From OCS116 cluster bacterium AG-390-I16 (GTDB lineage: Bacteria > Pseudomonadota > Alphaproteobacteria > MED-G09), in NCBI GenBank assembly GCA_003279705.1, contig QCGZ01000008.1, forward strand, positions 1 to 44,043: DNA of 44,043 bases. Direction: 5' to 3'. Below are positions 1 to 44,043 of this stretch, piece by piece. Under the pieces are notes generated by a model. It was given only the letters and a program-made list of their open reading frames with translations, did not search any database and was not told the origin of the DNA. The position numbers were made by a program, and so were the translations under genes. The stretch's first letter is position 1. Each line of letters begins with the position of its first letter.

Positions 1-281
<281 letters not shown>

Positions 282-288
282 TTAGACG

Positions 289-741
289 CTAGCTGTCACC
301 GATAGAGCCAATTCTCAGCTCGCGTGCTTTTGTTAAGATAGAAGCTTCAACCAGTCTTGAGGTGTCAGGATTTACATCAGCCTTAACCCATTCTTCAGAT
401 ACTTTAATTTCTCTAAAAACTGTAACACTTATGGCATCGGCTCTTAACCTTCTATCCTTAACGTAAATATTTAGTTTTATCCTTTCGTTTGTATTTTCTG
501 GATCAAGGTACCAATCTGTTGATATAAAACCACCAATAGGATCAGCAGCATTTACTGGTATAAACGATACGGTATCTAAGCTTGCTCTCCAAAGAAAAGC
601 ATTTACTGCCATTGATATCTGCGAGTTAACAATTTCCGAGGTCTCAATATCCATTTTTTTTGAAAAAGGATTTAATCTCGAGCAGCTATTTAGTAAAAGT
701 AAAATACATAGTATTAAAACAATATTACTTTTTCTATTCAT
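289..741 (-). CDS. DUF3576 family lipoprotein
   Basis: Small predicted outer-membrane or periplasmic lipoprotein of unknown function, of the DUF3576 type found in alphaproteobacteria next to leuS. About 150 residues: a hydrophobic signal segment (IVLILCILLLL) ends in a lipobox-like LNSC at about residues 17-20, then comes a soluble domain with SxISMAVNAFLWRASLDTVSF, TDWYLDPENTNERIKLNIYV and a C-terminal RELRIGSIGD. I place the start at the ATG at 741 rather than the GTG at 756, because a GGGAG Shine-Dalgarno lies just upstream of 741 and inside the longer reading. It precedes leuS by 7 nt. The family assignment is by remembered sequence pattern and gene neighbourhood; no biochemical role is known to me. 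Confidence 0.85.
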   Translation of the reverse strand: MNRKSNIVLILCILLLLNSCSRLNPFSKKMDIETSEIVNSQISMAVNAFLWRASLDTVSFIPVNAADPIGGFISTDWYLDPENTNERIKLNIYVKDRRLRADAISVTVFREIKVSEEWVKADVNPDTSRLVEASILTKARELRIGSIGDS

Positions 742-884
742 AAAAATAACTCCCACTTAAGATAATTTTAAAACAATTCTATCAATAACAGTAATCTTAC
801 ATTATCTCAAAATGAATTAATTCAAACTTTTATATTTTATTATTTATGATATTGGATAAAATAAACAATAAAGACAAAGAAGCA

Positions 885-1556
885 ATGACAGATATTCAAA
901 AAAATCTTGAAACCATAAAAAATAGAATTGAAAAGATTGCGGTTAAATTTAGTAGAGACCCGTCTGAAATAAAATTAATTGTAGTTACAAAAAAATTTGA
1001 TTTTGAAAAAATAAAACCACTCATAGATGCTGGTCACCTTTTTTTTGGAGAAAATAAAGTACAAGAGGCTGAAAAAAAATGGGCAAAAACTTTATCTAAC
1101 AGTAAAGACATTGAACTTCATATGGTTGGACCAATTCAGTCAAATAAAATTAAAATTGCAATTAATCTTTTTACAGCTATTCATTCGATTGAGAAAATAA
1201 AGACTTTGAAAATTATAAATGAAAATATATCTTCAAATTCAACTATAAAAGAACTATTTCTTCAGGTAAATATATCTCAAGAAAGCTCAAAAAATGGAAT
1301 TTATGTTGAAGACATGGATAAATTTTTTATCGAGTCAAAAAATTTCTCAGGGATTAATATAAACGGATTAATGACGTTGCCCCCTCCAAACGAAGAGCCA
1401 TCAGTATATTTTGCTTTATTAAATAAGTTATCAAAAAAAAATATGTTAAAATATTTGAGTATGGGTATGAGTAATGATTTTGAAACAGCAATAGCGCTGG
1501 GTGCAACCCATATAAGAGTAGGGGAAGCTATCATGGGACCAAGGAATAAAAATTGA
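885..1556 (+). CDS. YggS-family pyridoxal phosphate homeostasis protein
   Basis: PLP-binding protein of the YggS/PROSC family, a single TIM-barrel protein without known catalysis that buffers free pyridoxal 5'-phosphate in the cytoplasm. Visible family motifs: IKLIVVTKK with the PLP-binding Lys at residue 36 (same number as in E. coli YggS when counted from the ATG at 885), DAGHLFFGENKVQEAEKKW, LHMVGPIQSNK, LFLQVNIS, GLMTLPP, LSMGMSNDFETAIALGATHIRVGEAIMG. The frame is open back to an ATG at 846, adding 13 poorly conserved residues; neither start has a clear Shine-Dalgarno, and 885 is chosen on family length. Its stop overlaps the TTG start of the following regulator by 4 nt, suggesting translational coupling. 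Confidence 0.93.
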   Translation: MTDIQKNLETIKNRIEKIAVKFSRDPSEIKLIVVTKKFDFEKIKPLIDAGHLFFGENKVQEAEKKWAKTLSNSKDIELHMVGPIQSNKIKIAINLFTAIHSIEKIKTLKIINENISSNSTIKELFLQVNISQESSKNGIYVEDMDKFFIESKNFSGININGLMTLPPPNEEPSVYFALLNKLSKKNMLKYLSMGMSNDFETAIALGATHIRVGEAIMGPRNKN

Positions 1557-2209
1557 AAAGTAAAGCTTTCTTATTTTCTGATGATAAGTTTTTTAATTTA
1601 ATTTTTGAAGAACAGTTTTCTGCATTATCAAATTATAGTCTGGTTGTGAGTCAAGACTTTTTCGATATAACTAATATTAATCAATTTAAAAAGAATGACA
1701 TAGCCATTTTTTATTCTGTAAAACAGGAGCAGGTTACAAAAATTAAAAATTTGTTATCTGAGGCTTCTTATCCTCCCCCCGCAATTACCATTGGTTTATC
1801 TGAAGATATTTTAAATTTAGAAAAGAATTCATTTGTTTTCTTAAAAACCCCTTTTTATTTTAATGAATTATTAAAAATTATAGAAAATATTTCACTTCAA
1901 AGAGATATGATTGATTATTCTAATTTAAAATTTAGAAAAATAAATTTAGATATGACTGGAAAAGCAATAAAGGGGTTAAATAATTCAGTAAAGCTTACTG
2001 ATAAGGAGGCCAGAATAATCTGGCACTTAATTGAGGCAAAAGGCGATACTATAAGTCAAGATTATTTATTAAATAAGGTTTGGGGATATAATAAAGATAT
2101 TGAAACAAAAACCTTAACCACACACATATACACAATCCGAAAGAAAATTGTTCCATTTAAAAATATTCTTTCTATAGAAAGCTCTGAAAACGGCTATTAT
2201 ATAAAATAA
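1553..2209 (+). CDS. OmpR/PhoB-type winged-helix regulator with degenerate receiver domain
   Basis: Probable DNA-binding transcription regulator. The C-terminal ~100 residues form an OmpR-type winged helix: KINLDMTGKAIKGLN, VKLTDKEARIIWHLIEAKG, LLNKVWGYN, TLTTHIYTIRKKI and ENGYYIK. The N-terminal ~115 residues resemble a response-regulator receiver: the acidic pair is kept (D10-D11 in FLFSDDKF) and so is the Lys of the KPF-like motif (K98 in FLKTPF), but the segment normally carrying the phospho-acceptor reads NDIAIFYSV, with Tyr54 where Asp is expected. Canonical phosphorylation is therefore unlikely. The start is a TTG overlapping the yggS stop. It converges on xth with no spacer. No histidine kinase lies nearby. 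Regulatory targets are unknown. Confidence 0.8.
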   Translation: MKSKAFLFSDDKFFNLIFEEQFSALSNYSLVVSQDFFDITNINQFKKNDIAIFYSVKQEQVTKIKNLLSEASYPPPAITIGLSEDILNLEKNSFVFLKTPFYFNELLKIIENISLQRDMIDYSNLKFRKINLDMTGKAIKGLNNSVKLTDKEARIIWHLIEAKGDTISQDYLLNKVWGYNKDIETKTLTTHIYTIRKKIVPFKNILSIESSENGYYIK

Positions 2210-3013
2210 TTAAAATTCAAAATCCGCTATTAAAGGTGAGTGATCCGAGGGCCTATCCCATCTTCTTATATCTTTTTGTATAGAGGCCTTTATTATCATT
2301 TTATTTAATTTTGGAGTAATCCAAATATGATCAAGTCTTCTTCCTCTATCAGATTCTTCCCAGTTCTTTGATCTGTAACTCCACCAGCTGTAGAGCTTCT
2401 CTGAAAGCGGGTGAAATTCTCTCAAGGCATCAATAAAGTTAATTGAATCTTGGAGTTTATTTAATTTTTCTATCTCCACAGGCGTATGACTGACTATTTT
2501 TAATAGCTGCTTGTGTGACCAGACATCATTTTCATGCGGAGCAATATTAAGATCACCCACAAGTGCAGTGAATGAATTTTTTTCTTTTGTTTTTATGTAA
2601 GCAGTTGCCTCATCCAAGAAATTTAATTTGTGTTTAAACTTTTCATTTATTTTTGGGTCTGGCTCATCGCCACCTGCTGGTACATAAAAATTATGAATGT
2701 TGAATAAATTATCGTTTACTTTTAACTGAAGAGATATATGCCTTCCATCACGCTTCCCGCAAAAATCTTTTTGTTCAACTTTTTCAACTGGAAGGTCTGT
2801 AGCTATACAAACGCCATGATAACCCTTTATGCCATTTACATGAATATTTGAAAGCCCTAATTTTTCTATATCGTTAAAGGGAAAAAGTTCATTAGGGCAC
2901 TTAGTTTCCTGTAAACAAACTATATTTGGTTTAAATTTCTTTACGATTTTTTTTAAGGCATTAATTCTCAATCTTACAGAGTTAATATTCCAGCTTAATA
3001 AACGAACGTTCAT
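2210..3013 (-). CDS. xth: Exodeoxyribonuclease III (AP endonuclease)
   Basis: Cytoplasmic DNA repair nuclease of the exonuclease III family: 3'-5' exonuclease and class II AP endonuclease in base excision repair. 267 residues, the usual length. Family motifs are complete: LLSWNINSVRLR at the N-terminus, NIVCLQETKC (metal-binding Glu), GDLNIAPHENDVW (catalytic Asp/Asn), RRLDHIWITP and the final DRPSDHSPLIADF with the catalytic Asp-His. Its stop abuts the stop of the converging regulator (2209/2210). It is followed on the complementary strand's upstream side by the binding protein at 3026-4093, 12 nt away, so it may be the last gene of the ftsK-lolA-binding protein-xth run. Confidence 0.97.
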   Translation of the reverse strand: MNVRLLSWNINSVRLRINALKKIVKKFKPNIVCLQETKCPNELFPFNDIEKLGLSNIHVNGIKGYHGVCIATDLPVEKVEQKDFCGKRDGRHISLQLKVNDNLFNIHNFYVPAGGDEPDPKINEKFKHKLNFLDEATAYIKTKEKNSFTALVGDLNIAPHENDVWSHKQLLKIVSHTPVEIEKLNKLQDSINFIDALREFHPLSEKLYSWWSYRSKNWEESDRGRRLDHIWITPKLNKMIIKASIQKDIRRWDRPSDHSPLIADFEF

Positions 3014-3025
3014 TTGAATTAAAGA

Positions 3026-4093
3026 TTATGAATCTAAAATATTATCCCACATTTCCTCGATCATCATTTCATAATCAAAGTCTAATATGGTTGAGGTATC
3101 TTCATATCGTTCTATAATTTGTACATTAGGAAAGATTGTTGAGTCTTCTTTGTAACTTTTCTTTGATATGTCCAGAGCCATAATATTAGGTGTTGCTGTT
3201 TGTAGATTCTCAGCAATTGATTTTGAAATTTTTGGATCAAGCATAGAATTTATCACTGAATGGCTTTCCTCAGCTTTAAGGGATGCTTTTGAAATACAAG
3301 CACAATCTTGCCAAATTAAACTACCTTCTCTTGGAAATGTAAACCCAATGTCATTATTATCAATTTTCTTAAATTCTTCATTGCTAATAATCGCTAAATC
3401 AACTTCACCATTAATTAAAAGTTCTTTTCCATTTTTTTTACCGAAATCCTTAATATTTACTTTTTGTCGCTTTAGAAGCTTTTCCGCCTGATTGATCCAC
3501 ATTGGATCATTTGTATTTAGACTTACTCCCATATATTTTAGGGCAATTTGGATTAAAGTTCTTCCATCACCTAATAGGGCAATTTTTCCAGCATATTTAT
3601 CCGAGTCTAATAACCATCTCCATGTGGAAGGTGGTTCAGAGAACTTACTTTTTCTATAAGCAATACCTATTGCCCCATATGAAAGTGGTACTGTATATTT
3701 TCTGTCCTTATCAAAAGCAGAGTTGTTGAATTTTGGATCAATAAAAGAATTATTAGGTATAAGATCTTTGTTTAGTTCTGCAATTTTATCATCATCAATT
3801 AAGCTTTCTAAATAAGAGTCTCTTCCAATTAGTACATCATAATTATTATCATTAAAGTTAATGCTAGAATTAGAACTATAGACTATAGAATTAATCGAGG
3901 AGTTAATAACTTTTTGGAAACTTGAAATTAATTTATCTGATAAAAAATTAGCAGGTGAGCCAATATTTAAAACTGGATTCTCTTCTTGCGAAAATAAAGA
4001 TAATGGACGTAAAATTATTCCTGCTGATAGTAAGCTAAATCCAGAAATAAATTTTCTTCTTGAAGTTTCTGCTTTTTTCATTTTCTTAATCAT
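3026..4093 (-). CDS. Tat-exported PotD-like polyamine/solute-binding protein (orphan)
   Basis: Predicted periplasmic solute-binding protein resembling the spermidine/putrescine-binding (PotD/PotF) group. 355 residues. The N-terminus has a twin-arginine signal (TSRRKFISGFSLLSAGI at about residues 10-26), an unusual export route for this group. The mature part shows PotD-like segments: YTVPLSYGAIGIAYRKS, PSTWRWLLDSDKYAGKIALL, ELLINGEVDLAIISNEEF, GFTFPREGSLIWQDCACISK and SIAENLQTATPN. A Shine-Dalgarno AAGGA lies 9 nt upstream of the ATG at 4093. No ABC permease or ATPase gene accompanies it in the window, so it either serves a transporter encoded elsewhere or has another job. Ligand is not predictable from what I can see. 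Confidence 0.8.
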   Translation of the reverse strand: MIKKMKKAETSRRKFISGFSLLSAGIILRPLSLFSQEENPVLNIGSPANFLSDKLISSFQKVINSSINSIVYSSNSSINFNDNNYDVLIGRDSYLESLIDDDKIAELNKDLIPNNSFIDPKFNNSAFDKDRKYTVPLSYGAIGIAYRKSKFSEPPSTWRWLLDSDKYAGKIALLGDGRTLIQIALKYMGVSLNTNDPMWINQAEKLLKRQKVNIKDFGKKNGKELLINGEVDLAIISNEEFKKIDNNDIGFTFPREGSLIWQDCACISKASLKAEESHSVINSMLDPKISKSIAENLQTATPNIMALDISKKSYKEDSTIFPNVQIIERYEDTSTILDFDYEMMIEEMWDNILDS

Positions 4094-4167
4094 TTTTATC
4101 CATCCTTTTAATGATTTACATTCTTACCAATAATAAGTAAGAGTTTCTATATTTTTATTAAAAAGTT

Positions 4168-4764
4168 TTATTTTATTTGAAAAAAGCTATCCAATATTGA
4201 ATTTACCGACTTAATTTTAGAGAAAAAGACTGTAGTTTCTTTTTTCTGAGTATCAATAATCTTCCATTGCCTAAGAACAGGTTGCGGATAGTCGGCAGTT
4301 ATAAATATTGAATTTCTCAATGAACTTTTTTTTGTTCTTAGCTCTATAGTTGCAACCCTACCTTCTATTTCTAGGCTGTTAATATGGAAATTGTCTAATG
4401 TTAAATTTTTTGAAAGAAGATTTGCAAGAGGACTATCTTCAAGAGAATAGTAGTTTACCTTACTATCTCTTTTTTCTTTTATCGCAAAGATACCTTTATT
4501 TATTATAATCAACATTTCAGATGGAGTAGAATATTCAAATCTTATCGAGCCCTTTCCATTTGAATAAAAGGTACCTCTCGTAATATTGCCGATTTGGTCT
4601 ATTTGAGTAAATTCACCTTTCACATTCCCCAGGTTGAAAAAATATTTTTCCAACGAAACCAGCCATTGATTATCATGGATATGATCAAGCTCCTTTGATT
4701 GAGAATTCATAGTTAATGAAATTAATATTATTAATATTATAAAAACGGTTTTTATTATATTCAT
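4168..4764 (-). CDS. lolA: LolA-family outer-membrane lipoprotein carrier
   Basis: Periplasmic chaperone that ferries lipoproteins from the inner-membrane LolCDE complex to the outer membrane. 198 residues with an N-terminal signal peptide (hydrophobic residues 4-20, cleavage probably after the NSQSKE region). The core has the LolA half-barrel pattern: VKGEFTQIDQIGNITRGTFYSNGKG, IRFEYSTPSEMLIIINKG, SKVNYYSLEDSPLANLLS and the late PQPVLRQWKIID. Its ATG overlaps the ftsK TGA in an ATGA tetranucleotide (4761-4764), so translation is probably coupled. The ftsK-lolA-xth order is a common alphaproteobacterial arrangement. Confidence 0.9.
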   Translation of the reverse strand: MNIIKTVFIILIILISLTMNSQSKELDHIHDNQWLVSLEKYFFNLGNVKGEFTQIDQIGNITRGTFYSNGKGSIRFEYSTPSEMLIIINKGIFAIKEKRDSKVNYYSLEDSPLANLLSKNLTLDNFHINSLEIEGRVATIELRTKKSSLRNSIFITADYPQPVLRQWKIIDTQKKETTVFFSKIKSVNSILDSFFQIK

Positions 4765-7001
4765 TTTCCTAAAATTTCTCTCTTACCTTGATTATTAGGT
4801 TCTGAAATAATCCCTTGATCTTCCATTTCTTCAATAATTCGTGCTGCCCTATTATAGCCTATTTGTAATTTTCTTTGAATGTAGCTAGTTGAAACTCTTT
4901 TATCTTTCATTATAATTTCAACTGCTTGATTGAATAATTCATCATTTGAATCATTTTGCTGAATACCAGAACTTAATTCACTCTCTTCTTTAGTTAATGA
5001 TTCTATATATTCTGGTGTTTCTTGGTTTTTAATAAATCGAACTACGTCTTCAACTTCATTGTCTGATACAAAAGGTCCGTGCACTCTAACAACTTTTCCT
5101 CCATCCGACATATAAAGCATGTCACCTCTGCCAAGTAATTGTTCAGCTCCCATTTCGTTAAGGATTGTTCTGCTGTCAATCTTTGATGCAACCTGAAAAG
5201 CTATTCTTGTAGGAAAATTAGCTTTTATTGTGCCTGTAACGACATCTACTGAAGGTCTCTGAGTAGCCATTATTAAGTGTATACCTGCCGCCCTTGCTTT
5301 TTGGGCAAGACTTTGAACCAAATGTTCAATATCGCTTCTTGCTACTAACATAAGGTCAGCCATCTCATCAATTACCACAACTATAAAAGGCATTTTTTTG
5401 GGTTCTATCTCCTCTTCAGAATAAAGTGGTTGTCCGGACTCACTGTCATAGCCAGTATGAATTTTTCTCTTAAATTTTTTACCTTTTCTTTTATATTCTT
5501 CGGCCTTCTTGTTGAATGCATCCATTGTTCGAACAGATAGTTTAGACATCCTATTATATCTGTCATCCATCTCTCTTACGACCCACTTTAATCCAACAAC
5601 AGCCTTTTTAGGATTTGTGATCACTGGTGTTAAAAGATGAGGTATCCCATCATAAACTGATAGTTCAATCATTTTTGGATCTACCATAATTAAACGACAA
5701 TCTTCCGGTTTAAATTTGTAAAGTATGGATAAAATCATCCCATTTATGCCAACTGATTTACCAGAACCTGTTGTTCCGGCTATCATAAGGTGAGGCATTC
5801 TCGATAAATCAGCAATAGTAGATTCACCACCAATATTCTTACCTAAACTTAGAGCAATGCCGTCTTCCTTATTTTCAAAAGTATTGCTTTCAAGAATCTC
5901 TCTTAGATAAACAGTTTCTTTTTCATCATTTGGTAGCTCAATACCAATAGAGTTCTTTCCTGGAATGACAGCTATTCTTGCAGATGTAGAGCTCATTGAC
6001 CTTGATATATCATCTGCAAGAGAAATAACGCGCGATGATTTTACACCTGGAGCTGGTTCAAGCTCATAAAGAGTAATAAATGGGCCTGGATTAACACTTA
6101 TTATTTTTCCATTAATCCCAAAATCAGTTAGCGTTCTTTCTAGTAGATCTTTATTTTGCTCAATTTGTTTTTCAGAAATTCTTCTTTTATTCCTCTCATC
6201 AGGGATTTCATTTAATAAATCTAACGAAGGAAGTTCATAGCCAATTTTACTATCTGTTACATTGTTTTTATTGTTATTTATCTTTTGAACATCTTTCTTT
6301 CTTTTAATTTTTGGCCTAGCTGCAAAAAGCATTTTCTTTTGCTTTGTTGGCATAGCCTCAGTAATGATTTCATTATTATTTGAAATTTCTTCATTATAAA
6401 TTTCTTTTTTAATTTCTTTCCTCTTTGCAGGCAAAATTCCAAAAGTAATTAAAAGGGCACCTAATGAACCCAAAACTATATATACAGAAGCAACAAATGA
6501 ATTAATTTGTGAGAGGTCACTATTAAAAGAAATACTAAGTTTGTATATTATTCCTTCTACTTCATTTGTTATTAAAGAGCCAATTATTCCACCATTTCCA
6601 AAACCCTTACTAAAAGAGGCGGCTAGGAGAAATGTTCCTAAAATTAAAGAGAAAATTTTAAACCAAAATTTATTTATTTTCTTAATGATTTTATAGAAAC
6701 CAAATAAAATAACTATTACTGGTATTAATATTGATACTGTTCCAAAAAATTGTACAAAAATATCAGCTATATAAGCCCCAGGCTCGCCTAGATAATTTTG
6801 TGTTGGCCTATCAGATATTGTATTTAAGCTATGATCAAGACTATTATATGAGCCGATCGCAACTAAAAATATTAAACCAATACCAATAACAAAAAAGCCA
6901 ATTAGTATATTTATGACACCGAAAAAAAATTTATATAACGTATTTTTAAAGCCAGCTAAAAGATTTGATAAATAATTAGTTAATCTTTTTATAACATTCA
7001 T
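4761..7001 (-). CDS. ftsK: DNA translocase FtsK
   Basis: Septum-located ATPase that pumps DNA toward dif sites during division. 746 residues. The N-terminal ~190 residues contain about four hydrophobic membrane segments (near 25-50, 75-105, 113-135 and 170-190). A short basic linker (about 195-250) leads to the motor: Walker A GTTGSGKS at 409-416 and Walker B IVVVIDEMADLM near 540-552, then MATQRPSVDVVTGTIKANFPTRIAFQV. The C-terminal gamma winged helix that reads KOPS sites is present (LFNQAVEIIMKD ... QIGYNRAARIIEEMEDQGII). The linker is much shorter than in E. coli FtsK. First gene of a run with lolA, the binding protein and xth. Confidence 0.97.
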   Translation of the reverse strand: MNVIKRLTNYLSNLLAGFKNTLYKFFFGVINILIGFFVIGIGLIFLVAIGSYNSLDHSLNTISDRPTQNYLGEPGAYIADIFVQFFGTVSILIPVIVILFGFYKIIKKINKFWFKIFSLILGTFLLAASFSKGFGNGGIIGSLITNEVEGIIYKLSISFNSDLSQINSFVASVYIVLGSLGALLITFGILPAKRKEIKKEIYNEEISNNNEIITEAMPTKQKKMLFAARPKIKRKKDVQKINNNKNNVTDSKIGYELPSLDLLNEIPDERNKRRISEKQIEQNKDLLERTLTDFGINGKIISVNPGPFITLYELEPAPGVKSSRVISLADDISRSMSSTSARIAVIPGKNSIGIELPNDEKETVYLREILESNTFENKEDGIALSLGKNIGGESTIADLSRMPHLMIAGTTGSGKSVGINGMILSILYKFKPEDCRLIMVDPKMIELSVYDGIPHLLTPVITNPKKAVVGLKWVVREMDDRYNRMSKLSVRTMDAFNKKAEEYKRKGKKFKRKIHTGYDSESGQPLYSEEEIEPKKMPFIVVVIDEMADLMLVARSDIEHLVQSLAQKARAAGIHLIMATQRPSVDVVTGTIKANFPTRIAFQVASKIDSRTILNEMGAEQLLGRGDMLYMSDGGKVVRVHGPFVSDNEVEDVVRFIKNQETPEYIESLTKEESELSSGIQQNDSNDELFNQAVEIIMKDKRVSTSYIQRKLQIGYNRAARIIEEMEDQGIISEPNNQGKREILGK

Positions 7002-7141
7002 TTGTTATCCATTTAGCAAAATTATTAAAAATTGCGAATCAGCTACATAATCACTTGTTAATACAATAATCTGCAAGAACTTTTTGATTAAAATTGAAAA
7101 TCAATTTCATTTTTCTGTTAATTATATTAATAAACTTGATT

Positions 7142-8368
7142 ATGAAAAAAAATTTTTACGATTTAGTTATTTTCGGTAGCGGTCTTTCAGCAAAAGCAAT
7201 GTCACTTGTTGCCCGTAATACCGGTCAATCTTTTAAAATTATTACCGATAAAAATTTTGGAAATAATATTAATGATGATACCAGGAGTCTCGCCCTTTCA
7301 GTTGCGTCCAAAAAAATGCTCCAGGTACTTGGTGCCGAGATAAAAACTGAAGCTGTAAAAAAAATGATAGTTATTGAAGGTGGATTGGGCGAAGAAAAAA
7401 TAAAATCACGACTAACCTTTGATAGAGATCTTGTTGATGAAGATATTGCCTTTATTGCAGAGCACTCTGTAATTGAAAAATCCCTAGACAAAGCTCTTAA
7501 GCTAAAAGACAGTGAATTTACAAGAGATGAAGTAATTGATATTCAGAAGGTGAACAATCATACAAAAATAACCTTCAAAAATAAGAAATCCTTTTTGTGC
7601 GAGGCTGTAATCTTTACAGAGGTTTTAAATTCTGAATTACAAAAAATATATAATGTTAAGTATAATTTTTTTGAGTATGGTCAAACAGCTTTATCCGCAA
7701 CACTTAGGCATTCAAAAACTCATAAAGGTTACGCTTTTCAATTTTTTCAAAAAAATGGACCTCTTGCATTGTTGCCAATGAATAATAAAAGGGGGAATAA
7801 TTATAGCTCTCTAGTTTGGACTGAAAAAACTGATAATATTTCTTCACTTTTATCATCAAAAAAAAGTCTTGAGGAAAACCTCAATAATCTTTGTTCTGAT
7901 TACTTGGGGGAAATCTCTATTTCAAAAGGACCAAGTTCTTTTATTTTGAAAAAATTAACCGGTATAAAATCAATTTCAAAGAGTGCAATTTTTGTTGGTG
8001 ATGCTCTTCGAGCAATGCACCCTATGGCCGGGCAAGCATGGAATCAGAGCTTAAGAGATATAGCATATATTGCTGATTCTATTGCAGAGTCTCAGAAACT
8101 AGGTTTGGGCTTATTTCAATGCCCTTCAATTTCATTATTTGACAAAAAAAGAAAAATTGAAACAGAGGCCTTAATTAATAGTATTGGATTTTTGAACTCG
8201 ATTTATGATGCCGATACTTCAATTGCAAAAGGGCTTAGAAGAAACATTATGAAGTTAGCTGATAATTATAAACCACTTAAACTTTTTCTACTTAATGAGG
8301 CATCTGGGGGAGCTTTAACTAGACCTAATTTATTAAATGGATTAAAGCCTGGATCAAATATTATTTAA
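7142..8368 (+). CDS. UbiH/UbiF/COQ6-type FAD-dependent hydroxylase
   Basis: Flavoprotein monooxygenase of the UbiH/COQ6 group, which hydroxylates the ring of ubiquinone precursors at the inner membrane. About 408 residues. The N-terminal dinucleotide-binding site is [10 protein letters not shown], starting around residue 11. The second FAD motif is [24 protein letters not shown], matching the family GDAxHxxxPxxGQGxNxGxxD with a few substitutions (Arg for His, Ala for Gly before Trp-Asn). The open frame extends back to 7094, but the extra 16 residues would displace the Rossmann fold from the N-terminus, so the ATG at 7142 is preferred. Which ring position it modifies cannot be told. Its TAA overlaps the stop of the converging Trm112-like gene. 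Confidence 0.85.
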
Positions 8369-8541
8369 TCAATCTTTCTCGCTTCATCTGGTAGCATTAT
8401 CGGAATTCCATCCTTTACTGGGTAGGCTAAGCCAGCTTTTTTGCTCACTAACTCATTTTTTTCTTTGTCCCATGATAGTGTTTCTTTTGTTAAGGGACAA
8501 ACAAGAATTTCTAATAATTTTGGATCAATTTCTTTGCTCAT
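8365..8541 (-). CDS. Trm112/YcaR-like small protein
   Basis: A 58-residue Trm112-family protein. Sequence features: N-terminus [20 protein letters not shown], then [21 protein letters not shown] and C-terminal PDEAR. The family is usually a small zinc-ribbon-like fold; here the first CxxC site is reduced to a single CP (Cys15), so zinc binding is doubtful, as in YcaR-type members. In eukaryotes and archaea Trm112 activates methyltransferases; the bacterial role is not settled. The gene is 6 nt downstream of the LON-domain gene and ends in a TTAA shared with the stop of the converging hydroxylase gene. LON-domain plus Trm112 after cnoX is a recurrent alphaproteobacterial order. Confidence 0.9.
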
Positions 8542-8547
8542 AATATC

Positions 8548-9198
8548 TCACTGTATTTGTTCCGTGCTTGGGCTAGATGTCATTGACATTTCTGTCATCG
8601 CGATCAACATTTCACTTCTTTTTGATAATGTTTCCGCCTCAAGTAGTGCTTGTTTTTCTCGAGTTTTATAGGGACTTAGAATGCATAATGAATTTACAAG
8701 TAATTCTGTTGATGAGTTGCTAATAGCATCCCAATCAATAGTAAGATTATTATACTCTAAGTATTTTTTAAGAGATTCAATAAGTTTCTCTCTTTCAACT
8801 TCCTCTTCCCCACACCCTTTAATAAGATCAGAGGAAAATCTCTCATAATTTACTTGGAACTGTCTATATGGTGTAACCACCTCAAGTTCTTGGCCAATAT
8901 TAAATCTGCATATACCAGATAATGTAATCAACATTCTGCTATTAGCAACTTCACTATATGATGTAATTTTTCCTAAGCATCCAGTATTATAGAGCTCATC
9001 ACCCTCATCTTTGTTTGATTGAATCATTGCTATTAGTCTGTTATTTGACATTGCGTCATCAACCATTTCTAAATATCTGTTTTCGAAAATATTAAGGGGT
9101 AGTTGTGTCCTTGGAAGCAATAGAGCTCCTGCCAGAGGAAAGACCGAAATCTTAGGCGGCAACTCACTAATATTTTTAAACTCTTTAAATGATTTCAT
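8548..9198 (-). CDS. LON N-terminal (substrate-binding) domain protein
   Basis: Stand-alone LON substrate-binding-domain protein, 216 residues, lacking the AAA+ and protease parts of Lon. Characteristic start: LPPKISVFPLAGALLLPRTQLPLNIFENRYLEMVDDAM, followed by LIAMIQ, LGKITSYSEVANSRMLITLSGICRF and the late LVNSLCILSPYKTREKQALLEAETLSKRSEMLIAM. Such proteins are assumed to take part in protein quality control, but no activity is established. It sits 1 nt after the cnoX stop and 6 nt before the Trm112-like gene, so all are probably translated from one transcript that begins at the RHH-PII gene. Confidence 0.92.
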   Translation of the reverse strand: MKSFKEFKNISELPPKISVFPLAGALLLPRTQLPLNIFENRYLEMVDDAMSNNRLIAMIQSNKDEGDELYNTGCLGKITSYSEVANSRMLITLSGICRFNIGQELEVVTPYRQFQVNYERFSSDLIKGCGEEEVEREKLIESLKKYLEYNNLTIDWDAISNSSTELLVNSLCILSPYKTREKQALLEAETLSKRSEMLIAMTEMSMTSSPSTEQIQ

Positions 9199-9199
9199 T

Positions 9200-10132
9200 T
9201 TAACTAAATAGCATTGATGACAGCTTTTTCCTACCTTCTATAACTAGAATATCTTCATTTCCTAAAATATTAAAAATCTCAACAAGTTGCTTTCTCGCCG
9301 CACTGTCGTTCCACTTTGGGTCAAATTCGATAATTTTTAATAATTCATTAATTGCATTTTCATTTTCACCCTTTGCCAATAGTAACTTAGCAAGATCTAT
9401 CCTTATTTGATGATTCTTTGGATTTTTATCAATATTTCTTCTAAGTTCATCTTCTTGCTCATTAGATATTGGATTATTTTTTACATTTTTAAAAACCTCA
9501 ACCTCAGATCTAACTGAGACAAAATCTTGATTATTTTCAGAATTAGCCGGAAGGTTGTTAATAATATCTTCAGCCTCATCTATTTGATCGCTTCTTAGAA
9601 GACACCTTGCCAACATGGATTTTGCTGAGATATTTTCAGGCTCAATTTTAAGAATTTCAGAGAAAACTAAAGCAGCTGTTTCTATGTCACCATCATCAAT
9701 ATATTTCTTACCAGCAATAATATTTTCTTCTATAGCCGAGGAGTTATTCAAAGAGCTAATTTTATTTATAAACTCTGCAATATTTTTTTCTGGCTGTACG
9801 CCAATAAATCCATCTACAGGCTGACCATCATTAAAGGCCATTACCGCAGGTATAGATTGAATTTTCAATTGTTGAGCTACCTCTGGGGATTCATCTATAT
9901 TCATTTTGGCTAAAATAACATTGCCATTTTTTTCTTTTACAATTTTTTCTATTACTGGTGTTAGCTGTTTACATGGTTCACACCAAGGTGCCCAGAAATC
10001 AACAATTACAGGTGTTTCTTTTGATCTCTCAATTACATCTGACATGAAATTTTCTGTTATAACTTCTATTATTACAGAATTTCCATTCATAGAAACATCT
10101 TGTGAATTATTGTTGAATCCTTCTATTTCCAT
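9200..10132 (-). CDS. cnoX: CnoX (YbbN)-type thioredoxin-TPR co-chaperone
   Basis: Cytoplasmic redox-linked holdase that passes substrates to GroEL and DnaK. 310 residues: an N-terminal thioredoxin domain (about 20-130) with the active site FWAPWCEPCK (Cys51 and Cys54), then TPR-like helices (IAGKKYIDDGDIETAALVFSEILKIEPENISAKSMLARCLL and later repeats to the C-terminus). E. coli CnoX lacks the full CxxC pair, while alphaproteobacterial versions such as that of Caulobacter keep it, as here, so reductase activity is likely. It follows the RHH-PII gene by 2 nt and precedes the LON-domain gene by 1 nt. Confidence 0.93.
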   Translation of the reverse strand: MEIEGFNNNSQDVSMNGNSVIIEVITENFMSDVIERSKETPVIVDFWAPWCEPCKQLTPVIEKIVKEKNGNVILAKMNIDESPEVAQQLKIQSIPAVMAFNDGQPVDGFIGVQPEKNIAEFINKISSLNNSSAIEENIIAGKKYIDDGDIETAALVFSEILKIEPENISAKSMLARCLLRSDQIDEAEDIINNLPANSENNQDFVSVRSEVEVFKNVKNNPISNEQEDELRRNIDKNPKNHQIRIDLAKLLLAKGENENAINELLKIIEFDPKWNDSAARKQLVEIFNILGNEDILVIEGRKKLSSMLFS

Positions 10133-10134
10133 TT

Positions 10135-10629
10135 TTAGAGAGCATCGTCCTGGGTTTCACCGGTTCTTATTCTTATGGCTTGGTCTATATTGCTTACAAA
10201 TATTTTTCCATCTCCAACTTTACCGGTTTCGGAACTTTTGCTTATAATATTTACAACCTGATCTAGCTTGGTTGCTGGGATAACAATTTCAATCTTAATT
10301 TTTGGTACTTCTGTAGTTTTGTATTCAGCCCCTCTGTAAATTTCAGTTTGTCCCCTTTGTCTTCCAAATCCTCTTATTTCTGTTGCAGAAAGTCCTTCTA
10401 TTCCAATATCAATTAATGCATTTCTTACATCTTCATATTTATGAGGTCTTATTATTGCTGTAATCATTTTCATTGTTTCACTATCCCCAGAGCGTAATGC
10501 TATTTTAACAAGTCTTCTTATTGCCTCAGAATGAGAAGGTAGATCAGTTTGCTCCCTTCGCCATTTATCAACATCGTTTCTGAACTCCGTAGAGGCCACT
10601 AATTGTATTCTTTGATCTTGTTTTTTCAT
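10135..10629 (-). CDS. Ribbon-helix-helix domain fused in frame to a complete PII nitrogen-regulatory protein
   Basis: 164-residue protein with two recognisable parts. Residues 1-52 look like a ribbon-helix-helix DNA-binding domain: strand RIQLVAS, helix EFRNDVDKWRREQ, then helix SHSEAIRRLVKIAL. Residues 53-164 form a full-length PII (GlnB/GlnK) protein: MKMITAIIRPHKYEDVRNAL, EIRGFGRQRGQTEIYRGAEY with the T-loop Tyr that is uridylylated in classical PII, then TGKVGDGKIFV and IRIRTGE. PII senses ATP/ADP and 2-oxoglutarate and controls nitrogen metabolism by protein contacts. The ATG at 10629 has AGGGA just upstream. Met53 (ATG at 10473) begins exactly where normal PII proteins start and has GGGGA 10 nt upstream, so a separate PII might also be made. 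No glnA or amtB is adjacent; cnoX follows by 2 nt. Confidence 0.88.
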   Translation of the reverse strand: MKKQDQRIQLVASTEFRNDVDKWRREQTDLPSHSEAIRRLVKIALRSGDSETMKMITAIIRPHKYEDVRNALIDIGIEGLSATEIRGFGRQRGQTEIYRGAEYKTTEVPKIKIEIVIPATKLDQVVNIISKSSETGKVGDGKIFVSNIDQAIRIRTGETQDDAL

Positions 10630-10696
10630 TTTCCCTTTTTTTATAATACATAATTATAAAGAATAATAAAATAGCTTTATAAAATTTGTATAAATC

Positions 10697-10724
10697 TTGA
10701 CCAATGTTATTTACATCTTATTAA
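10697..10724 (+). promoter_or_regulatory. Candidate sigma70-type promoter for tRNA-Gly
   Basis: TTGACC (10697-10702) is followed after 16 nt by TATTAA (10719-10724). Initiation would fall near 10731, about 24 nt before the tRNA. This is the best -35/-10 match in the 125-nt gap between the divergent RHH-PII gene and the tRNA, but it is a pattern match only, in AT-rich DNA. Confidence 0.4.
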
Positions 10725-10754
10725 CTTTGAAATAATGTCACACATAAAATTATT

Positions 10755-10829
10755 GCGGGTGTAGCTCAGTGGTAGAGCATCACGTTGCCAACGTGAGGGT
10801 CGAGAGTTCGAATCTCTTCGCCCGCTCCA
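10755..10829 (+). tRNA. tRNA-Gly (anticodon GCC)
   Basis: Full cloverleaf of 75 nt including an encoded CCA (10827-10829). Acceptor arm GCGGGTG pairs with CGCCCGC (10819-10825), discriminator T. D arm GCTCAGTGGTAGAGC; anticodon stem-loop CACGTTGCCAACGTG with anticodon GCC; T arm GAGAGTTCGAATCTC. GCC reads GGC and GGT glycine codons. It is isolated, with no other stable RNA gene next to it. Confidence 0.97.
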
Positions 10830-10884
10830 TTTTGAATAAAGTTGTTATGATTTTAATCTATATATCTCTTAATATCGAGATGTA

Positions 10885-10900
10885 TAGAGATATATCTCTA
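10885..10900. repeat. 16-bp perfect palindrome with flanking TATATCTCT copies
   Basis: TAGAGATATATCTCTA is a perfect inverted repeat that includes the TAG stop of the 67-residue gene (10898-10900). The 9-mer TATATCTCT also occurs at 10861 and 10931, besides 10891, giving starts 30 and 40 bp apart. A further 5-bp hairpin (ATCTC/GAGAT) lies at about 10863-10881. It could be a weak terminator for the small-gene transcript or a protein-binding site; AT-rich sequence makes chance a serious possibility. Confidence 0.45.
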
Positions 10901-11101
10901 ATTCCAACTGGTGAAGTCAGCAAATAGATCTATATCTCTAAATATCTTTTTATTTTCCTCTAATTGATCAGTTAGAGCTTTATATTCGTCTTTATTTAGT
11001 TTCGACTTGGCCAAGTGATCTAAAATAATAGTCTGATACTTAACTTGCAATAAATGTTCTCTTCTCTTCTTTTCTTCAGAAGATATTAATTGCTTATTCA
11101 T
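10898..11101 (-). CDS. Small hypothetical protein, 67 residues
   Basis: I do not recognise this protein. It is mostly helical and charged: N-terminal SSEEKKRREHLLQVKYQTII, middle LNKDEYKALTDQLEENKK and C-terminal FRDIDLFADFTSWN. No signal peptide, cysteine or membrane segment. Its ATG (11101) directly follows the TAA of the YRG-repeat gene with no spacer, so the two are almost certainly translated from one message and may be partners. It could be a small antitoxin-like or adaptor protein, but there is no direct support for that. Confidence 0.65.
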   Translation of the reverse strand: MNKQLISSEEKKRREHLLQVKYQTIILDHLAKSKLNKDEYKALTDQLEENKKIFRDIDLFADFTSWN

Positions 11102-11260
11102 TTATTGCACTTGACCTCTATACATTTTTTTATGATTTTGGTCAGAATTTAGTTTTTCAAATTTAAAACCATTATGGCTAGCGCCTCTATAAAATCCTTT
11201 ATCTAAAGATACTTTTTTTTCAGAAATTATATTTTGACTTCCTCTATATTGATTTTTCAT
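11102..11260 (-). CDS. YRG-repeat micro-protein, 52 residues
   Basis: Short gene supported by the strongest Shine-Dalgarno seen in the window, AAGGAG (11267-11272) 6 nt before the ATG at 11260. The product is MKNQYRGSQNII at the start and KKMYRGQVQ at the end, with three YRG tripeptides at residues 5-7, 24-26 and 47-49, each preceded by an aromatic, Gln or Met and embedded in basic, Asn-rich sequence. YRG spacing recalls DUF4278 proteins of cyanobacteria, but similarity beyond the tripeptide is not evident. No signal peptide or membrane segment. It forms a tight two-gene unit with the 67-residue gene. Function unknown. Confidence 0.7.
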   Translation of the reverse strand: MKNQYRGSQNIISEKKVSLDKGFYRGASHNGFKFEKLNSDQNHKKMYRGQVQ

Positions 11261-11384
11261 AGTTTTCTCCTTAAATTGTTATTAAAATATTACATATGAT
11301 ACAGAACTTACACACATAACACAGGTTTGTCAACTACATAATTATATTTTTTTATTGTTTTTATTAAAAAAATTGATAAAAGGT

Positions 11385-11545
11385 CTATTAATGGTGCTTT
11401 TTAGCTAAGAGGGAAGCAGGTTAAATGCCTGCACTGTACCCGCAACTGTAATTAGGGAGCGAGAAATCTAAAAGCCACTGGTTTATTACTGGTAAGGCGA
11501 TTTCAAGCGATGATCTATTAGTCAGGAAACCTGCCATTGTGTCGT
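11385..11545 (+). promoter_or_regulatory. Cobalamin riboswitch (aptamer)
   Basis: Adenosylcobalamin-type aptamer upstream of btuB. Conserved elements in order: GGTGC (11393), AAGAGGGAAGCAGGTT, TGCCTGCACTGTACCCGC then AACTGTAA, AAAGCCACTG, ACTGGTAAGGCG, GATGATC, and the B12 box GTCAGGAAACCTGCC (11521-11535). Short AAT/ATT pairing next to GGTGC and CCTGCC closes the base. Boundaries are approximate to about 10 nt. It is read on the + strand and ends about 105 nt before the btuB start, so ligand binding should lower receptor expression when cobalamin is plentiful. Confidence 0.95.
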
Positions 11546-11547
11546 TC

Positions 11548-11648
11548 GTTCAGGGCCGGGAATAGCTTTTTGAACAGGATTTTCCTTAGAAACGATTAAT
11601 TTTTGTTAGTAGCGAAAGCTATATTGTTAATAATATTTGTGAGGAAAA
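11548..11648 (+). promoter_or_regulatory. Putative expression platform of the riboswitch (hairpin plus anti-SD/SD pairing)
   Basis: Directly after the aptamer a hairpin GTTCA (11548-11552) / TGAAC (11571-11575) carries a G-rich 18-nt loop, placed where cobalamin riboswitches usually have the kissing-loop stem. Then TTTTCCTT (11580-11587) can pair over 8 positions, one a G-U, with GAGGAAAA (11641-11648), which is the Shine-Dalgarno of btuB. No T-run terminator is seen, so control is probably at translation initiation. The pairing is read from sequence; the switching logic is inferred. Confidence 0.55.
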
Positions 11649-11649
11649 C

Positions 11650-13494
11650 ATGAAAATATATAAATTTACATTTTTTACATTACTTTTGAGCTTCTTATTA
11701 CCTGAGTATTCTTATTCACAGGAGTTAGGTGCTAACTCTTTAAGTTCGAGTGAAATCGAAAATATAATTATAAGGAGCACAAGAATTCCAGCTGGAGCAA
11801 AAGATATCGGCTCTAGTCTATATATAATTAATGAGGATCAAATTAAGGCACGTGGTTTTAAGGATGCTATTGATGCAATTAGTTCTGCTCCTGGAGTAAC
11901 TTCAAAACAGAATGGAAGTTTTGGTGGTGTTGGAACAATAAGAATTCGTGGAGCATCCAGCTCTCAAACTTTGGTTTTAGTTGATGGCGTTCCTGTGAAT
12001 GATGCTTCTTCGCCTGGAGGGGGATATAATTTTGAGTATTTAAATACATCAAATATTCAGTCAATTGAAGTTCTCAAAGGTTCCCAATCAACTTTATGGG
12101 GTTCTGACGCAATAGGTGGGGTTGTAAATATTTATACTAAGCAGTCCGAATCAACTTCTTTTGGAGCTTCAGCTGAAATTGGATCTTTTGGATTAAAAAG
12201 AGGAAGTACTGATATAAATTTTGCAGGATCAAATAGTAGGTTTAGAATAAGTACATCAAAAACGTCAATTGATGGAATAAGCAAGGCTGATGAAAAGGAT
12301 GGTAACTCTGAAGATGATGGATTTGAAAGTGAATCATACTCAGTGAGTGGCTCTATTGATCTTAATTCTTTAACTTTAAAAGGCTCATTATCTTATATGG
12401 AATCTCAAGTAGAGTACGATAGTTACGGCTTCGTTACAGGTGTCCAAGATGGAGATGAGAAAAGCAATACTGATGAATTTATAGGATCTATTTCAGTAAA
12501 TTTTGATCTTTTTGATAGTAAGCTTCAAAATTTAATTTTTATAAGTCAATCGGATATCAATCGAGATTATTATTCTAAAGGCTCTTTCTCTTTTGGAGCA
12601 GAAGGAAAAAGAGAACTAATTCGGTATCAAGGCAATATTGAAGTAAATGAGTTTAATAAAATAGCTTTTGGTTTAGAGAGCGAAGAAAGCAAAGTAGACG
12701 CAGATAATTCTACTATAGACGGATCTTTCTTATTATATGAATTTAAGCCAAACAGTAAAATTATTATTTCTTCAGGAATAAGGAATGACGACCATGAGGG
12801 CTTTGGTTCAAAAACAACAAGAAGAATAAGCGGTACTTTTAAACCATTCGATAATTTAATAATTAGATCGAGCTGGGGAGAAGGTTTTAAGGTTCCAACT
12901 ATTTTCCAATCAACATATTTTTGTTGTGGTGCCACAAGTGCAAATAGTGCAATAAGGCCAGAAACATCAACATCTTATGATTTTGGATTTGAACTATTTT
13001 TCAACGAGATGAAAAGTAATCTTAGCATTATTTATTTTGATCAAGATATTAATGACCAAATAAACTTTTCATTTGGCCTCGGAGGCTATGAAAACATAGA
13101 TAAAGTAAATTCTAAAGGATTTGAAATTGCTTTAGATTATCAAATTTCAAAACTTATGAGTTTGTATCTCAATTATTCCTATATTGACTCAGTTGACGGA
13201 AACGGATCTTCCCTTTTTTATGTGGCTAAAGATTCCGGAGAAGCTGGCCTTATTTATGAATTAAATAATAGTTATTCAGGGTCTATAATAGCAAGATACA
13301 ATGGATCCGAGTCCAGTAGTTATGGAAAAATTGATTCTTGGATTCGTTTTGATATAAATGGTTCCTACAGGCTTTCAAGTACCAACGAGCTTTATTTTCG
13401 CATTGAGAATTTACTGGATGAAGAGTATCAACAGATTTTTGGTTATGGGACTCCGGAAAGATCAGGATTTATAGGCTTAAGAGTAAAGTTTTAA
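11650..13494 (+). CDS. btuB: BtuB-like TonB-dependent cobalamin receptor
   Basis: Outer-membrane beta-barrel that imports cobalamin using TonB energy. 614 residues with a signal peptide (about 1-24, ending near SYSQE). A TonB-box-like stretch ENIIIRSTRIP is followed by the plug domain: SLYIINEDQIKARGFKDAIDAI, IRIRGASSSQTLVLVDGVPVND and IEVLKGSQSTLWGSDAIGGVVNI. The barrel ends in the typical NLLDEEYQQIFGYGTPERS segment and a terminal Phe. The upstream cobalamin riboswitch fixes the substrate class. No btuCDF genes are in the window. Its last nine codons and stop are duplicated immediately downstream (13495-13523). Confidence 0.95.
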   Translation: MKIYKFTFFTLLLSFLLPEYSYSQELGANSLSSSEIENIIIRSTRIPAGAKDIGSSLYIINEDQIKARGFKDAIDAISSAPGVTSKQNGSFGGVGTIRIRGASSSQTLVLVDGVPVNDASSPGGGYNFEYLNTSNIQSIEVLKGSQSTLWGSDAIGGVVNIYTKQSESTSFGASAEIGSFGLKRGSTDINFAGSNSRFRISTSKTSIDGISKADEKDGNSEDDGFESESYSVSGSIDLNSLTLKGSLSYMESQVEYDSYGFVTGVQDGDEKSNTDEFIGSISVNFDLFDSKLQNLIFISQSDINRDYYSKGSFSFGAEGKRELIRYQGNIEVNEFNKIAFGLESEESKVDADNSTIDGSFLLYEFKPNSKIIISSGIRNDDHEGFGSKTTRRISGTFKPFDNLIIRSSWGEGFKVPTIFQSTYFCCGATSANSAIRPETSTSYDFGFELFFNEMKSNLSIIYFDQDINDQINFSFGLGGYENIDKVNSKGFEIALDYQISKLMSLYLNYSYIDSVDGNGSSLFYVAKDSGEAGLIYELNNSYSGSIIARYNGSESSSYGKIDSWIRFDINGSYRLSSTNELYFRIENLLDEEYQQIFGYGTPERSGFIGLRVKF

Positions 13495-13523
13495 GATTTA
13501 TAGGCTTAAGAGTAAAGTTTTAA
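13466..13523 (+). repeat. 29-bp perfect tandem duplication across the btuB stop codon
   Basis: The 29-bp unit beginning GATTTATAGGCTTAAGAG and ending AAAGTTTTAA occupies 13466-13494 and again 13495-13523 without mismatch. The first copy is the last nine codons plus the TAA of btuB; the second is non-coding. Perfect identity suggests a recent slippage duplication. Because 29 is not a multiple of three and the first TAA is kept, the protein end is unaltered. Confidence 0.97.
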
Positions 13524-13615
13524 GAAAAGTCTTCTGCTTTAGCTTGTTTTTTTTTATGGAATTATGTTAATTCAATATTTGGATTCTTAAATTAGTTATA
13601 AGTTGGGAGATAAGT

Positions 13616-15097
13616 ATGATCAATTCTATTTACGGTAATTTTTTAGGCGCAGCACCAAATTGGTATAAGAATACAATTATTTCTTTTCTAATTGTTAATC
13701 CAATTATTCTGATAGTCTTGAAAGCAATGAGTCTTCCAGCAGGGTTCATTCTTGGGTGGATAATCTTAATCCAGTTTATTTTTACTCTAGCTATGGCACT
13801 TAAATGCTATCCACTTCAACCTGGAGGATTGATAGCAATTGAGTCTGTTATTATGGGGTTAACAGATACGAAACAAATTTATTATGAAGTAGATGCTAAT
13901 CTTAAAGTAATTTTACTTTTGGTTTTTATGGTGGCAGGTATTTATTTCATGAAAGATTTTCTTCTGTTTATCTTTACCAAATTATTAATAAATATAAAAA
14001 ATAAAAGATCCTTAGCATTATTGTTTGTCTTTTCTGCTGCTTTTTTATCTGCCTTTTTAGATGCATTAACAGTTATGGCAGTTTTGATTGCTGTGGCCGT
14101 AGGTTTTTATCATGTTTATAAAAATGTTGCTGAGAAAGAAGATGGATTTTCTGAGGATTCAGATGACTTTACAATATTTAAAGGTTTTCTTAGGAATCTT
14201 CTTATGCATGGTGCCGTTGGAACAGCTTTAGGGGGAGTTTCAACAACAGTTGGAGAACCTCAGAATCTTTTAATCGCCAGTGTTGCAGATTGGTCATTTG
14301 TTGAATTTTTTATAAAGATGCTTCCTATTTCTTTTCCAGTATTTATTTGTGGTCTATTGACTTGTTATTTATTAGAGAGATTTTCATTATTTTCATATGG
14401 GGTTCAATTACCAGACCATATAAGACAGATTCTCATTGATTTTGATAAAAGTGAGACTTCAAAAAGATCTCAGGCGCAAAATATGAAAATCATAACTCAA
14501 GCTTTAGTTGCAGTTATATTGGTTTTTTCTCTTGCCTTTGGTCTAGCCGCAGTAGGCTTAATTGGTTTAATGATAATTGTTCTTTTAACAGCATTTAATG
14601 GTGTAATAGAGGAGCATCAATTAGGTAAAGCTTTTGAAGAGGCATTGCCTTTTACAGCACTTCTAGTTGTTTTCTTCGCAATTGTTGCTGTAATTCATGA
14701 TCAACATTTATTTTCTTTTGTAATCAACTATGTTTTGACCCTTAAGCAAGAGACGCAAATACCAATGTTTTTTATGGTTAACGGAATATTATCAATGATA
14801 AGCGATAATGTTTTTGTTGCAACAATCTATATAAGTGAGGTAAAGGCCGCTTTAGATAGTGGTACAATTGGTAGAGAGCAATTTGATTTGTTGGCTATTG
14901 CTATTAATAGTGGAACAAATCTTCCTAGTGTAGCAACACCAAATGGGCAGGCAGCATTCTTATTTCTGCTAACATCATCTGTTGCGCCTTTATTAGGTCT
15001 TTCTTATTTAAGAATGGTTTTAATGGCTCTTCCTTACACTGTTGTTCTATCTGTTATAGGTGTTTTATCTGTTATATTTATTCTTCCACATTTTTAA
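13616..15097 (+). CDS. nhaB: Na+/H+ antiporter NhaB
   Basis: Inner-membrane sodium/proton antiporter that expels Na+ and helps control internal pH. 493 residues and about 12 hydrophobic segments. NhaB-like features: N-terminal [66 protein letters not shown]-like segment (here [18 protein letters not shown] near residue 200), [17 protein letters not shown] and [24 protein letters not shown]. Length and start match the family. It fits a sodium-rich habitat. It converges on purH with a 57-nt gap holding only a weak 5-bp hairpin. Confidence 0.95.
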
Positions 15098-15154
15098 ACT
15101 TGATTTCACAAGTATAATTAGTGGTTATTTATAAAATAGATTTTTAAGAAAATT

Positions 15155-16735
15155 TTAATGATTAAAGTGTCTTATTCCAGTAAATAACATTGCAAGTTCT
15201 GCATTGTTTGCGGCCTCTATCACTTCATCATCTCTAATTGATCCACCTGGTTGAATTATAGCGGTAACACCAGCATCGGCTGCTGCCATAAGACCATCAG
15301 CAAATGGAAAAAATGCATCTGAGGCAACAACTGAACCAACAGCCAATGGTTCTTCTAAATTTATCATCTTTGCCGCATCATCAGATTTTCGAGCAGCTAT
15401 TCTTGAAGAATCAAGCCTGTTCATTTGACCAGCGCCAATACCTACAGTTGATCCATCTTTTGCATAAACAATTGCGTTTGATTTAACATGCTTAGCAACT
15501 TTAAAAGCAAACAATAAGTCATCTAGCTCCTGTTCAGAGGGCTGTCGTTTAGTGACAACTTTTAAATTTTCTTTATCAACTATAATATTATCTTTTGTTT
15601 GTGCTAGAAACCCACCTGCAACAGACTTTATCATTACACCAGATTTTTCTGGATTGGCTAATCCACCTGTAATTAAAACTCTAAGATTTTTCTTACTAGA
15701 TAAAATATTTTTTGCCTTATCGCTTATTGATGGAGCGATGATTACTTCTGTAAATATTTCAGAAATTTCCTTTGCTGTCTCACCATCTAATTCCTTATTC
15801 AATGCAATGATGCCTCCAAATGCTGATACAGAGTCGCATCTCAATGCCTTTTTGTATGCTGAATTTAAGTTATCCCCTGTAGCAACTCCGCATGGATTTG
15901 CATGTTTGATTATAGCAACTGCAGATTTTAATTTTGGATCAAACTCTGAAACTAATTCAAATGCTGCATTAGTATCATTAATGTTATTATAGCTAAGCTC
16001 TTTTCCTTGAATTTGATTGGCTGTTATTAAGCCACAAACATTTGATCCGTCGTTATAGAATATTGCTTTTTGATGAGGGTTTTCTCCATATCTAAGATTT
16101 TGATGTTCAATTCCTCCAATAGACTTATATTTATTCAATGGCATATCTAACTCATTTGATAGCCAATTTGATATCGTTGAGTCATAAGCTGCTGTTCTTG
16201 CAAACGCTTTAAATGCTAATTTTTGGAGAGTTTCTTTTGTTAATGATAAATTATTGTCATTTATCTCATTAATAATTTCATCATAATCATCTGGGTCAAC
16301 AATAACGCCGACACTTTCATGATTTTTAGCCGCGGCTCTTATCATAGCAGGGCCTCCTATATCTATATTTTCAATACAGGTTTTATAATCAGATTTATTT
16401 TTAATGGTGTTTTCAAAGGGGTAGAGGTTAACAACCAATAAATCAATATTTTCAATTTCTTGCTCATTAATTGTCTTTTGATGATCTTTGTTGCTTCGTA
16501 TATTTAAAAGTCCACCATGTATTTTTGGATGTAAGGTTTTAACTCTTCCATCTAGTATTTCTGGAAAGTTTGTTACTGATGATACATCTTTAACATCAAT
16601 ATTAGCATTTTTGAGTTTAGAAAATGTTCCGCCCGTAGATATGATTTCAATTCCAGCGTTATTAAGGGCGCTTGCAAATTTAACTATTCCTTTTTTATCA
16701 GAAACTGAGATAAGCGCTCTCTTTATAGCTGTCAT
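15155..16735 (-). CDS. purH: Bifunctional AICAR transformylase / IMP cyclohydrolase
   Basis: Catalyses the last two steps of IMP synthesis: formylation of AICAR by 10-formyl-THF, then ring closure. 526 residues, normal length. The N-terminal IMP cyclohydrolase domain shows [46 protein letters not shown] and VVNLYPFE. The transformylase domain shows [24 protein letters not shown] (catalytic Lys-His) and the C-terminal [16 protein letters not shown] and [23 protein letters not shown]. The start abuts the rpe stop (16735/16736). It is the last gene of rsmB-rpe-purH. folD at 28071 provides the same one-carbon pool. Confidence 0.98.
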
Positions 16736-17398
16736 TTATAACCCTCTTAAAGTTTTAATATTCTTTTCATACATATTTGGCCCACCACTAAATGTTGCTG
16801 TACCTGCTACCAAAACATTAGCACCTGCTTCAATAACCTTTGGGGCAGTTTTAAAATTAATTCCACCATCAACCTCTAGGTCAATATTTTTTCCCGTTTC
16901 ATTAATCATTTCTCTTATTTTTTTTATTTTAATAAGCTGATCTTCCATAAAACTTTGTCCCCCGAAACCTGGAACTACTGTCATTACTAAAATTAAATCT
17001 AAATCCATAATTAGGTCTTCGAGAACATTTTCATTTGTGGATGGATTTAAAGAAAGACCACTTTTACACCCTAAGTTTTTTATTTTTTTAATCGTTTCTT
17101 TTGGATTTTTTTCCGCCTCAGGGTGGAAGGTAATTATATCTGATCCAGCATCTGCAAAACTCTCAAGGAGTGGATCTACTGGTTCAATCATCAAATGGAC
17201 ATCGAAAGTTTTTGAAGATGATTTTCTAATATCTTTTATGACTTCAGGGCCAATTGTTAAGTTAGGAACAAAATGACCATCCATTACATCTACATGGATA
17301 TAATCTGCACCGGCATTTGTAATTGCTTCAATTTCTTTTCCTAGGCAAGAAAAGTCAGCTGATAAAATAGAAGGGGAAATTTTTATTTCATTGGTCAT
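16736..17398 (-). CDS. rpe: Ribulose-phosphate 3-epimerase
   Basis: Interconverts ribulose-5-phosphate and xylulose-5-phosphate in the pentose phosphate pathway. 220 residues, TIM barrel. Motifs: ISPSILSADFSCLG, ADYIHVDVMDGHFVPNLTIGPEVI (metal-binding His and Asp), FDVHLMIEPVDP, DLILVMTVVPGFGGQSF and LEVDGGINFKTAPKVIEAGANVLVAGTATF. All metal ligands and the catalytic Asp residues are in place. Lies between rsmB (39-nt gap) and purH (no gap) on the same strand. Confidence 0.98.
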   Translation of the reverse strand: MTNEIKISPSILSADFSCLGKEIEAITNAGADYIHVDVMDGHFVPNLTIGPEVIKDIRKSSSKTFDVHLMIEPVDPLLESFADAGSDIITFHPEAEKNPKETIKKIKNLGCKSGLSLNPSTNENVLEDLIMDLDLILVMTVVPGFGGQSFMEDQLIKIKKIREMINETGKNIDLEVDGGINFKTAPKVIEAGANVLVAGTATFSGGPNMYEKNIKTLRGL

Positions 17399-17437
17399 TT
17401 AGATTCATTAACAGAGCTTTTATTCTGAAGCAAGTTC

Positions 17438-18778
17438 TCAAGCAATTTTCTTTATCCTTGCAATAAAAAAGCCATCATTTCCTCCTTTAAAATCAAAGCT
17501 ATTTGGAAAGATTCTTAACCAGTTATTTTTGTCTATTATCTTTAATTTTTTATCAATCTCTTGGGTATTTATTTTATCCAATATTGAGTCTTTTTTTCTT
17601 TTTAAAAAACTCTCAATTTGATATTCACCTTCCTCTTTTTCCATAGAACACGTGCAATAAATCAATATACCATTTTCTTTTAGTAGCCCCCAAGAAGCAT
17701 CAAGTAGATCAGATTGAAGCTTTGCTAGAGAAAATATATCTGATTCTTTTTTTTGATGGATTATTTCAGGATTTTTTCTTAGTGTCCCTGTTGATGAACA
17801 GGGGGCATCTAAGATAATTTTTGACCAACTTTCTTTGGTAGAAAAATTTTTAATGTTCTCATTTTTAATATTAGATTTGTAATTGAGTCTTTTTAGATTT
17901 TGTTCCATTCTCAAAATTCTTTTTTTATTATCATCTATCGAAGTAACCTTTGCTCCCAGAGAAATTAATTGTGCAGTTTTTCCTCCTGGAGCTGCACATA
18001 AATCGAGGACTTCATCCTCAGGTTTAATGTTTAATAAAGTTACAGGAATTTGTGAGGAATAGTCTTGTACCCACCACTCACCTTCTTCATATCCTTCTAA
18101 TTGTGATATTAATCCTGGCCCATGGAGTCTTATCGAGTTGTCCGTTATTTTTTTACCATTTAATTTTTTGGCCCAGTGGTCTGTATTACTTTTTACATAA
18201 ATATCTATAGGTGGATTTAAAAAAAGATGCGCACTAATAATCTCGTGATAATTTTTAGCCCAATCTCCCCTCCATTTATTTAATAACCAATAGGGAACCT
18301 TATCGCTTTCATTTAAATATTTTTCTGCTTTCACTTTGTTTCTTAATATCTCTCTACTCACACCGTTAATAAGGCCTTTCCAATTTTTTCCACATAACTC
18401 TACCGAAGTATTTACAACAGCATGGTCTGGCGTTTTTAAAAAAAAACTTTGGGCTACGCTAATTCTTAAAATCATTAAAACTTTTAAAGGTGTCTTATCT
18501 ATTGGTTTTGATAAAAATTTAGTTAATAGATAATCAATAGACGTTAAATTTCTGAGAGTCGTTGAAACAAGAAGCCTGCAGAAAGATTTATCTTCATTTG
18601 CAAGCTTGGAAAAATGCGAACTTTTTTTTGTTGAAATTTCATATGCACTGTCTAAAGGTTTTTTATTATTTAAGATCTCTATTAGAATCTCTACAGCTTT
18701 TTTCCTGGTATAGGCCCCACCATTATTTATATTATCTTTTTTTACTTTTTTCATAATCAAGCTTTTATTTTCTATCAT
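17438..18778 (-). CDS. rsmB: 16S rRNA (cytosine-967-C5)-methyltransferase RsmB
   Basis: Methylates C967 of 16S rRNA. 446 residues: an N-terminal NusB-like RNA-binding domain (about 20-150, with LVSTTLRNLTSIDYLLTKFL and VVNTSVELCGK) and a C-terminal SAM methyltransferase domain with VLDLCAAPGGKTAQLISLGAKVTSIDDN, LDAPCSSTGTLRKNPEI and IYCTCSMEKEEGE. Both Cys residues of the RNA m5C mechanism are present. The start may be the ATG at 18778 or the Met at residue 9 (18754); neither has a clear Shine-Dalgarno. Divergent from the SDHAF4-like gene, whose start is only 21 nt away. Confidence 0.95.
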   Translation of the reverse strand: MIENKSLIMKKVKKDNINNGGAYTRKKAVEILIEILNNKKPLDSAYEISTKKSSHFSKLANEDKSFCRLLVSTTLRNLTSIDYLLTKFLSKPIDKTPLKVLMILRISVAQSFFLKTPDHAVVNTSVELCGKNWKGLINGVSREILRNKVKAEKYLNESDKVPYWLLNKWRGDWAKNYHEIISAHLFLNPPIDIYVKSNTDHWAKKLNGKKITDNSIRLHGPGLISQLEGYEEGEWWVQDYSSQIPVTLLNIKPEDEVLDLCAAPGGKTAQLISLGAKVTSIDDNKKRILRMEQNLKRLNYKSNIKNENIKNFSTKESWSKIILDAPCSSTGTLRKNPEIIHQKKESDIFSLAKLQSDLLDASWGLLKENGILIYCTCSMEKEEGEYQIESFLKRKKDSILDKINTQEIDKKLKIIDKNNWLRIFPNSFDFKGGNDGFFIARIKKIA

Positions 18779-18799
18779 TGTTAGGCTATATATATCGGT

Positions 18800-18988
18800 A
18801 TGTCCAAAAACTTAGATAATAATAAAGAAAAACAAAAAGCCAATGCTCAAAAAGCTCTTGCAGAGGCGGCTGAAAGAAAAAAGAAAATTGAAAAATTAAA
18901 GATGCCCAAAGAACTAGATGGACGTGATGGACCTGAGCCAACTAGGTTTAATGATTGGGAGAAAGACGGAATAACATACGATTTTTAA
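18800..18988 (+). CDS. DUF1674 / SDHAF4-like succinate dehydrogenase assembly factor
   Basis: A 62-residue protein with a charged, Ala/Lys-rich N-terminal half and the conserved family C-terminus KELDGRDGPEPTRFNDWEKDGITYDF (seen here from about residue 37), which corresponds to the GxGPEPTRYGDWExxGRxxDF signature of DUF1674. The mitochondrial homologue SDHAF4 binds the flavinylated SdhA subunit and helps assembly of complex II. The bacterial role is assumed to be similar. It is a single gene squeezed between rsmB (divergent) and the methyltransferase (convergent, 9-nt gap). Confidence 0.88.
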   Translation: MSKNLDNNKEKQKANAQKALAEAAERKKKIEKLKMPKELDGRDGPEPTRFNDWEKDGITYDF

Positions 18989-18997
18989 TTGAATTTA

Positions 18998-20260
18998 TTA
19001 GAATTTTTGTAATGTAATTATACCCAGTTTCCAAAAATAATATATTATGTCTATAATTTCCTTTTTTTTGAGGACAGACATATTATTATCACTAGCAAAT
19101 CTATTATATTGTAATTCGATTTGGTCAATTTTCATTCCTATCTTACTCTCGTTTTTGTCACCTACGATAATTGACCAAATTATGCCTTGTTTAGCATTAA
19201 ATGGAATTTCTATTTTTGGGTAAGCTCCATAAAATACTGAGCCACCAAAATTATCATTTAAACGACCTTTTTTTCTTGAAGTTACATATGTTCTCCTTTT
19301 TACATGATCTTCGCCAGTAATATTTTTCTTATTATGCCAAAAATTTTCAAAATACTTTTTTTTACGAAGGATAAAATCTAATTTGCCAGTTTGTATCAAT
19401 AGTTTTTGTGTAAAATCTCCAGCTTCAAAAGGCGAAAGCTTATTTAGGTTTTTTAAGTCAAATATTTTATCAGGTATATTCTTTAAAAAAATATCAGGAT
19501 AATAGAAAAAATTATAATTCCAATTTTGAAAATATGAGCCCGTATTTTTAAGTAAATTTCCTAATTCCAAAATATCATATGCTTTATCCTGTGGATTTAA
19601 ATATGTATCAACAATTCCCGCATCAAATTTATCAGTATTGGCTATTTCATAATTACTCACATAGTGATTTTTTTGAATAAACTCTTGAAGAAAGAATTTT
19701 ACTAGGTCCACACCTTCTTGATTTTGAGTTACATTCATATATTTAAAAATACTCTGTAAATAATATACACCTACCCTTAAATATGAAGCGTATATCATTA
19801 TATTTATAGCGCCATCTTCATTGGCAGTTGATACGATTTTTTTTAAGGTTTCTTTTGGATCTTTTGTATGATGAATCACTCCAGTTGAAATGACTAAATC
19901 AAATTCATTTTCTTTATTGACATTGAGTATATTTTTCTTTTCAACTTTTACATTCTTAAGATTGTATTTTTTAATTTGATTTTCATTTAATTCAATAGTT
20001 TTTGCGCTAAGATCTATAGCATATATTTCCCATTTTGGATTGCTTATGCCTAAACTTATTGCTTGATGTGAACCACATCCAGCAATAAAGACTTTTAATT
20101 TTTTACTATATTTTTTTTCAGGATAAAATATATCCCAAAATAAATCTGCATTCGATGTTTGAAATAATCCGTCATTATGTGCTTTTTTAATATCTTCTAT
20201 AGGATTTGGATAAATCCATTCATTATATTGTTTTTCTATTTTATCCATTTCAGTGTTCAC
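18998..20260 (-). CDS. Class I SAM-dependent methyltransferase of unknown substrate
   Basis: 420 residues. N-terminal QYNEWIYPNP (about 10-20) resembles the QYEExPYP motif found ahead of a group of methyltransferase domains common in marine bacteria. SAM-binding motifs follow: VFIAGCGSHQAISLGI, IYAIDLSAKTIELNENQIKKY and FDLVISTGVIHHTKDPKETL. The C-terminal ~250 residues are unlike anything I can name; the last part (IPFNAKQGIIWSIIVGDKNESKIGMKIDQIELQYNRF) looks like an added beta-rich domain. The start is a GTG at 20260 or ATG at 20248, both without a clear Shine-Dalgarno. Last gene of the tsaD-gpsA-yciI run, at the place where an EVE-domain gene is often found in alphaproteobacteria. Substrate not predictable. 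Confidence 0.8.
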   Translation of the reverse strand: MNTEMDKIEKQYNEWIYPNPIEDIKKAHNDGLFQTSNADLFWDIFYPEKKYSKKLKVFIAGCGSHQAISLGISNPKWEIYAIDLSAKTIELNENQIKKYNLKNVKVEKKNILNVNKENEFDLVISTGVIHHTKDPKETLKKIVSTANEDGAINIMIYASYLRVGVYYLQSIFKYMNVTQNQEGVDLVKFFLQEFIQKNHYVSNYEIANTDKFDAGIVDTYLNPQDKAYDILELGNLLKNTGSYFQNWNYNFFYYPDIFLKNIPDKIFDLKNLNKLSPFEAGDFTQKLLIQTGKLDFILRKKKYFENFWHNKKNITGEDHVKRRTYVTSRKKGRLNDNFGGSVFYGAYPKIEIPFNAKQGIIWSIIVGDKNESKIGMKIDQIELQYNRFASDNNMSVLKKKEIIDIIYYFWKLGIITLQKF

Positions 20261-20271
20261 TATATTTATTT

Positions 20272-20541
20272 TTATATTAAGTGTTTGAATTTAAAAATTT
20301 CTGTCCTTTGAAATAAATCTGCTTTTTTATAAGGATCATTTTTTGACCATGACTCTGCAGCCTCTTTACTATCAACGTCTATAACAATTAAACTTCCGAT
20401 CATAGTATCTTCCTCTGAAAGAAACGGCCCTGCAAATTTTACCACGTTAGTTTCCCCGACATAATTTAAATGTGCTTCTCTATTTAGCATCCTTGTTTCA
20501 ATGGAGTTTTCCCTGTCTATACAAATCAAACAATAAAGCAT
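20272..20541 (-). CDS. YciI-like protein
   Basis: An 89-residue YciI-family protein (ferredoxin-like alpha+beta barrel). Motifs: MLYCLICIDRE, RMLNREAHLNYV with the conserved His of the presumed active site, FAGPFLSEEDTMIGSLIVIDVDSKEAAESW and the Asp of KNDPYKKADLF. The family is thought to have hydrolase or dehydratase-like activity but the function of most members is open. Its start overlaps the gpsA stop by 1 nt, and the gpsA-yciI pairing is widespread in alphaproteobacteria. Confidence 0.9.
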   Translation of the reverse strand: MLYCLICIDRENSIETRMLNREAHLNYVGETNVVKFAGPFLSEEDTMIGSLIVIDVDSKEAAESWSKNDPYKKADLFQRTEIFKFKHLI

Positions 20542-21557
20542 TATTTTTCTCTCCTAATGGGCCGCGATAAAAGATCATCAATTATTTCGCCAAGCGATCT
20601 ATTTCTCTCGATTAAATCATTAACGGCATTTGTTATAGGCATTTCAATACCAAGTTTTTTTGATAATTTATCTATTGCTTTTGCGGAATACATTCCTTCC
20701 GCAACAGATGATAAGTTATTAGTTGCTTCATTCGCATTAAGTCCTTGTCCAAGCTTCATTCCTAAAGAAAAATTTCGAGAAGTTTCAGAATTACATGTTA
20801 ATATTAAATCACCCATTCCAGATAATCCGGCCAATGTCTCCTCTTGTCCTCCAAGCGCAACAGCTAAGCGATTAATTTCAGAGTATCCCCTTGCTATAGT
20901 TGCCGCACGAGCACTGTCACCAAGGTTTTGTCCTTCTACAACCCCAGCGGCTATTGCAATAACATTTTTAGTAGCACCACCAATTTGAGCGCCTATAACA
21001 TCTTCGCTTAAGTACGGTCGGAATGTTGCAAGATTTATGCTGTCAGCAATACTTTTACCTATAGCTGGATTTTTACATGCCAAAGTGACAGCGGTGGGTT
21101 TATTATTAACTACATCAATTGCGAAGCTTGGACCAGAAAGAACAGCTAGAGGATTATTTGGTATAATAGATTCCGCTATTTCGCTCATTAAACTTAATGT
21201 CTTCGTTTCTATTCCTTTAGAACATAAAACAATTGGTACTTCTTTACTTAAACTGCCTTTTAAATCATCCAGTATAGACCTCATGAATTGAGCAGGAGTC
21301 ACCATTAAAAGTAAATCACAATCCAGAACGTCATTAAGATCATTTTGCGCAATTATAAGTTTAGAAAGCTTAATATTTGGTAAATAAAGGTCATTTGTAT
21401 TTGATGTATTTATGCTTTTTACAACATCAGCTTCTCTAGCCCATAAATTTACCTGATTTCCTTGACGACTAATTACTTCAGCTAAAGCCGTTCCCCATGC
21501 ACCAGCACCAATAACAGAGATCCTTTTGTAATGATGATAATTTTTTTTATTAACCAT
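20541..21557 (-). CDS. gpsA: Glycerol-3-phosphate dehydrogenase [NAD(P)+]
   Basis: Reduces dihydroxyacetone phosphate to sn-glycerol-3-phosphate for phospholipid synthesis. 338 residues. N-terminal Rossmann motif ISVIGAGAWGTALAEVISRQG, then VPIVLCSKGIETKT, LSGPSFAIDV, GGATKNVIAIAAGVVEGQNLGDSARAATIARG (catalytic Lys) and LAGLSGMGDLILTCNSETSRN. Its start overlaps the end of tsaD by 8 nt and its stop overlaps the start of yciI by 1 nt, so the three genes are translationally linked. Confidence 0.98.
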   Translation of the reverse strand: MVNKKNYHHYKRISVIGAGAWGTALAEVISRQGNQVNLWAREADVVKSINTSNTNDLYLPNIKLSKLIIAQNDLNDVLDCDLLLMVTPAQFMRSILDDLKGSLSKEVPIVLCSKGIETKTLSLMSEIAESIIPNNPLAVLSGPSFAIDVVNNKPTAVTLACKNPAIGKSIADSINLATFRPYLSEDVIGAQIGGATKNVIAIAAGVVEGQNLGDSARAATIARGYSEINRLAVALGGQEETLAGLSGMGDLILTCNSETSRNFSLGMKLGQGLNANEATNNLSSVAEGMYSAKAIDKLSKKLGIEMPITNAVNDLIERNRSLGEIIDDLLSRPIRREK

Positions 21558-22626
21558 TTAAAACCTCATGAATTTTCATTTCCTCTAGCGGCCATCTTGC
21601 TCTTGCTGGAGTATCTAATTCATCACTTTGACCTCTCAGTAATCTTAAACCTCCTACCCAAGCTATCATTGCAGCATTGTCTGTGCAAAATTTCATTGGC
21701 GGTGCGATAAATCGCATTTTATGTTTTTGAGCAAGTAATGTTAAGTTATCTCTAATAGCTTTATTAGAGGCAACGCCACCAGAAGCAACAAAATATTTAA
21801 TCTCTGAGGTATTATTTTGAGCTAACATTTTATTAATGGCCTTTTCTGATTTAATTTTAATACAATCTATTATCGCTTGTTGATATGATGCAGCTAAATC
21901 GGAGATTGTTTTTTCATCAATAGGCTCAATATTTTTTGCCTCTCTGATTAAGGAGGTCTTTAGGCCAGAAAAAGAAAAATTACAGTCATTAGAGTTTTGG
22001 AGTGGTCTTGGAAATTTATATTTTTTATTATTACCTTTTTTTGCTATTTTTTCTAATGCTGGACCACCAGGATATCCGATATCTAGAAATTTAGCCGCCT
22101 TATCAAAGGCTTCTCCTGCAGCGTCGTCAATTGTTGTTCCAATTTGGATATATTGACCTATGTCTTTAACCATAATTAATTGAGTATGACCTCCAGACAC
22201 CAGCAATAAAATATATGGCGGATAAATATCATTTGTTAATATAGGCGTAAGAGCATGTCCTTCCAAATGATTAACGCCTATCAACGGAATATCTAAACCC
22301 ACTGCTATTCCTTTTGCAGTGGTTAACCCTACAATCAGTCCACCTATTAGTCCCGGCCCTGATGTTGCTGCAACTCCATCAATATCTTGAATTTTTAAGG
22401 TGGCATCATTGAGTGCCTGATCGATTAGAGGACTCAAACTTTCTACATGTGATCTGGAGGCTATCTCAGGAACTACACCGCCGAAAGGAGAATGCTGATC
22501 TATTTGACTAAAAACAATATTTGATAAAATTTTACCTTTATCTGAACTGCTCACTTCAACAATAGATACAGCTGTTTCATCACAGCTACTTTCAATACCA
22601 AGTATCTTTACTTTTTCTTTTTTCAT
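21550..22626 (-). CDS. tsaD: tRNA N6-adenosine threonylcarbamoyltransferase
   Basis: Transfers threonylcarbamoyl to A37 of ANN-decoding tRNAs (t6A). About 358 residues. Motifs: ILGIESSCDETAVSIVE, ATSGPGLIGGLIVGLTTAKG, GVNHLEGHALTPIL with the two metal-binding His residues, LLLVSGGHTQL, GEAFDKAAKFLDIGYPGGPALEK, FSFSGLKTSL and the late FCTDNAAMIAWVG with the metal-binding Asp. The frame extends 3 codons further to a TTG at 22635, which overlaps the GAGG Shine-Dalgarno; the ATG at 22626 is preferred although GAGG is only 3 nt from it. mtaB at 41337 acts on the same modified base later. Confidence 0.97.
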   Translation of the reverse strand: MKKEKVKILGIESSCDETAVSIVEVSSSDKGKILSNIVFSQIDQHSPFGGVVPEIASRSHVESLSPLIDQALNDATLKIQDIDGVAATSGPGLIGGLIVGLTTAKGIAVGLDIPLIGVNHLEGHALTPILTNDIYPPYILLLVSGGHTQLIMVKDIGQYIQIGTTIDDAAGEAFDKAAKFLDIGYPGGPALEKIAKKGNNKKYKFPRPLQNSNDCNFSFSGLKTSLIREAKNIEPIDEKTISDLAASYQQAIIDCIKIKSEKAINKMLAQNNTSEIKYFVASGGVASNKAIRDNLTLLAQKHKMRFIAPPMKFCTDNAAMIAWVGGLRLLRGQSDELDTPARARWPLEEMKIHEVLNG

Positions 22627-22786
22627 AGGCCTCAAATTTTTTATTCTTTATAAATAAGCCATCATAGACTAAAAGTGTGCTTAAGTGATCTTTTAATATG
22701 TTTATGTAAGAATGTTAATCTTTTGTAAGTTTAAAATTTTTAAGTTCAATAAGCAGACTTAAAAGAATAATTAGAAAGCAACCACT

Positions 22787-24814
22787 ATGAAAAAATTTTT
22801 AATATTATTTTTTACTATTTCCTTTTTTCCAATTTTTGCTAATGCAGAGGTTGCATCAGTTGTTACAAGCCACGCAAAAATCGATCTACTAATCGAGAAA
22901 AATGAAGTAACAACGAATGAGGATTTTGTTGTAGGAATAAAATTTGACATTGAGCCTGGTTGGCATATTTATTGGAAGAACCCTGGAGACTCAGGTCTTC
23001 CAGCAGAAGTTGAATGGAAAAATAATGACTCAATAGAGTTTAAAAATTTCTTGTGGCCTTCACCTCAGAAAACTCCTGAAGATCCTTTAATGACTTATGG
23101 TTATTATAATGAGGTAGTCTTACCAGCAATTTTCTCAGTCGATAGTGAATATATAGAAAGTGGTTTATCTGTTCTTGAGATAGATTTTTTGATTTGTGAA
23201 AAAATTTGCATACCCGAAAAAGCTGTCATTGATTTTGATTTAAATAATTACACTAGAGAAGACATTCAATTTTCAAGAGAAGTTTTATCATCTTGGTATA
23301 ATCAACTACCTACTAATCTCGATAGTGAATTAATAATTGAGGCTTCTAATAACTATTTTTCCATTGAATGGGCAGATGAAAACACTGATATATCGCAGGC
23401 TTATTTTTATCCCGAAAATAATGGATTAATAAAATACTCAGCAAAACAAGATTTTTATAAATTAGATAATTCTATAAAACTGATTGTTGAGCGCCCAGCT
23501 AAATATTCTAATAATACTTTAAATGTATCAGGGGTTCTTGAAATTCAATCTGGTGATTCCAAGAAAACCTTCAAAATTGACAAACCAATTAACTATAAGG
23601 AAAAAATAGAGATACCAGAAACATCTAACCTTTCATTTTTGTTTGCTATAATTTTCGCTTTTTTTGGGGGAATTATTCTAAATATTATGCCATGTGTTTT
23701 TCCTGTCATAGCTCTTAAAGTAATGTCTTTCGTAAAAGAGTCCTCTGAAAAGGGTGCTTGGCGTCATGGTTTAGTCTTTGGGCTTGGTGTGGAACTAAGT
23801 ATGCTTGCTCTTTTGTCTTTAACTTTTATTTTTAGAAATCTTGGTCAAGCTGTTGGCTGGGGATGGCAACTCCAATCAAGTGTTGTATCAACTCTTCTAT
23901 CTCTATTATTTTTTAGTATAGCCTTCATTCTTCTTTTCAAGGTCGAAATAGGCACTTCTTTTAGTCGACTTGGAAATTTAGGCTCAAAAAGTACAGGGTA
24001 TTTAAATTCTTTATTACTTGGATGTCTTACCGTGATTGTTGCAACACCTTGCACTGGGCCTTTTATGGGAGCGGCAATAGGATGGGGACTTTCACAACCA
24101 TTTTATATATCGTCATTTATATTTTTATCCTTGGGTCTTGGCGTAGCTTTTCCAACCATGTTTTTATCATTAATACCCTCTAGTTTAAGTATATTACCTA
24201 GACCCGGTGAATGGATGGTTAAGGTAGGGCAAATAATGTCAATTCCAATGCTCTTAACAGCTCTTTGGCTAGCTTGGGTAGTCCACAGACAAGCAGGTTT
24301 TATTGGCTTGAGAGATTTATTAATAGGGCTTTTCTTAATTTTTATTTCACTGACAATTTATAAAATAAATCATGCCAGAATGATTAATAAATTATTATCT
24401 TTATCGACTGCAATTTTAAGTATTTTATATATTATATCATCATATGATGATCAAAGGTTATCTTCGCCGAAGGAATTGGTAATTGGCGAGACTTGGGAAA
24501 CAGTAAAGGTTAATCAATATAGATTAGAAGGAAAAAATGTACTGGTAAATTTTACTGCTGACTGGTGTTTAACATGTAAGGTAAATGAAGCAGTTGTATT
24601 TAATTCAAAGTCTTTCAAAGAATCTGTTTCAAAAGGTAATATTATCTATTTAGTTGCTGATTGGACAAATTATGATCCAAAAATAACAGAAGAGCTTGAA
24701 AGATATAAGCGAGGAGGCGTACCTTTATATTTATATTGGAAAAAAGACTCTAAAAAGCCAAAAATTCTTCCAGCAATTCTTTCTAAGCAAATTTTTAATG
24801 AATATACAAGATAG
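22787..24814 (+). CDS. DsbD/ScsB-type thiol:disulfide interchange protein
   Basis: Inner-membrane reductant conductor that carries electrons from cytoplasmic thioredoxin to the periplasm. 675 residues with a signal peptide (about 1-20, ANA-E). The N-terminal periplasmic domain has the ScsB-like pattern FDIEPGWHIYWKNPGDSGLP and a Cys pair in FLICEKICIPE. The central CcdA-like part has about eight membrane segments with NIMPCVFPVIALK and TVIVATPCTGPFMGAAIGW, each holding one redox Cys. The C-terminal thioredoxin-like domain carries FTADWCLTCKVNE. All three Cys pairs are present. A likely client is the CcmG protein at 40843. ScsB is favoured over DsbD by the N-terminal domain. Confidence 0.9.
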   Translation: MKKFLILFFTISFFPIFANAEVASVVTSHAKIDLLIEKNEVTTNEDFVVGIKFDIEPGWHIYWKNPGDSGLPAEVEWKNNDSIEFKNFLWPSPQKTPEDPLMTYGYYNEVVLPAIFSVDSEYIESGLSVLEIDFLICEKICIPEKAVIDFDLNNYTREDIQFSREVLSSWYNQLPTNLDSELIIEASNNYFSIEWADENTDISQAYFYPENNGLIKYSAKQDFYKLDNSIKLIVERPAKYSNNTLNVSGVLEIQSGDSKKTFKIDKPINYKEKIEIPETSNLSFLFAIIFAFFGGIILNIMPCVFPVIALKVMSFVKESSEKGAWRHGLVFGLGVELSMLALLSLTFIFRNLGQAVGWGWQLQSSVVSTLLSLLFFSIAFILLFKVEIGTSFSRLGNLGSKSTGYLNSLLLGCLTVIVATPCTGPFMGAAIGWGLSQPFYISSFIFLSLGLGVAFPTMFLSLIPSSLSILPRPGEWMVKVGQIMSIPMLLTALWLAWVVHRQAGFIGLRDLLIGLFLIFISLTIYKINHARMINKLLSLSTAILSILYIISSYDDQRLSSPKELVIGETWETVKVNQYRLEGKNVLVNFTADWCLTCKVNEAVVFNSKSFKESVSKGNIIYLVADWTNYDPKITEELERYKRGGVPLYLYWKKDSKKPKILPAILSKQIFNEYTR

Positions 24815-24882
24815 TTCTAGTCATTTTAAATTAGATGGATAAGATAAATTTTTAAAAATTGTAATTATTTATAGGGGATATA

Positions 24883-25677
24883 ATGACTGGACGAGTTGAA
24901 GGAAAAATGGCTTTTGTTACAGGTGCCGCACAAGGTATTGGTGAGGCCATAGCTTCTATGCTGGCAAAGGAGGGCGCTAAAGTTGTTGTTGCAGATATTA
25001 ATGAAAGTGGAATTAATGATGTAGCTAAAAAAATTAATAATAAATATCCGGGAACCGCATTTTCAGTTCCCTTAGATGTTTCATCTGAAGCTCAGTGGCA
25101 GGAAGCTTTAAAGAAAGCTGAGGATTCAATGGGCGGATTAAATATTTTGATTAATAATGCTGGTATAGGAGGAGGCTCGACGGTTGAAGATACCGATTAT
25201 GAGACTTTCCAAAATATTATGAAAATCGATACTGATAGTGTTTTCTTAGGTTGTAAATATGCTATTCCAATTATGAAAAATTATTCACCAGGTTCGATAG
25301 TAAACACTTCCTCTATTTCAGGATTAATAGCAGGGCATAATATGGTTTCATATAATACTGCTAAAGCTGGTGTGTGGATGATGTCTAAATCAGTCGCTCT
25401 TCATTGTGCTAGGCAGGGTTATCAAATTAGATGTAATTCAATTCATCCCACATTTATCAATACTCCAATTCTAGATGGATGGTTATCAGGTGGGCGAGGT
25501 AATAAACCACCTCTGGAGCGTGATGAGTTGTTAAAAAAACTCTCTATGCAAATACCTCTTGGTGTTGTTGGTGATACTGATGATGTTGCTTATGCAGTTC
25601 TTTATTTAGCAAGTGATGAATCTAAATTTGTAACTGGTGCAGAATTAAAAATTGATGGTGGAATAAGTGCAATGTAA
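24883..25677 (+). CDS. Short-chain dehydrogenase/reductase (SDR)
   Basis: 264-residue classical SDR, an NAD(P)-dependent oxidoreductase of unknown substrate. Cofactor site VTGAAQGIGEAIAS with acidic VVVADIN after beta-2, which favours NAD(H). NNAG at LINNAGIG; catalytic Ser in NTSSISGLIAG; Tyr-x3-Lys in SYNTAKAG; PTFINTP after it. A C-terminal GAELKIDGGISAM closes the fold. The insert WLSGGRGNKPPLERDELLKKL and overall pattern recall 3-beta-hydroxysteroid or cyclohexanol dehydrogenase-type members. A Shine-Dalgarno AGGGGAT precedes the ATG. The M13 peptidase gene starts 10 nt after the stop. Confidence 0.88.
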   Translation: MTGRVEGKMAFVTGAAQGIGEAIASMLAKEGAKVVVADINESGINDVAKKINNKYPGTAFSVPLDVSSEAQWQEALKKAEDSMGGLNILINNAGIGGGSTVEDTDYETFQNIMKIDTDSVFLGCKYAIPIMKNYSPGSIVNTSSISGLIAGHNMVSYNTAKAGVWMMSKSVALHCARQGYQIRCNSIHPTFINTPILDGWLSGGRGNKPPLERDELLKKLSMQIPLGVVGDTDDVAYAVLYLASDESKFVTGAELKIDGGISAM

Positions 25678-25687
25678 AGGAATGCCT

Positions 25688-27709
25688 ATGAAATCAATTA
25701 TATATATAATTTTATTTTTTAATATCGTATTTGGTTCAATTAATTCCTCTGCTGAGGATTTAGTGTCCGGAATAAATCCTAATGAGTTTAATTATTTAGT
25801 TAGACCTCAAGACAGCCTTTATGATCACGTTAACAGCGAGTGGTTGAATAACACTCCTATTCCCGATGACCAAGTTGGGTGGGGCTCATACATGACCTTA
25901 AGAGAGGAGTCTTATTCTAATCAAGATATGTTAATTAAAAAAATTATCGAAAGAATAGAAAAAAATAATTCATTTATTTCCGATGAAGAGTTAAAAATTG
26001 CTAATTTATATAAGAGTTTCATTGATAGGGATAAAGTCAACAAACTGGGTTACGAACCAATATTGCCTGAGTTGGAAGTAATTTCTGATATATCAGATGT
26101 TACAGATTTATGGCAGTATTTTTCAAGGTCTATTAAGTCTGGTTCATCTATACCGTTAAGAATATTTATTTACGACGACTTAAAAGATCCCCTTAATTAT
26201 ACAATTTATTTTGATCAAAGTGGTCTTGGACTTCCAGACAGGGATTATTATTTGGAAGAAAATTATACGGAGATTCGTAACGCGTATATTTCTCATATAG
26301 AAAATTTATTAAAGCTAGCTTCTATAAAAAATCCTAGGCAAAAAGCTTTAAGTGCTTTTGAAATAGAGAATGAATTAGCAAAAGTGCAGCTATCCAGACT
26401 AGAAATGCGTGACCCAGAGAGGATTTATAATCCTTATAAAAAGGATCGGTTATATGATTTAGGTGGTAATTATTGGAATGAATGGTTAGGTGAGCTTGGA
26501 TTAGAAAATCAAAATAAGTTTATCGTTGAGTCTCCAGAATATATTACTGCATTAACTAACCTAATGAATGAAACTCCTATTAATAAATGGAAGGACTACT
26601 TAATAGTGCGTTTAGTGAAGGGATCAGCGGGATCGCTATCGGATGATTTTATTAGGGAGTCATTTGAATTTTCGAAGATTTTAACTGGTAGAGAAAAATT
26701 ACCTGATCTATGGAAGAGAGCAGTAGGCCTTGTAAATGGTATTATGGGGGATGCATTGGGAAAAATTTATGTAAGTGAATTTTTTCCTCCTGAATATAAA
26801 GATAAGATGGAAATTCTTGTAGATAATTTATTAGAGTCTTACAGGATTGGGATACAAGAATTAGAGTGGATGTCCGATGAGACCAAGAAAAGAGCTCTCG
26901 AAAAACTTTCTAAGATGAGAGTAAAAATTGGATACCCCGAGGTTTGGGATGATTATGAAGGCTTAGAGATTAACCCAGATGATCTTTATGGTAATTTAAA
27001 TAATTCTGCCATTTTTGGTTATAAAAAAGCTTTAGAAAGATTGAACGGTCCGGTTGACAGACGAGAATGGTCTATGTCTCCGCAAACTGTGAATGCTTAT
27101 TTTAGCCCAACCAAAAATGAAATTGTTTTTCCGGCAGCTTATTTGCAACCACCAAATTTTAATCCTAAGGCAGATGATGCAGTAAATTATGGCGCTATAG
27201 GCGTTACAATTGGACATGAAATAAGCCATGCATTTGATGATAAGGGTTCGCAATTTGATGGAGATGGTAATTTAAGAAATTGGTGGACAAAGGAAGACAG
27301 AGATAATTTTGATAAAAGAACCGCGCTATTAGCAAATCAATACTCCCAATATGAGGTATTGCCTGGTAGAAAATTAAATGGTGAACTTACTCTTGGAGAA
27401 AATATTGCTGACTTGGGAGGTGCAAAAGCTGCTTTCAGGGCATATAAGATTTCCTTAAAAGGAGAACCTTCTCCAATTATTGATAATTATACAGGTGAAC
27501 AAAGATTTTTTATAGGAACAGCTCAGTCAGATAGAGTTAAATTTAGAGATGAGATTTACGAGATGAGAGTAGCTACTAGTGTTCATTCACCATCAAGGTT
27601 TAGAGTAGATGGTGTTATAATCAATATGAAGGAATTTCATAAAGCTTTTTCCACTGAAAAAGGCGATAAACTCTATAAATCTGATAATGATATTATACTT
27701 ATTTGGTAG
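25688..27709 (+). CDS. M13-family (neprilysin/PepO-like) zinc metallopeptidase
   Basis: Secreted or periplasmic zinc oligopeptidase of family M13. About 673 residues with a signal peptide (IIYIILFFNIVFGSINSSAE). Peptidase_M13_N motifs: QDSLYDHVNSEWLNNTPIP and GLGLPDRDYYLE. Catalytic part: NAYFSPTKNEIVFPAAYLQPP, zinc motif HEISH at residues 510-514 in GVTIGHEISHAFDDKGSQFDGDGN, and the third ligand in LGENIADLGG. The ATG at 25688 is used because AAGGA lies 7 nt upstream; the open frame extends to 25667 inside the SDR gene. The C-terminus ends ...ILIW, without the Cys of the CxxW end seen in animal neprilysins. Confidence 0.95.
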   Translation: MKSIIYIILFFNIVFGSINSSAEDLVSGINPNEFNYLVRPQDSLYDHVNSEWLNNTPIPDDQVGWGSYMTLREESYSNQDMLIKKIIERIEKNNSFISDEELKIANLYKSFIDRDKVNKLGYEPILPELEVISDISDVTDLWQYFSRSIKSGSSIPLRIFIYDDLKDPLNYTIYFDQSGLGLPDRDYYLEENYTEIRNAYISHIENLLKLASIKNPRQKALSAFEIENELAKVQLSRLEMRDPERIYNPYKKDRLYDLGGNYWNEWLGELGLENQNKFIVESPEYITALTNLMNETPINKWKDYLIVRLVKGSAGSLSDDFIRESFEFSKILTGREKLPDLWKRAVGLVNGIMGDALGKIYVSEFFPPEYKDKMEILVDNLLESYRIGIQELEWMSDETKKRALEKLSKMRVKIGYPEVWDDYEGLEINPDDLYGNLNNSAIFGYKKALERLNGPVDRREWSMSPQTVNAYFSPTKNEIVFPAAYLQPPNFNPKADDAVNYGAIGVTIGHEISHAFDDKGSQFDGDGNLRNWWTKEDRDNFDKRTALLANQYSQYEVLPGRKLNGELTLGENIADLGGAKAAFRAYKISLKGEPSPIIDNYTGEQRFFIGTAQSDRVKFRDEIYEMRVATSVHSPSRFRVDGVIINMKEFHKAFSTEKGDKLYKSDNDIILIW

Positions 27710-27779
27710 CAGGTGATTTTCTATTTAGAGTTTGAATTTGTATGTTGAAAACATTTCCGACAAATAGTACATATTTATA

Positions 27780-28064
27780 ATGAATTCAACATTTCTTCTA
27801 ATTGATGCTATTTTAGATCTTTATTCATGGGTAATTATTATTGCAGTTATCTTAAGCTGGCTGTCATCATTGAATATCATCAATAACTCAAATCAAATAG
27901 TTAGAATGTTTCATGAAACTGCATGGAGGTTAACCGATCCAGTTTTCAGAAAAATTAGATCTTTTCTACCTAATTTTGGTGGACTGGATATATCACCCAT
28001 AATAGCACTTTTAATAATTTATTTTTTAAGATCTCTACTAAGAGAGTATTGGCCTATGGTGTAA
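27780..28064 (+). CDS. YggT-family membrane protein
   Basis: A 94-residue inner-membrane protein with two hydrophobic segments (about 15-35 and 70-88). Family pattern: ILDLYSWVIIIAVILSWL, then RMFHETAWRLTDPVFRKIRSFLPNFGGLDISPIIALLIIYFLR. YggT proteins have been linked to osmotic or K+ stress and to division proteins in some bacteria; no enzymatic role is known. It lies 6 nt before folD on the same strand, suggesting co-transcription. Confidence 0.92.
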   Translation: MNSTFLLIDAILDLYSWVIIIAVILSWLSSLNIINNSNQIVRMFHETAWRLTDPVFRKIRSFLPNFGGLDISPIIALLIIYFLRSLLREYWPMV

Positions 28065-28070
28065 TAAGAT

Positions 28071-28970
28071 ATGGCAAATTCTATTATAGATGGAAAGGAT
28101 TATGCTTCTCGTCTTAGAGAGAAATTGAAGATTGCTGTAAATGATTTAAGAGAAAAGTATAAGATAAAGCCTGGTTTAGCAGTTGTATTGGTTGGTAATG
28201 ATCCAGCCAGTGAAATATATGTAAAAAACAAAGGTATACAAACAAAAGAAGCTGGAATGAATTCTTTTGAATATCGTTTACCAGAGAGTACTTCTGAAGA
28301 TGATCTTTTAGCAAAGGTTGAGGAACTAAACTCCGACAAATCTGTTAATGGTATTTTAGTTCAGTTTCCTGTCCCAAAACATATGGAACAACAAAAGATA
28401 ATTGAAAGAATACTTCCTTCGAAAGATGTTGATGGCCTTCACCCTGTAAATTCTGGTTATTTAGCTAGTGGCCTTAAAGGTTTGGTACCTTGTACTCCGC
28501 AGGGGGCATCTTTATTAATTAAAGACTCATTACCCTCATTATCCGGGTTACATGCTGTAATTGTTGGTAGATCAAATTTAGTCGGAAAACCAATTGCACA
28601 ATTACTACTTAAAGAAAATTGTACAGTAACAATTTGTCACTCCAAAACAAAAAACTTAAAGGAAGTATGTTTATCAGCAGATATTTTAGTTGCAGCTGTC
28701 GGTATACCTGAGATGGTTAAGGGAGATTGGGTTAAAGATGGAGCAGTTGTTATAGATGTAGGTATAAATAGATTACCAGCGCCTGAAAAGGGAGAAGGTA
28801 AAACCAAGCTAGTTGGTGATGTAGATTTTGATGGAGCTAGAAAGAAATCTTCTGCCATTACACCAGTACCAGGTGGAGTGGGTCCAATGACTATTGCGTG
28901 TCTTTTATTAAATACATTGATAGCAACTTGCTCTCAAAATAATATCGATTTTTCTGAGTTTGAGCTTTAG
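28071..28970 (+). CDS. folD: Methylenetetrahydrofolate dehydrogenase / cyclohydrolase
   Basis: Bifunctional enzyme that interconverts 5,10-methylene-THF and 10-formyl-THF. 299 residues. Motifs: [22 protein letters not shown] (catalytic Lys in YVKNKG), [83 protein letters not shown] and [17 protein letters not shown]. Product 10-formyl-THF is used by purH in this window. The stop shares a TTAG tetranucleotide with the stop of the converging argG. Confidence 0.98.
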
Positions 28971-30175
28971 TCTTTATTAGAAAGCCTAAGTCTTAGGGCA
29001 TTAATTTTAATAAAGCCTTCAGCATCAGCTTGATCATAAACACTATCCTCTTCAAAGGTTACATGTTCAAGAGAATAAAGTGATTGTTTTGAAGATCTAC
29101 CAACTACGACCGCACTACCTTTATATATTTTAATTCTAACGTCACCTGAAACATTTTTTTGGCTTTGATCAATTAATTTTTGTAGCATTCTTCTCTCTGA
29201 GGAGAACCAATAACCATTATAAATTAATTCAGCGTATTTTGGCATTATTTCATCTTTGAGATGACAGGCCTCTCTATCAAGAGTTATCTGTTCGATACCT
29301 CTATGAGCTTCAAGCAAAATTGTTCCACCAGGAGTTTCATAAATTCCTCTGGACTTCATCCCAACGCTTCTGTTCTCAACGAAATCTAATCTACCAACTC
29401 CATTTTCTCCGCCAATTCTATTAAGTTCAGTCAAAATTTCAGCTGGTGATAGTTTTTTTCCATCAATTGAAATTGGATCACCCTCAAAGAAACCTATTTT
29501 AATATATGTTGGTTTGTCAGGAGCTTTCTCAGGAGCGATAGTTCTTTGATAAACATCTTCTGGACATTCTACGGATGGGTCTTCAAGTAATTTTCCTTCT
29601 GAAGAAGTATGTAATAAATTCGCATCAACCGAAAAAGGGGCTTCTCCCCTTTTATCTTTCATAATTGTTATTTGATGCTTTTCAGCAAAATCTATTAGTT
29701 TTGTCCTTGAGTTTAAATCCCACTCTCTCCAAGGTGCGATCACTTTAATATTTGAATCTAATCCGTAATAAGCTAACTCAAATCTAACCTGATCATTGCC
29801 TTTGCCTGTCGCACCATGACAAACGGCATCAGCTCCAACTTCATGTGCAATTTCTATTTGTCTCTTTGCAATCAGGGGTCTAGCAATGGCAGTACCAAGA
29901 AGGTATTTCCCTTCATACAATGTATTTGCTCTAAACATAGGAAATACATAATTTTTAACAAAATCTTCCCTTAGATCTTCTATGAATATTTCTTTAATAC
30001 CATGTGATTTAGCCTTTTCTTTTGCATCATCAAGCTCTGAGCCCTGACCAAGATCAGCTGTAAAGGTAACAACCTCGCATTCATATTTCTCTTCAAGCCA
30101 TTTTAAAATGACGGAAGTATCAAGACCTCCTGAATAGGCCAAAACAACTTTGTTTATTTTTTTGTCCTTACTCAT
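28967..30175 (-). CDS. argG: Argininosuccinate synthase
   Basis: Joins citrulline and aspartate with ATP in arginine synthesis. 402 residues. ATP-binding P-loop motif [18 protein letters not shown] at the N-terminus, then [55 protein letters not shown] and [22 protein letters not shown]-like stretch (seen as [19 protein letters not shown]). Complete and of family length. Its stop overlaps folD by 4 bp; rlmN lies 20 nt upstream on the same strand. Confidence 0.98.
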
Positions 30176-30195
30176 CTTCCATTCTCCGGATTAAA

Positions 30196-31338
30196 CTATA
30201 GCCGTCCTATACGCTTACTCTCAATTTTTGCAAGTTCTTTTTTATACTTTTCAGAGGCCCTTACTTTTTTTGTATCACTTTTTAATTGACCACATGCAGC
30301 AGAAATATCCTCTCCCCTTGGTGTTCTAATAGGACTTGCATAACCGCCTCTGTTAACAATATCACCAAATTTTTCTATTTGTTCCCAGTCAGAGCATTCA
30401 TATGAAGACCCCGGCCAAGAGTTAAATGGTATCAAATTAATTTTTGCTGGTATACCAGAAATTAATTTCACAAGATCTCTTGCCTCAGCCTCAGAGTCAT
30501 TAACACCTTTTAACATAACATATTCAAAAGTTATTCTTTTTGAATTTGATAATCCTGGATAATTTCTACATGCCTCAAGTAATTCTTCAATTGGATATTT
30601 TTTATTTATAGGAACTATCTCATTTCTAAGATCATTATTTGTAGCATGCAGTGAGATTGCAAGCATTGATCCAATTTCATCACCTGCCATTTTTATTTTA
30701 GGAACTATTCCTGATGTTGAAAGAGTTATTTTTCTTTTTGAGATAGAAAGACCAGCATCATCAGACATAGTAAGAATTCCATCTCTAACACTTTCAAAAT
30801 TATATAATGGTTCACCCATACCCATCATAACAATATTTGTTATTTGCCTTGGCTCCTCTTCCCATTCACCAAGAGAGTCTTTTGCGATTACTATTTGCGA
30901 TACAATTTCTTGAGAAGTTAAGTTTCTTACCAACCTTTGTGTGCCTGTATGACAGAAAGTACAGTTAAGGGTACAACCAACCTGGCTCGAAACACATAAA
31001 GTTCCTCTTTCATCATCAGGAATAAAAACTGTTTCAACTTCAGAACCATCATTAAATTTCAATAACCACTTTTTTGTTCCATCCTTTGATATTTGTTCAT
31101 CAGAAATTAGAGGTCTTTCAAGATTATGATATTCTTTTAACTCTTCTCTTAAACCAAGGGAAAGGGTTGTCATTTCATCAATTGAATTAATGCCTTTATT
31201 ATAAACCCAGCCCCATATTTGATTAACCCTCATATTTAATTGTTGATCAGGTATATCGAACTTTCTAAGTGATTCTTTGATTTCTTTTCTGGTAAGGCCA
31301 ACTAAACTTACCTCTTTATTTTTGGTATCTTCAGTCAT
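30196..31338 (-). CDS. rlmN: Dual-specificity 23S rRNA/tRNA adenine-C2 methyltransferase RlmN
   Basis: Radical-SAM enzyme that methylates A2503 of 23S rRNA and A37 of some tRNAs. About 380 residues from the ATG at 31338. The iron-sulfur CxxxCxxC is seen in [14 protein letters not shown]. Other motifs: [92 protein letters not shown] and the late [15 protein letters not shown] with the methyl-carrying Cys. The frame is open to 31401, but those 21 residues lie inside the upstream SPOUT gene, so the start overlapping it by 8 nt is preferred. Confidence 0.96.
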
Positions 31339-31813
31339 TTTTTTGCTCAACTTCGGTTTGAGGCCTTTGTGCAAACTTCCCCAAGGACCTAATTCGATCA
31401 TACATCACGATTGAACCAGCAATCTGAACATTTATACAAAACTTTGTGGGAATTTTTATAGTATAGTCACATTTTTTTATCATTTCTTTAGATAAAGAAC
31501 CCATTTCTGGTCCTAGAACATAGGCTGCTTGTTTTGGATGATGGAAAGAAGGTAATTCAATAGCATCATCTATTAATTCAACACCAACTAATTTACATTT
31601 ATTTGGTAAAACCATATCTTCACAATTATCCCAGTCGTACCAAGGTAAATGATTGGGGGCTTTTGATGTATCTGATTTGCCATCTTTGACCGAATAATGT
31701 GCTGAAACGGTAAATACAAACTGAGCACCAAAGGCATGAGCCGATCTCACAAGATTACCCATATTCATAGGCTTTGAAATTCCCTCTGCTCCAAATCCAA
31801 AATAGCCGCGCAT
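31331..31813 (-). CDS. TrmH/SpoU-family RNA 2'-O-methyltransferase
   Basis: 160-residue SPOUT-fold RNA methyltransferase. SpoU motif 1 is [15 protein letters not shown], motif 2 [13 protein letters not shown] and motif 3 [20 protein letters not shown], which together build the SAM-binding trefoil knot. There is no extra N-terminal RNA-binding domain, so its size is closer to TrmL-like enzymes, but the target nucleotide cannot be assigned. AAGGA lies 5 nt before the ATG at 31813. Its stop overlaps the rlmN start by 8 nt, so both modification enzymes are made together. Confidence 0.9.
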
Positions 31814-31918
31814 TTTATTCCTTTAAAAAATTATACCTAAAGATCTAACATTTTTAATATCTTGGCGTATAGTTTTTTTCAGTTTAAAGATAGTAAACTA
31901 ATTTTTTTGGAGATACCA

Positions 31919-32923
31919 ATGAAAGCCCTTTTATGTAAAGAATTTGGACCACCTGAAACATTATCTTATGAAGAAGTTGCCGATCCAGTAATAAGCCCTG
32001 GAAAAGTAATAGTAGATATTTATTCTGCCTCAGTAAATTTTCCAGATGTTTTAATTATCGAAGATAAGTATCAGTTTAAGCCATCATTACCTTTTTCTCC
32101 TGGCGGAGAAGCTTCAGGAATAATCTCAGAGATTGGTGAGGATGTTGAAGGCTTTGATATTGGTGATAGGGTAATTGTATCGTCGGGATGGGGATCTTTT
32201 GCAGAAAAAATATCTGTTGACCAAGGATCATTAACCCGAATTCCAGAAAGTATGGATTTTGATACCGCAGCATCCTTTTTGATGACATATGGTACGTCGC
32301 ATCATGCCTTAAAAGATAGGGCTAAGTTAAAAAAAGATGAAAGCATGTTAGTCTTGGGAGCAGCCGGTGGAGTTGGCCTAGCAGCTGTTGAAATTGGTAA
32401 AGCTATGGGGGCTCGTATCATTGCTGCAGCATCATCAGAAGAAAAAGTAAATATTTGCCGAGATCATGGTGCTGATGAGGGTTTAGTTTATAAAGCCGGA
32501 GATCTTGATAGGGATGATCAAAAAGCTCTTTCAAATCAGATTAAAGATATGACAGATGGAAAAGGTGTTGATGTAATTTATGACCCAGTTGGTGCTGATT
32601 ATGCTGAGCCAACCTTAAGAGCAATTGCTTGGGAAGGACGATATTTAGTTGTTGGTTTTGCTGCTGGCTATATACCAAAAATACCACTCAACTTAACCTT
32701 ATTAAAGGGATGCCAAATCGTTGGTGTTTTTTGGGGGGCCTTTAAGTCTTTATTCCCTAATGAGCATAATGATAATGTTAATGATCTTTTAAAGATGTAC
32801 GAAGATGGTTTTTTAAAACCCCATATTTCTGAAGTTTATGATTTAGAAGACGGGGCTAAAGCTATAAGAGATTTAGCGGATAGAAAAGCAAAAGGAAAGG
32901 TTGTCGTTAGGGTTCGTAGTTAA
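31919..32923 (+). CDS. MDR-superfamily NADPH:quinone oxidoreductase-like protein
   Basis: 334-residue zinc-free medium-chain reductase. N-terminus MKALLCKEFGPPETLSYEEV, substrate-domain NFPDVLIIEDKYQFKPSLPFSPGGEASG, hinge GSFAEKISV, and cofactor site LVLGAAGGVGLAAVEIGKAMGARIIAAASSEEKV, followed by GVDVIYDPVGADYAEPTLR and GRYLVVGFAAG. No structural or catalytic zinc Cys set is present, consistent with quinone reductase or enoyl reductase-type members. The ATG at 31919 is chosen because GGAG is 7 nt upstream; the frame also opens from a TTG at 31862. The next gene begins within its stop codon. Confidence 0.9.
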   Translation: MKALLCKEFGPPETLSYEEVADPVISPGKVIVDIYSASVNFPDVLIIEDKYQFKPSLPFSPGGEASGIISEIGEDVEGFDIGDRVIVSSGWGSFAEKISVDQGSLTRIPESMDFDTAASFLMTYGTSHHALKDRAKLKKDESMLVLGAAGGVGLAAVEIGKAMGARIIAAASSEEKVNICRDHGADEGLVYKAGDLDRDDQKALSNQIKDMTDGKGVDVIYDPVGADYAEPTLRAIAWEGRYLVVGFAAGYIPKIPLNLTLLKGCQIVGVFWGAFKSLFPNEHNDNVNDLLKMYEDGFLKPHISEVYDLEDGAKAIRDLADRKAKGKVVVRVRS

Positions 32924-33840
32924 TGCTTGATAGAATAAGAGACTTTATCTCAAGTCTATCAAATAATCTTCAAGGTGCTTTTTGGCTTTTTATGTCAGTT
33001 TTTGCATTTACTTCGATGGCTGCATTGGCAAAATATCTAGGCAATGATTTTCATGCATTTCAAATTTCTTTTTTTAGAGCTTCATTTAGTTTAATAGTAA
33101 TCTTACCTTTTTTAATCAAGGCAGGCCTTTCCCAAGGTGGTATCAAGACAAAGGTTCCCCTTTTACAAATTGCCAGAGGTACAATTAGCGCTCTTGGTAT
33201 AATGATGGGTTTTTATGCAATAGTTAATATGCCTCTAGCTGATGCTCAAGCGATAAGATTTTCTAGTTCACTTTTTGTTGTTCCCTTAGCTGCAATTTTT
33301 TTAAATGAAAAAGTTGGATTAAAAAGAACTATTGCTGCCCTAATTGGTTTTTTAGGTGTCATAATTATGCTTAATCCATCAGGGAATTATAACGTAGCAG
33401 CATTATCAGCACTTGGCGCAGCCATTGCTTTTGCAGGAGCAGCAATTTTCGTTAAAGTTGTCTCGAAGTATGATCAGCCAATAACTTTAATGTTTTATTC
33501 AAATGTAGTGAGCATACCAATAATGATTATCCCAGCAATTTTAGTTTGGGTTACTCCTAATTTTGATCAACTAGTCTTAATTTTATTAATGGCGATTTGC
33601 GCGTCAATAGCTCATAATTTTTTTATACGCGCATATGCCATTGGCGAGGCATCAGTTATTGCACCTATTGATTATGTAAGATTATTAGCTAGTGCAGCGG
33701 TTGATTTTTTAATTTTTGGAATAATATTTGGTATTAACACTTTAATTGGCTCTTCGATTATTATTTTATCTACATTGTATATTGTGAGGAGAGAGGCTAA
33801 AATTCAAAAAAGTAAAAAACAAGAATTCGAACAAATTTAA
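32923..33840 (+). CDS. EamA-type drug/metabolite transporter
   Basis: 305-residue inner-membrane protein with about ten hydrophobic segments arranged as two EamA repeats (residues ~15-145 and ~160-290). Recognisable stretches: AFWLFMSVFAFTSMAALAKYLG, FQISFFRASFSLIVILPFLI, ADAQAIRFSSSLFVVPLAAIFLNEKVG, and in the second half HNFFIRAYAIGEASVIAPIDYVRLL. DMT transporters export a wide range of small molecules; the substrate is unknown. The ATG overlaps the upstream oxidoreductase stop by one nucleotide (TAATG). Confidence 0.92.
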   Translation: MLDRIRDFISSLSNNLQGAFWLFMSVFAFTSMAALAKYLGNDFHAFQISFFRASFSLIVILPFLIKAGLSQGGIKTKVPLLQIARGTISALGIMMGFYAIVNMPLADAQAIRFSSSLFVVPLAAIFLNEKVGLKRTIAALIGFLGVIIMLNPSGNYNVAALSALGAAIAFAGAAIFVKVVSKYDQPITLMFYSNVVSIPIMIIPAILVWVTPNFDQLVLILLMAICASIAHNFFIRAYAIGEASVIAPIDYVRLLASAAVDFLIFGIIFGINTLIGSSIIILSTLYIVRREAKIQKSKKQEFEQI

Positions 33841-33855
33841 ACTAAAGGAAAGAAA

Positions 33856-34641
33856 ATGAAATTAGATGAAAATATTAGCGCTGTTATTACTGGTGGGGCA
33901 TCTGGTCTTGGTGAAGCAACAGCACGTGAATTATCAAAATTTGGTGTCAAATGTGCACTTTTTGATCTTAATGCAGAAAAGGGCGAAGCTGTTGCGTCAG
34001 AAATAGGCGGTTTATTTTGTGAAGCTAATGTTACAAATGACGAAAGTGTTGTTGCAGCATTTGAGAAGGCTAGAAGTGAAATAGGCCAAGAGAGAATACT
34101 AATCAACTGTGCTGGTATAGGCATCGCAGTTAAAACTGCTGCGAGAGACAGAAAGACTGGTGACATTGTTCCCCATCCTTTAGATCCATTTAATACAGTT
34201 ATCCAAATAAATTTAATAGGCTCTTTTAGGTGTATTGCTTATTCATCGGCGGGAATGATGACATTAGATCCAATAACAGATGATGGTGGAAGGGGTGCTG
34301 TAGTTAATACTGCTTCTGTTGCCGCTGAAGATGGTCAAATTGGACAAGCCGCTTATTCAGCTTCAAAAGGTGGAATTGTTGGGATGACACTTCCAGTTGC
34401 AAGAGATCTATCTAGAGAAGGAATTAGAGTAAATACTATTCTTCCTGGACTTTTTGATACTCCATTATTTGCTGGTGCCCCAGATGAATTGAAACAGTCA
34501 TTGGGCGCTCAAATACCATTTCCTTCCAGATTAGGTTTTCCAAAAGAGTATGGGGAATTAGCCAGACATATTTGTGAAAATGAAATGCTTAATGGTGAGA
34601 GTATTAGGCTCGATGGCGCAATAAGGATGGCCCCTAAATAG
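33856..34641 (+). CDS. HSD10-like short-chain dehydrogenase
   Basis: 261-residue SDR resembling 3-hydroxyacyl-CoA dehydrogenase type 2 (HSD17B10), which works in isoleucine and fatty-acid breakdown. Cofactor site ITGGASGLGEATARELSKFG, acidic CALFDLN after beta-2 (NAD preference), NCAGIGIA, catalytic Ser in VVNTASVAAEDGQIG, Tyr-x3-Lys in AAYSASKGG, then NTILPGLFDTPLFAG. The segment DRKTGDIVPHPLDPFNTVIQINL and the GQIGQAAYSASKGG environment are typical of that subgroup. AAAGGAAAG precedes the ATG. Its stop abuts the stop of the converging pterin dehydratase. Confidence 0.9.
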   Translation: MKLDENISAVITGGASGLGEATARELSKFGVKCALFDLNAEKGEAVASEIGGLFCEANVTNDESVVAAFEKARSEIGQERILINCAGIGIAVKTAARDRKTGDIVPHPLDPFNTVIQINLIGSFRCIAYSSAGMMTLDPITDDGGRGAVVNTASVAAEDGQIGQAAYSASKGGIVGMTLPVARDLSREGIRVNTILPGLFDTPLFAGAPDELKQSLGAQIPFPSRLGFPKEYGELARHICENEMLNGESIRLDGAIRMAPK

Positions 34642-34935
34642 TCAATACTTTGAGGTTTTATTCATTATATTTGCTAGGTCAATGTCAAGTTGAGTAATGC
34701 CACCTGCATCATGAGTTGTTAATTTTACTTGTACTTTATTGTAAACGTTAAACCACTCAGGGTGGTGATCCATTTTTTCGGCAACAAATGCTATTTTTGT
34801 CATCCAGGAAAAGGCTGATTGAAAATCTTTGAAAATAAAATCTTTTTCAATTGAGTCTTTTCCTCTAGTTTTTTTCCATCCATTAAGCTTTTTTAGACTC
34901 TCGTTTCTTTGTTTTACTGATATTTTTTTAGCCAT
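34642..34935 (-). CDS. phhB: 4a-hydroxytetrahydrobiopterin dehydratase (PCD/PhhB-like)
   Basis: 97-residue pterin-4a-carbinolamine dehydratase, which recycles the pterin cofactor of aromatic amino acid hydroxylases. Active-site signature [28 protein letters not shown] contains the two catalytic His residues and the downstream His. N-terminal part [13 protein letters not shown] and [20 protein letters not shown] match the family. No phenylalanine hydroxylase gene is in the window, so it may instead serve another pterin pathway such as molybdopterin or folate side reactions. Confidence 0.93.
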
Positions 34936-35043
34936 TTATGATTACCTTTCAATAATATAATAATTTTATATTTGGGCTTGAATAAAATCATTGTTATAAC
35001 AATATAATTATTATTCAATATAACGAATTATACGGAGTTTAAA

Positions 35044-35763
35044 ATGAACAATTTTAATAATGCGCAATCAAGTATAGCAAATTTAAGCCAAGCTCAGATT
35101 GATGAAGGCTTAAGATCGCATATGCTTCGCGTATATAATTATATGTCTGCAGCCCTAGCCTTAACGGGAATAGTTGCATGGTTTTCAGCTACATCTGGTT
35201 TATATGTAGCAATAGCAAATACAATGTTAATTTATGTTGTTATGTTTGCTCCATTAGGTGTTGTTTTTTATTTTGCTTCAAAAATTAACTCAATGTCTGC
35301 CTCTAAAGCACAGTCAGTGTTTTGGGTTTTTGCAGGATTAATGGGATTATCTTTGTCTTATATTTTTCTGGCTTATACAGGAACAGCTGTCTTTCAAGCA
35401 TTTTTTGTAACCGCTGGTGCATTTGCTAGCCTAAGTTTATGGGGATATACAACAAAAAAAGATCTCTCAGCAATGGGAGCTTTTTTAATAATGGGCCTTT
35501 TTGGTTTAATTATTGCTTCTGTTATAAATCTTTTTGTTGGAAGTGGTCAGATGTCATTCATAATAAGTATTTTGGGTGTTCTAATTTTTGCTGGATTAAC
35601 CGCATGGGATACACAGAAAATTAAAAGAGATTGGTTAAATAGAGTTCAATACAGTGGCGCTGAAGCAGCTGAAAAGTCGGCGATTATGGGTTCCTTAACA
35701 CTTTATTTAGATTTTATTAACTTATTCCTTTTCATTCTTCAGTTTATGGGAAGAAGAGATTAA
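35044..35763 (+). CDS. Bax inhibitor-1/YccA-family membrane protein
   Basis: 239-residue inner-membrane protein with about seven hydrophobic segments after a soluble N-terminus (about 1-25). Family motifs: LRSHMLRVYNYMSAALALTGI, AQSVFWVFAGLMGLSLSYIFLAYTG, LWGYTTKKDLSAMGAFLIMGLFG and FAGLTAWDTQKIKRDWL, then GALTLYLDFINLFLFILQ-like end (seen as GSLTLYLDFINLFLFIL). Some members act as Ca2+ or H+ leak channels or interact with FtsH; the role here is not known. GGAG lies upstream of the ATG (ACGGAGTTTAAAATG). Confidence 0.94.
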   Translation: MNNFNNAQSSIANLSQAQIDEGLRSHMLRVYNYMSAALALTGIVAWFSATSGLYVAIANTMLIYVVMFAPLGVVFYFASKINSMSASKAQSVFWVFAGLMGLSLSYIFLAYTGTAVFQAFFVTAGAFASLSLWGYTTKKDLSAMGAFLIMGLFGLIIASVINLFVGSGQMSFIISILGVLIFAGLTAWDTQKIKRDWLNRVQYSGAEAAEKSAIMGSLTLYLDFINLFLFILQFMGRRD

Positions 35764-35774
35764 AAGAGTCTATA

Positions 35775-36527
35775 GTGCGCCTTAAGGGCTTAAATTGTAT
35801 AGTCACAGGTGGCTCTAGCGGTATTGGAGCCGCAACAGTTAAACGCTTTGTTGAAGAAGGTGCACATGTTCTTATTGCTGATATAGATATTGATACAGCT
35901 AATTCATTCGCGGAAGAAATCGGATCTTCGGTTGAGGCAATTAAATGTGATGTAAGAATTGAATCTGATGTCAAAGCAGTTTCAGATCATGCATACAAGA
36001 CTTTGGGTAAAGTAGACGTTCTTGTAAACAATGCTGGTTCCGAACTCAATCAAACCTATGACAAAACAACACTAGAAGAATGGGATAGAGTTCTCGATAC
36101 AGATCTAAAGGGACCTTGGTTGATGTGTAAATATATTGTTCCAGGTATGGTTGATGCAGGGTCAGGAAGCGTTATTAATATTTCTTCATTAAATGGATTA
36201 GTCGGCTTTCCGCTTTCTACAGCCTATGGAAGTGCAAAAGGAGGCTTAGTAGTTTTTACTCGTGATATGGCTATTGAGCTAGCGAATACAGGAGTAAGAA
36301 TAAATTGTGTTTGTCCTGGTGTAATTGAAACAGGCATGATGGACAGATGGACAGATCTAATGCCAGATAAGGCTGAGGCCCAAGAAATGTTAAAGGGTAC
36401 AATGCCAATAGGTAGAATGGGAACAGCCGAAGAAGTAGCTGGTGCAATTTATTTCTTTGCTTCGCCCGACTCAAGTCTTTGCCAAGGTTCCGTGCTAAGT
36501 GTTGATGGAGGCTTTACTGCCCAATAG
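35775..36527 (+). CDS. Short-chain dehydrogenase (3-oxoacyl-ACP reductase-like)
   Basis: 250-residue classical SDR. Cofactor site VTGGSSGIGAATVKRFVEEG, acidic VLIADIDIDTAN (NAD preference), NNAGSELN, catalytic Ser in VINISSLNGLVG, Tyr-x3-Lys in TAYGSAKGG, and NCVCPGVIETGM. The end LSVDGGFTAQ is canonical. The start is a GTG at 35775, 11 nt after the Bax-inhibitor gene, with a weak AAGAG upstream; no ATG fits the conserved N-terminus. Substrate unknown; FabG-type names are often given to such proteins without proof. Confidence 0.87.
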   Translation: MRLKGLNCIVTGGSSGIGAATVKRFVEEGAHVLIADIDIDTANSFAEEIGSSVEAIKCDVRIESDVKAVSDHAYKTLGKVDVLVNNAGSELNQTYDKTTLEEWDRVLDTDLKGPWLMCKYIVPGMVDAGSGSVINISSLNGLVGFPLSTAYGSAKGGLVVFTRDMAIELANTGVRINCVCPGVIETGMMDRWTDLMPDKAEAQEMLKGTMPIGRMGTAEEVAGAIYFFASPDSSLCQGSVLSVDGGFTAQ

Positions 36528-36538
36528 TTTTAATTTTA

Positions 36539-36970
36539 TTAATCAGATTGATCCGTAGCAAGAACTTCTTGCTCTTCATATGAAGTCATTTTTTTGTCAA
36601 TTAAGCACCACTTAGGAGCTTGTTTTATATGATAATTTATTGTTGGTTTGAAATGACTTCTATCTTCTAAAGCAAAACCACTTACACTTGCTAAGTTTAA
36701 ATCAGGTATTTCAGCCCAAACTCTTGAACCGCACTTTGGGCAAAATTTTCGAGTATTTTCTCTACCAGAATCAGAAATAACTTTATAAGAAGAGGGTTCA
36801 TTTGATAAATTTTTTATACCCGAATTTAGCGTGACGCCATAAGCACCGTAAAATTGAGATCCACTTACAATTTGGCAGTCTCTACAAAAACAATTCACCA
36901 TATATATTGGATTAGCTTGTACCTCGAAGACAATATAACCACACAAACATTTACCTTTTTTCATAGTCAT
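36539..36970 (-). CDS. GFA / CENP-V-fold zinc protein
   Basis: 143-residue protein of the GFA (glutathione-dependent formaldehyde-activating enzyme-like) family. Zinc-binding cysteines are visible in KCLCGYIVF, VNCFCRDCQIVSG and FCPKCGSRVW, the pattern of two zinc sites. Most members have not been shown to act on formaldehyde, so only the fold is assigned. It converges on the SDR at 35775-36527 with an 11-nt gap. Confidence 0.9.
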   Translation of the reverse strand: MTMKKGKCLCGYIVFEVQANPIYMVNCFCRDCQIVSGSQFYGAYGVTLNSGIKNLSNEPSSYKVISDSGRENTRKFCPKCGSRVWAEIPDLNLASVSGFALEDRSHFKPTINYHIKQAPKWCLIDKKMTSYEEQEVLATDQSD

Positions 36971-37035
36971 AATAACTCACTTATAATCTATTTCAAAAAA
37001 ATAAAAACTACTTGTTTGTAAAGCTTAGATATAAA

Positions 37036-37437
37036 TTAAATCCAAGGTGATGAGATAGATTTAAAAACCTTTTTATGACCGTGCTTAATTTCAAGAAATT
37101 CTCTAATGTTTTTCTTTAATTTTTTAACTACTAGGCAATATGATCTGTCTATCATTCGTTTAATTTCTTCATCAGGTATTGTGCCATTTAATAATACTGT
37201 ATTCCAATGCATCTTATTCATGTGATAGCCCGGTATGACGTCTTCAAAGATTTCTCTAAGTATTAAAGCTTCTTCAGGATGGCATTTTAAGTTTATTTTA
37301 TAAATACCTTGTCGCTTTGTGAGTATAGCGAAAAGCTTACTTTTAATTTTAAAAACCTGAACATCTGGCCCAAAAGGATAATCTTCCTTTGCCTCAGGTA
37401 ATGAGGAACAATAATTAATTATATTTTTAATTATCAT
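37036..37437 (-). CDS. MmcQ/YjbR-family protein
   Basis: 133-residue YjbR/CyaY-like-fold protein. Pattern: CSSLPEAKEDYPFGPDVQVFKIKSKLFAILTKRQGIYKINLKCHPEEALILRE, then IPGYHMNKMHWNTVLLNG and DEEIKRMIDRSYCLVVKKL. The family is annotated as possibly DNA-binding but function is not established. It overlaps the DUF2794 gene upstream by 4 nt (37434-37437), so the two are probably translated together. Confidence 0.9.
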   Translation of the reverse strand: MIIKNIINYCSSLPEAKEDYPFGPDVQVFKIKSKLFAILTKRQGIYKINLKCHPEEALILREIFEDVIPGYHMNKMHWNTVLLNGTIPDEEIKRMIDRSYCLVVKKLKKNIREFLEIKHGHKKVFKSISSPWI

Positions 37438-37793
37438 TTTAATAGTACTAAACGTTTTCCTTGCAAAAATTTTAAAATTGAGTCGAGGCTTCTATTTCTT
37501 TTTATTTCATGACCCGTCATAGATAAAATACGCCACTTTTCATCTGGTTTTTTTATTTTATGTTTTTTTATTATTTGATAAATGGGCATTTCACTTGCAT
37601 GACGATAAATTGAAAAAGAAGATTTTTCTTTATCTCTATCGATTGCATAATCTTTCCATTCACCAGAAGCTACTTTCATTCCATAAAAAGAAAGAATTTT
37701 ATTCAATTCCTTTTTCGAAAAAAATTTTTCTTCCTCTTTGAGCTTTGCCTCATAAAGGTAGGCATTACCGGATAATATTTTTGTTCTACTCAT
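37434..37793 (-). CDS. DUF2794 family protein
   Basis: 119-residue protein of the alphaproteobacterial DUF2794 family. Matching segments: FFSKKELNKILSFYGMKVASGEWKDYAID, FSIYRHASEMPIYQIIKKHKI and the C-terminal RSLDSILKFLQGKRLVLLK. No signal peptide, membrane segment or catalytic motif that I can name. First gene of a two-gene unit with the YjbR-like gene. Function unknown. Confidence 0.85.
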   Translation of the reverse strand: MSRTKILSGNAYLYEAKLKEEEKFFSKKELNKILSFYGMKVASGEWKDYAIDRDKEKSSFSIYRHASEMPIYQIIKKHKIKKPDEKWRILSMTGHEIKRNRSLDSILKFLQGKRLVLLK

Positions 37794-37882
37794 TTTTTTA
37801 AATACCAGAGAGATAATTTCTAAATTTTGACATAATTACAACATCATGTCGCCAAAACAATTTGTCAAGTTGAGACATTATT

Positions 37883-37982
37883 CAAGTTACCTTTCATATA
37901 CCCTCTTTATGGTAATTTGTTAAAGGAAATCAAATTGGTTTTCTAAAAAGCGACTCCTAACCCTTCTGGAGTCGCTTTTTTA
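37883..37982 (+). ncRNA. Candidate small RNA ending in a strong terminator
   Basis: In the gap between the divergently arranged DUF2794 start and the acnB end, the + strand can fold CAAGTTACC (37883-37891) with GGTAATTTG (37911-37919), 9 pairs including one G-U, around a pyrimidine-rich 19-nt loop. About 30 nt later comes the terminator hairpin with a T7 tail. No gene on the + strand needs that terminator, so it could end a short RNA. Start site and transcription are unproven. Confidence 0.3.
37946..37982. terminator. Bidirectional rho-independent terminator
   Basis: GCGACTCC (37950-37957) pairs with GGAGTCGC (37968-37975) around a 10-nt loop, flanked by A5 on the left and T7 on the right. 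For the - strand it follows the acnB stop (38000) by about 25 nt and is the natural acnB terminator; the + strand reading has the longer T-run. It is the only clear intrinsic terminator seen in the window. Confidence 0.9.
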
Positions 37983-37999
37983 TTATTTAATAAATTATT

Positions 38000-40780
38000 T
38001 TATAATTGTGATGATCTTAAGCTCTCAGCTGGTGGAGCAAATTTAGTTAAATCTATTCCTTCGACTGCATCTTTATACTCTTCAATGGATGGAGTTCTTC
38101 CAAGAATAGTGGATAGAACAACAACCGGAGTTGATGCTAGAAGTGACTCACCTTTTTTATCCTCTGCATCAGCTACTACTCTTCCTTGGAAAAGGCGAGT
38201 GGATGTAGCCATTACAGTATCACCTTTTTCAGCCTTTTCTTGATTTCCCATACAAAGATTACAACCTGGTCTTTCTAGATATAAAATATTTTCATATTCG
38301 ATACGAGCCGAGCTTTTCGGGGAGTCATCATCAAATTCAAAACCTGCATATTTTTGTAAAACATCCCAGTCTCCCTCTTCCTTAAGTTCATCAACAATAT
38401 TATAAGTTGGAGGTGCGACTACAAGAGGCGCTTTGAAATTTACAGTTCCATTTTTACTTTCAATGTTTTTAAGAATTCTAGCTAATATTTTCATATCTCC
38501 TTTATGAACCATACACGAGCCAACAAAACCAAGGTCTACTTTTTTTTCTGAGGAATAATAAGAGATAGGCCTAATTGTATCGTGAGTATAACGTTTTGAT
38601 ACATCAGCATTATGAACATCAGGGTCTGCAATCATAGGTTCATCGATTTTATCTAGATCAACGACAACCTCAGCATAGTATTTTGCATTTTCATCTGGAG
38701 CTAAAGCTGGTTTTTCACCAGACTTAATTTGTTTTATTCTTTGATCAGCTATACTGATTAGACCTTTTAGCGTACTTTCACGATTATCCATTCCTTTATC
38801 AATCATAGTTTGAATACGAGATTTTGCTATCTCTAGTGATTCTATAAGAGTCTCATCTTCTGAAATGCAAATTGAAGCTTTAGCTTTCATCTCGGCAGTC
38901 CAATCAGTAAATGTAAAGGCTTGGTCGGCAAGAAGTGTACCAATGTGAACTTCAATAATTCGTCCTTGGAAAACATTTTCATCACATTGATCAAGCATTT
39001 GAGCTTGAGTAGCATGCACTACATCTCTAAAGTCCATATAATTTTTCATACTGCCTTTGAAGGTTACTTTGACAGATTCTGGTATTGGCATTGTTACCTC
39101 TCCTGTAGCTAGAGCCAACGCTACAGTTCCAGAGTCTGCTCCAAAAGCCACTCCTTTTGACATACGAGTATGAGAGTCTCCACCAATAATAATTGCCTGA
39201 TCATCAACAGTAATATCATTCAAGACTTTATGAATCACATCTGTCATCGGATGGTAAACATTTTTTGGATCCCTAGCTGTTATGAGTCCAAATTTGTTCA
39301 TAAAATTCATTAGCTTTGGAATATTAGCCTTAGCCTTTGAATCCCAAACTGATGCCGTATGACATCCTGATTGATAAGCTCCATCCAAGGTTGGTGAGAT
39401 TAAAGTAGCCGCCATAGCTTCAAGTTCTTGGGTTGTCATTAACCCGGTAGTATCTTGTGAACCTACAATATTAACCTTAACCCTAACATCTGATCCACTA
39501 TGTAAAATGGAACTCTTTGGAACACCTACAGCATTTTTATTAAAGATTTTTTCAACGGCCGTAAGGCCCTGGCCTTCATGAGAGATTATTTTAGATGGCG
39601 CATAAACAGACTTCAATTCTATACCCAACATATCGCAGGCAAATCCTTGGAGTTTTTTTCCAAATACAATCGCGTATGATCCACCGGCTTTTATGAATTC
39701 AAGCTTTTGAGGCGTGAAAGAAGAAGAAATATCTGCTAACTCATTTCCTTTATCATCATATAGTTTTTTGTCTTCTGTATTTATTGTCAAAATAGTACCA
39801 GTTTCAACAGAGTAAACTTGTTCAAGGATTGGGTTACCGTCATCACCCAGAACAGGGTTTCCAGTATTACCTAATTTTTTAGCCCAATTTTTTAAATCAA
39901 TGCCAATACCTCCAGTAACATCTACTGTTGTTAGAAAGATTGGAGATATTCCATTCGTGCCCGCAACTATGGGAGCAATATTAACAAATGGAACATAAGG
40001 GCTTCCTGGTTTTCCAGTCCATAATGCAACATTATTTACCCCTGACATTCTGGAGGAGCCAACGCCCATTGTTCCTTTTTCAGCAATTAACATTATTCTT
40101 TTATCGGGATTATTTTTCTGCATTTCTTGAATTTCAGATTGTGCTTGTGCAGATATCATACATTTACCATGTAATTCTCTATCAGACCTTGAGTGAGCCT
40201 CTCCGCCTGGTGAAAGTAAATCTGTCGATATATCTCCTTCGGCAGCAATGTATGTTATTGCTTTTATTTCTTTTTCAACATCAGGTAATTTAGTAAAAAA
40301 TTCTGCCTTAGAGTAACTTTCTAAAACGTCTTTTACAACTTTGTTACCTGAGACCAGGCCACTTTTAAGTCGTTCAGTATCTGCCTCATATAAAAATACT
40401 TGTGTTTTAAGAACTTCTCCTGCTTTTTGCGCAATTGAGTCATCTGATTCCAAGATTAAGTCGAGTAGAACTTTTATTGATGGCCCACCTTTCATGTGAG
40501 AAAGTAATTCTAGTGCAAAATCCGACGAGATTTCGTTTAAAGTAATTTTTTCAAGAATAATTTCCTTGAGAAAATTTGCTTTCGCATTTGCTGCACCAGT
40601 TGTTCCAGGAAGAATATTATAAATAAAATATTTTAGGGAATCTTCTCTATGCTCATTATTGGTATCTTTTATTTGAGAAATTATTTCTGTAGTGAGTGCT
40701 TCATCATCAATTGGCTTAGGGTTTAAACCCATTGCCTTTCTCTCCTCAACCTCCTCCAAATAAGACTTATATAAGCTCAT
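38000..40780 (-). CDS. acnB: Aconitate hydratase B (AcnB)
   Basis: Isomerises citrate to isocitrate in the TCA cycle; AcnB also acts on 2-methylisocitrate. About 926 residues, longer than E. coli AcnB (865). Family N-terminus YLEEVEERKAMGLNPKPIDDEA, then the HEAT-like domain (LELLSHMKGGPSIKVLLDLI). Catalytic core: MTTQELEAMAATLISPTLDGAYQSGCHTASVW, IIGGDSHTRMSKGVAFGADSGTVALALATGEV, VGSCMVHKGDMK and ERPGCNLCMGNQEKAEKGD, giving the three [4Fe-4S] cysteines. The ATG at 40780 is preferred to a TTG 4 codons upstream. AcnB may also bind RNA when its cluster is lost. A 50-nt-wide divergent gap separates it from ccmG. Confidence 0.97.
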   Translation of the reverse strand: MSLYKSYLEEVEERKAMGLNPKPIDDEALTTEIISQIKDTNNEHREDSLKYFIYNILPGTTGAANAKANFLKEIILEKITLNEISSDFALELLSHMKGGPSIKVLLDLILESDDSIAQKAGEVLKTQVFLYEADTERLKSGLVSGNKVVKDVLESYSKAEFFTKLPDVEKEIKAITYIAAEGDISTDLLSPGGEAHSRSDRELHGKCMISAQAQSEIQEMQKNNPDKRIMLIAEKGTMGVGSSRMSGVNNVALWTGKPGSPYVPFVNIAPIVAGTNGISPIFLTTVDVTGGIGIDLKNWAKKLGNTGNPVLGDDGNPILEQVYSVETGTILTINTEDKKLYDDKGNELADISSSFTPQKLEFIKAGGSYAIVFGKKLQGFACDMLGIELKSVYAPSKIISHEGQGLTAVEKIFNKNAVGVPKSSILHSGSDVRVKVNIVGSQDTTGLMTTQELEAMAATLISPTLDGAYQSGCHTASVWDSKAKANIPKLMNFMNKFGLITARDPKNVYHPMTDVIHKVLNDITVDDQAIIIGGDSHTRMSKGVAFGADSGTVALALATGEVTMPIPESVKVTFKGSMKNYMDFRDVVHATQAQMLDQCDENVFQGRIIEVHIGTLLADQAFTFTDWTAEMKAKASICISEDETLIESLEIAKSRIQTMIDKGMDNRESTLKGLISIADQRIKQIKSGEKPALAPDENAKYYAEVVVDLDKIDEPMIADPDVHNADVSKRYTHDTIRPISYYSSEKKVDLGFVGSCMVHKGDMKILARILKNIESKNGTVNFKAPLVVAPPTYNIVDELKEEGDWDVLQKYAGFEFDDDSPKSSARIEYENILYLERPGCNLCMGNQEKAEKGDTVMATSTRLFQGRVVADAEDKKGESLLASTPVVVLSTILGRTPSIEEYKDAVEGIDLTKFAPPAESLRSSQL

Positions 40781-40842
40781 AATAACACCCAATAAAAATT
40801 TATGCCCTTATATAACATAAAAATTTAAGATAAATAGATATC

Positions 40843-41340
40843 ATGAATAGATTTTTACCATTATTTTTCTTTATATCACTTTTATCATTATTTCTTTTTT
40901 GGTTATTGATAGGTGGATCGAATGAAAATCATAGCCCGTTAATAGGCAAATCTTTACCAGATTATGAAATAGAATTCATGGGTACAAGTAATAGCTCATT
41001 AGATGATTTAATGGATAGGCCAGGATTTAAAATAATAAATTTTTGGGCATCTTGGTGCTTGCCTTGTTTGGTTGAGCATCCAATTTTAATGGCTTTAAAG
41101 GGTAAAGAAAATCTAACAATTATAGGCATTAACTACAAAGATAATAAAGAGGATGCTCTCGAGTTCCTAAGGGAGCAGGGAGATCCTTATGATTTTATAG
41201 GAATTGATAAAGATGGTTTCTTTGGAATTGAGATGGGTATAACCGGTGTTCCAGAAACATTTGTTGTTGATGAAAATGGTAAGGTAATGATTAGGCATGT
41301 TGGCCCAATAGACTTTGGCAATACACTTATTAATCGTTAA
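40843..41340 (+). CDS. ccmG: CcmG/DsbE-type periplasmic thioredoxin-like protein
   Basis: Membrane-anchored periplasmic thiol reductase that keeps apocytochrome c or CcmH reduced for heme attachment. 165 residues: N-terminal anchor (FLPLFFFISLLSLFLFWLLIGG), then a thioredoxin fold with IGKSLPDYEIEFMG, active site NFWASWCLPCLVEHP, LTIIGINYKDNKEDALEFL and GVPETFVVDENGKVMIRHVGP (cis-Pro in GVPET). The pattern is that of CcmG rather than generic TlpA. No other ccm genes are next to it. Its reductant may come from the ScsB/DsbD protein at 22787. The stop overlaps the mtaB stop in a shared TTAA. Confidence 0.9.
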   Translation: MNRFLPLFFFISLLSLFLFWLLIGGSNENHSPLIGKSLPDYEIEFMGTSNSSLDDLMDRPGFKIINFWASWCLPCLVEHPILMALKGKENLTIIGINYKDNKEDALEFLREQGDPYDFIGIDKDGFFGIEMGITGVPETFVVDENGKVMIRHVGPIDFGNTLINR

Positions 41341-42593
41341 TTTATTGACTTACCATAAACAAAATTACTGTCTGATTTTACTATTTTAGCAATAACTGAT
41401 GAGCCAGGTAAAAAATCATCTTCTAATTTTACTGGTGCAAATTGATTAGTGTGTCCGCTATTATTTTTTTCTACAAAAACCTCTACTTCTTTACCAACTA
41501 AACTCCCTAAGTGAAGTTTTTTGATTTCTTCACCTTTACCTCTTAAAATCCTAGCTCTTTCTTTGGCAACTTCTTTTTTATTTTGAGGCATTTTTGCTGC
41601 CGGTGTACCTGGTCTTGGTGAAAATGGAAAAACATGCAACCAATCTAGATTACACTCATCAACAATTTTCATAGTGTTTAAAAACATCTCATCTGTTTCA
41701 GTAGGAAACCCTGTAATTAAATCAGCGCCAAAAGCCATATCTTTTCTTTTTTTTCTTATCTCTGAACATAAATTAATTGCATCTTCACGAAGGTGTCTTC
41801 TTTTCATTCTTTTAAGGATCATATTATCACCTGCCTGTAAGGATAGGTGTAAGTGAGGAAGGATTTTTTTTTCGCTTGTTATTATTTCTAGTAATTTTTC
41901 ATCAAAACCAATTACGTCCATAGATGATAGTTTAAGTCTATTTAAATCAGGGCAACCTTTAAGAATTTTATTAACTAAAAAACCTAGATTTGATTTAGAT
42001 TCTAAATCATGTCCCCAAGATGCAATATCAACACCTGTTAAAACTATTTCTTTATGACCTTTTTCTAACATCAAGTTAATTTCACTTATTATATTTTTTA
42101 CTGATTTCGATGCTGAGTTACCTCTGCCATACGGTATTATACAAAAAGTGCATCTATGGTTACATCCATTTTGAATTTCAATAAAAGCCCTTGATCTATT
42201 ATCATATCCATCAACCAAGCTATTGAGCTTTTGTTTGTTTTCTAAAATATTACTGACGTTGATTTTTGTATTGGCTTTATTACCATCTATAAGCTTTTTG
42301 ATATCTCTTTTTTCTAAATTTCCTGAAACTATGTCTACTTCTTTCATATCAGAAAAAGTCTTTGGTTCTATTTGAGCTGCGCAACCCGTTACAATAATTT
42401 TGTCATCTGGAAATTCTCTTTTTCTTTTTCTAATTGATTGTCTAACTTGCCTTACTGTTTCTGACGTGACGGCACAGCTATTAAAAACTGATGTATTTTT
42501 AATATTATCTTTTTTAATCCCTTGTTTCAGGATTTCAGACTCATAGATATTTAATCTACAACCAAACGTAATTATTTCAGCATCTCTACTCAT
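41337..42593 (-). CDS. mtaB: tRNA t6A37 methylthiotransferase MtaB
   Basis: Radical-SAM methylthiotransferase that turns t6A37 into ms2t6A37. 418 residues. The UPF0004 domain has three cluster Cys residues in TFGCRLNIYES, VFNSCAVTSETVRQVRQ and VTGCAAQIEP. The radical-SAM CxxxCxxC is in NGCNHRCTFCIIPYGRGNSAS, followed by EIVLTGVDIASWG, HLHLSLQAGDNMILKRMKRRH and FGADLITGFPTETDEMF. The ASWGHD loop and NLEKRD fit MtaB rather than MiaB. Its substrate modification is made with tsaD in this window. It overlaps dapF by 4 nt. Confidence 0.93.
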   Translation of the reverse strand: MSRDAEIITFGCRLNIYESEILKQGIKKDNIKNTSVFNSCAVTSETVRQVRQSIRKRKREFPDDKIIVTGCAAQIEPKTFSDMKEVDIVSGNLEKRDIKKLIDGNKANTKINVSNILENKQKLNSLVDGYDNRSRAFIEIQNGCNHRCTFCIIPYGRGNSASKSVKNIISEINLMLEKGHKEIVLTGVDIASWGHDLESKSNLGFLVNKILKGCPDLNRLKLSSMDVIGFDEKLLEIITSEKKILPHLHLSLQAGDNMILKRMKRRHLREDAINLCSEIRKKRKDMAFGADLITGFPTETDEMFLNTMKIVDECNLDWLHVFPFSPRPGTPAAKMPQNKKEVAKERARILRGKGEEIKKLHLGSLVGKEVEVFVEKNNSGHTNQFAPVKLEDDFLPGSSVIAKIVKSDSNFVYGKSIN

Positions 42594-43456
42594 TTATAAT
42601 CCGATATATTAACTATATCTTCTCCATCAAATTCATAAGGACCTGTCATAACAATATGATCATCATTTTGCCAGTTAATTTCGATATTTCCTCCAGGGAG
42701 AATAATATTTACCTCTCTCTTGGTGTAACCTAAACTTGCTGAGGCTACAGCAGTTGCACATGCCGCCGAACCGCAAGCTTGCGTAATACCTGCTCCCCTT
42801 TCCCAGACATTAAGCTTAATATTTTTATTATCAATAACCTTAGCAAAAGAGACATTCACTTTCATTGGAAACATTTCATTTTCTTCAATTGATTTTCCAA
42901 CCTCTAAAAGATTTGGTGTTTTATCATCGAAGAAAAAAACTGCATGAGGGTTCCCAACATTTACAGCGCTAAACTTTGGTAAGTCGCAAGGTGGAGACAA
43001 TAGATCAATTTCTAATGTTGACTTCATAGTAATATTTTCCTTTAAGGGTATTTCATTCCAACTAAGAATTGGTTTTCCAATATCAACGAATATTTTTTCA
43101 TTGTTTTTCCAGCATTTTACATTTCTTTTGATTGTCTCAATATGACATTCCTTAATATCTTTTTTGTTTAATATTAATGACGATATACATCTTAGAGCAT
43201 TGCCGCACATTTCTGCTTCACTTCCATCTATATTCCAAAATGTTACCTTTGCATCACTATTTTCTGATTTATCGATTTCAACAAATTGATCAAATTTTTT
43301 TATTTTTTTGCTATCCAAAAGATAATTTATAAAATTCTTATTAATTTTAATGTTATTATCTTTTGAGTCATGAATTACAAAAGTATTACCCGCTCCATTC
43401 ATCCTTATAAGTTTAATAGAACTTTTATCTGCGGTATTTAAAATCTTTGTCATCAT
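42590..43456 (-). CDS. dapF: Diaminopimelate epimerase
   Basis: Converts LL- to meso-diaminopimelate for lysine and peptidoglycan synthesis. 288 residues. Motifs: IRMNGAGNTFVIHD, then the two active-site Cys segments EMCGNALRCISS and QACGSAACATAVA, with AVNVGNPHAVFFFDD and ERGAGITQACGS between. Both catalytic Cys residues are intact. The ATG pair at 43456/43453 makes the first residue ambiguous by one. It is divergent from rpsP across 195 nt; in many alphaproteobacteria ffh lies in that gap. Confidence 0.97.
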   Translation of the reverse strand: MMTKILNTADKSSIKLIRMNGAGNTFVIHDSKDNNIKINKNFINYLLDSKKIKKFDQFVEIDKSENSDAKVTFWNIDGSEAEMCGNALRCISSLILNKKDIKECHIETIKRNVKCWKNNEKIFVDIGKPILSWNEIPLKENITMKSTLEIDLLSPPCDLPKFSAVNVGNPHAVFFFDDKTPNLLEVGKSIEENEMFPMKVNVSFAKVIDNKNIKLNVWERGAGITQACGSAACATAVASASLGYTKREVNIILPGGNIEINWQNDDHIVMTGPYEFDGEDIVNISDYK

Positions 43457-43504
43457 GATTATTTATAATCCTGAATTTATATTTATTCTACTTAATTGAT
43501 TGTC

Positions 43505-43534
43505 TTGACTTATCTTTATTATTTAGACTATATG
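43505..43534 (+). promoter_or_regulatory. Candidate sigma70-type promoter for rpsP
   Basis: TTGACT (43505-43510) is followed after 18 nt by TATATG (43529-43534), or after 17 nt by CTATAT. A start near 43541 would give a leader of about 110 nt that contains the hairpin at 43577. This is the best -35/-10 pair in the dapF-rpsP gap, judged by eye only. Confidence 0.45.
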
Positions 43535-43576
43535 GGGCTATTATTAATTAAATAATAAATTTTACGGTCCATAAGA

Positions 43577-43614
43577 TCGCCGTTCGTCAACGAGGCTTCG
43601 TACACGAACGCGAT
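43577..43614 (+). promoter_or_regulatory. Nested hairpin in the rpsP leader
   Basis: CGTTCGT (43581-43587) pairs with ACGAACG (43604-43610). Inside it, after a 2x2 internal loop (CA/AC), ACGA pairs with TCGT around GGCT. Outside it, ATCG pairs with CGAT with one bulged C. The whole gives about 15 pairs in 38 nt and is GC-richer than its surroundings. It sits about 38 nt before the rpsP ATG and has no T-run, so it is not a terminator. It may be a ribosomal-protein leader used for autogenous control, which is inference. Confidence 0.6.
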
Positions 43615-43651
43615 ACTTGTTGGATTAATATTATTAAAAAAAGGATAAAAA

Positions 43652-44043
43652 ATGTCAGTTAAGATTCGATTAGCTAGAGGCGGCGCTAAAAAAAGACCAT
43701 ATTATAGAATTGTGGTTGCAGATATAAGAATGCCTAGAGATGGAAGATATATTGAAAGAGTTGGATCATATAATCCTCTTTTGCCTCGCGATCATGAGGA
43801 CAGAGTTTCTCTAGATAAAGAAAGAATTGTTGATTGGCTATCAAAAGGTGCAAAACCTACTGACAGAGTGGCTCGTTTTCTTGATGAGGCAGGTATTTTA
43901 AAAAGAGAACCAAAAAATAACCCTCAAAAGGCTAAACCAAAAAAAGAACTAGAGCCTAAAGAAGAGGCGGTAGCCGAAGAAGCTCCAGCCGAAGAGGCAA
44001 AAACTGAAGAAGCTCCAGCTGAAGAAGCCCCTGCCAAAGAGGC
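43652..44043 (+). CDS. rpsP: 30S ribosomal protein S16, with acidic Ala/Glu-rich tail (runs off window)
   Basis: Small-subunit ribosomal protein. 130 residues are visible and the gene continues. S16 core: [74 protein letters not shown]. From about residue 92 on, the sequence becomes a low-complexity tail, [20 protein letters not shown] and further repeats of EEAPAEEA. Alphaproteobacterial S16 proteins often have charged C-terminal extensions. AAAAGGATAAAA gives an AAGGA Shine-Dalgarno before the ATG. rimM and trmD would be expected downstream, outside the window. Confidence 0.97.

Follow-up and report, generated by a model that had tools for sequence, protein, structure and literature searches.

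An RHH domain fused to a complete PII protein in marine PS1-clade Alphaproteobacteria, a probable one-component nitrogen regulator

PII, one of the most widespread signal proteins known, is believed to work through contact with partner proteins. To our knowledge, the PII proteins described so far affect transcription via NtrB, PipX, TnrA, AmtR and others, not via DNA binding. The stretch of DNA analyzed here (44,043 nucleotides, referred to below as the window) carries a gene in which a ribbon-helix-helix (RHH)-like domain precedes an entire PII protein, raising the question of whether a PII protein might itself have become a transcription factor. From comparison of sequences, we consider it probable that the product of this fusion gene is a one-component nitrogen- and energy-responsive transcription factor, in which PII sensing would be coupled to DNA binding.

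An earlier note on this DNA had described one uninterrupted frame encoding both parts, with the PII protein starting at its own Met (residue 53) and retaining the T-loop TEIYRGAEY and the C-terminal IRIRTGE, and each of these points was borne out. The 164-aa minus-strand reading frame recurs at full length in relatives, the internal ATG of codon 53 is conserved, and Pfam P-II (PF00543) aligns over its whole length (profile positions 1-102 of 102) with residues 53-158 (E 6e-27), with NCBIfam GlnK/GlnB models spanning residues 53-164 and GlnK/PII structures as the top Foldseek matches (E 2e-11). The note had also suggested checking whether related assemblies keep the fusion. The family concerned is the marine PS1 clade, comprising 18 genomes in three genera, with PS1-clade/'Rhodobiaceae' marine Alphaproteobacteria as the closest named relatives. 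The full-length fusion (query residues 1-164, without stops) is present in 14 of the 18 genomes and in all three genera, at 80-100% identity; it was found in all six genomes with completeness of at least 90%, and the four genomes without a match are 62-83% complete. Five public assemblies also carry it at full length, some of which may duplicate genomes of the 18-genome set.

Table 1. Features of the fusion locus, in window coordinates
Feature	Position	Strand	Remarks
Trm112-like protein	8371..8547	(-)	
LON substrate-binding-domain protein	8548..9198	(-)	
cnoX-like thioredoxin-TPR gene	9200..10132	(-)	2 bp after the fusion gene
RHH-PII fusion gene	10135..10629	(-)	164 aa plus stop, ATG start; from the ORF and comparison with relatives
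Complete PII domain, residues 53-164	10138..10473	(-)	Pfam, NCBIfam, Foldseek; opens at the conserved internal ATG
T-loop region, fusion residues 87-110 (PII 35-58)	10300..10371	(-)	Q39, Y51 and K58 kept
RHH domain, residues 1-52	10474..10629	(-)	Alignments, profile comparison, AlphaFold2
tRNA-Gly (GCC)	10755..10829	(+)	Divergent from RHH-PII in loci checked
ORF of 67 aa immediately following the DUF4278 gene	10898..11101	(-)	Intact in four genomes; no family
52-aa triple-YRG protein, DUF4278	11102..11260	(-)	Conserved in part of genus g1 and in g2
Candidate operator TGTGTTATGTGTGTAA	11308-11323	(-)	Units in tandem with a 9-bp period; the DUF4278 start codon follows after 47 bp
-35-like TTGACA	11328..11333	(-)	4 bp upstream of the operator, pointing to the DUF4278 gene
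Cobalamin riboswitch	11364-11552	(+)	Rfam RF00174 at 110.7 bits; ahead of a TonB-dependent receptor gene

Across 12 aligned fusion sequences no indels were seen, and 36 of the 52 N-terminal residues are invariant. Between two family genomes (G000 and G013), the numbers of differences at codon positions 1/2/3 are 12/2/29 for the RHH part and 21/7/53 for the PII part; third-position changes dominate both, indicating that both parts are translated in the fusion frame and that purifying selection is acting on both halves. An in-frame stop lies 2-10 codons ahead of Met1. A frameshift or read-through artifact can be ruled out from the conserved full-length copies, the codon-position pattern and the lack of indels. 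No further RHH-PII fusion was detected in 289 genomes of the class searched with an RHH profile or among 107 inspected PII reading frames, and in a PII tree the fusions form a single clade on a long branch, although whether they stem from GlnK or GlnB was not resolved. The best explanation, inferred from these sequences and probable as a whole, is that an RHH protein was joined to PII in the ancestor of the PS1 family.

In the PII half, Q39, Tyr51, K58, G87, D88, G89, K90, R101 and R103 (PII numbering; 52 is added for the fusion) are invariant in the 12 fusions. The integrity of the ligand site is thereby supported, and with the ligand residues and Tyr51 unchanged, binding of ATP/ADP/2-oxoglutarate and uridylylation are possible. 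A match to GlnD was obtained in 6/6 complete genomes; in one it is a fragment under the cut-off. The base of the T-loop differs from that of other PII proteins, reading KTTEV at PII residues 52-56 where xVDFL is usual. A purine-rich stretch ahead of the invariant codon-53 ATG (window 10472-10500) was also noted, a possible internal ribosome-binding site from which free PII might be made.

The assignment of residues 1-52 to the RHH fold, as claimed in the earlier note, is supported as well. Taken alone, these residues gave no Pfam or NCBIfam match; Pfam RHH_1 (PF01402) matches 25 of the 54 members of the RHH alignment (best E 5e-5), and a strand - helix - DLPSRSEAIRRLV pattern is common to the joint alignment of the fusion RHH and its stand-alone relatives. 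Profile alignment with hhalign placed the fusion RHH colinear with the RHH domain of NikR. AlphaFold2 predicted for the RHH monomer an extended segment (residues 1-13) followed by helices at 14-25 and 33-49, with a pLDDT of 88.7, so that the strand-helix-helix topology expected of RHH/CopG proteins is present in the model, although strand pairing would need a dimer. A Foldseek search with the 52-residue monomer returned no significant match, which may be expected given that an RHH monomer is only half of a dimer. In a PDB profile search the top chain was of the CopG family, but at an E of 0.75; designed repeat proteins returned by a PDB sequence search were dismissed as chance matches. An AlphaFold2 model of the full fusion, built from 12 near-identical rows, reached only low confidence (58.6) and carried little information on domain packing. 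The recognition strand reads QRIQLVAS, and helix B opens with S-x-S-E-x-I-R. Within the strand R7, Q9 and V11, which we infer to face DNA by likeness to the NikR and Arc RHH structures, are invariant across the three genera in the 12 aligned fusions.

If the RHH half binds DNA, its targets might be recognizable upstream of family genes. Comparison of upstream regions yielded a direct repeat with a 9-bp period, TGTGTWRnnTGTGTWA, and its distribution was determined by pattern searches in which the reversed pattern served as control and sites were assigned to genes from coordinates. The pattern TGTGTWRNNTGTGTWA has 21 exact matches in 10 of the 18 family genomes, all in the window's genus (none for the reversed pattern): eight upstream of amtB1, seven between glnB and glnII (upstream of glnII) and six near the fusion gene. 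Allowing one mismatch gave 26 matches against one for the control, 25 of them at amtB1, glnB/glnII or fusion loci and the sole stray near ispH in G009; with this variant, sites also appear in the other genera, at amtB1, at glnB and, in two genomes, at the fusion locus. The other two genera have variants off the window-genus consensus at amtB1 and/or glnB, and a strong site is absent at the fusion locus of G010 and G013. In genus g2 the glnB site sits just upstream of a sigma54-type promoter. Two conserved sigma54-type promoters, that of torF-amtB2 and the glnB promoter of genus g1, lack the pattern. The earlier note had suggested the intergenic DNA directly before the fusion gene (10630-10754) for a binding test. 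The operator did not turn up in that DNA, and the candidate sites are that of Table 1 and others elsewhere in the genome. Whether the fusion gene regulates itself is therefore unclear, perhaps with the exception of G011.

The case that RHH-PII, in particular, binds these repeats comes from its unfused relatives. The RHH profile retrieved small stand-alone proteins from other Alphaproteobacteria and 66 loci in viral contigs; a collection of phage records gave no homologues, and plasmids five weak matches. The best unfused match in the 289 class genomes sampled is a 57-residue protein of genome G174, where a 16-mer identical to that of three PS1 genomes lies 60 bp before the RHH start codon. More generally, TGTGTAA occurs within 200 bp upstream of six of eight stand-alone relatives with the strand R-x-[QHG]-x-V, compared to 1/53 others (Fisher p 3.4e-6), and after collapsing clades the association remains at 3/4 versus 1/53 (p 5e-4). 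These p-values are somewhat flattering, because the strand classes were drawn after the first examples had been seen. One phage carries TGTGTAAGTTGTGTAT, nearly the amtB1 site, and each PS1 genome examined has a single RHH of this type, namely the fusion. Binding of TGTGTWA tandems by RHH-PII is thus supported by comparison, without binding data.

Around the fusion gene, the claim that it heads an operon with the cnoX, LON-domain and Trm112-like genes agrees with the neighbors confirmed here, and cnoX and LON are syntenic with it in other g1 and g2 genomes. That the operon does not include glnA or amtB stands as far as the cnoX operon itself is concerned, but the predicted targets elsewhere are nitrogen genes. 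The 70-125 bp upstream of the fusion consist mainly of a conserved block on the tRNA-Gly side and, in most genomes, TTATGTATWATAAA near the start codon, possibly a -10 box. Its position adjoining the start codon in most genomes suggests a very short RHH-PII leader, and the divergent fusion and tRNA-Gly(GCC) genes have a short intergenic region in common (window 10630-10829).

The candidate operator at the fusion locus precedes a small triple-YRG protein. DUF4278 (PF14105) matches nine of nine YRG relatives (best E 6.7e-6), while the window protein alone falls under the cut-off (E 0.03). This domain forms the N-terminal part of the cyanobacterial glutamine-synthetase inactivating factor IF17 and is also found in small proteins controlled by glutamine riboswitches (PMC6316151), and the DUF4278 identity thus ties the operator at the fusion locus to glutamine-synthetase control. 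Small nitrogen-regulated proteins can bind PII, as exemplified by PirA (PMC8092223); that the window protein has a functional tie to PII or GlnII is only a guess. Such triple-YRG proteins outside cyanobacteria were seen at three loci (window 11102-11260, L157 6481-6850 and L273 5643-5807), with two in tandem in G010, and weak DUF4278 matches occur in an unrelated alphaproteobacterial genus (L305 and L306, in G137 and G240). The sequence YRGAKY of genus g2 is similar to YRGAEY in the PII T-loop and might mimic it. The 67-aa ORF that follows the DUF4278 gene is broken by stops in G001 and G004.

The fusion exists alongside other nitrogen genes. Apart from it, no family genome has more than a single ordinary PII, and that one adjoins a short GSII-like glutamine synthetase. 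NtrC and RpoN are both present in the family, ruling out the idea that the fusion substitutes for a lost NtrC/RpoN system, and glnB and torF-amtB2 show GG-N10-GC sigma54-type promoters, as seen by eye. Two amtB genes were seen (loci L144, L147, L151 and L155), one behind a TorF-like porin and neither with a neighboring glnK.

Several other readings of these data were weighed. The TGTGTWA sites could be bound by another regulator, such as NtrC or an OmpR-type response regulator, with RHH-PII binding elsewhere; NtrC and RpoN are available in the family, and direct repeats are typical of OmpR-type regulators. We regard this as distinctly unlikely, since the sigma54-type promoters without the pattern rule out a general NtrC site, phage RHH proteins that share the recognition strand have these repeats ahead of their own genes, and in the sampled non-PS1 genomes no match to the pattern falls near amtB, glnII or glnB. 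It is also conceivable that at the fusion locus it is the cobalamin-riboswitch/TonB receptor transcript that comes under control of the site, instead of or besides the DUF4278 operon, given that the riboswitch starts 41 bp from the site on the opposite strand. This appears unlikely in view of the TTGACA beside the site, which in several genomes is oriented toward the DUF4278 gene, the retention of the site where the 67-aa ORF is broken, and the identity of the remaining targets, amtB1 and glnII.

Alternatively, the RHH part might serve assembly or localization, or be a vestige, leaving an ordinary GlnK-like PII that acts, for example, on AmtB. The intact PII core and the lack of an adjoining GlnK at the amtB genes examined in the family would fit such a role, yet the invariance of R7, Q9 and V11 across three genera, the purifying selection on the fusion, the correlation of the operator with RHH strand type and the altered T-loop base make it highly improbable. 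A doubtful but possible variant, compatible with the main explanation, is that translation yields two products, RHH-PII at full length plus a PII on its own that starts at Met53, which would form mixed trimers; the codon-53 ATG is invariant and the purine-rich stretch precedes it in all genomes, although charged linker residues alone would give purine richness and there are no expression data.

Returning to RHH-PII as a transcription factor, we propose that in the family ancestor PII was joined to a small RHH DNA-binding protein of phage or plasmid type, and that tandem TGTGTWA units before amtB1, glnB/glnII and the DUF4278 operon are bound by the RHH half, a step that rests on comparative genomics, binding not having been shown. 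The ligand state of PII (ATP/ADP/2-oxoglutarate) would alter how the RHH engages DNA, and uridylylation of Tyr103 (PII Tyr51) by GlnD may do so too; both steps are inferred. RHH proteins are usually repressors, and because the site also lies within the presumed DUF4278 promoter, the likeliest sign, again inferred, is negative: ammonium uptake and assimilation would be repressed under plentiful nitrogen. The main alternative is dual control, as by NtcA, which remains open because the g2 glnB site is in an upstream position. In either case RHH-PII would act beside, not in place of, the canonical GlnB/GlnD/NtrC/RpoN circuit. A PII trimer bearing dimeric RHH domains implies that trimers are cross-linked or that one RHH is unpaired, a symmetry that is unexplained. 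The earlier idea of a one-protein nitrogen-responsive regulator has thus gained strong indirect support in the form of a likely operator at amtB1, glnB/glnII and the DUF4278 gene, while the repressor sign and the ligand control remain inferences. With somewhat less assurance, we favor a fuller version in which PII is itself the transcription factor, a phage-derived RHH brought the operator specificity that created a new marine nitrogen regulon (amtB1, glnB/glnII and DUF4278), and ATP/2-oxoglutarate sensing is coupled through the trimer-dimer mismatch, for example with two PII trimers and three RHH dimers.

If true, RHH-PII, with its recognizable regulon, would switch genes directly in response to metabolites, would show a phage-type domain rewiring nitrogen control in streamlined ocean bacteria, and would offer a ready-made ATP/2-oxoglutarate-responsive regulator for biosensors. 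No report of a PII fused to a DNA-binding domain was found in the open-licence literature, which does not exclude a description elsewhere, and we know of no one-component RHH regulator with PII as its sensor. For a one-component RHH regulator that carries a small sensor domain there is a known precedent in NikR. RHH-PII resembles NikR in joining an N-terminal RHH to a small sensor of ferredoxin-like fold in a one-component, metabolite-controlled regulator, and the RHH parts are colinear. It differs in that its sensor is a full PII (a trimer, with ATP/2-oxoglutarate as ligands), the nickel-binding C-terminal domain of NikR not being found in the fusion, where Pfam instead gives PII, and in that its predicted operator is a tandem TGTGTWA repeat. 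With GlnB/GlnK it has in common PF00543, the ligand residues, Tyr51 and the T-loop core; the RHH domain and the KTTEV T-loop base set it apart. The stand-alone RHH proteins of phages and plasmids (the 57-aa protein of G174 and L185-L188, L193 and L222 from IMG/VR) have the same strand residues and upstream TGTGTAA repeats, and the fusion RHH is 47-54% identical to L115, L185, L187 and L188, but these proteins are without a PII domain. Finally, the predicted regulon resembles that of NtcA, in which an ammonium transporter, glutamine synthetase and gifB/DUF4278 come under one nitrogen-linked site (PMC6316151 and general knowledge), whereas NtcA itself belongs to the CRP family, is regulated by way of PipX and a separate PII, and is unrelated to RHH-PII.
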